Assembly: GCA_964035545.1 (NCBI GenBank) | Contig: OZ037765.1 | Coordinates: 30,988,004-31,052,003, forward strand | Direction: 5' to 3' | DNA length: 64,000 nucleotides | From: Bugula neritina | Taxonomy: Eukaryota > Bryozoa > Gymnolaemata > Cheilostomatida > Bugulidae | Shown: one piece after another, positions 1-64,000 of the stretch | Numbering within the stretch: the first letter of the stretch is position 1 | Layout: the number at the start of each line of letters is the position of its first letter | Made by a program: the position numbers and the translations under genes | The notes under the pieces: model-generated | Told to the model about the DNA's origin: nothing | Databases searched by the model: none | Seen by the model: only the letters and a program-made list of their open reading frames with translations

Positions 1-1592
1 ACTTATTAGAACTAGTCGGTTGTAGAATAATGCAGCAAATATGTGTTAACCTGGTTTGTTATAGATAATTGTGATAATATATTGAGAGCTCCAAAAATGT
101 ACTTATTAAATAAAATACTTTATTTACAGGTGATTATGATCATCATTTAATATTTAAAATTGTGAGCAACAGGCTGGATCTGATTAGTAATCTAACTTTG
201 TTATCAATTTTGCTGTAAGAGTAAGTGCTTTTTCAATGAGTATTACCAAGTACCATATCCAATCACAACTCACAATGTCAATGTGGAACTGAAAGTAAAT
301 GTCAGTGAAAATATAAACTATTGAATAACATCTGATTTGTAGCAATTTGCTTTGACTTACTTAAACTAATTCAGTAAGAGAAGTAAAAGCACATTACTAA
401 GCATAAATCAAGAGTCTTGCTCTTAGTTTCAGTTTGCTATTAATAAATAATCCATATCACTATCACTATCAGTAATTGTTTTCACTATTACTTTCACTCT
501 GTGTTTCAATACCTGATGACTATAATTATAATGATTTAAATTTCAAACATCAAGGATCATCATCATCATGTCAAATAAGTATAACATTCAATTTTATTAT
601 TAAACTTCAAGTTTATGCTTTTACTAAATTCAAATTGTTGCAAATTTATCTTATTTTATAACGTCAATTACAAGCCTATTAATATGATATTATAATTTAT
701 ATTTCTACATAAAAATTAAAATGACTTAGTCTGAGTCTCCTAACGTATGAGCATTTGGGGTTAAGTTAGCAATACTATAATTGAAATACTTTTTATTTGA
801 TATTTATATTAATAAAACATTAATATTATAACAATAACATACTTAGAGTTTGAGATTGAGTCTAAGAGTAAGTTGCGTAGTGAGACTGAGACTGAGAGTA
901 TCATAGTCATAGTGATACTGATAGTGATAGTCATACTCATGCCTATTACTATTAGTAATAGTGATAGAAACTAAAGTTCATTAGAATATTACAATCCTAG
1001 CACCTGTTTGGAAGATTTTCTTTATTTATCACTTCATCTTGTAGTATATGTTTTCTATTAATAAACTTCAGTTGCCAGAATAAGAAATTATGCCCGTTGC
1101 AGGGATAACAAATTATCCTTGTCTGCTGTAGATTCAATGAACTGCCTTCAGGTAGCAACATAACAAACTAGTCGTTAATGTTTTAAAATTTGTCTTTTAT
1201 TTACCGACAACTAAAAGAACTAAAGCAAAACCACTACTGAAAAACTTTATGAGGGACAACTCTTAAAATTCAACAGAGCACATGCTGCAAGGTGATCACA
1301 GCAATGGGCTTAAAGTGCTTTAAACTGCTGGTGAAAGATATTTTGCTGGTTGATTTTACTACAACTGCTAGATAAAGTTTCATTACTAATTTTAGTTTAC
1401 TATATCATCTGAGCGGCCATCAGCCATGCATGAATTCTTCACACACATTAAATTACAGCATATATTTATAGCACTGTATTATTGGTTATATAGCACTATA
1501 AAGCAAAATAATGAATTGGTAAATTGAGTTCTAATTACATACTTTACTGCTAGATAAATAGCAAATCAAATTTTATAATTTATCTCTCACCT
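1..1592. other. AT-rich intergenic sequence with simple-repeat patches
   Basis: No reading frame here resembles a known protein and no splice-bounded exon could be supported. The stretch is strongly AT-rich. It holds loose arrays of six-base steps of the type tagtga/actatc at roughly 455-475 and 870-960, the same kind of low-complexity DNA seen in the other spacers of this window. Nothing else was recognised. Confidence 0.6.
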
Positions 1593-1834
1593 TTACAGTA
1601 AAATTGTCAAGGGAGCAGCCGTGGTCTAGGGGTTAGAGCGTTTGCCTAGTAAACAGGAGGTCATGGGTTCGAGCCCAGACAAAGGCCATTGGTGATGTTA
1701 GGAAGAGCATCCAGTCATAATTGCTCCTGTGCCTCATTTAAATAAGCCCTTAGCAAAAACCCTTTCTATCAGGGGTTTCTCACAGGGATAGTGACTACAA
1801 ACTTGCGTGAGTTTTTCTTACAGTAAAATTGTCA
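1593..1834 (+). mobile_element. tRNA-derived SINE, full copy with target-site duplication
   Basis: The element body (about 1610-1817) starts with a tRNA-like head carrying a pol III A-box-like stretch (gtggtctagggg) and a B-box-like stretch (ggttcgagccc). A non-tRNA body containing the core gatgttaggaagagcatcc follows, ending in gcgtgagttttt. It is flanked by a perfect 17-bp direct repeat, ttacagtaaaattgtca, at 1593-1609 and 1818-1834, the signature of target-primed retroposition. Related copies lie at 50411-50561 and 54908-55106. It encodes no protein and would depend on LINE enzymes supplied in trans. The perfect duplication suggests a fairly recent insertion. Confidence 0.88.
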
Positions 1835-2267
1835 TAGCAGCATATTATTCCCAATTTAAACTCCTGAAAGACTTGTAAGAGACATGTATTAGTTAATATT
1901 ATATTCAAATATACATTTTAAATTTGAACGAACTAGCTTTTATTATTATTGTGCTTCTATTTTTTAAAATTTTACTAAAATTTGCAATGTAAGTAATGCT
2001 CATTTGTAAAATTAGTCAGTACCACATTATAACATATCAAGTTGAAATTACTGCTATTTTATAATATAATATATAAACGCATTTTAATTACTCTAACTTA
2101 TAATTTTCTATCTTTTTCAAATTGAAAACAAGCAAATTTTCAACTTATAATATGACCGACAAAAACATAACAGATTGTGTTTGTGCTCAGTGCTTGCAAT
2201 CAAGAAGTAGAATTATAGCTAATATCATTATCAGTTAGTTTAATTATGAAATTTAAGAAATTGTTGT

Positions 2268-2574
2268 ACATTACACTGGCTTTAGGTAAAAATGGCATAG
2301 ATAATAATGGCACCAGTAATAAGGGCATAAATGGAAAAGTAGGAAAAAATGGCACACTGATGTTAAATTTACCCAAACCCCTAATTCAAACCCTCAACCC
2401 TTAAACACCAACCTCAAACCCCCATTCCCAAACCTAAACCCTCATCCTACACACCCAACCCTACCTCAAACCCTAATATTGAAAATGTGCCATTTTCACC
2501 TACTTCGCCATTTGTGCCATTATTACCTGTGCCATTATTACCGGTGCCACTTTTACCGGACACCACATTGCACT
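2268..2574. mobile_element. Non-autonomous inverted-repeat element (MITE-like) with C-rich telomere-like core
   Basis: Two arms of about 75-80 bp face each other: 2278-2360 (contains ggtaaaaatggca and taataatggcacc) and 2480-2564 (contains ggtgccattattacc and ttttaccgg). The outermost bases pair imperfectly (ggctttaggtaaaa against ggtgtccggtaaaa on the reverse strand). A near-identical 10-bp flank, acattacact at 2268-2277 and acattgcact at 2565-2574, looks like an aged target-site duplication. The roughly 115-bp centre is a run of variants of aaccctaa/aaccctca. No transposase is encoded and the superfamily cannot be assigned. Confidence 0.65.
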
Positions 2575-2683
2575 ATGTGTCTTGTCTAAAACGTTTGCTT
2601 GAAATTGAAACTATGACATCTTCAAAATCATGTAGTTTTAGATTGAGTATTAATTTAAATAAAACCTTATATATTATATAACA

Positions 2684-4061
2684 TTATAAACATGAACGTT
2701 GAACAAAAATATAGGTAGTTGCTTCTAAATGAATGCTTGCATAATGAAGATATTTTAAATAAATCATTTGGGTATCTTCTTTATATTGTTTCTTGGTACT
2801 CGATTCTATCTTACTAAAGTTGTCATCTCTTGAAATAAACTTATCAAATTCTGTTTGACCCATTTCCTCTCTGTTTTCCAGACAATCCCACCTTCTTGCA
2901 ATGGTTTCTGGTTTGTCAGAACAAGTCAGCCAATCAACGGAGAGCTTTAGTGAATCTACATGAAGGTCAAGGTTATGGCAATGTGCCCAGCACTGAGTCA
3001 TCAAAAATTGTATGCGAACATCCCTTTGTTGTATCAAGGTTAGTAAATCCTTTAAAATATCATCAATGAACAGATAGCTAGAGTTTTTTCTTGTGTTGTC
3101 AAATATTTTTAGATAGCCGGACTTATCATCAATTCTGTCTCCGTGACCCCAGAATATAACTGTTAAGGTGTTCATTGCATCCGCATTCTTTTTTAGTGTC
3201 TTGGTAACAATTGAAAGAAACTCAGCACATTGACTGACTCTATGAGTGTCATGGATGTGTGGTAGACCATATTCCATTATGAATACTTCTATTTCCCCTT
3301 CAAAATAAGTTTGTTATAAATATATATATATATATTATATATACTAAATGCAATATGTTATAGCTAACACATTAATATCCTTTGCATCTTTATCGTGCAT
3401 TACAACATTCATGTTTAGGAACATTTTAGTTTCAATAATAACACTTTTATGCATGTCAAAAACAACTTATTTGCGTTTACTCTCGTGAGAAAATTTCCAA
3501 GTTTCAACATATAAAAAGATTTTAGTTGACATAATAAAGTTCATTACTAGAGATCATAGTGCATACGTCAACAGCATCATAATATTTGCCTACATGAGAT
3601 GAGCTCTCACCTAAAATTTGCCCGTCTTCTTTTTCATTTTCTGGTGAATACAAGTGCAAAACTCTGTTTCGTGTGTTTTTGGACAAGTCTAGACAACTGC
3701 CATAAGAAACTAAGTTGCTAGATGGCTCCATATATTTCACTTGCAGTAAAATAGCTGGATAAATGACAAATTTGCTATACTCTCCATGTGCATAAATTTT
3801 CTAAAGCTGCTTATATGGAAGATATACAAACAAATAAAATAAGACTAATTGAATTCAATAATTATAACTTACTGTGAAAATTGGATTATTATCTTTATAA
3901 TCAACAACCATAATTTTGAACATTTCTATTTTCACGCATATATAAACATTACAACTTACCCTTTCATCAACAGACCGGAGTGTTTGTTGATTGAGTAATA
4001 AGAAGTTATAGTCAATAAAGTTACTGCACCAAGCTTCTACTAGCTGTATATTATTTAGCAT
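2684..4061 (-). CDS. Unrecognised gene, putative clan CD (caspase/legumain-fold) peptidase-like protein
   Basis: Model of three exons on the minus strand: 3873-4061, 3548-3800 and 2684-3297, joined in phase to 351 aa ending in a stop. The junctions use gtaagt/ttag and gtaatg/gaag; the last is the weakest. No named family was recognised. The last exon has a hydrophobic strand followed by WGHGD (His199-Gly200). About 50 residues on is a second hydrophobic strand followed by TQCWAHC (Cys250). This His-Gly ... Gln-Cys order and spacing is the catalytic layout of clan CD cysteine peptidases such as caspases, paracaspases and legumain. Peptidase activity is inference. No signal peptide or death-fold prodomain is visible. 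The N-terminus is uncertain: the ATG at 4061 directly follows a possible acceptor, so further 5' exons may exist. It shares its strand with MOB2 and CKS1 upstream. Confidence 0.45.
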
Positions 4062-5334
4062 CTAGCTAAAGTCAATTTACATAGTATAAATAGAAATTAA
4101 TCTAGAATATTTTTTCAACAAGGTGTTATGCTGTAATATGCATTTAGTAGAGCTAATAAAACACATACAGTATTGAATACATGCAAGATTAATGCATACC
4201 TTTACAAAGTAAATTGTGCGAAAACTCCTGCATTGCTACTACTTTAAATACATTACTGTTGTACACTACTGAAGGAATAACTCCAAATTAACTACTGCTG
4301 CAAAAAAAAGGTTTCTTCAGCTTCTACTATACAACATTGCATGGCCAAAAACATTCTGTGCCCTTGTGTTCAAGGGAAATATTACTGTTCGAATCATATG
4401 CCAGTTTACACCACAATGATGTGTATAATGCAGCGAACTCTAACATATGCCACTTTATGAACAAATGTGTGGAGACAACTACAGGTTTGATGTTGACTTC
4501 TGGTAAATGGAAAATATTATGCTTGCTTCCAAGAGAAAATTATCCATTAGTAAAAATGCACACATAATACCTTCATTCTACAATATTAATCAACTGTCAT
4601 ACTTGTTTGTACCAATATATTTTACTCTCTTGTATTTTACACTTAAAGCCTGACAAGCTGTTCCCTACTTCCCATGATTTCAGTCAGCACTCTTTCTACG
4701 AAGGTATAGAAACAACAAATCTATCTTTTTGGTGTGAATAAAAATCTATATATATTTTCTTGAATAGCTAAAACACAAACATGTTGATATGATTTTCCAA
4801 AATAGATTTATACATACAATAAATAGACGATGATATATCTTTTCCCAAACCTGTCATGAGTTTAGAATAAAAATATAAATATTCTATTGCACATATTCAA
4901 AGGTGTGGGAAATGTTGGGTGAACAATCACAAAATAATTAGCACCTTAAAGCTAGCAACCCACTAGCTTATATACATAATTCTACTCAATTCAATTAAAC
5001 AAATAACATATATCAATATACTGAATAAACCAAAAAGGGGCTGAGATAGCACAAAGACCTACAAACATCACTACATTAACACCAGCTGTGTTCAATCTTG
5101 TGGCAATTTCGCAATAGGTATATGGAGTTATTTCTCCACATGTAATTTTTCGCATAAGGAACACAACTCCATTGTATTACTAAGAAGATAAAGGAATAAC
5201 TGCAGATTGTCATCACGTATTATCAGTGACTAACAGTAAAACACGAGTGCCTAGCTAACACTTGGTCACTATCCACTGAAGTGTCGGGAGAGAGCCTGTC
5301 TGCGTGTCTGTCTGCTTGTCTGTCAGTCATGTAA
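4062..5334. other. Spacer between MOB2 and the clan-CD-like gene; possible extra exon
   Basis: This holds the MOB2 3' flank and the 5' flank of the gene at 2684-4061. On the minus strand about 4340-4545 is open for about 70 codons without a stop. It includes a pyrimidine-rich possible acceptor (tttctcttggaag), so it might be an additional 5' exon of the downstream gene. I found no convincing donor and no homology. An overlapping plus-strand frame at 4337-4567 is equally unsupported. The rest is AT-rich with no recognised element. Confidence 0.35.
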
Positions 5335-8300
5335 CTATGAATTGGCTTGATTCTCTTTGTTCTCCTGAGGGATAGCTTTAAGGGCCCTCACCAGGTCAAT
5401 CATAATATCAGTCTCTTTCTCGTCGATTAGTTTAAATGTCCAGTTGAACAGCATGAAATGGGCGAAAAATGTGTTCAAATGTCCATGCAACTAAAAAATA
5501 AAAAACAACAGCTAAAATTAGAAAATAATTAACAAAGTTAGCACTGTTACATGAATACATAACCTTTCCCACTCACAAACTGTAGAAATCTGGTTGATTA
5601 GGACATAAAAGCATATCAATAGCAAATGTCAAAGGAAGGAAACGTATCAATTGATCAATATTTTAAAAGTCAGCAAAACCTATATAAACAGGCTTATTAA
5701 AATAAAAGCTGGGATATAACTTGAAAAAAAGGAGAGGAAATGTGAGAGATGTAAAAAAGTGAAAAAGAGGAAGAAAGATTTGGCACAACTGCACCCAAAC
5801 AATATCAAACTGTGTCACTTTTCTACTCAGAACGGAGAACTGCCAGTGGCAGTGACTAGCAGTGAAGCATCAGGGACTGACCTTGAGTAAGACCACCTGG
5901 TGGTAGTGTGCGTAGTAGATATGTGCGAGTGCATGGAACATGTACCTATGTATCTTCTGCACTATAGACAGGAAATTCGGTGGAAACACCTCCCCTAAAA
6001 TAGAAGTAGGCAATGGCAGCCTATGACAATGAGATGCAATATGAAAAGGCAGCATACCTAAGTAGAAGAGAATGCTGCCTTTATACAGATTACATACTAT
6101 TATACATATCATTATACATTATTATAGAGATATCATATTCTCAGTGTTTGTTAAACAGTACTTGTAGGCTGCAGGTAAATATATACATATATATACGCAG
6201 GTAACAATAGACAAGCACAATAGCTACTGAAATTTAATACTTTACCATGTTTAGTAGGAAATATTGAGTGATCATTGACATTCTTATTAATATATGTTGT
6301 TATGTAATCAATATACTGAGGGGCTGAGCACTTGAATTTCTTTCCTTTATCATCCACCCACGAATAGCTTCTATAAATACAGAGTAAAATATTCCATAAA
6401 ACAGAATACTATGGGGGACAACATGGCTGACTACAGAATATAAGTGTATATGGGATAGAAAAGCACGTGTACCTTAATAAATCCTAGCAATAATATCAGT
6501 CAAAATTGTAAAAGTTGATACTTCAATTCGAAAAAGTCTGAGTTGCGTTACAAAAGAGTGAATGCATAGATAATTTCTTTGACAGAACAATTTTGTGGGT
6601 AGACAACCCCTAACCTTTCAGTATTATTGCAACAAAGTCTAACTTTCAACTTCATATTTTTAATAAACATCCCGAAGAAGCTTTTCATTTCATGAAAACC
6701 ATAATATGGTGGATTTACCAAAAAAGTCAATTTACATTTAATCTTATCTACTCATTGCCGGTTTTTATCCAGCCTCTACTTTTTGCTCTTTAATTATCAC
6801 TGCCAAATTCTGACTCAGATGACAAAAAACAAGGCAAATTAAGAAATAGAAAGCATTTTCCTATAACTTATTGACTGGCAAAATTTATTAAAAAAAATAA
6901 CAACCTTTTTCATTGCCAGGCACTAGAGAGCTGAGACTTTACTACTTTCCAAAACACTACCAACTAACAGCTCTTCATGAGCAACTGGTATAAGCTAGAC
7001 GCAACTTTAAAAATTTCTGCAAAGTTTACCCAACTATATATTTTGTGAGAAACGAGGTCTTTAGCTACTAAGGTTAAATAACAACGGAATGCATGAGGAC
7101 AGTAGCAGCTATGAAATAGTCTGAGAAAATCCCATCCATCCGTTGCTAGCACTGAAGAGCCAGCCAGGGAAACTAATGGTAACAGAGTGTGTTTCTATAC
7201 ACATGGCATATGCTAATCGGACAGATTTACATACTTTTATATGAGCTGAGCATTTTCACACGCATGAAATATGAAAATAAGAATTTAAATACAGATATAA
7301 TGAACTTTACACCAAAAGCTGGTGCTGCGTGAAACAAAACAGGACAAAGTTGCAAACAGAAGAAATTAACATGTAAAGAAGTTATTCACCACAATTAACC
7401 TTTTGTTTTTCAAGTGCTGTACATGATTCACGAGTTACTACTCACTACTCAGTTAGTTTTATCTATACCCTATGGGGCTGGTGGTGTCCAGCTAAGTTGT
7501 ACTCGACTTACACATTGCCAGGGGCTGTCATGGCCGGGCAGGTGCTTGCTGTACAGCTATGAGATACCACTCCTATGAGGGTGTTCAGTTGCTCGAAGAA
7601 AGAAATGGCTACAAAAAGATTACAGGAACTTAATTAGAGGACTTATCTTAAGAGCAATTGCTCCTACACTGGAGTACACCATGTTTGTAATATAACACAG
7701 TGTGAGTAAATATGGGATAGGTCTACTTGTGTGATAAATAGAGTAATCAACTGCTATAAACTGAGCCAAACAAGAGCCTCAGAAAAAGTTTATTAGGTTT
7801 CTTTTAGTTTAAATAAATGTTGAAAATTGATTAAATCCATTTTAAGAGCAACAAAACAACATGAAAAAGGATTCCAGCAATTTTTAAGGATAAAAACGAG
7901 AAACATCCCATTTCTCATGATTGCCTTAATGAGATTTAAATCTAAAAGTAACAAAACTAAAACCATACTCAGAAAATTTGAGCACATTTTTCTTGCAGTC
8001 TGGGAGAGTTTTCAGTACCATAAGATGGCGCACAGATGGTGTACAGTAATTGATGTGTCAAACACATATCAGGGTGGTGTAAATGTGGTAATGAATTTTA
8101 GTGTATATTTACCACTTGATCCTGCACATGGCTTTGACAGTCAATCAAAAAGTATCAATTGTACGCCTTAATGTGTTTTGTTACCAAATTACACAGAAGA
8201 CAGATCTGAATTTTAAGCATTTGAGACGACAAACTTAGTCTTTTAACCAAGATGTTGCAAAGACTGTAGAAGCCAAGCTATGAACATACTAATTGATGAA

Positions 8301-11300
8301 GCTGAGAGCACTATATAGATGGAAGCAGTTAATAACACTCATCATGCTGTAAATCACACATTAATGGCAATATAATTTATAGACTAGAAGACATTGACAG
8401 AACATGATTGATACGGCTACACCACCATTTCCCTGACAAATTGACACTAGGCAAAAGATGCAATTAAACATATATGTCCATTTCATGACATTAAAAAAAA
8501 TAGGCCATAAACAAACCACAAGGCATTGGTTAGATACAGCTGGAAGTTTTCTTTGCCAAGAAAAATGTTTGCAGTATTTCTGAGTTCAGCTTATGAACTG
8601 AACAAGTTGGCTGTGCAAAGAAAGTGCTGCCGATGTCAGCAACACAAGATACAGGTAGAGATGCAGCTTACTGTGCCAGGCTAACCACTCCTCCTGTGCA
8701 AAGCCATAGGGCAGAGCTACCAGCTCCTCAAGGCTGTACGGCAGGTCCAGGTTCGGGATGTGGTGGTGTATAGTCTCCTTCGTGAAACTCTCCTCCAGGT
8801 AGAGTTTGGACTCCCCACTAGATATGGCACCACCAGCATCTTTGTCCTTCCGTTTCGTTCTCCTGTAACAAAGTAAATTTTAAATGGGTATAAACTGAAA
8901 GGAAACTTAATAATATATAATAAAATATAATGCGTAATTGTAAATAAGAGTGTTGGAAACGGAACTCTATTTAGAACATTCATTGTTTTAAGATAAGTAT
9001 GAAGCCATAAAGCAATTATTTTATATACCTACATACATATTTACATATATAAAATAATAATATTTAAAAGTATCACCACCTTTACAGCAGACTGAGGAGG
9101 GACTTTATTTTACTAGTATTACTAGATTATCCATTTAAACTGAGTGCTCAACAACTCTGTAATACTAGCAAGGTATAGTAGTATACACACTTTGTATACT
9201 ACTATACTGTACTATACTACACTAGTATGTAGCAGTAGAATATCCATGGTATAGTACTATACCTACAGTATAGTTAATAGTAGCATGCCCACAGTATAGC
9301 AGTAGAATATCCATGGTATAGCAGTAGAATACCCTCCGCATAGTAGCAGAATACCCACAGTATAGTAGTAGAATACCCACAGTATAGATACACACAGTAT
9401 ATTAATAGTATACCACTATTCTGTAGTAATTTAACAATAAACATAGTCTAGAATCTAGATGATGCCAGTTGGTAAAACTACTTGGAAAGAAGAGGGTGAA
9501 GCTACAGACTTGGCCGACAGCCCGAGTGCAACATACTGCTGAAGTGCAAGAAGCTATGTTTGATAAGTCTCAGAATTGCAGAGTATCACAGAGCTAATTT
9601 AATAGCCGACAGCCTGTACCCCCCCCCCCATTCCAGAGCCTCTGCACACATGAGTCTCTCTTAGCCTCCATGCATAGACAATACCAGAAACTGCCACTCT
9701 AGTACTCAAAGTATACTCACCGTAATCTCATCTCTAGAGATGTATGCTGAACTAAATCCTATCTAGTAATGTATCCTATCTAGTAATGTATCCTATCTAG
9801 TAGTACGAGAAAAGCTCAAACACTACAAGCACCTCCCTACCAGAAACAAGCACTGAAGCTGGTTGTCAAATCTGCCATGTGTTGCCTGTTTTGCATGGAA
9901 ACCAAACCTTAATCAGATTATTGTGACAACTCAATCTAATAGCCAATCAAAACCTTATAACTTCTAACTAATGATTATTCAATAATGAGACACATTAATG
10001 ATTAATTTCCAAGTCTACCAGCTATAGTGAATATTTCAACACGGTATGGAAAGAAACTTGGAACTTTCAGTCTAAGTTATATAAAAGCAACCATACAAAC
10101 CTTTTCAGTCTCATGTTCAACTGAATGGACCAAAACAGAGGCCCACAGAAAGGCTTTTGTAGAGCCAAGATATGATTAGCTGGTTATTAAGGAAAAGTAT
10201 ACTGGTTGGACATATTGAACATATCGACACTATTTGTACTGCTATTTGTACTGCGCATTATTCATGTTCATAATCAGGCCATGGCAATCACACCATGTTG
10301 TTATAAGCTAATCACGATTCAGCTTGATTGAGGAAATAATGATAACTTTGCAAAAATGTAATGCTTACGACACATTAATGTACTAAATGTACTAATGTAC
10401 TAAAAGCTGAGCATTTGACTCAGCCTTCTCTAGGGAAATTGCTCAAGTGTTTTAACCGATTTGAAATTTTGAGTAGATAACTCCTTCAGTTGCAAATTGA
10501 TTTTCAACTTTGCTTTTAAACTCTTGAAGTAAGAGACAGGATAGCTAACTACTCCCCCCCCCCCAACAAACCATGAACTAACAAAATCTTATCAAATTGA
10601 CCTCAAATATAGCATCAAATCTAATTGAGTTGGAAATGAATTCCAAGTTCAGATTTGAAGGGAACAGCAACAATGCCTGCAACCAGGAAGTAGTGAATGC
10701 TATAACTGCAGTTTTACTGTTAATGACAACTAAAGTTACTTGCCAAACTTAGTACTCAGTAGGAAGTTGTAAGTTGTAATCAGTGAAGGAAATGTTGAGA
10801 AATTGTGCAGTGAGCAGGGTGGCTGGGACAACTGGAGTTATAACTGGAGCACAAAGACACATAACAGAATTATTAATTAAAACTGCCAAAATCTGAACAC
10901 ATTTGACATCCTTTTTAAAAGGCCATCCAGATGTGGAGATTTTATGATCCTACAGCTGAAGATTTCTGAATTGAGTCCATTTGCTGAATCTGAATTATAC
11001 ATTGCAGTAGCAGTGATGGCCTAGGAGTTCGCATCAAAAAATTAAAACAATCCGGGATCGTCTTATATACAGAAATGTTGATATAATAATAATATACAAA
11101 ACACAAGCTGTGTTCTAAGATGTTGATACAGAGCAAAAACAATGCACTTAATTATAATGAATACATTGTGTTTTACAGCTACAAAAAGTTCTTTATTAAA
11201 ACTGAGGGTATGGAAAGCGAGGTTAGCATTTATAGGTCAGATTTTAATTACCAGCCTACTGGCTATAATAATAGTTTCCACTGAGCAGTATTTTACATGC

Positions 11301-13317
11301 ATACAATATAAGTTGCAGGTCGTGGGTATAATTGTTGTCAAATATGCCAACCAATGCCAAAAGCTGTGTGATGTGACCAGCTGTTTATCGACAGGCTGGA
11401 TTCCCTGAGTTCAGATATTGAGAGTAGTTACAGTTATCTTTGCACTCAAACTGACATCAGCATATGCAAATTAGCCAATCAATTGTTGATTTCTCGAGGA
11501 GGTTTTGAGTTGGTGATAAAGCAGCGATCAGCATAATGTAGTAAATAATCATTACACTGCTGTTGTACCAGCACATCGTGCTGCCACTGAAACTAGTCTC
11601 CAAACCTTGCGTCATGGTTATGTAGCGGGCAGCCACGCAGGCCAACCAGTATTATGATGAGCACAAGCACTTAGACTAATTCAGCTGCATACTTGGATAA
11701 ATTAACACTGCATCAGGCACAGGGTGCACTCTTTAAACTGCTGCTTGGAATTATTCTTCTCTATACTCCATACTAGCAACCACCTGGGCTTTGTGGTTAC
11801 TGATAACACTGTTCCTTAATGTTCACTAACCTTTTTTGTCCTACATTTAGCTATAGGAGTCTTGATGCTAGACCTAGCTCCTAACAATCTAATCTTGTTG
11901 TGAGAGAAAACTAAAGAATGTTATGCAATATCTCTCACTAGCCAATGTTCCAGTAACTTTGTGTTACTTATAAGGGTTATGATTTTATTCCCTATTGAAT
12001 TGAAAGGTGAAATAAGATATATTCAGTTACTGCAGGCGTACTTTGAATGGGGGTCAGCATTACCTTCACACTATATTAGCTTACTAGAGCATGGCATATG
12101 AAATACATCCTAAACCACATTTGCACACAAGATGGAGTTACTAGCACTATGTATTAGCAAACAGCAAAAAAGCTATGTTAAGCATATTAGTGTGAGATAG
12201 CCTTCAATACTATTCATATGTTAAGTCACCCTCTAACATTCTCTGAGAGGAATATAGCACTAATTAGGCAAACAATTATGAAGGGGGAGGGGGGACAGTT
12301 GAGGTAACCTCATTAGCTCCCAATTATTTTCAATAATGTATATAGTTGCAGAGGTGGGTACTCGGGCATTCTTGACTCAAACCAATTTTCAATAAACCTT
12401 GACTCAACTTGTTTAAGTATTAGCTATAATATTGAACATTTTGAATGACTTGAACAATAAAAAAGTTATTTCAATGTTTCAGGTTACTGCATCCATTTTA
12501 ATGTTATTCAATTATCAAAAATATAAAACTATTATAAGATAGCTAAAATCTGAGCCATTCTTTATTATTTTTAATTAACTATTTAATTTCTATCAATTGG
12601 ATGTAAAACTTTAGACTGGGAATTGCCACTATTAAATTGCATCAATTACTTGCAGGTCAGTATGACTCAACTTGAGTAAAATCTCAAGTCATTGCTTGAC
12701 TTGAATTTATTTATTGATTGGACTTGGGTTATTATAATAATAATTATTATTACTATACGGGTCTGCATATTTCATTATATGTACTTCAATTTCTTTTACT
12801 ATAGAAATATATAATAAACATAATGGCAGCAGCTAACGTTACCAACGCTGCAAAATAGTTGCAGCTGGACAAAGAGTATAATTAGTAGTATTACCAAACA
12901 ACCATAATCATTACTTTTTTCAGAAAAGAAAAATAAATAGTTACAGTGAACTGTGACGCTATCACTCATCACCATCACTGTCAGTATTACTACTACTATT
13001 AGATACTTGATGATTTATTATGTTCACTATTACTATTAGTATTACAGTTCCATTTTGACTTAAAATTACTATTTGACTTAGTATTAGTGTGGCATCAAAA
13101 CAATGCCATTTAATTTTATAATATTATAATTATACTGAAACTAGTTTTACATTTAGAGTATTTAGCAAGATAATCATAAATCAGTATAATTGTTATAATT
13201 ATTATTTGTTGTAATAATAATAATAATATTGACAATCATAATGATAATAATCCAAGTATGAGTATGAATATTACAACACCAAAATAAAGCATTAACATAC
13301 CCCATTAGCCAATCCAT
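5335..13317 (-). CDS. MOB2: MOB kinase activator 2
   Basis: Six coding exons on the minus strand: 13301-13317, 8672-8862, 7512-7608, 6246-6370, 5882-5994 and 5335-5490. Together they are 699 nt and give 232 aa plus stop, with GT-AG introns and correct phase throughout. MOB2 binds the N-terminal region of NDR/LATS-family kinases (STK38/STK38L) and modulates growth, morphogenesis and cytoskeletal signalling. The start MDWLMG matches the N-terminus of vertebrate MOB2, which fixes the start at 13317. The zinc site of the MOB fold is intact: Cys88 and Cys93 (CTASTC), and His168 and His173 (HIYYAH). Family blocks GKKFKCSAPQYIDY, IFPTKHG and LIDEKETD are present. Oddities are a coding first exon of only 17 nt followed by a 4.4-kb intron, and a divergent GVVSHSCT where relatives have an acidic SEFCT block. 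The frame stays open upstream to 13416, but that part has no homology. Confidence 0.92.
9165..9425. repeat. Degenerate tandem repeat in MOB2 intron 1
   Basis: Repeated units of the form cacagtatagtagtagaatac, about 20-30 bp and diverged, interspersed with palindromic tatactatactgtac steps. A smaller array of three cctatctagtaatgtat units follows near 9758-9800. Both lie in the long first intron of MOB2. No coding potential. Confidence 0.6.
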
Positions 13318-13960
13318 TGTTTCTCGAAGATATTCTTCAAGTTTCTCCAGGGTGAGGGTGATTGTCTGGATGAAACTGAATAGAAGAGCTTTTAGCCCTA
13401 GAACTAGTTTTAGCAATCTATTCTATTTCGATAGCTGTTACACTTAAAAGGTTAAAGTTGATGCTTTATGATTGCTATGATATATTGACTTTGAGTATCG
13501 GTATGTCAATTACAATCACAATCACAATGTGATTGTGCAGGACTATCACTATGAGTTTGAGAATAAATAAAATTTTTCAGTTTTTAATCCCTAAAATTTT
13601 AACTATGATCTACTATGAATAAAAATTACTAAATTGTCATATAATTATAAATTAATTATATGATTTAATTATTCAAATCAACTTTCAAGTTTAGGATGAA
13701 ACTGAAGGTGTCAATTTTATAATTTTGACCAACTAATAGTAATACTAATAGTAACACTATGACTATGAACTAAAAGTAAATCTAATGCAATAACATTAAC
13801 TTTCACTCTAACCCAATCGACGCTACATCATGATCCCATTACTATTAGTACAGTTCTCAGTAGTTTGCAACGTTAGCATGTGCAAGAGATGATTATATCA
13901 GTGAGTAATGTTCAAGTCATCCAAATAAGTAAAATCTAATACTAATAGTAATAGCCATAG
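12715..13960. repeat. Low-complexity AGT/ACT/AAT arrays around MOB2 exon 1
   Basis: Several short arrays of near-trinucleotide or hexanucleotide steps (for example actattactattagtatt near 13025, taatagtaatactaatag near 13735, and a TAA/AAT patch near 12730 and 13200) flank the first MOB2 exon. They are separated by AT-rich filler. The same array type recurs in other gene-flanking spacers of this window. No protein is encoded. Confidence 0.6.
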
Positions 13961-15269
13961 CAGTTCTGCTGCTTTTCACAATCGTAGTAAACTTATTCAC
14001 CTTGGAAAATTTTAACCCACGTTCTAATTTGTTGATGAACAGTTAACGGAGAGCCGTCTTTAGTTCTCATTGTTAAAAATGCTGGGATCAGCAGCAAGTT
14101 ATAGCTTTACGCATGTGCGTTGTGGATTAGGCACGGGTTGAAGTGCGAGAGAATAACCCTTATAGCAGATGCTGAACATGCATACATTTTGTATACAGTT
14201 TGTAAATTATATATTTTTATACCAATACAGTAGGCCATAAGTCTGCTGTTTTTACATCATAGTTGTATATGTAGACTGAAATCGTGCGACACACTATTTA
14301 AAATTTGTAAATGCTATAGCCATTTGAACAGGCAGGTGTTGTATTTCAAAGATATCAACTGTTATTTCAAAGTAAGTTACTGTTAGCATAAGCTGTTTCA
14401 ATATTAAACAGATTTATATCAGTTGAAAATTTTGTGTCTACAGCTCATTAAATTTAATCATTCGCAAAATATTAATGACAAAATAATTCTTGTAAATCGA
14501 TTTGGATCATGTGTAATGAAGTATCTGTCAGCCTCTTGATCTAGGCTAGCCAACACATCTGTTAGATGGCATAAGCTTGCTGATATTAATGCTATGTTCA
14601 AAGTTTAATAGATTACTAGAGTTGCAAACAACAGCAGTAAATTGATATCGATTACAATACATTAGTTGTAGAATTGTAAGAACTGCAGTCTGCATATATT
14701 ATGCAAAGCAATTTAGATGCATTTTGTAATCCATCTAGATAGCAGAACCACCTCTTGTGATGAACTGCTAAAAGGAAGCCCAACTACTGCATAGGCCATG
14801 ACTACATTCTGTGCAAGTGTTGTTGAACCAAGAATTTATAAGTGTAACAACATATAAACATAACAATAACTTTGAAACCTCAACTTGTACACCACCTAGT
14901 AGATATATAAAATGTAAGATAATGTTTTAAGGTCATAGGTTAGAACAATAATGGAATATTATACACCTGAGCAACTTAGTTATACCTCATGAAATGCTTT
15001 GTGAGATCTTTACATGTGAGTGACAATAGAAAAATTGATTGGTAGTAAAAATGAACTTTTCACAGTAACAACTTTGACCAAAAAAGTATAAGATCGTTTT
15101 TTTTAAAAAATGAACCATTATAACATGTTGAAGCAACAACTACAATAAATAACACTTCAAGCAGCAAAATAATGCAGAAAATTGTCAGTAATAATTTAGT
15201 CTGTCACAAAATATATAATTGATGGGCGGAATTGAATGGCTGTAATGGAAGCACAAAGAGAAGATAATT
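13318..15269. other. Spacer between CKS1 and MOB2; MOB2 5' region
   Basis: This should contain the MOB2 5' UTR and promoter and the CKS1 3' flank. A less AT-rich patch at about 14035-14160 contains acgcatgtgcgt (14109-14120), which resembles but does not match the NRF1 palindrome. It is the most promoter-like stretch seen, and that reading is inference. No TATA box or further coding exon could be supported. Confidence 0.4.
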
Positions 15270-15885
15270 TCAATTCTCACTTCTTGGACGGCGGAATAGT
15301 AATATATGTGGCTCTAAAAAACAAGGAAAGTAAAATTATATATTAGATATTATGCTAAAATTTACAATATATTTATTTCGAAAAAAAATTATTAAATACT
15401 ATTAGTCTCCAACACCAAAAATACAGGATGGCTTAAGGAGAATATTACCAATCATTTAGAAATTACATATACAATATCTTGTACCATAAGTATGCATTAC
15501 AGCTAGCTGAAGTGATATAGTAATTGGGAGTTCCTACCAGGTTTGTGTAGCATGTAGTGTATCCAGCCAGGCGACTGCTGCACACCAAGATTTCTCCACT
15601 CAGTTTCAGTCATTAAATGGGTTTTGGGAACAAGCCTTGCGATATCACTTGGGAGTATTACATGTCTACAAAGAGGATATACTAGAGAAATAATGAGAAG
15701 CACACTAAAAATGCATGTTATAGAAAAATCAAAGTACTAGAAACAACAGTGAATCTATATAGTAAGATTAAATTTTCGTCTCATTATTTAATATTAGTTT
15801 TCAAAAGTGCTACATTTTACCTGTACTCATACGTTGTGTCATGGTAACGCTCTGAATAGCATATTTGTGTTACATGAGATGGCAT
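15270..15885 (-). CDS. CKS1: Cyclin-dependent kinase regulatory subunit (CKS1/CKS2 type)
   Basis: Three coding exons on the minus strand, 15821-15885, 15538-15665 and 15270-15313, total 237 nt and give 78 aa plus stop, the usual length for the family. CKS proteins bind cyclin-dependent kinases and act as phospho-adaptors, helping multisite phosphorylation and, for CKS1, SCF-Skp2 recognition of p27. The protein shows [17 protein letters not shown] and [13 protein letters not shown], and the beta-hinge block [13 protein letters not shown], which is nearly invariant from yeast to animals. Intron phases fit (AG|A for Arg, CCT G|AG for Pro-Glu). The last exon has only 44 coding nt. The C-terminal tail RSEN is shorter than the lysine-rich tail of vertebrate CKS proteins. 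Whether it is CKS1 or CKS2 cannot be decided for an invertebrate. Confidence 0.95.
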
Positions 15886-16599
15886 TTTACAGAACTTCTG
15901 CAAAATACAAATAAAATATTTTCACATCATCAATTAGCAAAATCAATTTAAAGGAAGTAATAAAAATAGAAACATGTTTGAAGAGTGTAAATGTGGAACA
16001 GTCTCTGCAAACATTGTATATGCTGACAGAGCAGATGCTATGAACAGTGACGTTACGCAGGTGTGGCCTGTGTGGTTGTAAATATGATGTATATATACAA
16101 AAGGGTGTATAAGAAATAAATAGAAGAAATTGTGCAGTAGAGGAGGAGCGATTGTACTAGAAGAGTGCGAGTGCATTGAGAAGGAATGCATTAGGGTCTA
16201 GTAGTGAGAAGCAAAGAATATGGATATTTACTGATATCCTAATCTAGACAGTCTTGCTTCCCCATAGACGAATAACTCAACATACGAGATACTTTTAAGC
16301 TACAGATTAAACTATAATAACATTGCAGTCAATTGAAAACAGATTTTTGCACCAACCACCATGCTGTCTAAAAACTAAAAAGCTAAAAAGGACAATAATT
16401 CCCTAGTTGATAACAAATACAAGGCACAAGTGTCAACAAAACATGACTGAACAACTCGAATCAAACATTAAGACTAATAGTCATAGCCAAAGTTGTAGCC
16501 ATACTCATAGTGATAATGATTCTATATTTTGCTTGAGTTTTTATTTTAGTATTATAATTACTACTTGGTAAATTAGTAACTCCCAAAACTATAACTTTT

Positions 16600-16725
16600 A
16601 GTAAATCTAAATCTATAACGTTAGTATTAAAAATTACAAGTACTAGTAGTAGTAAGTAGTACTAGTCGAGTATAAGTATTAGTAGTACAACTCTAAGAGT
16701 AAGTATAACAATTACTAAGGAGAAA
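16600..16725. repeat. AGT/TAG simple-repeat array
   Basis: Short array of tagtagtaagtagtac-type steps in the CKS1-myosin spacer. It is low complexity and non-coding. Confidence 0.55.
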
Positions 16726-17324
16726 ATTAGTTTTAGAAGTAGAATGATTGAATTTGATTAAATTTAATTAATAAAAACTTCAAGTTTCCTTTTTTGCACT
16801 CCTTAGTCTTAGTCTCAGAAAATAAAAGTGAAATGAGTGAAAGTTGAATGTAATACTTATACTAATAACTTTATAGTAATATGTATTGGCATAGTAATAC
16901 TGATAGGTTATACTAATAATAAGTTTAAGGGGTTCAGGTCAATTCGTACACAAGTTGCTTTGTACCCACTTTTTCAGGTCGCTTCAGGCACATCTGATAG
17001 GTCATTTCGCACAAATCAATATAAATTAACTAAAATAAATATTTTGTTAATATTTATTTTTTCCTTGATGTATGAGTCATACAGTACTGCTCACAAGTAA
17101 CTTGCACATTTCAAAATAGATAATAGATTAATATAAAACATTAATCAATGTGTGAAAGATACATGCTGGGATGCAATCAATAAGTAGTACCTGTACTGAC
17201 TGTAGTAGTAGCAGTAGTAGTAATAACACAAATTGTAAGTATAAAATTTAAAATTAATGTATTACTATTAGTACTACTCTGTCTCTTAAACTGGGTTACT
17301 GTCGTTTCGTATACAAAACGGTCA

Positions 17325-17420
17325 TTTCGATTTCATACACAAACTGCTGTCTATTTTGTACACAAACTGCTGTCCATTTTCATTTTGTACACAAACTGCT
17401 GTCCATTTTGTACACAAATG
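17325..17420. repeat. Short tandem repeat, unit ttttgtacacaaactgctgtc
   Basis: Three to four adjacent copies of a roughly 20-25-bp unit built on gtacacaaactgctgtccat, with a single diverged copy upstream near 17300 and a related gtacacaagttgc near 16945. It may be the remains of a larger dispersed repeat. No coding potential. Confidence 0.6.
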
Positions 17421-17454
17421 AATAGTAGAGTAATCTACTAGATAACCACTTGAA

Positions 17455-17640
17455 TGATACTAGTTTACTTATTCAGTATCACTATCAGTATCACTATGAC
17501 AGTATGAGTATGAATATGATAGTGAGTATGACTATGAGTATGAGTCAGTACGAGTATCACTATCAGTATGAGTGTCAGTATCACTATCACTATCAGTATG
17601 ACTATGAGTATCAGTATCACAATGATTCACACAATATCAT
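17455..17640. repeat. TATCAC/TATGAG hexanucleotide-like array
   Basis: A dense array of six-base steps such as tatcac, tatgag and tatcag. It produces a spurious Tyr/Ser/Met-rich open frame. It is typical of the simple arrays found in all the spacers of this window. Confidence 0.7.
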
Positions 17641-18082
17641 AGTTATTTTCATTAGTTAAACTTAATATCAGTTTAAAAATTATGCTTTAATTTACACAAA
17701 TAATTAGTAGGTCTAGGGGGCATGCAATTTCTTGCACTCTACAGTCAATAAAAGAGTTTAAAATTCGTGTACAATCACAATGGCAGATGAAGCGGAAACG
17801 TAGAGCTTGCTCCGATTTAGATGGAAAACGCTCACGTCGGGGAAAAGACTAACGTCTGGTATAAATTGAAAAAGATTTGTAAAAATTTTGGACTATATTT
17901 AAAAGGATGGTCGCACAAGTATTTATAAAATAAAAAAATTGTTAGAAATTACAAATAGAAACTATACAATTAAATTGTATTATTTTAATTTTTAATCTAA
18001 AATGCTTCATTGAAACTTTAGTTAGGAATTGCGACATAAAGAATTGTTTTTGCGATTATATTTTACAGTGAATCAAAATATA

Positions 18083-18103
18083 ACCACGTGCACTACACGT
18101 GGT
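18083..18103. promoter_or_regulatory. Paired E-box palindrome
   Basis: Perfect 8-bp arms accacgtg (18083-18090) and cacgtggt (18096-18103) face each other across a 5-bp spacer. Each contains CACGTG, the core bound by bHLH-ZIP factors such as MYC/MAX, USF and CLOCK-type dimers. It lies in a less AT-rich patch of the CKS1-myosin spacer, so it may mark a promoter. Function is inference. Confidence 0.35.
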
Positions 18104-18324
18104 GTGTTGAGTGAGAAGGCGAGTATCATAGGTCTGCATACCCGTGTTGGTAGATCTCCTCTGCGTTCTGTAAAGCTTGATTGTCTCAATTTCTATTTCT
18201 ACGTATAGTTCTAGTTAAATAAGGTTTGTGATTTCTAGAAGCTTGTTTCAAAATTTATGCTTTCAACAGTTGCTGATATTTTCAATAATCATTTTGAAAT
18301 ACTTAAAGTTGACTGTTATATTAT

Positions 18325-18540
18325 AAATACTAATAGTAATAGTAATATTAATACTAATAGTAATACTAATAGTAATAGTAATACTAATAAGTAATAGATT
18401 AATACTCACTAATAGTAATACTAATAGTAATAGTACTAGTAGTAGTAGTACTAGTACTAACTTTAATACTATTACTCATACTATTAGTATTAGTAGTACT
18501 AATAGCAATAGTTATAGTAATACTAACAGTCATCAGATTC
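18325..18540. repeat. ACT/AAT/AGT simple-repeat array
   Basis: A run of actaatagtaatagtaat steps with internal inversions (agtattagtagtactaatag), so parts can fold back. It is low complexity and non-coding. Confidence 0.7.
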
Positions 18541-20048
18541 AGTTTCAGATAATCATTATCAATGACAATATATAATATTGATTATGATAATCATAATGTA
18601 AAACTAAATGCTTGTGTTTAGCTTCAAGTTTAAGACAAGTTTGATTCTAGGTTTACTTTTGCACTTTAGTTGCCATTGTAATTGTCAGTGATTTTAACTC
18701 AACTAAAAGTCATACTAATACTAAATAATACTAACAGTAATAGTATAAGTATCACTATCAGTCATATAGTGTGATACTGGTAGGCAATTGTAATTGTATA
18801 AACCTAGTCTTGCACACAATTTTAATTTGTTTTTCAATCTGTATTGGTGTATGTTACTGTTAGTCATAGTTGCTAGACTTTTAGTTTTTTGGTAAGTCAA
18901 AGCATAACAGTAATATTTAATATCGTTTACATTTATGTATTCATAAAGTATAATTAAAATTATGAAATATTATTATCAATATAGTTATAATAATAACTTC
19001 GTTAGTTTTAGTATTTATCATAATTTAATAGGCTATATATTTTCCTTTTTAATTTGATGTAATAAAAACTTTTAATTTCAAAACTCATAACTTTTTTGGT
19101 TTATGCCGTTAAGAATAAAATAACAATAGACTGATAGTTTTAGGCTTAGGTTTATGTTGGTGTGAATCTGAGTTGAATTTTGCTCAAACTTACACTTATT
19201 TTAGCTTATTACTATTTTTGCTGTAAAATTGTATGTTTTGCCAGTTTAAATTCGATCTTTGTTTCTTCATAAATTGTAACAATTTTGGTCATGCTCATCG
19301 AAATTGATGGTCAGGACTTGCAAAATCTAGCATTACCTGCTCCTTTGTTGAGTTTTGTTAATTTTACTAACCTCAAACCTTTGACCAGTGTAGTAGAGCG
19401 TGCCTCTGATAGGAACAGTAAACACACTGAAACAGAGTTTAAGTTATCTGTAGTGATATTCGATAATAGAAGCTAAATGCAGTAAAGAAGAAATATTTCA
19501 ATTTCTTACATACATAATGAAAATTTAATATTTGATAAGGTAGACAATAGTAAACTAAAGAAATTTTGTCTTTGAAAGAAAAATTTTAGTTTTAGAGCAT
19601 TTCAACACTAAACTTGATGCTTTAAAGTATTTTAATTTGAAGGAGCACTTTTTCTCTGTACATGTGATGGTATTCAAATATATACAGCATTCATTTTTTC
19701 GTTTTCCTTCTTTAAGACCTTTATTTGTGGTTATTCTGTCAATTCATTTGAAATCATTTGTATTTTATACATAATGACAATGCAAATTAACTTTTTCTTA
19801 GAAGTTGAACTCAATTTCAAGTGCATATATGCATGCATCATCGACTGCTGGTTTTCCTAATATATTTGCTTACTGATAATCTTAAAAAGTTCTTCCTTGT
19901 GTAGATATGCCAAGCAGGCTTCAGTGAAAGCATGAAGTTGGTTTTTCAAAGGTAGTAATAATATCTAGGAGTTCACAAGTGCCAAGTGTATTACTAATAA
20001 GTGCCTATCTCTAATATGCTGTAGTCATTGTCCTGTACTATATAGTAT

Positions 20049-20062
20049 GTTACCATGGTTAC
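20049..20062 (+). promoter_or_regulatory. RFX X-box-like motif upstream of the myosin gene
   Basis: GTTACCATGGTTAC is one base away from the fully palindromic RFX-dimer site (GTTACCATGGTAAC form). It lies 209 bp upstream of the myosin ATG. RFX factors bind such X-boxes close to the start codons of ciliary genes across animals. The match is direct. Regulation by RFX is inference. Confidence 0.4.
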
Positions 20063-20270
20063 TCATTTGTGTTTCAACCATTATGATTATAAATCCATCA
20101 ATTCTTAATGAGTTTTAGTCACATTTAGTTGTGGATATACAATCATACTACAGAGATTTGTTATATACTGTTACAGTGGTAAGTTTTGAACACTCTGATT
20201 ACTTTTTAGTGGCTTCTACTGGTGAAGATATGACTGCCAGTACTCCTGAGTGGTAAAGTTCTGTGACAGC

Positions 20271-23200
20271 ATGGAGGCAGGTACTGGAAAAGTAGATGAC
20301 TTGGCAGCTTTAGCCAAACTCACCGAGCAGACATTACTCAAAGAGCTGGAGTTACGATACGGTCAAGGACAGATTTATGCAAGTTTATTCTCCAAACTTA
20401 TTCATCCATTTCTGATTTACGATCTCTTTTGCTGCACAAATACTAAACATGCTTTCATAAAGTCGACATTTTTACTTCACTTATGCTCACATAATGTTAA
20501 TGTAATATAATATGTGTTTTAGACCTACATTGGTGATATTCTTGTCGCTGTGAATCCATTCCAGCAACTTCCCCTTTATGATTCCCAGGTACATTATTTA
20601 TATAAATGTTAATGTGATGAAACAAAATTGATTATTACTTATTGATGCTAGAATATAGAGCAACCTGTTCTGTATTTGGATTTCTTGTTGGTATACTTTC
20701 ATTCACACTTTGCTGTAAATTAGAATTTCCTAGTTTATTATAAAAATACATAAGCAGTCTCTATGCCAGCTATATTTACCTCTGCTGTTTTATGTATGAA
20801 CAGAGAAACACTGAGAGGGGGTTGATGTTGGGGGTACACTGAGTAGGGGGTTGATGTTGGGGGTAGACTGAGAAGGGGGTTGATATTAGGGGTATACTGA
20901 GTAGGGGGTTGATGTTGGGGGTATACTGAGTAGGGGGTTGATGTTGGGGGTATACTGAGTAGGGGGTTGATGTTGGGGGTATACTGAGTAGGGGGTTGAT
21001 GTTGGGGGTATACTGAGTAGGGGGTTGAGGTTGGGGGTATACTGAGTAGGGACTCCTAGTAGTTTATAGATCTCAGGAACACTAATGATTTTGTGTTGTG
21101 TTATACAAGATTGAAAATAAATCCTAAATTTAAATTCTGCACTTTGTCATTATTAGCCATCACCACAAAACTAGTAATTCATAAATATTGTCAACTGTAG
21201 TGAATGCTACAAGTTTGTTCTGCATTTGTAGATTTTACTTGTTAGAAAAATTCTGTCTATTATATTGTTATAGCAGTAGTATTTATACTTTATAAACAAT
21301 GTTATCTACTGGTATCTGTATGCAGAGGCCTGCATCAACTCTAGTGCACCTGCATTACATGTCCCTTACTACTGGCTATAGACTATAGAGTGTAGAATAT
21401 AGAGTATAGACTATAGAGTATAGAATATAGAGTATAGATTATATACTATAGAGTATAGAATATAGACTATAGAGTATAGACTATAGAGTATAGAGTAGTA
21501 CATAGAGTATAGGGTATAGAGTATAGAATATAGAGTATATAATATAGAGTATAGAATATAGAGTATAGAGTATAGTATATAGAGTATAGAATATAGACTA
21601 TAGAGTATAGAGTATAGATAGTGAGCATTCCTTGAAGTTACCAGGGTAGTAGTGTGCTGCTGCATAATTCCCCTCTATATGTATCTATTCTCTGTCCTTC
21701 CAGCTAAAAGAATCACGATAATAATGAAAAATGTGATTATTATTAAAAGATAAGCTAATTTATCTATTAGCTTTTCCATTGCCTTACTTTTTGGTAGTTA
21801 ATAACAATTCACATAGGCTGGATATATCATTTGCTTGAATTGCTAATAGTTAGTATTGCTAAACACCAAGAGGTTAAATTTGTTCTAAGATATTTGTTTT
21901 CGAATTACTTGCCAAATAAGTGTTAGCCAATCACCTGTGAAAGGTGCTGCCTCTGTCATTTCAAGTCAAAATATTACCACAGTATTATACATTGACATGA
22001 TGGCTCAGGTGCTTTTACTATACTTACATTCAAGATACATAGATAGAATGAATATACTTACGAATATACTTACACTCACTCACTTACTTACGAATGTACT
22101 TACACTCAGACACGTACAATAAATATACTTACAAATATAGTTACACTCACTCACTTACGAATGCACTTACACTCAGACACATATAATGAATATACTTAGA
22201 TTCAGACTGACTCTTGGTGAAGCATAGCAGGTGCACTAGCTTTTTGAAAATGATGAATAATTTTAATAGCTGAGGTGCATTTGTTACTTTTTGGGGGTTC
22301 AAATAAATATTAGCAATACTAATTCAATGACTCAAATATATCATATATTGATAACTCCACAATCATAAGAATGCAATGTATATATTATTATTATTATCGT
22401 GAACAAGTTATGCTGAAACACATGTATGTAAATTTCATTCAAATTTTATCCAGTGTGATTATTTAGTTTGTGTCATAAAATTTATTTTTCCATTTTAATA
22501 GTTGCCCGACATTACCAAAGTGTAAACTTATTTGTGCTGCCTTTGTTATAGCATTCAAAGGAATACAGAAATATAAAAGTCAAGTCGCAGTTAAAGCCAC
22601 ACATTTTTGCTGTTGCTGACTGTGTATACCAAGACCTGTTGACAAACAAGGAGCCTCAGTGTTGTGTAGTCAGTGGAGAATCTGGAGCAGGTCAGTAGCC
22701 TGTTTTGATTGCTGTTATAGACATCAGTGTTGTGACCAATGCTTAATATTGACACTCACTAAGTCGTAATATTTTATTCGATCTTCTCTTTCTTTCACTT
22801 GAATTAACCAAATGTGGCAATTTGACAAAAACATTTTCACAGTAAAAACTTAGGTTGTTCATGTTTGTTAATATTTAACACTCGTTTACAACCGCACCAC
22901 GTATGCAGTCAGGATGGCCGAGTGGTCTAAGGCGCCAGACTCAAGGCTTGCCTTTCATTGTGTCAATGAGTTAGTGTTCTGGTCCACGAATGTGGGCGTG
23001 GGTTCAAATCCCACTCCTGACAAATTTTTTTTTATAGTGTTCATGTTTTTACATACATGTGCATTTGGCTGTGTGTAACACAGCATCAGCTACACTTAAA
23101 TTTTTTGTTGTTTTTCAAGGAAAAACTGAAACAACCAAGCTGTTGGTTCGACAAATTGTTCAATTGTGCACAAAATCTGGCTCAGTGACTGCTAGCAGTA

Positions 23201-26200
23201 AGCTGCACGATGCACTTATTGAAATAAACCCTCTAATGGAGGCATTTGGAAATGCCCAGACTAAGATGAATGGCAATTCAAGTAGATTTGGAAAATATAT
23301 AGAGCTTCTGTTTTCAGACCAAGGAGAACTATTTGGAGGTAAAATTAGAATAATTTCTAACCGAATAGTAACATATATAAATGTCTGCAATATACTAGAT
23401 TTTCATTTCTGAAATCGGAAAATGCTTTTTATGCAATCATATCTTAACCATTGATTGGTTTTAAAGTCATAATTTTTAATTAACTTTAGGGCGGGTTAGT
23501 ATATTTCTGCTAGAAAAGACCAGAGTTACCGGTTTTAATAAGGAGGAGCAAAACTTTCACATATTCTATCATATGTTTGCTGGACTCAGTGAAAGACAGC
23601 GGACTAGTGTATTGCTCACTAACCCTGACCGTCATCGGTAAGTGTGTATATTAATAATATCATTTAGGTAGATAAGCGTAATATGTATAAAAGTGTAATA
23701 TGTAGAAAAGTGAAATATTTAAAAAAGTGAAATATGTAGAGCAGTGTAATATGTGAAGATGAGTGTAACATGTATAAAAGTGTAATATGTAGAAAATTTT
23801 ATTATGTAGAAAAATGTATTAGGTTCTTTTGATCTGCAGGTTATAGTTATATTTTAATTAGTAAAGAAATATAGTTTTTTTAAGACTATGTTAATATATG
23901 TAGCTAGTAAATTGCTTCTCTAAGAATATGTTATAGCTCAAGTAACTTCCTTATCAAATAACATGTGTATTTTATTGCTACAATAAAGAAGTTAAAGGTA
24001 TTATCAGGGTAACAAAAGAGTCGCTGTGCTTTGCTACAACTTTCTTATTTAAGGTACTCACTCTGTACCACCTTGTAATATACTATTATGATATAATATA
24101 ATCAGGGAGATGATATATAGTTTCTGTTACTATTTATAGAATCCTGAAGTCAGGTGACAGCTGTTCTATATTTACCAGCAAGGCTCACCAGCTTCACCAC
24201 AAAGCGATGTTCATCAAACTTCAGAAGATTTTGACCAATACTGGCTTTTTGCAAGAGGTGAAAATTTTCACCTTTTGGAATGTCTTGTAGACCATCGATT
24301 TTGATATTTCTTTTGTAGAATCTTAGATTGGCAAAATAAATTTTTTAGAATTTTTTCATTTGAGTTTAAAGTTATATAAAGTAAGTTTTAGAATGATATA
24401 TTGAGTAAGTCTGAAATGTTGCAAATACATACCATATTTTATCAATCTTTACAGGACTGTGAAATGATATATGCGTACCTATCAGCTATTCTACACCTCA
24501 CCGATATACAATTTGAACCTGACCAGGAAACTGATGGGGTTTTTATAACTGATGAATACCCCCTTCACGTCTGTAAGTATTTCTTGTATAATTAAGGGTC
24601 TCTTGTAGTTCCTCCCAACTTGATCTTCATTCAGTGTCAGTGAAGGATCTTTTGTTTAATTTCTATGGTTATCTAATAAATAAATCTAATGAATATTATG
24701 CTGTCATGTGATGAACAAGCATAAAGTGGAAAGAATTCACTATTGTACTATATGATATGTATGACTGGTATCTGCTAGCACCTGCTATCCAATTCCAAAC
24801 AGAAAATTGTTTCAAATTCTTTTTACATTGAATTTGGAAAAATATCTGTCGCGACATGTTTAGAGCTGAACAATAATCAAATTGTTGATTTATTTAAATG
24901 TTTACATTCTTTGTGTTTTTACATTAGCTACTGAGCTACTGGGCGTGTCTGCTGAAGAGATGGCCACCGCACTGATATCTAATGTACATTTAATTAGAGG
25001 TTTGTGAATATCATTACTCTAACAGTTAAATTTGAAAAAATCAGCCCTTCTTGATTAATTTCCTGAGTGTCTTGCATGTGATAAATATCTGCACAAGGCA
25101 GTTGGAATAAAATAAACACCCAATTTAGACAGCAACATTAGACACCAACTGGCATACGAGATCTGGATTTAAACAGATTAAATTTTTACAAATCTCATTG
25201 AAACCAGCTGCACACAGCTTTTAGTGACTGCTGAAGTAAAGGTATCACTATCTCTAGGCACTGTTGACTAAGCTAATAGGTGGACAAATTATTGTGTAAA
25301 TAATTATACTCTCTGTCAAATCTGCATTTGTAAGCAAAGGAATGTGAAGATGAAATAGCAATCCACTTGTGTACATATCTGTAAGGATATAATAATGATT
25401 TATGTAAGTTATATATCTTGGCAGAGGTTCTAATCATCTCTTAGTCATACTGCCAGGCCAGTTGGACAGGTTTATCAAGTTCAGTGAGTCATTTTGGGCA
25501 ATCTTGACAGATATGACAGTCTCTACCACAAAATGCAATATTTTAGCATAGACTATAAATTGTAGATTGACTAAAATAGAGTCGCACTGCCTAGCAATGA
25601 GAGCGGTGTATGTATCATTTCTAGGCATTAAAACAGGATGGGGCATATAACAGCTAGTAGAATATAAAGACTGTATTGTATTTCATGAATATAGATAGCT
25701 CTATCTTATTATAATTGGTCCTTTGTTTAAATGAAATTCCATGTATAAATACCAGAACACTGATGTAGGTATAAATTAGTAGTTTAGAAGACAGAAGGTT
25801 TTCACTCGCTGTCATTATGCTACCACGCTATTGGCTTCCTAGTCTATAATAAAGCGAATAGCATGCCTGGATAAATAACATAAACTGATTATACAAACAT
25901 GGACTTTGCCCTGACTCTAAATAAAGTATTAGGTAGTATTAGGTCGTAGAAGCTATCATGGATGACATCCAGTGAGAAATTTGCTGCACACATGTTCAAA
26001 CACTATTATTCTTATTTGTAAAGATGAGTTTAATAATTTTAAGTAATATTATAAAGCATACAATCACTTTATACACAGTCTAAGACAGAAACTTTACTTA
26101 TCAATAGTTTATTTAGAGCGTTTCACATAATAGAAAGGGTAGAGTGACTTTTTGCATACAGAATAATATAAAAACATTGTAAGGGTTTGCTTTAGGTTGG

Positions 26201-28046
26201 TAACTAAATATAAGATATTATTGATATTCAATAAACTCTTGCTTAGTATGAAGAGCAGTTTATAGTGTAAACATACTAAGTGGTGTTACAGTAGTTGTAT
26301 ATTACTAACTGCTGGTACTAACATGCCTGCAGGAAGTTGTAGCATACTAGACAGTGCATAGATGTTATCACCATGCATATTGGCCATTATATAGAGTTAT
26401 AGACTATGCCGTGTATAACTTGCACAAAGTAGCACATGCACGCACCTGCTGACTATCCTCAACTAGCAGTGTCAATCAACTAGTCAGCTGTTTAGTGTAT
26501 ACAAGCTGGTGTCATTAGGGTCACGATTTCCTGTTAAATGAAGGCTATTGTATTCTTGTCATGACCAGACTCTGCATTATATCACTCCATTGCTATTTAA
26601 GCTGGAATGTCAGAGTATTTCTACTGTTTATAGTATTTGATATGCTCCTAGTCCGTTTAGGTGCATTAACTGAGAAATTCCAATAGCCCAAGTTCTTTAA
26701 TTTGCTTTATAAAATTTCATTTGCTATATTTTTCATCTAGAACACAAGCTTTTTTCATTACTGCACCTACCCCTCCTAGTTTAACTGATTTCTAACTGGC
26801 CTATAGTTATATAATCGTGGATGCTGCATAGTTTTGACTTGCACTGTCACAATTTACTCTCTACTTTGTATTCAATCATGCTTGTAGTGAAACCTGATGA
26901 CATTTATGCAATTCTATACGATGTAGTGTCATGTTTTATTGCTATTATTAGCTACAATAAACGTAAAAAATGACTAATATCTTTTCTTTTAAAATTGCTT
27001 GTCATCCTATTTTAGGTGAAACAATTGTGAATCTGAAGAACTTAGTTCAAGCTGGTGATGGAAGAGACGCCTTAGCAAAAGCTCTCTATTCCAGATTATT
27101 TGGCTGGATTATCAGCAAAATTAATAACAAGTTGAAACCTGACCTCTCTTATGCGTAAGTGTCTGTTGGTATGGTAATCATATTATAATCTCTATTGAAA
27201 TACCATCAGATTTGCATGCAGTTGATTCATAGCAACATGTATATCTGCCCTAAACTTAGTTTTTAGAACAATTCATGTTACCAGATAAATTGTACTATCT
27301 AAGTTTAAGAGCATTTTTTCAAATGAAACCATTCCAACTGTGACTTATAATATCTGCCTGCAGGCTTTACATTATAAACAGAGCTGCGAATGAATTATAT
27401 TTGTTGAATTATGTTGAAATAATACTAGCTAAGCTTTCAGAGATAAAGCTTGAAACCAGAGTAACTACAAGAACACAAAGAGCCTTGTCAATTATAAATA
27501 TATACTTTTGATGTAGTATTAATGTGCTTTTGTGCTTTTATATTTCGTATATTGAAATATAGTAATAATATAATCAATATATAACATAATATAATCAATA
27601 TAATATATAACATAATATTGTCTCAGCTATGTACTTTTGACTGTAGGCCGAAGAAATCATCCTGCCCTGTTATTGGCTTACTGGATATCGCTGGTTTTGA
27701 GAATTTCACGTCTAATGGTTTTGAACAGCTCTGCATCAACGCATCCAATGAGCAGCTACAGCACTACTTCAATCAGCATGTCTTTGCATGGGAGAAGAGA
27801 GATCTGGACAAGGAGGGAGTTAAAACTAGTCACATTTCTTTCACTAATAACTCAGAAATCCTTGGCATGTTCATTGAGGTAATTCAAGCAGATTGGGCCA
27901 TATTTTAATATATCATAGTGTAATAATAATTGTTTGGAGCTATTTTTGTTGAGACACCCTGGTTAGTGAAAGTGCTACTACTACTGCTACTGCTACTGCT
28001 ACTACTACTACTACTACTACTGCTACTGCTACTGCTACTGCTACTG

Positions 28047-28135
<89 letters not shown>

Positions 28136-31100
28136 GTTACTAATACTACTTCTGCTACTACTACTGCTGCTACTACTGCTGCTGCTACTGCTGCTGCTAT
28201 TGCTACTAGTACTACTACTAATAGTACTACTACTGATAGTAATAGTGGTGGTAATTGTGATATATAGTAGGTGGTGGTACTGGAGGTAGTGATGCAATAT
28301 ACTTTTGGTGCTGCTCTTTATTGTAATGTTGCTGTTGTCTACTTGATATTGAAGAGACCCTTAGGACTCTACGCACTGATAGACGAGGAGAGCAAGTTCC
28401 CTAAGGCTACAGCTAACAGTTTACTGGAGAAGGTCAGGAAACACTTGGTTAAATATTCATGTATAAAAAAGGAGAAAGGAAGAGAACCCCTGTTTACTAT
28501 TCAACATTACGCTGGACCAGTATGTACTATTAAATCATATGCTGAAAACTGGGTCCAACTTTGTGGTCCCTCAATTGTATTATTTTGCCGGTAGTAATGT
28601 AATTCACTTGGTTAATTTGATCATTATTTGACATCACAATCCCTCAGTATTCATACATATTGTATGAGATTATTTAATATTTAATTTAAGCAGATTGTGG
28701 TGTTGTGTGAATAGTTGTGTGTACATTATCTAGTGGAATAGAGCTGTATTCACCAGGTGATAGAAGTAATCTAATGATTATTATGACTCTGAAATTAGTC
28801 CAAGTGGTTTGCCTAGCTTAATGAATATTGCATATACTATATGCAAATTACATGTTCTAAGATAATTAAGATCTGTTTTTACTACACATAACAGTTGCCT
28901 AATTTAATAGAATGTTTTCTAAAGTTATAATAGATAAATGGTAAATTTTCAAATTATTATACTATGCATGTAGTTACTAGTTATTACAATAATATATTAC
29001 ATAAACAATATGCACTATAGTGGATTTATCATATTCAAGTTTATTATACTTGGATCCTAATATACTTACTATATACTCACTATGTACATACTTACTATAT
29101 ACTCACTATATACTCACTATATACTTACTAAATACTTACTATATACTTACTATATACCAGTTGAACCTGCTATAAATTATCTGCATCCTCTGCCCACCAG
29201 GTCACCTACTCTGTCTCTGGGATGCTGGAAACTAACAGAGACACTCTCAGTCAGAACATTCTGGAATGTTTGGAGCGCAGCGAGTCTGGCATGATCTATC
29301 AGCTCTTTTCTGCTCGATTCTCTGATAATGGGGAGTTGTCCACACCGTAAGTTCATCAAAGATGGTATAAGTTTACAGTCTGAGGCAGACTCAAAGCTTT
29401 ATTAGCATGAGCACTTAATTTTCTACTCATGAAAATCTTTAAGCAACATCTTTTCCCTGTAGATACTTGAAAATATAAAAATAATTTAACTAGTAATGAA
29501 ATAGAATATACATTGTAGGGGTACACTGAATAAGATATAAATGTACATGTATCAGAGGTATAAGGTTATCTATCAAATGTTTTATATGTTACTACTATGC
29601 ATCATCACCAAGTAGTACTAGACAGCGGTAAGAGTTTATATAAACAGAATTTAGGTTGTATAGAAATGTGTTGCAATTATGTAGTCATATTACTTGATAA
29701 TTTGCCAGACCTTTACAACAGGGAAGCTACAGTAAGTATGTAAATACGTTGCTAAGTAAGCTACAGCAAATATTTAAATACATTACTAAGTAAGCTACAG
29801 TAAGTATGAAAAAAGTAAGTTGGTAAGTTAGAATTTTAGCTCGTACACAGGCAAAATATGTAACTCTACTAATAGTTATGGTATCTTTATAAAAACAATA
29901 TGAATCACAGTGTGGTGTTGACAAGTCAGGCCATAACATGTCTGCATGCTATGGTGAAACCCTGCAAGCTTGCTGCACAACATGTCTTACAGAACTGACA
30001 TGCATTCGTATCATTATCATACAGCAATGTGTGACCTACATCACTGTATGATGGAGGGAAACTTGTCATCATAAATTATAATATTTTTTTTAGTTATTTA
30101 TTAGTCTGTGACAGTAAACATCAAGGTCACAGATGATTGGATGATTTATAATCACGGTGACTGCTATTGGTTGAATACTTTTTTACACAAATTATTGCTA
30201 CTAACTCTTGTTTTAATAGTTTGTGCTTATTTTTTATGCTACTAATGCCAATATGATATTAAATTTACTGGTGAAATATGCTGTAGGAACCAGGAGCTAC
30301 GCAGAAAGAAGTCTATTCTGATGTGTAAGCAGCCGACGTTAGAAAGAGGAAAAAGTCTTTCGAAAACAGCTGGCAGAAAAGTTAGACAAAAGTAAGCATA
30401 ATTTTCTCTCAAAACCTCTATGACGAACTTCTTTTTCATTTTCACCTTTTTGATATAAGGTAAAACTATATTCAGGATACCGACATGTGGAGTGTTGATG
30501 TATTGATGCATTAGTAAAAGCTGTGATGGATTTTGTTGACCTCGCTACACTTGTGTTTTCACCAGCTGTTGCCATTTTGAACTGCTTTAAAGAGCTTTGA
30601 CTGCATCTTGATATTGTGAGGTTCAAACGTTCAGTTCATTGGTTGGTCTATCAATGAGATTTTTATTGAACTTTGCATAATTTTTTGTATGACTTGCAGC
30701 ATGAAGAGAGCGCTTAAAGAGATCCAAGATGATTCTTTTTATAAGCACAGGACTGTTGGCTCGCAGTTCCAGGTGAATTAATTTAAATATGTTTGAAGTC
30801 ATTGATTCTATTAAACTCTGTTATTAGGCGTTATCTTCTTTTGATATATTATAATGGATATTGCTAACTTTAATTAGTATATTCACAAATTAACAAATTA
30901 AATAAGAAATATCTACTTCTTATAATAGTGGCTATTTTTTAGTTATTTGAGAGATTGTTTTGAAAATCCAGGTCTGCATAACAAAAATGGTTTTGTATTA
31001 TCTTAAATTTAGGAGATGGATTGCAGCAAAATTTTTGAATGTTCATCACCATAGGAGTTACTTTCTCATGTTGTAAGCTTTGTTTCTAGGATTCCCTGAC

Positions 31101-34100
31101 TGCTCTGATGACTAAGCTAATGCAATGCCAGCCTCATTTTATTAGATGCATCAAACCTAACAACTCACAGGCTAGTCAGTTGTTTGAGAGGAAACTGGTT
31201 GCCCAGCAACTGCGATACACTGGCATCTTAGAGACTGTAAGGATAAGACACGAAGGGTTTCCCGTCCGTCTGCCATTTCAAGTATTTCTAGACCGGTTCG
31301 TAGTTTTCACTTTCCAATTTCAAACTCGTTGAGGTTAATTGTGTAAAATTTTCAAAATTTTGAACAAATCTGTGTTTTAATTTTCATTTATTGCTTTATT
31401 CTTAGTCTTAGCCATATTTTACTGTAAAAACTTGTCTCATTGTTAGTGTACACATGTGGTTGTATTAAGAGCAAAACGCTTTATAGGTTATATGGGATTT
31501 ATCTTCTCTTGTGATCAACCACTAATCTTCATTATTAATGTTAGCAAATTTTTTTCTCTTAGGTACAAGTTCGTAAGTTATCCTCTCACAGCAAAAGTGG
31601 AGGCGGGGACTGCTGCATGCCACACGGTATTAAGAGAAGCTGGTCTCCACAAGTGGGAGCTGGGCACTAGGAAGGTTGGCAGTTTTACCATCCCATCATT
31701 TCTTTCTAAGATGTGTTAATATATTATATTGCGTGGCTTTCACCTTGGCGTAATAAACTTATGTATTAATTGACTCAACTTTTAGGAAGATTTCCTACAG
31801 GTAGGAAATCTGAAAGCGCCCTTAGTTTGGCTGATTGTTTCTGATATTGCTAGTTGATGCTTTTTTTCTAAATTTTGCGCATACACATGTCTTTAAAACT
31901 TGAAATATTTTATATTGAACAAGTTTGCAAATAAATTTGCTTTGCATTATTGTGAATTATTTATAGTAATGTAGTCTTTTTTCTCATTATTTGTTTTTTT
32001 TTTGTCATTTTTCATTGTTTGTTATTTAATATATGTAAATATTTCAGGTGTTCCTAAGGTACTGGCACCCGGAGCAGCTGAAACTGGTGATGGAGAGGAG
32101 GGTGAGGCAGGTTGTGCTGGTGCAGAGTCTAGTCAGAAGGTTCATAGGATGCAGGAAAGTGCAGCAACTCCGTCAAATACTTGAGGCGAGAAAACAAGCT
32201 CAAACGAAGTCCTTCCTCATGATGGTGGCAGAACGGAGTCAGCAAATGCACGCTGACTTGAAAGAATTACATAACCTGGATGTGACTAAACACAAGCAGA
32301 ATGTAAGATATGTGTAACACTAATAAAGTGTGTATGATGTAGACTAACGCATTGAAATTGGGTGACTTTTCATTTTGATGCAGTTGAATTATTTTGATTT
32401 CAAATGTGAGACAATAGCTGTAAAATTATAAGTGCATTTATTTGAAATGCCTAGTATTGCAAATATAATAGTATATTACATGATAAAACTGCTTCAATAC
32501 AGTTTATATTTTACTGATAAACGCATGTTACAGTTTATAAGGCTGCGTAGAATTACAAAAAAATTTGCTAATTCTGTATATCACTGACTTGAACTGAAGT
32601 GCCTGAAGAATTCAAGTTTTTTAAATATTAATATATACATTTTTTATGGATACATCAGTTTGACTTAATGTAATAATTCATTAAATTAGGCAATGTGCTG
32701 TTCAAATTCAGTTACCTTTTATACAACTATCTATAATATACGTATGTATACATGCACAATATACAGTATACATATACTAGATATTTCTAATGCCAATATT
32801 ATTCACTGCCAAATGTTTAGTTAAATGACTTGGCGAGGGAGGCTGGAGAGTCTAAAATTCGTGAGCAAATGATTGAAGAGAAAAGACGAAAGTTAGCCTT
32901 AGCCGAAGCGGAGCGGGAGAAGAAAGCTGCTGAACTAAGGCTGGCCGAGGCTCAGAAGCGAATACAAGAATTAGAAACAACTCGTAAAGTAGAAACTCCT
33001 TCTTCCATTAGTTCTTCATCTTCAAGGTTGGGGTTGAAACAGTAATTTTATAATATTACTTTGCATTCGGTTCAATAAATGCGCCTTTTTTATAAGAATG
33101 ATGATATGACAACTCCAGAATTAACACCCAAATATGTCATTTGACTACACATGTAATGCTACTTCAGCTGATCTCAAACCATTATGTTTCTGCAGTGGGT
33201 TTGAAGATGATCTTCCTTCACCTGAGTTGAGTAACGAGGAGCCTAAACACACGTGGCGTAAGCAGAGAGCCAACCATAAAGATCACGTGGCTGGACTCCG
33301 GAATCTTCTGGAATCGAAGGCAGAACCACCTGAACAGGAGAATGTGAGACTCAATAAACAAAAATGGGTACCAATCAATGAAAGACTGTACGCCACACCG
33401 GTTTGTCATTATGTTTAGTTAAATTTTGATTATTATAGGCTAAAAATGGGATTAAACCATTGCATTTAATTTGAACTTTAACTTGCTTTTTGTTGCATTT
33501 GTGAGTTTTGATAGAGTCAGAAGTGATTAGTTTCCATTTAATATTCAAATTTAGACTTTTGATGATCATTTTCATTGTTCCCAAATTGGCTACTCTTGTA
33601 TATCTTTATCATGGACATATTGGTACCTATTTCATATTTGTAAACAATGTTTTGTCAGAGGTGCCAAATATGATCTCAACTTTTTAAATCCTGGCCTTCT
33701 GAAAGCAAATTCAAATTTAATTAATATTTCCTCAAAATGCAAATTAAATTTTTTATGTAGTAGTGTGCATGATGAAAATTAGGTACTGAAATATCTGTCC
33801 AGCTGTTATAAATCCGCTTAAAAGAGACATGGTCATTTTTGATAAAAATGTAAATCAGTCAAGTTTTACTATCTCATAAAGCTATAAATCTGAAAACAGC
33901 TCCAAGCATAATAATGTTGGCACCCCTGTATTTTGCATTTGTTTATTTCAGGCATGTCCTTATGGCGTTGCTAGAAAGTCTCCAGCAAGACCCCTTCATT
34001 TACGAAGGTAAGTTTTTAGTTATACCGAAAATTTCACTCCTAACAAAAAAAGTTCAGAGAATGTTTATTTAAATAATATACTAAGTTGCTTTGGAGTTTT

Positions 34101-37100
34101 ACCATTAACTGCACTCAAATGAGTGGATTTTAGAAGTTTTGAAGAATTCTAGAATTCCATTATAAGTAGTATTGTGAGGTTGCTCTAACATTTGGTGATT
34201 ATACCTCCAAATTTTTTCGAATAATGTTTTTCAATTTTTCAAGACATTAAATGTTATACTACACTGTCAGTAGTGTTTGGGTATGACAAGAATATTTAGT
34301 AAGGAGTTAGTTATATCATTGGAACACATGAATGCTTTTTATTTTAGCATCTTTTCAGACCCTAGTCATGGTCAGGTCTATGATCCTGAGAATGTATCTC
34401 ATTACGCCAGACAATCAAGTCACAGCAAGATATTAGTCAACAAAGTGGAACACTATAATGTAAGTGTTATTCTCTTGTATTTACAGGTGTATTGTCATTA
34501 TAAAGCTGTATGTACACCTATGAAACTGTACGTACACCTATGAAACTGTACGTACACATATGAAACTGTATGTACACATATGAAACTGTACGTACACATA
34601 TGAAACTGTATGTACACATGAAACTGTATGTACACATATGAAATTTTATGTACCCTTGTGAAGTTGTATGTACCCTTGTACCCTTTTATGTACACATATA
34701 AACTTGCATATGCGTGTGTTAAATTGTCTGTACCCAGGAAATTGTATGTACACATATGTAAGTATGTACATGTATGAAGTAGTATGTACAAATACCAAGG
34801 CATGTCTACATGGGTAGCTATTCCTTGCGATAATAGTATTGTCACTAAATTATATATCTTTTACAAATAGACTGTGTTTCATTGTTTTTTTCTGCTTTTT
34901 AGGGACTAATTCAGGAAGCGTTACAAAGTGAATCAGAAACCCAGAATAAAAGCAATTGGGGAAAACTTGTATATATGGAGAAATCTCAAAGGTTAGTGTA
35001 CAAGTTATACTATCATGCAAAACTACTGCATATTTCAGCTACAGAATGTATTATTATGAAATTAATGAACAAAATTTTTGAAGGTTACCCTTTATTAAGA
35101 TTTGCTGATAATATAAAAATTATATAATACATTTGTATTTCAATATTCAGCTTATAAATAATTCACACAATAATACTTTTGATCTTTATTTCTGATTTAC
35201 CTTTTTAGTATTAGTTTTTTAAATACCATAATGCTTTGGTAATCGTGGTAAAGCAACTGTTGTGAACATTGTTTTATCTGTGAAAAATCTAGATATGAAA
35301 CTTTGTTATTCTAAAGTTTTTGTCTCTTGCTTAAATTTTGCCTCGGACGCAATTGAACCCAATAGTTTGACTGTTCATTATCTGCATAGCTGTTTCTTTC
35401 ACTTACAGGTGTGCAAGCTTCATTCTAACTGAGCCAGTTATAAAGGTAGATGGAGCACACTACTCCTCTGACCCTTCTAATCATGTGGCTTTAAACTCCG
35501 TTGAAAATTTATTTCGAGACGAGCAAGTTGGAAAAATAAGAGAATACATCGGGAAGGTAAATTTCAAACTACTGGTATTAGTTGAAATATGAATATAATG
35601 AAATATTGAAAATATAAAAATAAATAAATGAATGTTATAAATACATAAATATTATGAATATGGAGTATTATAAAGGAATACATTTACTAGTCAGATTTGG
35701 TAAATTGATTGTAAAAGAAGCGAGCTAATTACTAGCCACTTGCTGGTTTGATGTTTTTTTACGTGCCTTTGGCTAACTGATACTTATATGCTTGTATTAT
35801 ATTGTAATGGGTGACATGCATGTTGTTTTGTACATTATTTAGGGCATGCAACTCCAAATAGACACCGAAGGTGACATATGGGCCAAGAAACTAGGAATGA
35901 ATGACATAATAGTTCAAGATCACAATGATCCGTCATTGAGTTGTATATCAGAAGAGGTTATTAAAGATAGAGGGAGGTTGCAGAAGGATAAGAGGGTTAA
36001 GGTAATCTTAGACTCCTGTAGCTTCAGTTAAAATTTATGCTAAAATAACTAGATTGATTTGATTTGTTTAAAACTTGCTTGTCAAGCTAAATTTACGCTG
36101 ACATTAGTCTGATGAACTAGGGACTGTAGTTAGCAGCATTGATGATAATCATAGGTTAAGGTAGAATGACTTATGTAGGTATGTAATTTAATGAAGGAAT
36201 GTATTTACGTTTATTCAAATTTGCAGATTTTTGTATAATTGTCATGCTTTTATTTTATATTTAATTTTTTTGTAGATTTTTGATATGAAAGAATTTCGGA
36301 GTCATGTGATCTTGGAAATGCACAAGGCAGGATTAGGCAGAATAAATCTTAAAGATCTTTATTCTCGTTGCTGCATTGTATCCTTGACATTGGTGAAGTC
36401 TTCGATAGATATTATGGAAACGCCATGTTGGATCAACATAATAAACTTAGGAGCTCTTCGAATGTTAAGAGATGAAAATGGTAGGTCATTAGTCAACGTG
36501 AATAAAACATATACAGCAATATTTTCAATTGTCAAATTATTTCAATTTATGATGTTAACATTTCAGTTATGGCAGACTTTGAAAATGAGTTGAAGAAAAT
36601 CATGAGGTCAAACATTGACTTCACCAAGATTAGTCAACTGGTAAGAACTCTCTTACAACTACAGTTATCGCTTGTTGCAATATTTTAGGCAAATTCATAA
36701 TGTTTTACTTTTGTTTCCTTAATATGCGGTTAGAATATTTTATAGCCTCCAATTGCTAAACAAAAGCCGAAGAAAACAGATAAAAAAAAGGAAAAACTAC
36801 CTCAACGAAAAGATCAAGAAGCAGGCAAGGTCTTTGGTTAGTTGGTTTTTAAAATTATCGAGTAATAAGAGTGTTCTTACATAAATAACTCTGCAAAATT
36901 CTACAATGCTGCAAAAATCGGAACTACAAGTCTTATCGTGAAATATTGGAAGAGTCTCTTGAAATTCACCTTCTGTTCCGTGTTATTGTTATGATTATTA
37001 TCAGTTTGCGTCGCAGATTATAATTCTTAGCTTCATGCAAGTTGCAATATGTTTGCTTTCACATAAAAAAAAAATATTTATAACAATTCAAACAATATTT

Positions 37101-37286
37101 TTGCTAATTTTCATCCAATTTAAATATTTTTGAAAACTAAGATTGATTGTATGACTTTCTGTTTGTTCAGTCCTGCCTGAGCCTGTACTGGATAGAGCAT
37201 CAAAGCCGGTCGGTGATTTCCAATTCAAAAGTCCTAGGAAGTGGGCCAAGTTAAAACAGAATAGCGTGAGCCAACTAACCGAGTAG
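20271..37286 (+). CDS. Unconventional myosin with C-terminal SMAD-like MH2 domain
   Basis: Twenty-eight exons give 1289 aa with every phase consistent: 20271-20378, 20523-20588, 22552-22690, 23120-23338, 23490-23637, 24140-24257, 24455-24572, 24928-24999, 27016-27154, 27647-27878, 28355-28519, 29201-29346, 30287-30391, 30700-30772, 31090-31295, 31563-31674, 32048-32302, 32821-33026, 33196-33400, 33952-34007, 34348-34459, 34903-34991, 35409-35556, 35843-36001, 36276-36480, 36567-36640, 36746-36824, 37171-37286. The product is an actin-based ATP motor. P-loop GESGAGKT is at 100-107, switch I NGNSSRFGK at 155-163 and switch II DIAGFE at 389-394. A basic loop-2-like insert (558-600), the actin-site block QCQPHFIRCIKPN and converter RKVFLRYW follow. 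After the motor come an IQ-like segment (about 744-763), a charged helix (808-865), a polar linker, an MH2-like domain (1019-1200) and a Lys-rich tail. The motor looks closest to class III, without the kinase; class is unresolved. Introns 1 and 27 start with GC. The second GC donor is less certain. Confidence 0.92.
20810..21050 (+). repeat. G-rich 29-bp minisatellite in myosin intron 2
   Basis: About eight copies of a 29-bp unit of the form actgagtagggggttgatgt + tgggggtat, with few differences between copies. Each unit carries two G5 runs on the sense strand, so the array holds about sixteen G runs separated by 8-11 bases. Not coding. Confidence 0.92.
21375..21622. repeat. TATAGA-type AT-rich tandem array in myosin intron 2
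   Basis: Repeated steps such as tatagagtatagaatatag. It yields a false Tyr/Ser/Leu-rich frame on the minus strand. Parts (tatagactatagag) are near-palindromic. Confidence 0.85.
22040..22200. repeat. ACTTACACTCACTC-type degenerate tandem repeat in myosin intron 2
   Basis: About three to four diverged units built from cttacactcactcacttac and gaatatacttac. Simple sequence, no gene. Confidence 0.65.
22908..23022 (+). tRNA. tRNA-Leu (anticodon CAA) with intron
   Basis: Acceptor stem gtcagga pairs with tcctgac. The D-arm contains the A box tggccgagtggtc. The anticodon stem ccaga/tctgg frames loop ctcaag...t with anticodon CAA at 22942-22944. The T arm is gtggg-ttcaaat-cccac. The anticodon loop is interrupted after position 37 by a 31-nt intron (22946-22976), the canonical place for tRNA introns and typical for tRNA-Leu(CAA) in animals. 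A long variable arm fits a type II tRNA. A T-run follows the gene (23026 onwards), serving as a pol III terminator. It sits in sense inside intron 3 of the myosin gene. Confidence 0.93.
23680..23830. repeat. Diverged 17-18-bp tandem repeat in myosin intron 5
   Basis: About eight imperfect units around gtgtaatatgtagaaaa follow each other shortly after exon 5. No coding potential. Confidence 0.7.
27972..28250 (+). repeat. Long CTA/CTG trinucleotide repeat in myosin intron 10
   Basis: About 280 bp of CTA and CTG triplets, with a pure CTA block of roughly 85 bp near 28047-28133 flanked by CTG-interrupted blocks and a degenerate TAC/TAG tail. It lies between the exons ending at 27878 and starting at 28355. 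It produces meaningless poly-Leu (plus) and poly-Ser (minus) frames. Confidence 0.93.
29055..29160. repeat. TATACTCAC/TATACTTAC tandem repeat in myosin intron 11
   Basis: About nine 10-12-bp steps (ctatatactcac, ctatatacttac) just before exon 12 at 29201. Simple sequence. Confidence 0.75.
34495..34770. repeat. 20-bp tandem repeat in myosin intron 21
   Basis: Units of about 20 bp around gtacacatatgaaactgtat, near-perfect at the left and decaying to the right. Each unit contains gtac and catatg palindromic cores. The minus-strand frame here is an artefact of the repeat. Confidence 0.85.
34903..36480 (+). other. MH2-like domain region of the myosin tail (four exons)
   Basis: The exons at 34903-34991, 35409-35556, 35843-36001 and 36276-36480 encode residues about 1019-1200 of the myosin. 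By eye this region follows the SMAD MH2 order. It has a Trp and Tyr at the start (WGKLVYME), then EPVIKVDG with DPSNH. EYIGKGMQL sits where SMADs have HIGRGVRL. DIIVQD follows, then KIFDMKEF (SMAD KIFNNQEF), the Cys block followed by LTLVK (SMAD MSFVKGW), and ETPCWINI (SMAD STPCWIEI) followed by a short helix. MH2 domains are protein-interaction modules of TGF-beta transducers. Here the C-terminal SSxS phospho-acceptor is absent and a Lys-rich tail follows. Homology rests on visual alignment; a profile search was not run. Confidence 0.8.
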
Positions 37287-37568
37287 CTAATTCTACACTG
37301 AGCACAATAACTGTGTTGATGCTACTTCAGATGGCTTGCAGCTTACCTCAGCAAAATATGCAAAATTCCCATATATTTTTGGTACATTAGGCTTCAAATT
37401 TTTTTCTATTTTACAGTTTTATGCATAACTGACTATGCATTGTGCTATTATCAGAATGTGATACAAATTATTGTGCAATAGCTTTGGCAGTCTTTAGGCA
37501 GCTTGCTAATGAGGTATGTGTATTCTAGTTCTATTTATTGTCTCATAACAATACTCAGCTTTTCATTA

Positions 37569-37615
37569 TTTATTTATTTTTTATAAGTTATTTACAAGTT
37601 AATTCTCATAATAAA
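37569..37615. terminator. Poly(A) signals of two convergent genes
   Basis: On the minus strand two overlapping AATAAA hexamers (37569-37578) lie about 70 bp downstream of the RCCD1 stop. On the plus strand the first AATAAA after the myosin stop is at 37610-37615, so the two 3' UTRs probably overlap by tens of bases. Confidence 0.5.
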
Positions 37616-37643
37616 AATGAAACTCATCATCTAAAGCTCTATT

Positions 37644-40600
37644 TCATGAGTTGGTGAACACAAAGGTGGACCAGCCACCACACTTGACAGACTTAAACTT
37701 AGTGTTGGTTGCAGTGTACAAGTTAGGTCTGTCCTGGACTATCACATCCTTTGGTAGTAATAACTGTCCATAGCCATTCCATCCCCAGGAATATAGTTTG
37801 CCATCACCTGTGACAGAATGTGGGCATTACTATGTGGTGCTACTATTAGCAAGTATATAGGCTATGTGGTGTATACATATATTTCAGAATATGATGTTCT
37901 AAAGTTATCCGTGCATTTCTGTAAGTAACAAGTCACACATTTTTTAATAGCAAACTGAGATGTGAGCATATTTTAAAGTATTGCTAACACATAGTATGCT
38001 GCCATTTTATAATATTTGAACTAAGACATGAAAAATGCCATATTTGTGGATAAAATGGCCTCTTTTTAACTCTATCATTTAACTATATACTACTCTGCTA
38101 CTACATTCAGTTTTTCATTTCCAATAATGAGAAAAATAAATTAATACTAACTCGTCACGGCCGCAGAGTGTCGCGAACCACAGGATATGCTAGTAATAGT
38201 GATGTCACAGTTGTCTTCAAACAACAAACTGGGATACATAATCATGCTGTGACCAACTCTGTCACCACACTGAGGTTCACCATGAGAGTCCTTCAGGCAA
38301 GGCTTCCCAACTTGACCACTCTCATTCCAACCCCAACTGTACACATCTCCTGTATCTAAACAATAGAGTATAGACCTCATCAGAAGGCATGACAGGATTC
38401 AAAGAGTGGTGTGAGTGACATCTAGTTTAACATGTGACCTTTTCAAGCAACTTAGTAATAAATGAAAACATGTAATCTTATTATAATTGTTGTGTTTTAA
38501 GTGTATAGAGATATTTATTGTCGAAGACTGAAAGAAAGTAGCAATGTGAAAAAGGTTATATCATAAGTTATAAGTTTCAAGTTACAAGTGTGAGACGCAA
38601 GTGTAGATAAGTGAAAAATGGGGGGCGGGTTTATACTAGTCAAATAGGTTAGCTTTTGTGTAGTAGCTATAATAAATGTGGAAAAAGCATAATATAGCTG
38701 GCCTAGCTGAGATATGTGAAAAGCTATCATGCATTAGGGAAAAGCTTTCCCAGCTTATGTAAAGTCCCAACAATCATTTTACATACTCAATAAAATAAAC
38801 TGTGAAATGTTTGACAACTTTAAAATTTATACAGTATTGAATTATTCATGTTTACATTATTGAAGCTATTCTAATACTTGTTTCAAGTTAAATAAGATAT
38901 AGTAACACGTATTACTTGCCGCTAATCACCATTTAACAGGACTATTGCAATCAAAGTGTTCTGCAAAGTCAATTTAGATCCTGCTAACTCTGTTTCTTTT
39001 CAAATCTTAACTTCACCAAACATATTGCAAGTTTAAAGTTTCAATCCAGAAAATGCAGCTTATTTTAACCAGAATTTTCTTTCTGATCTATTATAAACAC
39101 CAACTGTTAAGACATACCACTTAATACTAGAGTATGCCATCCCCCAGCAACTGCGTCTACAATGAATACTCCAGAGAGGGCTTCAACAAGTCTAGGTTCA
39201 GTCAAAGACTCCAGATCTCCGTGTCCAAGCTGGCCTCGGCTATCGAGATTAATTATATTTTAAATGAGAAGGAAAGTTCTCAATTAGGAGAAAGAAATTA
39301 AACTTTTTTATCACAAAATGAGAAAAGTTACAAAAGAAACCTATTGCTGGTTACGCCCAGCTACACAAGTATAATATTTGTCCTACTAATCAGTATGTGA
39401 TGACTAAATTTCCTGTTTTAATCATGTAAAGCAAAGATTTCCAGTTAACTCAAGTCTTGTTGATAAATGTAGCTGACAAAAGTCCCAAAACTATCCTCTC
39501 CTTTATGGTGAAAAAAAACTTTCATTATTTAAAAAATAATGTAAAAAGCAACAAATAGTTATTTGATCAAATTAAATTACTGGCACCCTGTCCATACAGC
39601 ATGCCTGTAAACATCTAGTGTTGAAAATAAAGTTAATTGCAAACCTTTTCTAAATACAAGCACTGCATTACATGACAAGAGGTTGCAGGTGTGACCTGGA
39701 ATGAGAGCACCTGGTCTACATGCTCTTATGTTTTACAGCTTCAACATAGTGAAGCATTTAAGGAAAGAATATGAGTTCTCAGTCCCCAGTGGCCTTGGAG
39801 ATGAAGGCTGTACATAGTGCCTAAGTATTCATTATTTATCAGTACTAACCTTCCTCCACCAAACGTATAGACATGCCCAAGTGTAGTCAATATGACTACA
39901 TGCTCTTTACCACAAGAGACACGTCGTACCTTTATATTTGACAACAGAATCTTCTCTGGCTGAGCAGTGGATAAGTTGGACAAAGTCCATAAAGATCCCA
40001 CATCTAGCAAATAAGTTTTCTGGTTAGATTAGCACAATTTTTACAATAAAAACTCAAAACTGACAGCAATAACTAACCAATACAACAATAAAATATACTT
40101 AATTTAACATAAATTGATAAAAAAACTACAGCTATTAATTTTAAATTATAATGTAGAGTTAACACTAGCTAGCAGTTATTTGATTGAATCTATATTGTGT
40201 TAAAAAGTGTGATTCAATACATTTCTTAATGGTCCTTGATGATGGCACGAAGGGTATTTAATGAAGGGTTTTTTTAGTTACTTAATGAAAATTTAAATCT
40301 GACTGTACATGCTCAAAGTAAGAAAAGCACATCATATTTTTTCAGATGAAAGAAATTTCTCTGTAGCTCCTAACACAAGAGAGGATGTGTTGAATAACTT
40401 GAATGGGCACCTGGCTTTTCATTAGGTTTGAAATATATGAGAAAAAAATCATTGAAATAACAAATAATACCTGTATAAAAATAGAGCGATTTATCTGTAC
40501 AAGACAATCCTTGTATGTACTCAGGTAGGTTCAGTTCCACTACATCTAATTTACAGCTACTTTCTCCAGCTTCAAGGTCTTTGAAACATAGCAGAGTGGA

Positions 40601-40894
40601 TCTGCTATTATCTTCGGCAATGCATATTCTTTTATCAAAATACGTAACACTGAGATTGCAAGTAGAAGATTGTGTCAGCATGCTTGTAATTATCATTCGC
40701 CATCCGACATACTGTAAATCTTTATTACACAATGCATATAACTTGTTGTTAAAACTTTTTTCAATGGCTAAAGTTAGATTACAAACATTTGAATCAGGCG
40801 GTGTGACATCTGAATCACTAGCAGACACTTGCTTCTGAGTGACATGTAGTGTAAGACAGTCCTGCTCTATAACTCCACCATATATGTTATTCAT
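37644..40894 (-). CDS. RCCD1: RCC1 domain-containing protein 1
   Basis: Five exons on the minus strand, 40471-40894, 39850-40003, 39118-39239, 38152-38355 and 37644-37807, total 1068 nt and give 355 aa plus stop, close to the 376 aa of human RCCD1. Human RCCD1 partners the demethylase KDM8 in chromosome segregation; the role here is inferred from that. The C-terminal half carries RCC1-type beta-propeller repeats: HVYTFGGGSRGQLGHGDLES, AGGWHTLVLSDTGDVYSWGW with NESGQVG, CGSRHSAAV, and GKLYSWGWNGYGQ with VKCGGWSTFVF. The N-terminal exon is poorly conserved. The start is uncertain: a minus-strand exon at 42229-42271 (ATG, then a strong CAG|GTAAAT donor) joins in phase to an exon extended to 40917. 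This would add 22 residues and put the promoter near that of KIF19. Confidence 0.88.
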
Positions 40895-43800
40895 ATTGAA
40901 TAGTCGGAAATAACTAGCTTTTGTTAATACGCATTAGCACATATAAGTCCAAGAAAAAATGAGCTGAGTTGCATCCAATGCCTATTTGCACTCGTGCTTG
41001 CCATCTATAAATATAAATACATGAAATTCTGAAATAATTTAGAGATGAGCATCAGCAAACCATTACAACTTGACAGCCGATATTGGGAGCTTTCTCTAAA
41101 TGCTAATGTTGGGGGTAATAAGTTTCAGCCAGAATAAGACTATGCTTGTTAACTGGAAAACCGTATCCAATTGCAATTTTTCATAAACATAGCAAACTAT
41201 TTACTTTCATTTCATGTAAGCAGATAATTTGTACAAATGTTAGTACTTGAAGGTGATTATTTATTAGTCTATTGAGTGACCAAACATTCCTGAATGCAAG
41301 TTTCATTCTTATATTATTCAAATAAATATTGCCATAACTTTACTACGATTGCAGCTCCAAAAAATAAATGAAACATAAGTTGAATGATATGACAGAAAAG
41401 TATTAGTAATGCCTACAGTTACATAAAGAAACTTTTGATAAGTTTATAGCTATTACTATTGTTAGTAGTAATAGTATTAATAATAGAACTTTATAATAGT
41501 ATGAATACAAAAATAATATATTATTAGTCATAGTTATAGTGTGTAACTAACATTCATTATGAATATGTCATAATTAACTTGTATCACCATTTTTACTAAT
41601 AGTAATAATAATAGCAATTGATGAATTAAAATACTCTTAAAACTAAGAAATATCAACTACAATAACTATAAGTGAATATCAATAACAATATGTCAGCAAG
41701 CTGCAGTGCAACAGTATAAATTTAAAACTGAGTTTAATGTCATTATCATTATGATAATTATTATATTAAATATTTGAGCATTACTATTTAATTTTACTTT
41801 TTAGCTTTTAGTATTGACTGAATTTAATATTTATATTACTAGATTTACTTTTACTTTTAGTGTATTATTATGATTATAACAATAATTATTATTACTGATT
41901 AGTTATTAGCTTAGGAATCTGAATACGGAATAGCAACAATTCCAAACTTATACTTATAGTCATTACCTTTCTTTTAAAACTGATAAATATTAGACTTAGA
42001 GAATGTATTAATTAATTACTACTTGTCAAGTACAAAAAGAAACTGCAAAATATTCACTTTTGTAATTGAGTATAACTGTATAAGTATTTAGGACTGACAA
42101 TTTTGTTGATAAAACTAGAACATGCCCTGTGGATCTTTTTCCTTATTTCTTTTATGTTTGATAATTTAGTTCACAATCAGTGTACCACATGCACAAAAAA
42201 ATATATTTGTTTATTGATATAAATTTACCTGCAACTTTATTGCTAAAGTGCAACAAAACAAAACCAATCATGATGCATAAATATTATAAGTATTTATCAA
42301 GTTTGACCAATCCCTAAACGTGGAAGCACGTGCTAGACGATCTTCACCCTAATACATTCTTGTTGATAGGTTGCTTAGTTGCGGTCCACCCTAAGTTACT
42401 TCTCATAAAGTACCTAACTTGTGTGTGACAATAACGATAGTTTGTTTTTATTTAAGAAATATAAAAAAAGTTATTTTTTTAAATTTTTAAATAAAAATTG
42501 TTGCAAAATGTAAACTATACAAAGAAATAAACGTTTACGGCTATTTTAATTTTTATGCGCACTTATATTAAATGTTATTGCATTTCCGCGCACACTAGTA
42601 AAAATGTCTTGCTGTATCGGAGTAAAACTCATACAATAATCATAATGATACAATTACAATTAAAGGCGTGCAAATATTGGTTTATAGTAGAACTGAATAG
42701 ACAACACTAGCTGTTTTTGTCGCTGTGCTACTTTTCATTCTTAATATTTTTTGTTGAACACGGAAGGTATGGTAAAACATTGAAGTTTTTTTTTACTCAA
42801 TTACTATTACTTATTAGTATTACTATTACTATTACTATTGGTAATACTTTATTAGTATTAGTATTAGTATTACTATTAGTATTAGTATTACTATTAGTAT
42901 TAGTATAACTAAGTATTACCATTTATGATTTAATTTATTAATATTACATTCAGTGATTTACTTTTAGTTTTACAATTACTGTAAATGTAATTCACCAATT
43001 TAATGCTAATAGTAATAGTAAAAGTTTTAATAATTATTATTGTTTTACTAATAGACTAATGCTAAACCTAATAGTAATGTAGTAATACTAATAGTAATTG
43101 TAACACAAAGTCTAACTCAAACTGTAACTGTTGCATTTGAATTAGTGAGTAAGTCTTAATGTTATGCCTTAAACTTGGAGTGTTACTAATTATTTGTGGT
43201 TGTTGCACTGTCAGCATACTTACAGAATGATTGTAAAGCAGTTTAGTAAGAAAAAAAGAGAGGCTGGTTTAAATTTTAGTTTATAGCATTATTTATTTAT
43301 TATGATTATACTCAAAGTGTAGTCAACAGACTCAACTGCAAAACTAATTGCTACAGTTCCAATTTTGATTTCAGTTTATCATTATGTCAAAAAGCTGAAG
43401 ATCAAGTTTCTATGAGTCAACTCAGTCAGTGTTACTGTTGAACTTGTTGTTACATTTAAAAGAAGAGTAAAAATATTCTAAAAGCTTAAAACATAGTTTC
43501 AGTCAATGTTGATCTCACTGTTGCATTTTATCACCAGGCTGCCTGATCAATCATAGTTGTTTTGGGATGATTTTTTATTTATTTTCAAGCTGGTGAAAAA
43601 TTTAATTAATTGTTAAGCAATAGCTTTCACATTTTATTTTATACAGTTTTATGTCAAGTTGTTATATTTATCAAGCAATTAGTAGCTACTCAAGGTTATA
43701 TGATAAAGTGCATTTTTATCAACTATTTTAGGATTTGGCTCTCTGTGCAAGTTTTAGTGAGCCAATTTGAAAATGTTGGTGAGTACATGAAATATTGCTT

Positions 43801-44064
43801 GGAAGCGTGTATTCTATCTACTTGTTTAACTAAATTAAAAGCAGTTGTAGAAAAGTTATTAACAATTCTAAATAGATAATATATTTGTTTCATATTTATA
43901 AATATAAACTATTTGCTTCATATTTAATATGCCTTAAATGTTAATGTAATGAAAGAAATATTTCCTACAGCATAAAATTATATTTTTAATATACGTTTAT
44001 AACTGAAAGTTTTATTGAAACTTGTAGAGTTTTGGAACATAGCCTGCAAATCCTAAGCGCAGCT
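40895..44064. other. Divergent spacer between RCCD1 and KIF19
   Basis: Head-to-head spacer. It includes the possible upstream RCCD1 exon at 42229-42271. Next to it at about 42300-42420 is a less AT-rich patch with a ccaat (42307-42311) and a 10-bp palindrome agcacgtgct (42325-42334, CACGTG core) that could be the shared promoter. An E2F-like tttccgcgc is near 42585. AT-rich arrays fill 41450-41960 and 42800-43100. A plus-strand open frame at 43610-43879 has no homology and no splice support. The first KIF19 coding exon is short (33 nt). Confidence 0.45.
42801..42910. repeat. ATTAGT/TATTAC simple-repeat array
   Basis: Run of attagtattactattagt steps in the RCCD1-KIF19 spacer, followed by looser copies to about 43110. 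It encodes only a spurious Leu/Val-rich frame. Confidence 0.75.
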
Positions 44065-47000
44065 ATGAAGCCTCAGGGAGGTGAACACCCCCTCACAGTG
44101 AGTTTACTAGTTAAAAATTGACCAAGTTGACTAACTTTTTTAACATAAATTGTTTTACATTTTTTCTAAAATTTAAAGTTCTGTTTGGACATTGCTAAAC
44201 TCTTATGTTGTAACATCAGTATGTGTAGCCTGTGATTCTATTAAACAGGTTGCGGTGAGGGTGAGGCCAATGACGGAACATGAGATTTTGTCAGGTTGTA
44301 CACAAGTTGCCCATACGGTGGACAACCAGGTTTGTTGAAAACATTTTTTTATTTAACAATTATGTGCTTTAATTTCTTTTTCATAAATCAACTGCTTGTC
44401 ATTTTCTAATATAAGTGTGTTTCTAAACAGCTTTGCTAGTTTTATTACTAAACTTGGCAAAAGTGAATTGCTGCTTTATGCATTTTAAAATTGAAAAAGA
44501 AAATGTTGGAATCGTTGTTTATGGTTTTCTGTTGAAAGTTATGTTTTGTATATCATCAGATGGTGGTGCTGCTGGACCCTACGGAGGACCCTGATGATAT
44601 CCTTAGAGTGAATCGCTCCAGAGAAAGAAGATACATGTTTGATCACGCCTTCAACGATATTGCTGACCAGGTATAGCCACTGGCAGCGTAGAACCAGCAC
44701 TTCTCTTATTTATCTTAAGCTAATATTAGTATAGAAGTTGTATTGCTACAAACTAAGCCAATCTATCATATAAATGGCAGGCTGATAGTGTTTTGTTTGC
44801 TCAACAATTGGCTCTAATGACTGTTGTGGAAATATAATATATCTTTAATGAGAAAGTCTACTTGACATAATTAAATGTTTGCAGCCTGTTGCTGTCACGT
44901 ATTATGAGAAATTATGTTGCGTATTTGAGGCAGCGTCAGCACCTATTTCGTCTTCTCAACAAATGGAATTGCATTGTCTGTGAACAATTATTGAATATTG
45001 ATATTAATTAGCAGTTGTTTATTTGTTTATTTCTCCATGGTGCTCTTGTCTTACTATTGTTACAAATAACAATGTGCCTTGCTCTGCACAGCTCATAGCT
45101 GTCACCATCGTATTATACTTAGTTAATTACTTGATCCTATTACGCCACTGGTTCACACAAAGTTCATATTTTCACATGCTATCAGAGGCAGTGAAATAAG
45201 ACCATATATGATGCCTTATGATGAGCTATTGCTATTGCTATTGCAGTGCTAGCTTCTTATTTCTGATTTATTCTTCAAAGTTTCATAGTCTAATGTTTTA
45301 CCTACTTTAGGAGGAGGTGTACCAAGTCACTACTCGATTTCTCATTGACCAAGTTATAAATGGATATAATGGAACCGTGTTTGCATACGGAGCTACTGGT
45401 ATGTATCATGTTTGTGCCACACTCATTTCTAATAACTGCAATAATTGTATCTTTACTAATCCTCTTATTTATTGGTTACTATTTAAGTCAATGAAATATT
45501 GCAAGATTTATTATGCCATATTATACAAAATTTGAGTTTATTTGTTCTATAACCAAAGTTAAGACATATTAGGCTGTATACTTGATGAATATCAAGTCTG
45601 TGTTTATGTGTATACTTACAGTATTACACTATTATACCTATACATGCTGAAAGCGTAGTGTTGTTTGCAAAACTCATATTAAATATTCTCATACATTGAA
45701 TATCCCAGGTGCTGGAAAAACATACACAATGCTGGGCACTCAGGATAATCCTGGTATATACTCGAGAGCTCTCAACGATCTCTTCTTGCTTGTTGCTAAA
45801 TATGAAGAGGAAAATATATACAATGTGTCTATGTCATACTTAGAGGTTTGTTTGTACTATGGAGATGAGAACTCATAACTTCTGTATATTATAGGATTTA
45901 GGATTTGATTTTCTAGGAATTGCTTGACTTTAGCCATGTGCTGGTCTGTGTATGTTTGTCTGTGTAACCACTTGAAGTGGCCATCTCTTGGTTACTAATA
46001 ACTTGTTTATTTATATAAATAAATTATCAAGAAATTAGATAATGTCAAGCAGCTAAAATTTATTCTAGTATTTCAATGCATCATGACACAGTTTCTTGCC
46101 GGGCTGATTAATTGAAGTCCTGGGCATTTAGTTGGTTGGCTGTGTTTGAGCCAAAAGACATTTTGAACTACATGTTTTCATGTTTATTAAGCAAAGAAAT
46201 GTATTTATTTATTTATTCTTGTTTTCTAATCACCAACAAGACTTATTGATGGACCTTGACATGTTTGCAGATTTACAATGAAATGGTGAGGGATTTATTG
46301 AACCCATCTTCAGGCTATTTGGAGATGAGAGAAGATGCAAAGGGTGGGGTGCAAGTAGCCAGCCTTTCTGAAGTGTCAACAGCATCAACTGAGGAGGTGA
46401 GGCTATGCTCACAGCTTGTAACAGTTTAATTAGTTTTTTAGTTCTTTTACCATCCAGCGAGTCTAGCATCTATTTTTAGAAAGTTTATAATTTACTAAAT
46501 CTATCTAATATAAAAATAGTAGGCTAGGTATATATAGTAAAAAAATCCTAACATATACATGCGCACGCTCACAATACCACAATATAAATAAACATCATGA
46601 CAGAAAAGAGAAAAAAATGTCATATCAATTCTATCTGTAGAGTTGAATGACGCCTGAATGTAATTTCTTATATTATATAATATTTTTATAATGTACAAAA
46701 AGTTATATTACTTAGAATTAGAAAGTTTTAGGCTTTCTAGCAACACAAACAGGTGTAGAAAATCTTTAAGTAATTTTATTCGTAATCTTATAATGTTTTT
46801 CATGCAGCAATTATACTTATTATAGCATGCAGGGTGAATGTTTGAACATATCTTCATTGTAATAATTCTGTCTAGACACACAATCTGTATAATGAAACAT
46901 TTGCCATTTAGATGCAGGTTTTTGTCAGGTTGCTGTAAATTTAGTATTAATTTTTGTTTTAAGATATACAATTGCTTTGCATACTTATTAAAATCTACAG

Positions 47001-50000
47001 ATCAGACTTGCAGGTGTTTTTGTGAAAGGCTGCCCAGCTTTGTTCAGGTATAAAGTCAATATTTCTGAACAAAAGGCAGCTATGCTAATAAGTCTATAGG
47101 CAGCAATAAACATGCCCCATAAAACCTTTATGAATAATTAGTTGACTTTGAAAAAGACCGAAAGACACACAACTTTTCTGTGAAATAATAATCCAGGTAG
47201 GCTAAAACAATATTCATTGTTAAAATGTAGATAATGGAGCTGCTACAGCAGGGTAATATGGAACGAACCCAGGAACCTACCAAAGCTAATCAAACGTCAT
47301 CGCGTTCCCATGCCGTGCTCCAAGTTACCGTCAAGCAGAGAACTCGGGCTAGGGGCATCAATTCACAGGTAGCACTTGGAGTTGTTAGTAGAAGTTTATT
47401 TACTTAAAAATCTAATAAAATGAATGAAAGTTTAGGTTTAAGGCTTACCCCCTATTCACACTTACCGTATTGTTCGCCGTAACAGCAGATATCAGCCATT
47501 TTTACAAATGTCTGAGCTTCCTGTACGGTATTGCGGTACGGTAGGATCAAGCACTGCTTGATTAAAAAATGTTGCGGCGAACTCCTATTGGACAGAAAAA
47601 CTTTTGCGTTAATTCATTGTATATAATTGTCCAATGAAGTGTGATAGATCGTACCTAATAGCGGACATTGAGAACTTCAGCCCGGACACATTAAAAATGG
47701 CTGATATTTGCTGTTATGGCGTACGATACGGTAAGTGTGAATAGGGGGTCATTATAAATAATAACTTGAAGAGAGTTGAAGTGGTTACACTAGGATTTAT
47801 CATCATATACTTCCTTTGATACAGCTCTCTGTATTTTACTCAAAGAGATTAATAGAGTATATTTACAAACCTGACTTTTATTGTTTGAAGCTGATCAAGG
47901 AAATTAAAACAAACTAACAATGTTTGCTGCCTGCTGCTATATGTGGGTGTTGTGTTATGAGAACTGAATGGTGCTGCTGTTTTAGTTAAAACTATTTTTA
48001 TTGTGGCGAACAATTTCTTGTGTTAGTTCAGTCATCTTGAGTTCAATTTAACAATTATAATTGATAGTTTTGTGCAACATAATTCAACCTTCCAAAAGCT
48101 TTATATGTTATTGTAAATTGCAACTTTGTTTTGTGGTTTTGACTAAAAAGAAGCTAATGGTTATAATTTTTAATAAATTATACTTCAAGAATTTGCTACT
48201 AAATATTTTGCTCCGCTTTGTTAAACTATAACACTAAATAAACAGTTGCAGTACCTATACATATACCTATACTACATAAACTAGATACACCATGTGTGTT
48301 ATTATGCTGCCGCAGGTGAAGGTTGGCCGTCTCTTCCTCGTAGACCTGGCAGGCTCCGAGCGAGCTGCCAATACTCAGAACAGAGGGAAAAGGATGGTGG
48401 AAGGAGCTCATATTAATCGTTCTCTTTTGGCTCTGGGCAACTGCATTACAGCCCTGAGTAGGTTTATTTCAGTGTTCATAATATCCTAAGGCTATACATG
48501 AAGTTGATTCTACATGACGCTGTATTACGCTGGTCTAGTTTTCCCCACGAGTATAAAACAATGCGCTATGTTTAGAATTGCTTGTCACTTTCCTCCATCT
48601 AAAAGTACAGCATGAGTTTCAATGAAGGGCGAGGCATGGAGCTACCTGTGACATTGCGTAAACCTGGGTCTACTTTGCTTCCTCTCAGCTGTTCTATGTC
48701 ATCCGTTTACTCTGGGGGCATTTTTAAGAATACATACAATGCATATTTTGTTATTTGAACTTTTAGCCATCCTTGACAATTGGCATTCATGCAGACAAAA
48801 CTGATTCCTGTGAGAGAATATATTCGATATGAACTATGGTCATAGCTAGCTTTAATTCTTATTGTGTTGTAATAATGTTCAGTCAATTTCAAGCATTTTT
48901 ACTTGTTTTGTGTGTTAAATGTTGCAGCATGTAACATAATTTAAAGTATCTTTTTAATTTGTAATATTGGTCGAGTTTAATTCTGTAGTTATACATATTA
49001 TAATGAATACATTGTTTAATTATATGGTTATATATGTTGGTTGAACTGAGAGTCTATGTACATGCCTAGTGAATATCTTGTGGTGTGTTCGTAGGTGAGA
49101 GTAGTGACAAAGGTGCTAGAACTTACGTAAACTTTAGAGACAGTAAACTCACACGTCTGCTAAAGGATGCACTCGGTGGTAACTGTAAAACTGTCATGAT
49201 TGCCCACCTTGGACCTGCTAGCTTTCACTTTGAAGAGTCTAGAAATACCCTGCTATACGCCGACAGGGCAAAAAGAATAAAAAACAAAGTAAGTTTGTGG
49301 GTCCTAGCCGGTCGCATATCACTTTTCTAAAAAATAAATGCTTTTCACAGGTTATTTGTAGTGTTATGTTGAAGGTCCTGTCACAGCCAGTAGTAAATGT
49401 GAAAGGTTCTGTTGACATTTTCACTTTTTGATGTTTTCATTTTTTTATTACCTAATCACAAAATTAGAATATCTGTTTATGCAAATAGCTTATTGAAAAG
49501 AAAATTTTAGAATCTGCACAAAGTATTTTTATTTGATATTTTTGTTTATTGCTGATGCTTCTGAGGTGTTTTATGCGGGTTTTTAAAACCAAGAAAAAAG
49601 TTGGCAAAATTCAGTTACTGAGTGAAATGCTTCTAGCTGCATTCTTTGTCACTAATAAATCTTCTAACTTTCTTAGAATGGTTCAGAAATTGTAAAGCCA
49701 AGGCTCTAGAAATTGAATTATTTATTTCTTGAAAATATTGCTTAGAATACTTGCTATGTAGTATAATTTTCTTGTCAAATCGTATTATTGTCGTCACTTT
49801 GCAAGCTGTAAACTGGGAGGTTTCAACTGATAAACAAATTACCTGAGGTGAACGCATTGACCTGCTATGATACAAAGTCAAATGGTATACAATGAATAGA
49901 GTGTCACTATCTGCAGGCATCATTGTATCAATATGTGAACGGGTCAGCGATTTCAAAAGTATTGATTGTAGAAGAACTATCTAGTGCAGTGGGATGTCAC

Positions 50001-50115
50001 TTTATGTCCATACTTTAATTATTTATAGAAAGAGACAACCTTATTTTCAGCTGCTATTATTTGTGTCAGCTTTGTAGTCCTCAGCAAGCATATGGCGTCA
50101 ACTCCCTCTTGAGTG

Positions 50116-50172
<57 letters not shown>

Positions 50173-53100
50173 AAAATATACTGTAATGTGTTACAGGTGA
50201 GGAGAAATGTGGAGGATGTCTCCTATCATATTGCGCAATACACTCAGATCATATCCGAACTGAGAAGTGAGATTGAAAGGTTGAGAGCAAAAGTGTCGAT
50301 GACGGTAACAAGGCAGCCCACCTCTGGTATTCAAGCTGTTCAGAATGAGGTGTGACTTATTTAAAGTTCAAATTGATTTCATAAAACTAACCTTTCTTGT
50401 GTATAAAATAGGGGTTAGAGCTTTGCCTAGTAAACACGAGGTCATGGGTTCGAGCCCAGACAAAGGCCATTGGTGATGTTAGGAAGAGCATCCAGTCATA
50501 ATTGCTCCTGTTGCCTTTCCACCAGGGATAGCGACTATAAACTTGCGTGAGTTTTTTTTCCTGTGTATAAAATATTAAGAAATGTCAACGTAACTAAATT
50601 GTATAATTTCCAGGTGTTACGGAGTGCCAACGACCAGGAGTTTTTCAAGCAGAAGGAGCAGCTTATGTTGACTTTCCAGGAGCAAATGGCTCTTCGGAGA
50701 AAGCTGATGGATCTGAACAACTCGAGTACAGAGATTGAGTCAGAGATCAGTCGCCAAGCCTTACTCATCAATGACTGGGAGAGTGAGCAGCTCAAGGCTA
50801 AGGAGGTGAGCTTGTTTCTATGCTTTATTACGTAAGAATATAAAGTTATATGAAAAGTTATTTGACGTGTGTTAAACAGTGTGTATTTCATTGCTAGAAA
50901 TGCTACTTAGAATGTCGTTAGATTTGTACTTGCTAGTAACTTCTAGTGAATTAAATAACTAATAGCATTACAACGTGAAATCCTTTTAGAAACGTAACCA
51001 GATTAAACAGTAAGAAGTTTTATCAATATGTTTATGATATTGGCAATACCTTTCTTCAGTATAAAGATTAATTCTTAATGTATGTTTTAGTAAACATATA
51101 TATATATATACTTAACAGCAAATGAAATTCAAACTGAAGTTATATAGTGTATATATGTTGTGGATTAGATGAAGGAGATGGTGGGAAGTGGTGACAGAGA
51201 GCTGGACAAGCAGCTCGACTTGGAAGGCTACAGTTATGATGAAATAGAGCCCACCAATGTTAAAGATGCTAAAGCAGAACTACAAGTAATTCCTTACAAC
51301 AGAAATTGTTATAGTAACTGAAGGGACTGGCTAATTCGTGACTTCAAAATCTTGTTTTAATGAATTAATTTGTGAATCTTTTCTGAAAAATGTTGTGCAG
51401 TGACTCTACAAACATGAATCTTTCAGAATTAATTTTTTATAATACAAACCCTGCAAAGAAGATTTGAGACATACTTTGTCTAAACTGTAGGGTAAATAAA
51501 TAACCCGGTTTAGTGTTTCATTGCGTGCCATCGGTGTGACCATCTCTCTAATGTTTCCGGTAGGTTCTGCTATCTGACAAGAAGAAGACAGATAAGCTGA
51601 AGATGAATGTGACCAAGGAGCTGGAGATTGCTAGGCACAAGGCCAAGTCAGTGGAAGAGGTAAACCATCTACTCTTCCTAACGTACTACATAATATAATA
51701 GTAACTTCATACAAAATGTCATGTTACCAGATTTAATAAAGATGTTTTCTCAGCCTAAGTTCTTAGTATGTTTTAATGAATTTTGGTGTGAGTTGAAATT
51801 AACACGAATTTGCAACTTCCATTACTACTTTTATTTTCTAGAACACAGGCTACAGCTATCTTTTATAGCAACATAACACATAACACAATACTACTAGCAG
51901 TGCGGTAGATATTCCTACTAAAAATTTCCAACCATGCAATGGTATTAATCTTATAATAAAATAAGGGATGGCGTCACATGCCGTTCGTAATCAATTTCAA
52001 GGACATTACATCATGTCGTGCCACTGCTTCAAGGTGTGTCTTTAGATGGAAGTTTATTGATTGGAATTAATACTCGTGTCATACCCCTGAGCATGCAGTG
52101 TATTAGTTGTGTGTTTAGCAGCTTAACGTAGAATACTTTTAATTTTGTAAATATAATTCATTTCTTCAACAGCATGATCTCTTTACTTTGTACATACCCA
52201 TTCACATTCACAAGAAAAACTTGTTGAAAATAAATATTTATACTCCTCTTTTTAAAAATGTAGAGATTAGGTGATGGTAATAGAGTTTGTTGGTTTAATC
52301 ATTTTTTAGTTGATGTAATTTATTAAACACAAATAATTTGAGGTAGGTGCAGTAGTGGAGAAATTGAAAAAAGCCTGTGTTCTAGATTAGAAATCTAGCA
52401 AAAGAAGTTATGTTCTCGAGAGAATTTTAGCTCGCACCCCTAACTAAAGTTTATATAAAAATTTAAAGACTTTTGGATATCTTAATTTCTACAATACTTA
52501 TCCTAAATGAATAATTTAGTCTTGTTATATTTTATGATTCACACTTGCAAGGGGTTGTGGGATTTTTAAAGCCTATTTCCTCTTCTTGTATTAGTAGTTT
52601 CTCAACAATTTTGATTAATTTATTTTGTTAACAGAAATATCAAGTGTGTGAAATACATTTTTGAACTTTGAACTTTGATGAACGTGTCCATAGTATGATC
52701 ATGTAGGCAACTGTTTGCTTCTAGAACTTACCAAAGTACGTGTCCATAGTATGATCATGTAGGCAACTGTTTGCTTCTAGAACTTACCAAAGTACGTGTC
52801 CATAGTATGATCATGTAGGTAACTGTTTGCTTCTAGAACTTACCAAAGTACGTGTCCATAGTATGATCATGTAGGCAACTGTTTGCTTCTAGAACTTACC
52901 AAAGTACGTGTCCATAGTACGATCATGTAGGTAACTGTTTGCTTCTAGAACTTACCAAAGTACGTGTCCATAGTATGATCATGTAGGCAACTGTTTGCTT
53001 CTAGAACTTACCAAAGTACGTGTCCATAGTACGATCATGTAGGTAACTGTTTGCTTCTAGAACTTACCAAAGTACGTGTCCATAGTACGATCATGTAGGT

Positions 53101-56100
53101 AACTGTTTGCTTCTAGAACTTACCAAAGTACGTGTCCATAGTACGATCATGTAGGCAACTGTTTGCTTCTAGAACTTACCAAAGTACGTGTCCACGGAGC
53201 TACAGAAAGAAATTCTTGATCTTCTGCTGAAAATTCACGAGATGGAAATTCAGAATATTGAAAACACCTCCCAGCTTTACATCAAAGACAGTTTAATTAG
53301 TCAAAAGGATATAATCATTGCACGTTATATGGACTACAAGCTCATAGCGGATCACATTATTTCCCAACAACGAGCTCTTCTACAGGGTCAGTTTACAAGC
53401 GGTTCCAACCACCGGCTTATCGTGTATTTTGTAATTTACAATGGTGATTTTGTTATAAACTCCATTAATTGCTTTTTAGATCTTAGCACATAAACTTGTT
53501 ATTATAGTGAAAATTCATGTTTAACCACATTTTTCGGAACGTTTCAGTTTGGTTTTAACTATTTTCAAATCTCAGGATAAAATCAGACTTGCAATATTTG
53601 TCATATTTCTACAATGAACTTGCAGTCATCCAAGTTTCACCATCACATGTATGTCTGACTTCTCATGAATAATTAGTTGATATCAATTGTATTTCAACAA
53701 AAGATTGAAATCTTTTGGTCTATTAGATTTGACAGAAACTAATTTAGCTGAAGTAATAAAAGAAAAGAAAATTTGGCGCCTGCAACATTTACCTCCTAAT
53801 TGTGTGGCTTATCGATCTTTCAGAATTCAATAGTCTGTTCAATACGCAGTTTTGTTTATTATACAAAGTATTATTGATTTCTTCAACTTGTACTAGAGAA
53901 TCAATATATATATTTGTGTTATATGTGAAAGTGTACAACTGCAGTGTATGTACGTATAATGAATAATAATTACGTTTTGACTTTAAATTCCTTTGAAGAA
54001 AGTTAAGAAATTTAATGTTCCACTGCTCGCCACTTCCTTGCTTTTAATCTTGCATTTAAATTGTTAAACTATTATATTGTGCTGAATGATATTAGCAGTG
54101 CAGGAGGTGTATATCTAACTCACAGCCAGGCACTCTACTATTAAGGTGCTGCCACATGGAGCAGATTTGGCTGCCCGCAAAACAGCAAAATTTGTGCGAA
54201 TTTCATGTGGTCAGCACCTGAATAGATGTACTGTAAAGGTTCCTGTGGTAGTGATCTAATTAACTGAGTACTATTTAGTGATTCCGCTTTTTAAGTTTCA
54301 GTGGTAGTCTATCAATTTCTAGTTATTGAGAATAACTAGAAAGATTTCAACATGAATTAGTTTACATCACTGCGCAGGAAAGTCGTGGGCAAATGCGGTT
54401 TTGCTAACAACCTAATGTTGCATGTGGCAGATAACTCCCGCAGTTGATGTTTCTCGCATTGACTTGTAGAGCAAAGAGATCTGGTGATTCCTGCTGAACT
54501 CAGAGACTCCTACAGTTTATACCAGAATCAGTTGCAGCAGATAGAAGAAGTGCACAATGATTACAGAAATATTCTTCCTCCCATAAAGGTCTGTTCCATA
54601 GATACCAACCAATAAGCTGTTTAGATACAGTATATCAACCAATAAGCTGTCCAGATACAATATATCAACCAATCAGTTGCATTTGCGTTAATTCAGTTTA
54701 GTCTACCTGTTGGCCAGTTAAACTGATTTCTTATAATGACTTTACACTGATGTTAGTATATCTTTTTCTTTTCTATGTATAAAATATTTCCACATCTCAT
54801 TTTGTTGATCTGCTAATACAAACCTGCACCATCTATTGGGTTACGTTTATTAAATAGAAGCATTGTCTGGAATCATCAGTTCTCACTGTATATACTAGAT
54901 AGGCAAAAAAGCCGTAGTCTAGTGGCTAGATCACTGACTTAGTAAACACAGGGCAGTGGTTCGAATCCCAGTAAAGGCTATTGGTGATGTTGGGAAGGGC
55001 ATTCAGTCATAATTACTTTTTTCACAATAGAAAACAAGTCCTTAGCCCGCTTTAAAATTCAGGTTTTCTCACGGGGATGGTGGCTATAAACCCACATGAG
55101 TTTAATTAGGCAAAGGTGAAGATGAAGACTGAAGGCCTTACGTTTTAATTCAAAACAAGCAATTGATTTGGGATAGTATTATGCAAATTGAACTAAACGA
55201 GAGGAAAAGTAAACATTAATGTAATTGCTATGTTTTATGTATTTGCCATTTTTATTCATTTGATACTGGGTCAATGCATCTCATCTTTCAGAGTATTTAA
55301 AGATGAAAACAAATCAAACAATGTGCCACTTTGTAAATCTTACGTTTTGTGCTGAATATTCAGTTCATGGAGCGATTGTTCCCATGTTATTCTAGTCCAA
55401 CTTTTTATACAAAATAATTACATGAATTATAATTCTTGAATTACATATTTTCTAATCAGCATAAACTTTTGTTTTTTAAAGAATATTTTTCATGATAGAT
55501 CTAGTAAATGGTGCTTTTGCATCGTATGGGTTGTTTCTTATTGTACTCGAATCAGATGGCTGTTGAAAAATATATGCAGTCGTTTATTATGTCTTCGCTG
55601 ACATGCATGTTTTTAAGTTGTTTTCAAATTAACTATCAAAGCTGGAGAAAGACTATCTAGTAGAAATGTTGAACAGATGTTATGATTAAGACAAACAGAC
55701 AGACAAATAGATGTTTGGTTATAATGCAAATTTAATTTCAGATGAGTTCCATTGTCAACCTGACAGAAATGAGTTCGTCCAGTCCCAACCTTGACCGTCT
55801 CAGTACTCTAGCAGAAGAGACTCCTTCTAGGTTCACATCCAGTTTCTCCAGACGTAACGTCAATGATCGCTCCCCGTAAGTGTGTCAACTGTTATTATTA
55901 TGCAATATATGGCATATGTATTTCATATGTTGTATCCTTATATGTATTGAATATGTCATATGTATTATACATGTTATAAAATATTTATATGCATCATATA
56001 TGTATTATATGTATTTGGATTATATGTGTTATATGTGTACTTGTTTTTTATGTTATTTTTTTTAATATGTATATGTGAGCTACATTTGTTTTGCACTGTC

Positions 56101-58957
56101 GGCCAGTATGTAAATTTTGAATTTTAAGTAATTCTATTTTATGCTTGGAGTAGAAGTGCTTTAGAGCAAAGGTTTCCGTTTTAGTCCTGCACGTAGTATA
56201 TAAGTGCGGAACACCCTACATTGTGCTTTATGTTCCTAGACTCAGTCTAAAGCTGCCCATAACACCAATGCTAATAGTTAGCCATAGGTAGTATAGTGCT
56301 CAACTCAGTAAAATTATTATTTAGAGTGATGGACTGCTCGGCTAACCATTCAACATTACACATCACACTGTATCTCAATGCTATTTCTGAGTGCTTTGCA
56401 ATACTGCTAAAAGTACAATTTTACTTTGCTGTTTATGTTTTCATGTATTAATGCACTTTTTATGAGATCTTGCAAGTTTCAAAAACTGATGGATTGAAAA
56501 TGTGTTTAGTGTACAAAATGGTTGTTTGATTGAATTTTTTTAATGACTCATTACGTAATATTTTCAGTCCTGACCCCCAAGAGGAAAAATTTTTCTCTGT
56601 CAGCCCGAGATCTTATGGAGTCAGAAGTAACGGAGTTATGCCCCACAATCTCGCCGTTTCTCCCGTAAAAGTCAAGAATAAAGAGGACACAATCTACACT
56701 ATCAGTATGAGATCCAACAGCATGGAATCTGTAGACAAGAGAGTATTTTCTCCAGCTGTGCAGAGCAGAGGGAGAAATGGGGACACTGCTGTGGCACCCA
56801 TAGTCAGTCAGGAGACGAGGGGCATCGCAGCTTTGGCAGCGGAGAAAAAGCGTCGACAACAGCAGGAAATTATGTCGAGTCGAATGAATCTACAAGAAAG
56901 AACATTTGTGTCAACGGCTCCTCCGTACGACGACAATGTGGACAGGAAGTTGACGCCCAGTCGGCTTGCGTCACACAATCTCGCGTATGGTTCGAGATAT
57001 AATTTGAATGATGACCTTGACAGTTATGATAACCGTAGCCAAAACACTGACGCTACTCCATATCGTGGCAGAAACCTCGAATCTTCTGTGGCTAAAGACA
57101 GCAGAGGTCAAAAGTCACAGAAATACAGGCCTCAGCCACTGTTGAGAGTTCTTAACAACGCGGCACCATTAAACAGCTCTAACTCTGACCGCCTTTCAGA
57201 TAAAACAACGGATGCTTCTATCAAGGTACGTGCCTATCGTACAGTAGACAGGGCTTATCAGTGGTTGATTTTCATGAGATTTACTCTTTCTTTCTGATTT
57301 TAAAGCATGGGCTCACTCAAAGCTGAGCAGTTGCTGTTTTTGTGCAGCTTTCAATTACCCCCCCCCATAATTTTCCCCTACTATATTTTTATTGTATTGT
57401 AACTACTTTTGCCCCCTCTCTGTGGTTCTACTTTGCACCCACTATTGACTCTCAACTTTCTATGTAGCATGAATATTGTGTGTTATGTTTGTTTTAAAAG
57501 CATGCATGCTAGTTTCAAAGCATTGGCCACAATCTCTATGCCTTGCCTACATTTGTATTATTTTTATTACATACTCTATTAGTATATTTATATTTTATTA
57601 TATCATGGTTTATCTCACAGCTTCTCCTCTCTCCCGGTGCACGTTATTGGCAGGTATAGTTTCAATGAATACGATACATTACAGCGTATCTAATTCACGT
57701 TTGTCTATGTTGTGCAGTTCTTGAAACTATATATCCTCTACATTATAGTTCCACTTCATATATTTGTATAGCTCTCTTCTCCCACACAAACAAGGAACTT
57801 CTGCTTAAACCCATGCTACCGCCCAACAATTCTCTCAGAACTAATTTCTCGTTGCCAAAATATTCTCTGCTAAAATATTCCATTAGGTCCTTATATAGGC
57901 TGTGTTATACAATATAGTCTTCCGATGTATGTGACGGGCTGTTGGTTAGACTAAATGTTGTTAGTTGAAGACTCGGTATTAGTATCTTGCTTTATACATT
58001 GTGGTGCTCCATGTTTGCTGTGATTCAAACTGTCTACACTTTTCTTTTACGAGATTTATTTTAAACTGTAAAATGCTCTATTGTTTTCTCTACTTCTGGT
58101 AATAATTGTTATAAATTTGAAGTAAAGAAGTGACTAAACTTACATAAATGGTGTAGCTATACATGCCTTTGTTTTAAAACACAATTTCAGTTTAAGAATC
58201 TAATATTATATTAGTCATTTAGTGTTGACTACTTTGTTGTACTTTGAGTAGTATCCTGTTTATGTTTTAGGCGGTGAGACACACGAAGAAGGCCCCAGCT
58301 GCGAGTAGAGGGAAGCAAGCAGCCTGGAAACCTCAAGAACCTAACAGACGAGCTCCTGGTAAACCAAGAACAAGTAAAAGTAAGTTTTACCACACTTCTC
58401 ATGACTAAGTGACCTAATTTTCTGGCAACTTAGTCGTCAGCTTGTTGCGTCAATTGAATAAAAATTGCTTAAAGCTATTTGCGCACAGTACAAAATGTTT
58501 CCATTTCTCTTTATGTTTCCAGACGTGTTCTTTTAACTAGAAAGACATCTACATGTTGTATTCACCCACCATTTTGTTCAAAAATTATTGTTATTTTTGT
58601 ATTGTGTTATGTTCTAGTTACATCACACTATTTAAAGACATTGGGAAATGCTTCCCTCAGTGAAACCCCACCTTATAAACCCGTCTCCAAAGCTGGTTAG
58701 TTATACATATCACATTATTCACCAGTATTCACTGTACATACATCTTGTAGTGTAGAAGAAGAACTTTTTAGTTTGTTTATTAGCCTTATGAAAGTAACTA
58801 TTTACTTCTATATCCTAAGTTTAGACCTTGGTATGTTTTTCTCATTTTAGGTAATGACCGAAGAAACGCTAAAGGTCAAGGTAAAACTCGACCCACAATT
58901 CCTTCCTCTTATCACAAAGGAGACATTGCTGTGTCTGGTTTCGGTCTCAGATATTAG
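44065..58957 (+). CDS. KIF19: Kinesin-like protein KIF19 (kinesin-8 family)
   Basis: Twenty exons give 1008 aa with consistent phases (human KIF19: 998 aa): 44065-44097, 44249-44329, 44560-44670, 45311-45398, 45709-45845, 46271-46396, 47231-47368, 48316-48457, 49095-49288, 50197-50349, 50614-50805, 51169-51285, 51564-51659, 53173-53386, 54470-54588, 55742-55875, 56568-57225, 58271-58379, 58618-58695, 58851-58957. KIF19A is a plus-end motor that depolymerises microtubules at ciliary tips and limits cilium length. The N-terminal motor has VAVRVRP, P-loop GATGAGKT (102-109), NQTSSRSH (212-219), DLAGSE (248-253) and [16 protein letters not shown]. Subfamily blocks [16 protein letters not shown] and [10 protein letters not shown]-like [12 protein letters not shown] identify KIF19. 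Coiled-coil-rich exons follow, then a long Ser/Arg/Asn-rich disordered tail with one 658-nt exon. The P-loop has GAGKT where human has GCGKT. Poly(A) signals AATAAA are at 59112 and 59295. Confidence 0.95.
47448..47748. mobile_element. Non-autonomous inverted-repeat transposon (MITE) in KIF19 intron 7
   Basis: A 301-bp element with terminal inverted repeats of about 58 bp and few mismatches. Both ends read ccccctattcacacttaccg inward, followed by blocks containing cagcagatatcagccattt and, on the other arm, cagcaaatatcagccattt. The left flank tta and right flank tca could be an eroded 3-bp target duplication, which would fit PIF/Harbinger-type elements, but this is not decisive. No transposase is encoded. 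Confidence 0.85.
50117..50170. repeat. (TA)n microsatellite directly upstream of a KIF19 exon
   Basis: About 27 TA units end 26 bp before the acceptor of the exon starting at 50197. The alternating TA run occupies the place where a pyrimidine tract is normally found. Confidence 0.95.
50398..50574 (+). mobile_element. tRNA-derived SINE, shortened copy in KIF19 intron 10
   Basis: The body 50411-50561 matches the SINE at 1610-1817. It starts late in the tRNA head (ggggttagag), keeps the B-box ggttcgagccc and the gatgttaggaagagcatcc core, lacks an internal segment present in the other copies, and ends in gcgtgag plus T8. It is flanked by a perfect 13-bp duplication tgtgtataaaata (50398-50410 and 50562-50574). 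Confidence 0.88.
52684..53187 (+). repeat. 56-bp tandem repeat, nine copies, abutting a KIF19 exon
   Basis: Nine 56-bp units, nearly identical, start at 52684, 52740, 52796, 52852, 52908, 52964, 53020, 53076 and 53132. Differences are limited mainly to two C/T positions (aggcaact/aggtaact and tatgatc/tacgatc). Every unit contains tttgcttctagaacttacc and gtacgtgtcc. The last copy runs into the KIF19 exon, whose acceptor (ttctag|aac) is the copy of this motif at 53173. Confidence 0.97.
54144..54430. mobile_element. Fold-back repeat, probable hAT-like MITE remnant in KIF19 intron 14
   Basis: Arm aggtgctgccacatg (54144-54158) is inverted at 54204-54219 (catgtggtcagcacct), making a 76-bp hairpin. 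A third partial arm, catgtggcag, lies at 54421-54430 just ahead of exon 15. The layout fits a degraded element with its own internal inverted repeat. The superfamily is a guess. Confidence 0.5.
54900..55114 (+). mobile_element. tRNA-derived SINE, older copy in KIF19 intron 15
   Basis: The body (about 54908-55106) has a tRNA head with gtagtctagtggc and a clear B box ggttcgaatcc, the core ggtgatgttgggaagggcat and the end cccacatgagttt. It has diverged more than the copies at 1610 and 50411. An 8-bp flank taggcaaa occurs on both sides (54900-54907 and 55107-55114). Confidence 0.8.
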
Positions 58958-61370
58958 AATTACGCTCTTTAGATATTCTTTTGTGCAAATGACTTATTAG
59001 TATAGTTACTAGCTCTAACAAAACAGTCAGCTACTTTGTGATTCGCTAAGTTGAGTCACATGACCAACAGCAGATACCTATAATACTCGTAGTCATACTT
59101 TTATAATTTGCAATAAATTATAATCTTTATTAGTCAGGGTTTTTATGTCATTTGTAAATATTTTTCACATGCAAAACTGTTGTTTAATTACCGTCCTATT
59201 TTTAGCAGTATTGTTAACTAAAATATGCAAGAGAGATTAAATTTTACTTCTGTTTTTAAAAAAATATGTTATAATAATTTTGTTAACTTGAAATAATAAA
59301 GTTTTTATTAACAATTAAGTCACAAATTACAATGTACTTTTGCCATAAGTTGTAATAATTTATTTATAACCTGGCAATGAAGCTGTAAAGTTTATGCTCT
59401 AAATATATATACATTTATATATTATATTCCACGAGCAAAAAGTACTTGACCTACACATTAAAGCCAGCCTAACAAGTGAACTCAAGCAAACAGAAAATAA
59501 TATTCTAGTAGTAGGGCTTGAGCTCTTGCCACACCAACTCACTTGAGAATGAGCAGTGAAGCCATATTCCCAAATCTTTATACTAAGCAGTGTGGTGATA
59601 AAAAATAACAAAGTCATAATTTTTATTACAAAAGACTCCTTTGTATGACATTCAAAACATTTACAAGGCTTTCCTCCCTGCTGCAGAGCTAAGAAAATTC
59701 AGCTTGTACTCTGTAATGACCAAATAACATTATAGTTGCCTTCAATTAACCGAGATGGTTCATTATAATCATATAAGACAATTACAGCGCAGAAAACATC
59801 AACCAGTGGGGTCCAATGAACGGAAATTATTTTTTAACAGAAGAAATCCTTACAAAGCTACAGCATTCACAGCCTTTTCTTATAGCGGCTCCTCTTCTTT
59901 TGAAGTCAGAGGTTTTAAGGGCTAGAGACTGGGGTAAGATGTAATAGTTTATGCGAGAAAGTATAAATAGTTAAATACAATTACGCTGCATATTTGCCAT
60001 GTATGCATGGAGCTGGGGTCTGCAATAAATTAGATATGTCTGCAAATTTATTTTTTAGTGGTTGCTCATTAGCTAATTTCAACTTTTTATAAAAATTGCT
60101 TTGCTGTTAGCTTTGTTATTTTCTTGTGGGCAATCTAAAATATATACTGATGATAACATTTTGTAATAAAGCCAAGAGTTATTGAAATAGTGTTCTAATG
60201 AACGAGTCGCACTAAAGAAAAGACAACTCGAGCTTGTATCGCGTTTCTAGTTAATTAGGTAAACATCCGGTGATAAGAGGCTTGATTTTGAAATTTTGCC
60301 CAATAAAGTGAAACTAAAAGTAAAAGTATAATATTAATAATAATATAAATATTAATAATTATTATCATTCTTATTATATGACTCAGTACTGTATTGTTTT
60401 TGATTTTGTTTAGTGATTTGACATTCATAGCTTTGCAATATTATAAATAAAGGCTGGACTTTGAAATTTTCAATATTGCCATTGTGATTGGAAACTTTTA
60501 TTCCGAGACTCAGACTGACTCTGAGACTAATTCAAACAGTTTGGGTTTTATACATATGTGATACTCATATTGATATTCCTATTTAACTTTCTATTAAATT
60601 TGATATTGGTTATGCCTAACTCTATGCCTAATACACATGTTTTTTCTTATTTACAATTTTAATTTAGTTATACTTATATTAACTTATTCATTGCCTATGA
60701 GTATGAGCTATGCCCATTGCCCATTGGCATTACATTTATTTATTTATTAAATTTAAATAAGTAATCAGCATAGCCCATAGGCATAGCTCATAGGCAATAG
60801 CTAAATAAGAATAGCCATGTGCATTAGGCATAGAGTTATTAATGTTGTCTATTGGTTATTGCATCGGGCAACTACAATGTGAATATCATTAATGGTTACT
60901 ATAACCTAAATTATAATAATTATATTTGTTATACTTAATCTTATGCTACCTTATAGTTATAATTTAATTTTAGTGAATAATATTATAATAATAATTTATT
61001 TTTAATTATATCTATTTGTTTATTCAATTTTATTTTTCGTTTTCTAAGTCCAAGTCATAATCATACTGAGTCTGATGATCATGAGTGGACTGCTACCTCG
61101 ACTTATTACTTTAAGTTTAAGTTAAAGAGTTGAATGACTGAAATCTTATATGAACCACACTTGTTAGTTTCTCGTAAACTATTCTTAGAATTGCTACTCA
61201 TTGCCAGTGTTGGTCAAACTAATAGTGAGTCAAGATAAAAAAGACATGGTGGATTATTTCAATTAGCCTTAGACTTATTCACTTCCATTGCAACTAGTCA
61301 CAAATACTATGACTTTCTAAGAATAAGTTTAATATATTTTTAGGTCATCAAATTTACTCGAGCTGTGTCC
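58958..61370. other. Spacer between KIF19 and CEP131
   Basis: This contains the KIF19 3' UTR with AATAAA at 59112-59117 and 59295-59300. AT-rich and simple-repeat sequence fills 60290-61120, including an inverted repeat around 60686-60806 (ttgcctatgag ... ctcataggcaa). Just before CEP131 is an acceptor at 61342-61343, showing that the exon with the CEP131 ATG starts at 61344 and that a 5' UTR exon lies upstream. That exon was not identified. No other coding exon was seen. Confidence 0.5.
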
Positions 61371-63725
61371 ATGGCCAATCGGGTCAGTTCAAATGACTTG
61401 GACTTGAGTCTCTCTGGTTCACAGATTTCCTCTGCTAGATCAAGTAAACCCATAAATAAACGCCCTGCTTCTAGTGGAGGACGTGCTGTAGCCAATACAG
61501 CTTCACTGGCAAAGGAAACTGTAAGTCCATTACTTCTGCACTTGTATTGTAAAGAAACCTGTAAATTGATGGGAATTTGCAAAACCTCAAACATTTTACA
61601 GATATTTTATTCTTTGCTTCATGTAATTTGAGTCAACTTTTTAGCTGCCCTGTTTAAAACTTATTTTATGATTTACCTTCAAAATACTATTTTGCAGTTT
61701 TGTGCCAAACCTTTTTCAGTTGTTATAAGAGTTGCCAATCTTTTCATAAATGAATAACATAAAACATTAGGTTTAATTTTAGACTTCTGTTTATAAACAT
61801 GAGCCACGGAAGCGCACAAACTCTTGCGGCAACAGAACGCCAAAACTAAATACGAGTAAAGCTAGCAACTCTTGCAGATCACAGCCAGTTACAGCGGCCG
61901 CAGGTATTGCTGTGAGGTGAGTTTTCTTTCAGATATTCACACCATGTTGATGCATTTTCTGAACTCATTTTTGTGACTTATTTTTGCATTACAATTTGTA
62001 GTGACGACTTTCTAGCGTTATTCGAATCTCAGGGTGCTAGACCTAAAGTCCGAAACAACAAGACTCCCCCAGTTAAACAGTTCCTAACCAGCAACCCTGT
62101 AAGTTTTTATATTTTATTGAAAAGTTCTCTATTTAGATATAATTAATGCAGTGTTCAGTTTTATATAAAGATAGCTTTATCCATAAAACCATTTTGCCAA
62201 CATGGTTTGGGACACAGTCATTAAGCCATCAAATAATGTTGTTAACTAATACAAGATTTAAGCTAAAATTTTTCTTGCAGTTTATTCTAATTTTGCAGCA
62301 ATAAATTTCAATATTCAAATATAAATAAATATGTATAAAAGATTTTTAATTCCTTCATTTAAAAATCTGTATTTAATTTTTTGCTATTAGACCGACTATT
62401 ATTATAAATGAATTTTACTATTTGCAAGATTTTATCGGATCAGATTGTAATATAAATGATCAATACTTTTGCCTCCTATACCTCCAGACAGCAAAGAATT
62501 CTACGGCCTTTCCTGGAAGTGCTGAATCAACTCCCAGATCGTACAGAAGTAAGAGGACCAACAGTGCTGTGAGTGAGCACACTCGTCATAGCATATTCCG
62601 CTCTGACAGCCCTTTGAGCATCAGCACTGCTGGAGATGGTGACTCAACAGCATGCTACACGCCTCAGTCCACTGCTAGATCTACAGGAAGCACCATTGCC
62701 GATAGACTGCGCGCTCTGACGCCTAGAGAGGACAACTCTAGCCCGATGAATAATGAGATAGATATGGTTCGTAACTCTAGTCACGGTTTAGAAAATGGCA
62801 GCATGATTCATAACAGCGTCACTGTCTCTCCCAGAGCCCAGGTCTCGTTAACTAGAGCTTCTACCTCCAATCACAAAGATCTGAATGCGACAAACAACAT
62901 GCTTCCTCAAACTTCAGAATCTAGAAAACCGCCAAAACTACATTTGCGTACTATGCAAAATTCGTATCAAAACCCTACTTACAATGTAAATAAAACTCCG
63001 GTGAATGAAGTGCATTCTTTCCAATCTCCGGTGTCCAAGAATCAGGCTGAGGATTATATTAAAAAAGTAAATATGGCTGCCAGTGTGATACAAACTGCTT
63101 TTAGAAAGTTTGTTAGAAAGCGAAAAGCTCTTCGGGCGAGTGAGGCAGCTATGAAGCGTCTGCTAACTCAAAAACGGGAAGATTTCACTCAAAAACAAGA
63201 AGCCGCACTGCAACAAGCTAGTTATAATAAAGAGGTCGAGCGACAACGGGCGCGGGAAGAGAAGGCTCGACAAGCTCGTAAAGATGCAATTGAGGTTAGC
63301 AGAATTTGTTCTTGAAAATGCTGAGAATAAAGTTTCTCAAATCATGTTGTATACAGATGTTATATATGTAGTACTTCGGCTTAAGCTTTAACTCAAATTT
63401 TTCTCATTGTATAAGCCTTTCTTATTGGTGAGTTTTCGGCTATGTCTAGGAGTTGAATAGGCGGAGAGCAGAAGACAAGCAGCGGGCTAAGGAGGAAGCT
63501 GCTTTGGTTGTAGCTGAGCTGGAATCTGCCGGTAAAGTCGGCAGCACCTCAAAGAAGAAGTATGTCACCAAATCCGTTGCTCAACGAACAAAGAAGCAAA
63601 CCAACTCTCCTAAGATGAACTCACCAAGACAAGTAGTGGCCTCTCCAAGACAGTCAAACCAGGATCTGGTTACCTCTTCCCACATTGGGGGTGGAGATGC
63701 AGGGTCACCCGCTTCTTCCCTTCAG
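61371..63725 (+). CDS. CEP131: Centrosomal protein of 131 kDa, N-terminal part (runs off the window)
   Basis: Five exons are visible: 61371-61520 (coding part of 61344-61520), 61783-61916, 62002-62098, 62488-63294 and 63450-63725. They give 488 in-phase codons and end at a donor, so the coiled-coil remainder lies beyond position 64000. CEP131/AZI1 is a centriolar-satellite and centrosome protein needed for ciliogenesis and BBSome traffic. Family matches are DLSLSGSQ near the N-terminus and DDFLALFES (96-104; human DFLMLFEG). The IQ-like helix after AEDYIKKVNMAASVIQTAF aligns with the human AERFIHQVNQATVTIQ region. The block REEKARQARKDAIEELNRRR is almost the human sequence. Between them is a long Ser/Thr-rich disordered segment, weakly conserved as in other CEP131 proteins. 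The start at 61371 is the first ATG in the frame after an acceptor. Confidence 0.88.
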
Positions 63726-64000
63726 GTAATATTTTATAACCTTCAGCTAACAGCCAAAACTAAGAGTTTCGCATTAGTTGTTTCTTACTAACAGTTGTAA
63801 TCTATAAATAGTTTCTGTGATGAGTCGTCAAGAAAAAAATCTATAAAATTTTGGGTATTTCAATTTATAATTGTATATTTTTATCTATTATAATAAAATA
63901 ACTTGAAATAACTCAAATCAACTTCTTGAAATAAGTTTCAGTTAGGGATAGTTATGTATTAATGGACTTGAGGGGATGAGAGAAGTAGAATTTTTACTCT
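63726..64000 (+). other. CEP131 intron, truncated by the window edge
   Basis: Starts with a gtaata donor after the exon ending at 63725 and continues to the edge as AT-rich sequence. No exon is visible before the end. Confidence 0.7.

Follow-up and report, generated by a model that had tools for sequence, protein, structure and literature searches.

Myosins that carry an MH2 domain have been reported in two published surveys. In the available part of PMC3942036 (Sebé-Pedrós 2014), III-like myosins with a C-terminal MH2 domain are described from the choanoflagellate Salpingoeca rosetta and the sponge Oscarella carmela. Many signalling domains are reported there on the choanoflagellate III-like myosins, and the MH2 domain is suggested to have originated on myosins. 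In the available part of PMC5583752 (Kollmar 2017), a motor with a C-terminal MH2 domain is described for the class-80 myosins of Ambulacraria and for the "lophotrochozoan orphans", and the phyla named include molluscs and annelids. The orphan motors are reported as polyphyletic, grouping with, or adjacent to, class-36 chitin-synthase myosins. The same part of the paper uses only the names MH2 and DWB for the domain and makes no link to Expansion. Bryozoans are not mentioned in PMC5583752.

An MH2 domain preceded by an Nα helix is found in Expansion (Exp) and Rebuf (Reb). In Drosophila, Exp/Reb are reported to be required, together with the chitin synthase Kkv, for extracellular chitin release. 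"Factor X" is one model for this release in the available part of PMC9894549, and CM2 is reported as the Exp motif for apical localisation. In the available part of PMC4388265, the Smad L3 loop makes the phospho-residue and receptor contacts, the Nα helix of Exp covers the Smad trimer face, and a link between Exp and receptor tyrosine kinase signalling is cited.

Results

The window is the whole stretch of 64,000 nucleotides of Bugula neritina DNA that was analysed. The gene was rebuilt from 28 spliced exons at 20271..37286 (+), which form the complete coding sequence of a myosin with a C-terminal Nα-MH2 domain. The frame is open from ATG to TAG, the exon phases are consistent, and all introns are GT-AG with the exception of intron 1, which is GC-AG. 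The product has 1293 amino acids. An earlier note on this DNA had given the same coordinates and the same architecture, and both were confirmed; its product length of 1289 amino acids was not. The shorter product is obtainable via an alternative donor at 36824. The longer product is favoured because the Bugula neritina protein P0001 has counterparts of the four added residues. The host genome of this gene is 215.8 Mb.

The motor domain is encoded by exons 1-16 (aa 1-722; 20271..31674, +), and its final few residues lie in exon 17. The Pfam scan matched Myosin_head (PF00063) at aa 8-726 with an E value of 7.5e-192, covering profile positions 1-679 of 679. This indicates a complete motor, as had been claimed from the sequence before. 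The nucleotide-binding motifs were all found, namely the P-loop GESGAGKT at aa 100, switch I at aa 155, and switch II LLDIAGFE at aa 387. The acidic residue E331 is presumably the TEDS-site residue according to the TEDS rule. The closest solved motors, among the best 60 of 151 PDB matches, are myosins VIIa, X, and XV. These three myosins function in actin protrusions.

The motor is followed by a short neck, a charged stretch, a serine-rich linker, and then the tail. The neck and the charged helix are assigned to exons 17-18 (aa 723-875; 32048..33026, +) by a motif seen by eye and by composition. The neck holds a single degenerate IQ-like motif at aa 747, again seen by eye, and no IQ domain was matched by Pfam in the product at E 0.01. 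The stretch rich in E, K, and R at about aa 808-865 is taken to be a predicted helix.

The MH2 domain is encoded by exons 22-25 (aa 1018-1189; 34954..36446, +). In the Pfam scan of the product it scored 88.9 bits (cut-off 25), with an E value of 6.2e-25, so that the profile search proposed in the earlier note returned a significant match. Besides Myosin_head and MH2, the scan returned only an AAA match below threshold at E 0.01, and no MH1 domain. The best PDB match of the tail is 4r9p, which is Expansion. The counterpart of the Expansion Nα helix was placed by alignment only at about aa 997-1014 (34448..34944, +), where the intron that separates exon 21 from exon 22 interrupts it. In the window protein, W, K, and YME residues conserved in this region align with Exp. 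Similarly, the region aligns with Exp in the relatives and is predicted to be helical in the models of P0006 (mean pLDDT 61.0 overall, with a fair domain part) and P0004 (a poor model, mean pLDDT 43.8).

The Exp-type motif IFDMKEF is located at the start of exon 25 (36276..36296, +). When the aligned rows were compared, a motif of the IFD[MT]/LFDM type was present in 16/16 myosin-type and Exp rows and in 0/8 Smad rows. The stretch at 36393..36431 (+), VKSSIDIMETPCW, comprises the shortened L3 loop and its flanking residues. The L3 stretch has 13-14 residues in 16/16 myosin-type and Exp rows, 13 of them in the window protein, versus 19 residues in all eight Smads. The landmarks listed in the earlier note are general MH2 landmarks. 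Among them, KIFDMKEF takes the Exp-like form, as does the short stretch ahead of TPCW.

The motif RKWAKL was found near the C-terminus by motif comparison (37236..37253, +). A W[SA]K[LVFI] motif is present C-terminal to MH2 in 7/7 myosin-type sequences, with two copies in 5/7. For the Exp proteins, 541 were found and 120 listed, and those with species names are insects. With a loose anchor that could be placed in 119/120 listed proteins, only one W[SA]K[LVFI] match was found after the domain, in P0007, and this match is the Nα helix belonging to a second copy of Exp. The exact CM2 core DPYYCGL is present in 109/120 listed Exp proteins, and 10 of the remaining 11 have a near variant. The motif search found no CM2 in 7/7 myosin-type sequences. 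The idea that CM2 is concealed within the C-terminal W[SA]K[LVFI] motifs was rejected, as the motifs differ. The domain is of the Nα-MH2 type in its short L3 loop and its place in the tree, yet the complete protein differs from an Exp: a motor is present, the domain lies near the C-terminus, and CM2 is absent.

The kinship of the tail was compared between Exp and Smads. The tail scores closer to Exp than to the Smads compared in sequence, in tree, and in profile, the profile scores being indicative only, as the two sets are unequal in size and diversity; the modelled folds of the relatives likewise favour Exp. The mussel tail of P0003 shares 70/201 identical residues with fly Exp P0009. In the whole-genome reverse search, the only Exp-type domain found in the Bugula genome was the tail of this gene. 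In the phylogenetic tree, the myosin-type MH2 domains together with Exp are split from the Smads with a support of 100/100. The same split was obtained in three tree variants (100/100, 100/99, and 100/100), each of which kept the window row, and the tree program flagged long branches, including the window row, meeting the Smads. The tree contains six myosin-type rows, and P0005 and P0006 are myosin-type by sequence only, with no motor in hand. P0001 was excluded from the tree, its model being without two exons at MH2. The Exp rows are 10 of the 11 picked (P0050 was missed by a start pattern), with no nematode or crustacean Exp among them. When rooted on Smads, the main tree nests Exp weakly within the myosin-type MH2 domains (87/81), and monophyly of the myosin-type MH2 domains is not rejected (p-AU 0.165).

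On the basis of the PDB match, the reverse search, the models of the relatives, the tree, the short L3 stretch, and the aligned Nα helix, the tail very probably belongs to the non-Smad Expansion/Rebuf Nα-MH2 family. A Smad-type tail was rejected, as the tree, the L3 loop, and the profile scores side with Exp. The "SMAD-type" label of the earlier note is wrong or incomplete, and so is its statement that MH2 domains are otherwise associated with SMADs. Its more general reading is upheld: the tail has the MH2 fold and probably serves as an adaptor that binds a partner.

The occurrence of motor and MH2 in one protein was followed in other sequence records. Three relatives came from the protein-collection search with the full-length protein and three more from the tail alignment. 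Motor and MH2 are annotated together in three records besides the window: P0001 of Bugula neritina, P0002 of Sinanodonta woodiana, and P0003 of Potamilus streckersoni, the last two being mussels. P0001 is a partial model that skips exons 22-23. An unbroken frame of 583 amino acids in P0004 contains the motor end and the MH2 domain on a contig no longer than 2,419 bases, which is presumably a spliced transcript. The window protein and P0001 are 92.5-97.5% identical by region: 397/409 in the motor part, 233/243 in the neck and linker, 118/121 in the MH2 part (62 residues are missing from the P0001 model), and 86/93 at the C-terminus. The three annotated records, the P0004 frame, and the identity of the neck and linker to P0001 agree with the earlier claim of a single gene and oppose a separate gene for the MH2 exons. 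Judged from these sequences, motor and MH2 are encoded together by one gene.

Against the two mussels, the window protein is 44-45% identical in the motor (312/687 and 316/717 aligned residues), 39-40% in MH2 (70/178 and 71/178), but only 22-26% in the alignable part of the neck and linker (24/111 and 32/121). By these identities the motor and MH2 both look constrained and the linker much less so.

Chitin-synthase-type exons (PF03142) were found at five places in the bryozoan genome, with EDRWL and QRRRW near each. QRRRW is a chitin synthase signature. The match at the C8 place, 25.1 bits, is under Pfam's cut-off. PF03142 is unspecific, with matches in 4/14 control genomes as well, all of them bacterial. 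When one PF03142 exon was compared with the PDB, the sole match was a hyaluronan synthase (E 0.001, weak). The window motor and the mussel motors were used as tblastn queries, and no motor exon was detected at E 1e-3 within 40 kb upstream of the five places (200 kb total). When the threshold was relaxed to E 10, the same 200 kb yielded only two chance-level matches to the mussel motor. As a control, the mussel motor at E 1e-3 recovered the window gene in 10 pieces. With 65/130 candidates scored, contigs C3, C5, and C8 hold none of the 95 motor matches in the genome; on C4, the closest match is more than 3.9 Mb from the chitin-synthase-type place of that contig. A motor-chitin synthase fusion in the Bugula genome was rejected, since no motor was detected within 40 kb upstream of the five PF03142 places.

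Discussion

By its layout, with MH2 at the myosin C-terminus, the product is an unconventional myosin and a bryozoan member of the class-80/lophotrochozoan MH2 "orphan" myosins, and the layout of the mussel proteins P0002 and P0003 matches this group. A new architecture can be rejected, because it was published in 2014 (PMC3942036) and in 2017 (PMC5583752); the earlier note had rightly suspected that it was already catalogued. What is new here is which MH2 domain is carried: the tail is nearer to the Drosophila Exp/Reb Nα-MH2 than to Smads, which was not found in print. No printed Exp-myosin link was found in the literature searched, which leaves most subscription journals outside, and three papers on Exp (PMC4388265, PMC9894549, and PMC4305360) never use the word "myosin" in their main text.

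The S. rosetta and O. carmela myosins also carry a C-terminal MH2; compared by description, that MH2 is related to Smads in the available part of PMC3942036. Expansion/Rebuf (4r9p) shares the short L3 loop and the IFDM/LFDM motif, and its Nα helix has an aligned counterpart in the myosins. The listed Exp proteins, however, have no motor, nearly all have CM2, and their Nα-MH2 is N-terminal, whereas the MH2-myosins are without CM2, have W[SA]K[LVFI] after the domain, and carry MH2 near the C-terminus. The class-36 myosins of molluscs, annelids, and rotifers are reported as the nearest motors in PMC5583752, but their tail is an integral-membrane chitin synthase, and the Pfam scan of the window product gave no chitin synthase. 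The superfamily and the fold are common to Smad MH2 and the myosin tail. Unlike a Smad, the myosin has no MH1, its L3 stretch is 5-6 residues shorter, and about 100 residues follow MH2 and end in QLTE instead of SXS.

The best explanation overall, to which we give a little less than an even chance, is that this myosin with an Exp-type tail is an actin-based carrier or anchor of an apical chitin-synthesis complex. Bryozoan cuticle contains chitin. The motor would walk on or hold apical actin and so place the complex there, instead of CM2. At the apical membrane, the Nα-MH2 tail would carry the chitin-synthesis machinery, cluster it, or license it, possibly by recruiting a factor through which the synthase is opened or clustered. 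The built-in motor would thus do a job that insect Exp/Reb do motorless. Motor and Nα-MH2 would be joined in one protein, and chitin synthase is proposed as a separate partner because no motor was detected near the five chitin-synthase-type places. The chitin role itself is tentative, at even chances or somewhat below. The absence of CM2 from the myosin-type sequences counts against it, as does a genome that gives no direct motor-chitin synthase fusion and in which PF03142 is an unspecific guide. Chitin may not have been the original role, since MH2-myosins are also reported in ambulacrarians and a choanoflagellate (PMC3942036, PMC5583752).

The main rival, which retains a sizeable probability below one half, is a general cargo or signalling adaptor, in which the Exp-type domain is a binding module for cargo that has nothing to do with chitin, such as complexes of receptors or kinases in microvilli or filopodia. 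The likeness of the motor to protrusion myosins and the lack of CM2 agree with it, as do the signalling domains reported on choanoflagellate III-like myosins (PMC3942036) and the receptor tyrosine kinase tie of Exp cited in PMC4388265. Alone, however, a general adaptor leaves unexplained the reported grouping of these motors with chitin-synthase myosins (PMC5583752), and why the only Exp-type domain found in the genome sits on this myosin.

A Smad-type adaptor that couples actin transport to TGF-beta receptors or Smads, in line with the reading of the earlier note, is very improbable. The MH2 fold and significant Smad matches speak for it, but the L3 loop is shortened as in Exp, and in Exp the Smad trimer face is covered by the Nα helix (PMC4388265). 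Exp is also reported, in the available text, not to transduce TGF-beta signals in flies, and the tree, profile, and modelled folds of the relatives put the tail with Exp. A read-through artefact joining a motor gene to a distinct MH2 gene, for which the two exons omitted at MH2 in the B. neritina model could speak, is rejected as extremely improbable, given the same fusion in three other annotated records, the P0004 frame across the junction, the linker identity to P0001, the consistent phases, and an architecture reported by both surveys.

The MH2-myosins could be the ancestral form of the Exp/Reb system, a motor with Nα-MH2 by which chitin synthase is delivered and licensed. The class-36 myosins would be a related motor fused directly to the synthase in some lophotrochozoans, and ecdysozoans would have lost the motor and kept a bare Nα-MH2 as Exp/Reb. 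This scenario is unlikely as it stands. The weak nesting of Exp (87/81) would fit a former myosin deprived of its motor, but monophyly of the myosin-type MH2 domains is not rejected (p-AU 0.165).

The Bugula MH2-myosin leaves the Smad frame in which such proteins were placed in the available part of PMC3942036. Whether MH2 arose first on myosins and later in Smads is a question that added Exp sequences could decide. The likeness to Exp suggests a testable tie between actin motors and chitin making. A natural fusion of an Exp-type domain to an actin motor turns actin-based placement of chitin synthase into a concrete hypothesis, and the motors of this group, reported beside chitin-synthase myosins in PMC5583752, feed it.

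Neighboring genes and introns of the myosin gene

Two genes were identified downstream of the myosin gene by Pfam on single exons. A gene for an RCC1-repeat protein lies immediately 3' on the minus strand (window 37644-40028) and is followed by a kinesin gene on the plus strand (window 45651-49327). Some 54 kb upstream lies another myosin gene, transcribed in the opposite direction from the minus strand (contig C1 of the bryozoan assembly G000, 30942319-30954054). Its motor exons share about 30% identity with the window motor and resemble those of a conventional myosin II.

Intron 3 of the myosin gene contains a tRNA-like gene on the plus strand at window 22908-23022 (Rfam RF00005, 52.1 bits), which itself appears to be interrupted by an intron; ARAGORN in bacterial mode listed no tRNA. 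Intron 10 carries a long CTA/TAC trinucleotide repeat at window about 27980-28200.

Chitin-synthase-type exons and myosin-like matches elsewhere in the assembly

Exons matching the chitin-synthase-type model PF03142 were located at C5:11498852, C4:12356794, C3:9217327, C3:3411787, and C8:12519435, the last with a Pfam score below the cut-off. The motifs EDRWL and QRRRW are close to these exons at all five places.

Myosin-like matches were also found on contigs C90, C114, and C115. Their frames contain numerous TAG and TAA, as exemplified by C115 with 14 TAG and 30 TAA, while TGA is absent. This stop-codon pattern resembles ciliate-type codes, and the three contigs are possibly of contaminant or symbiont origin within the assembly.
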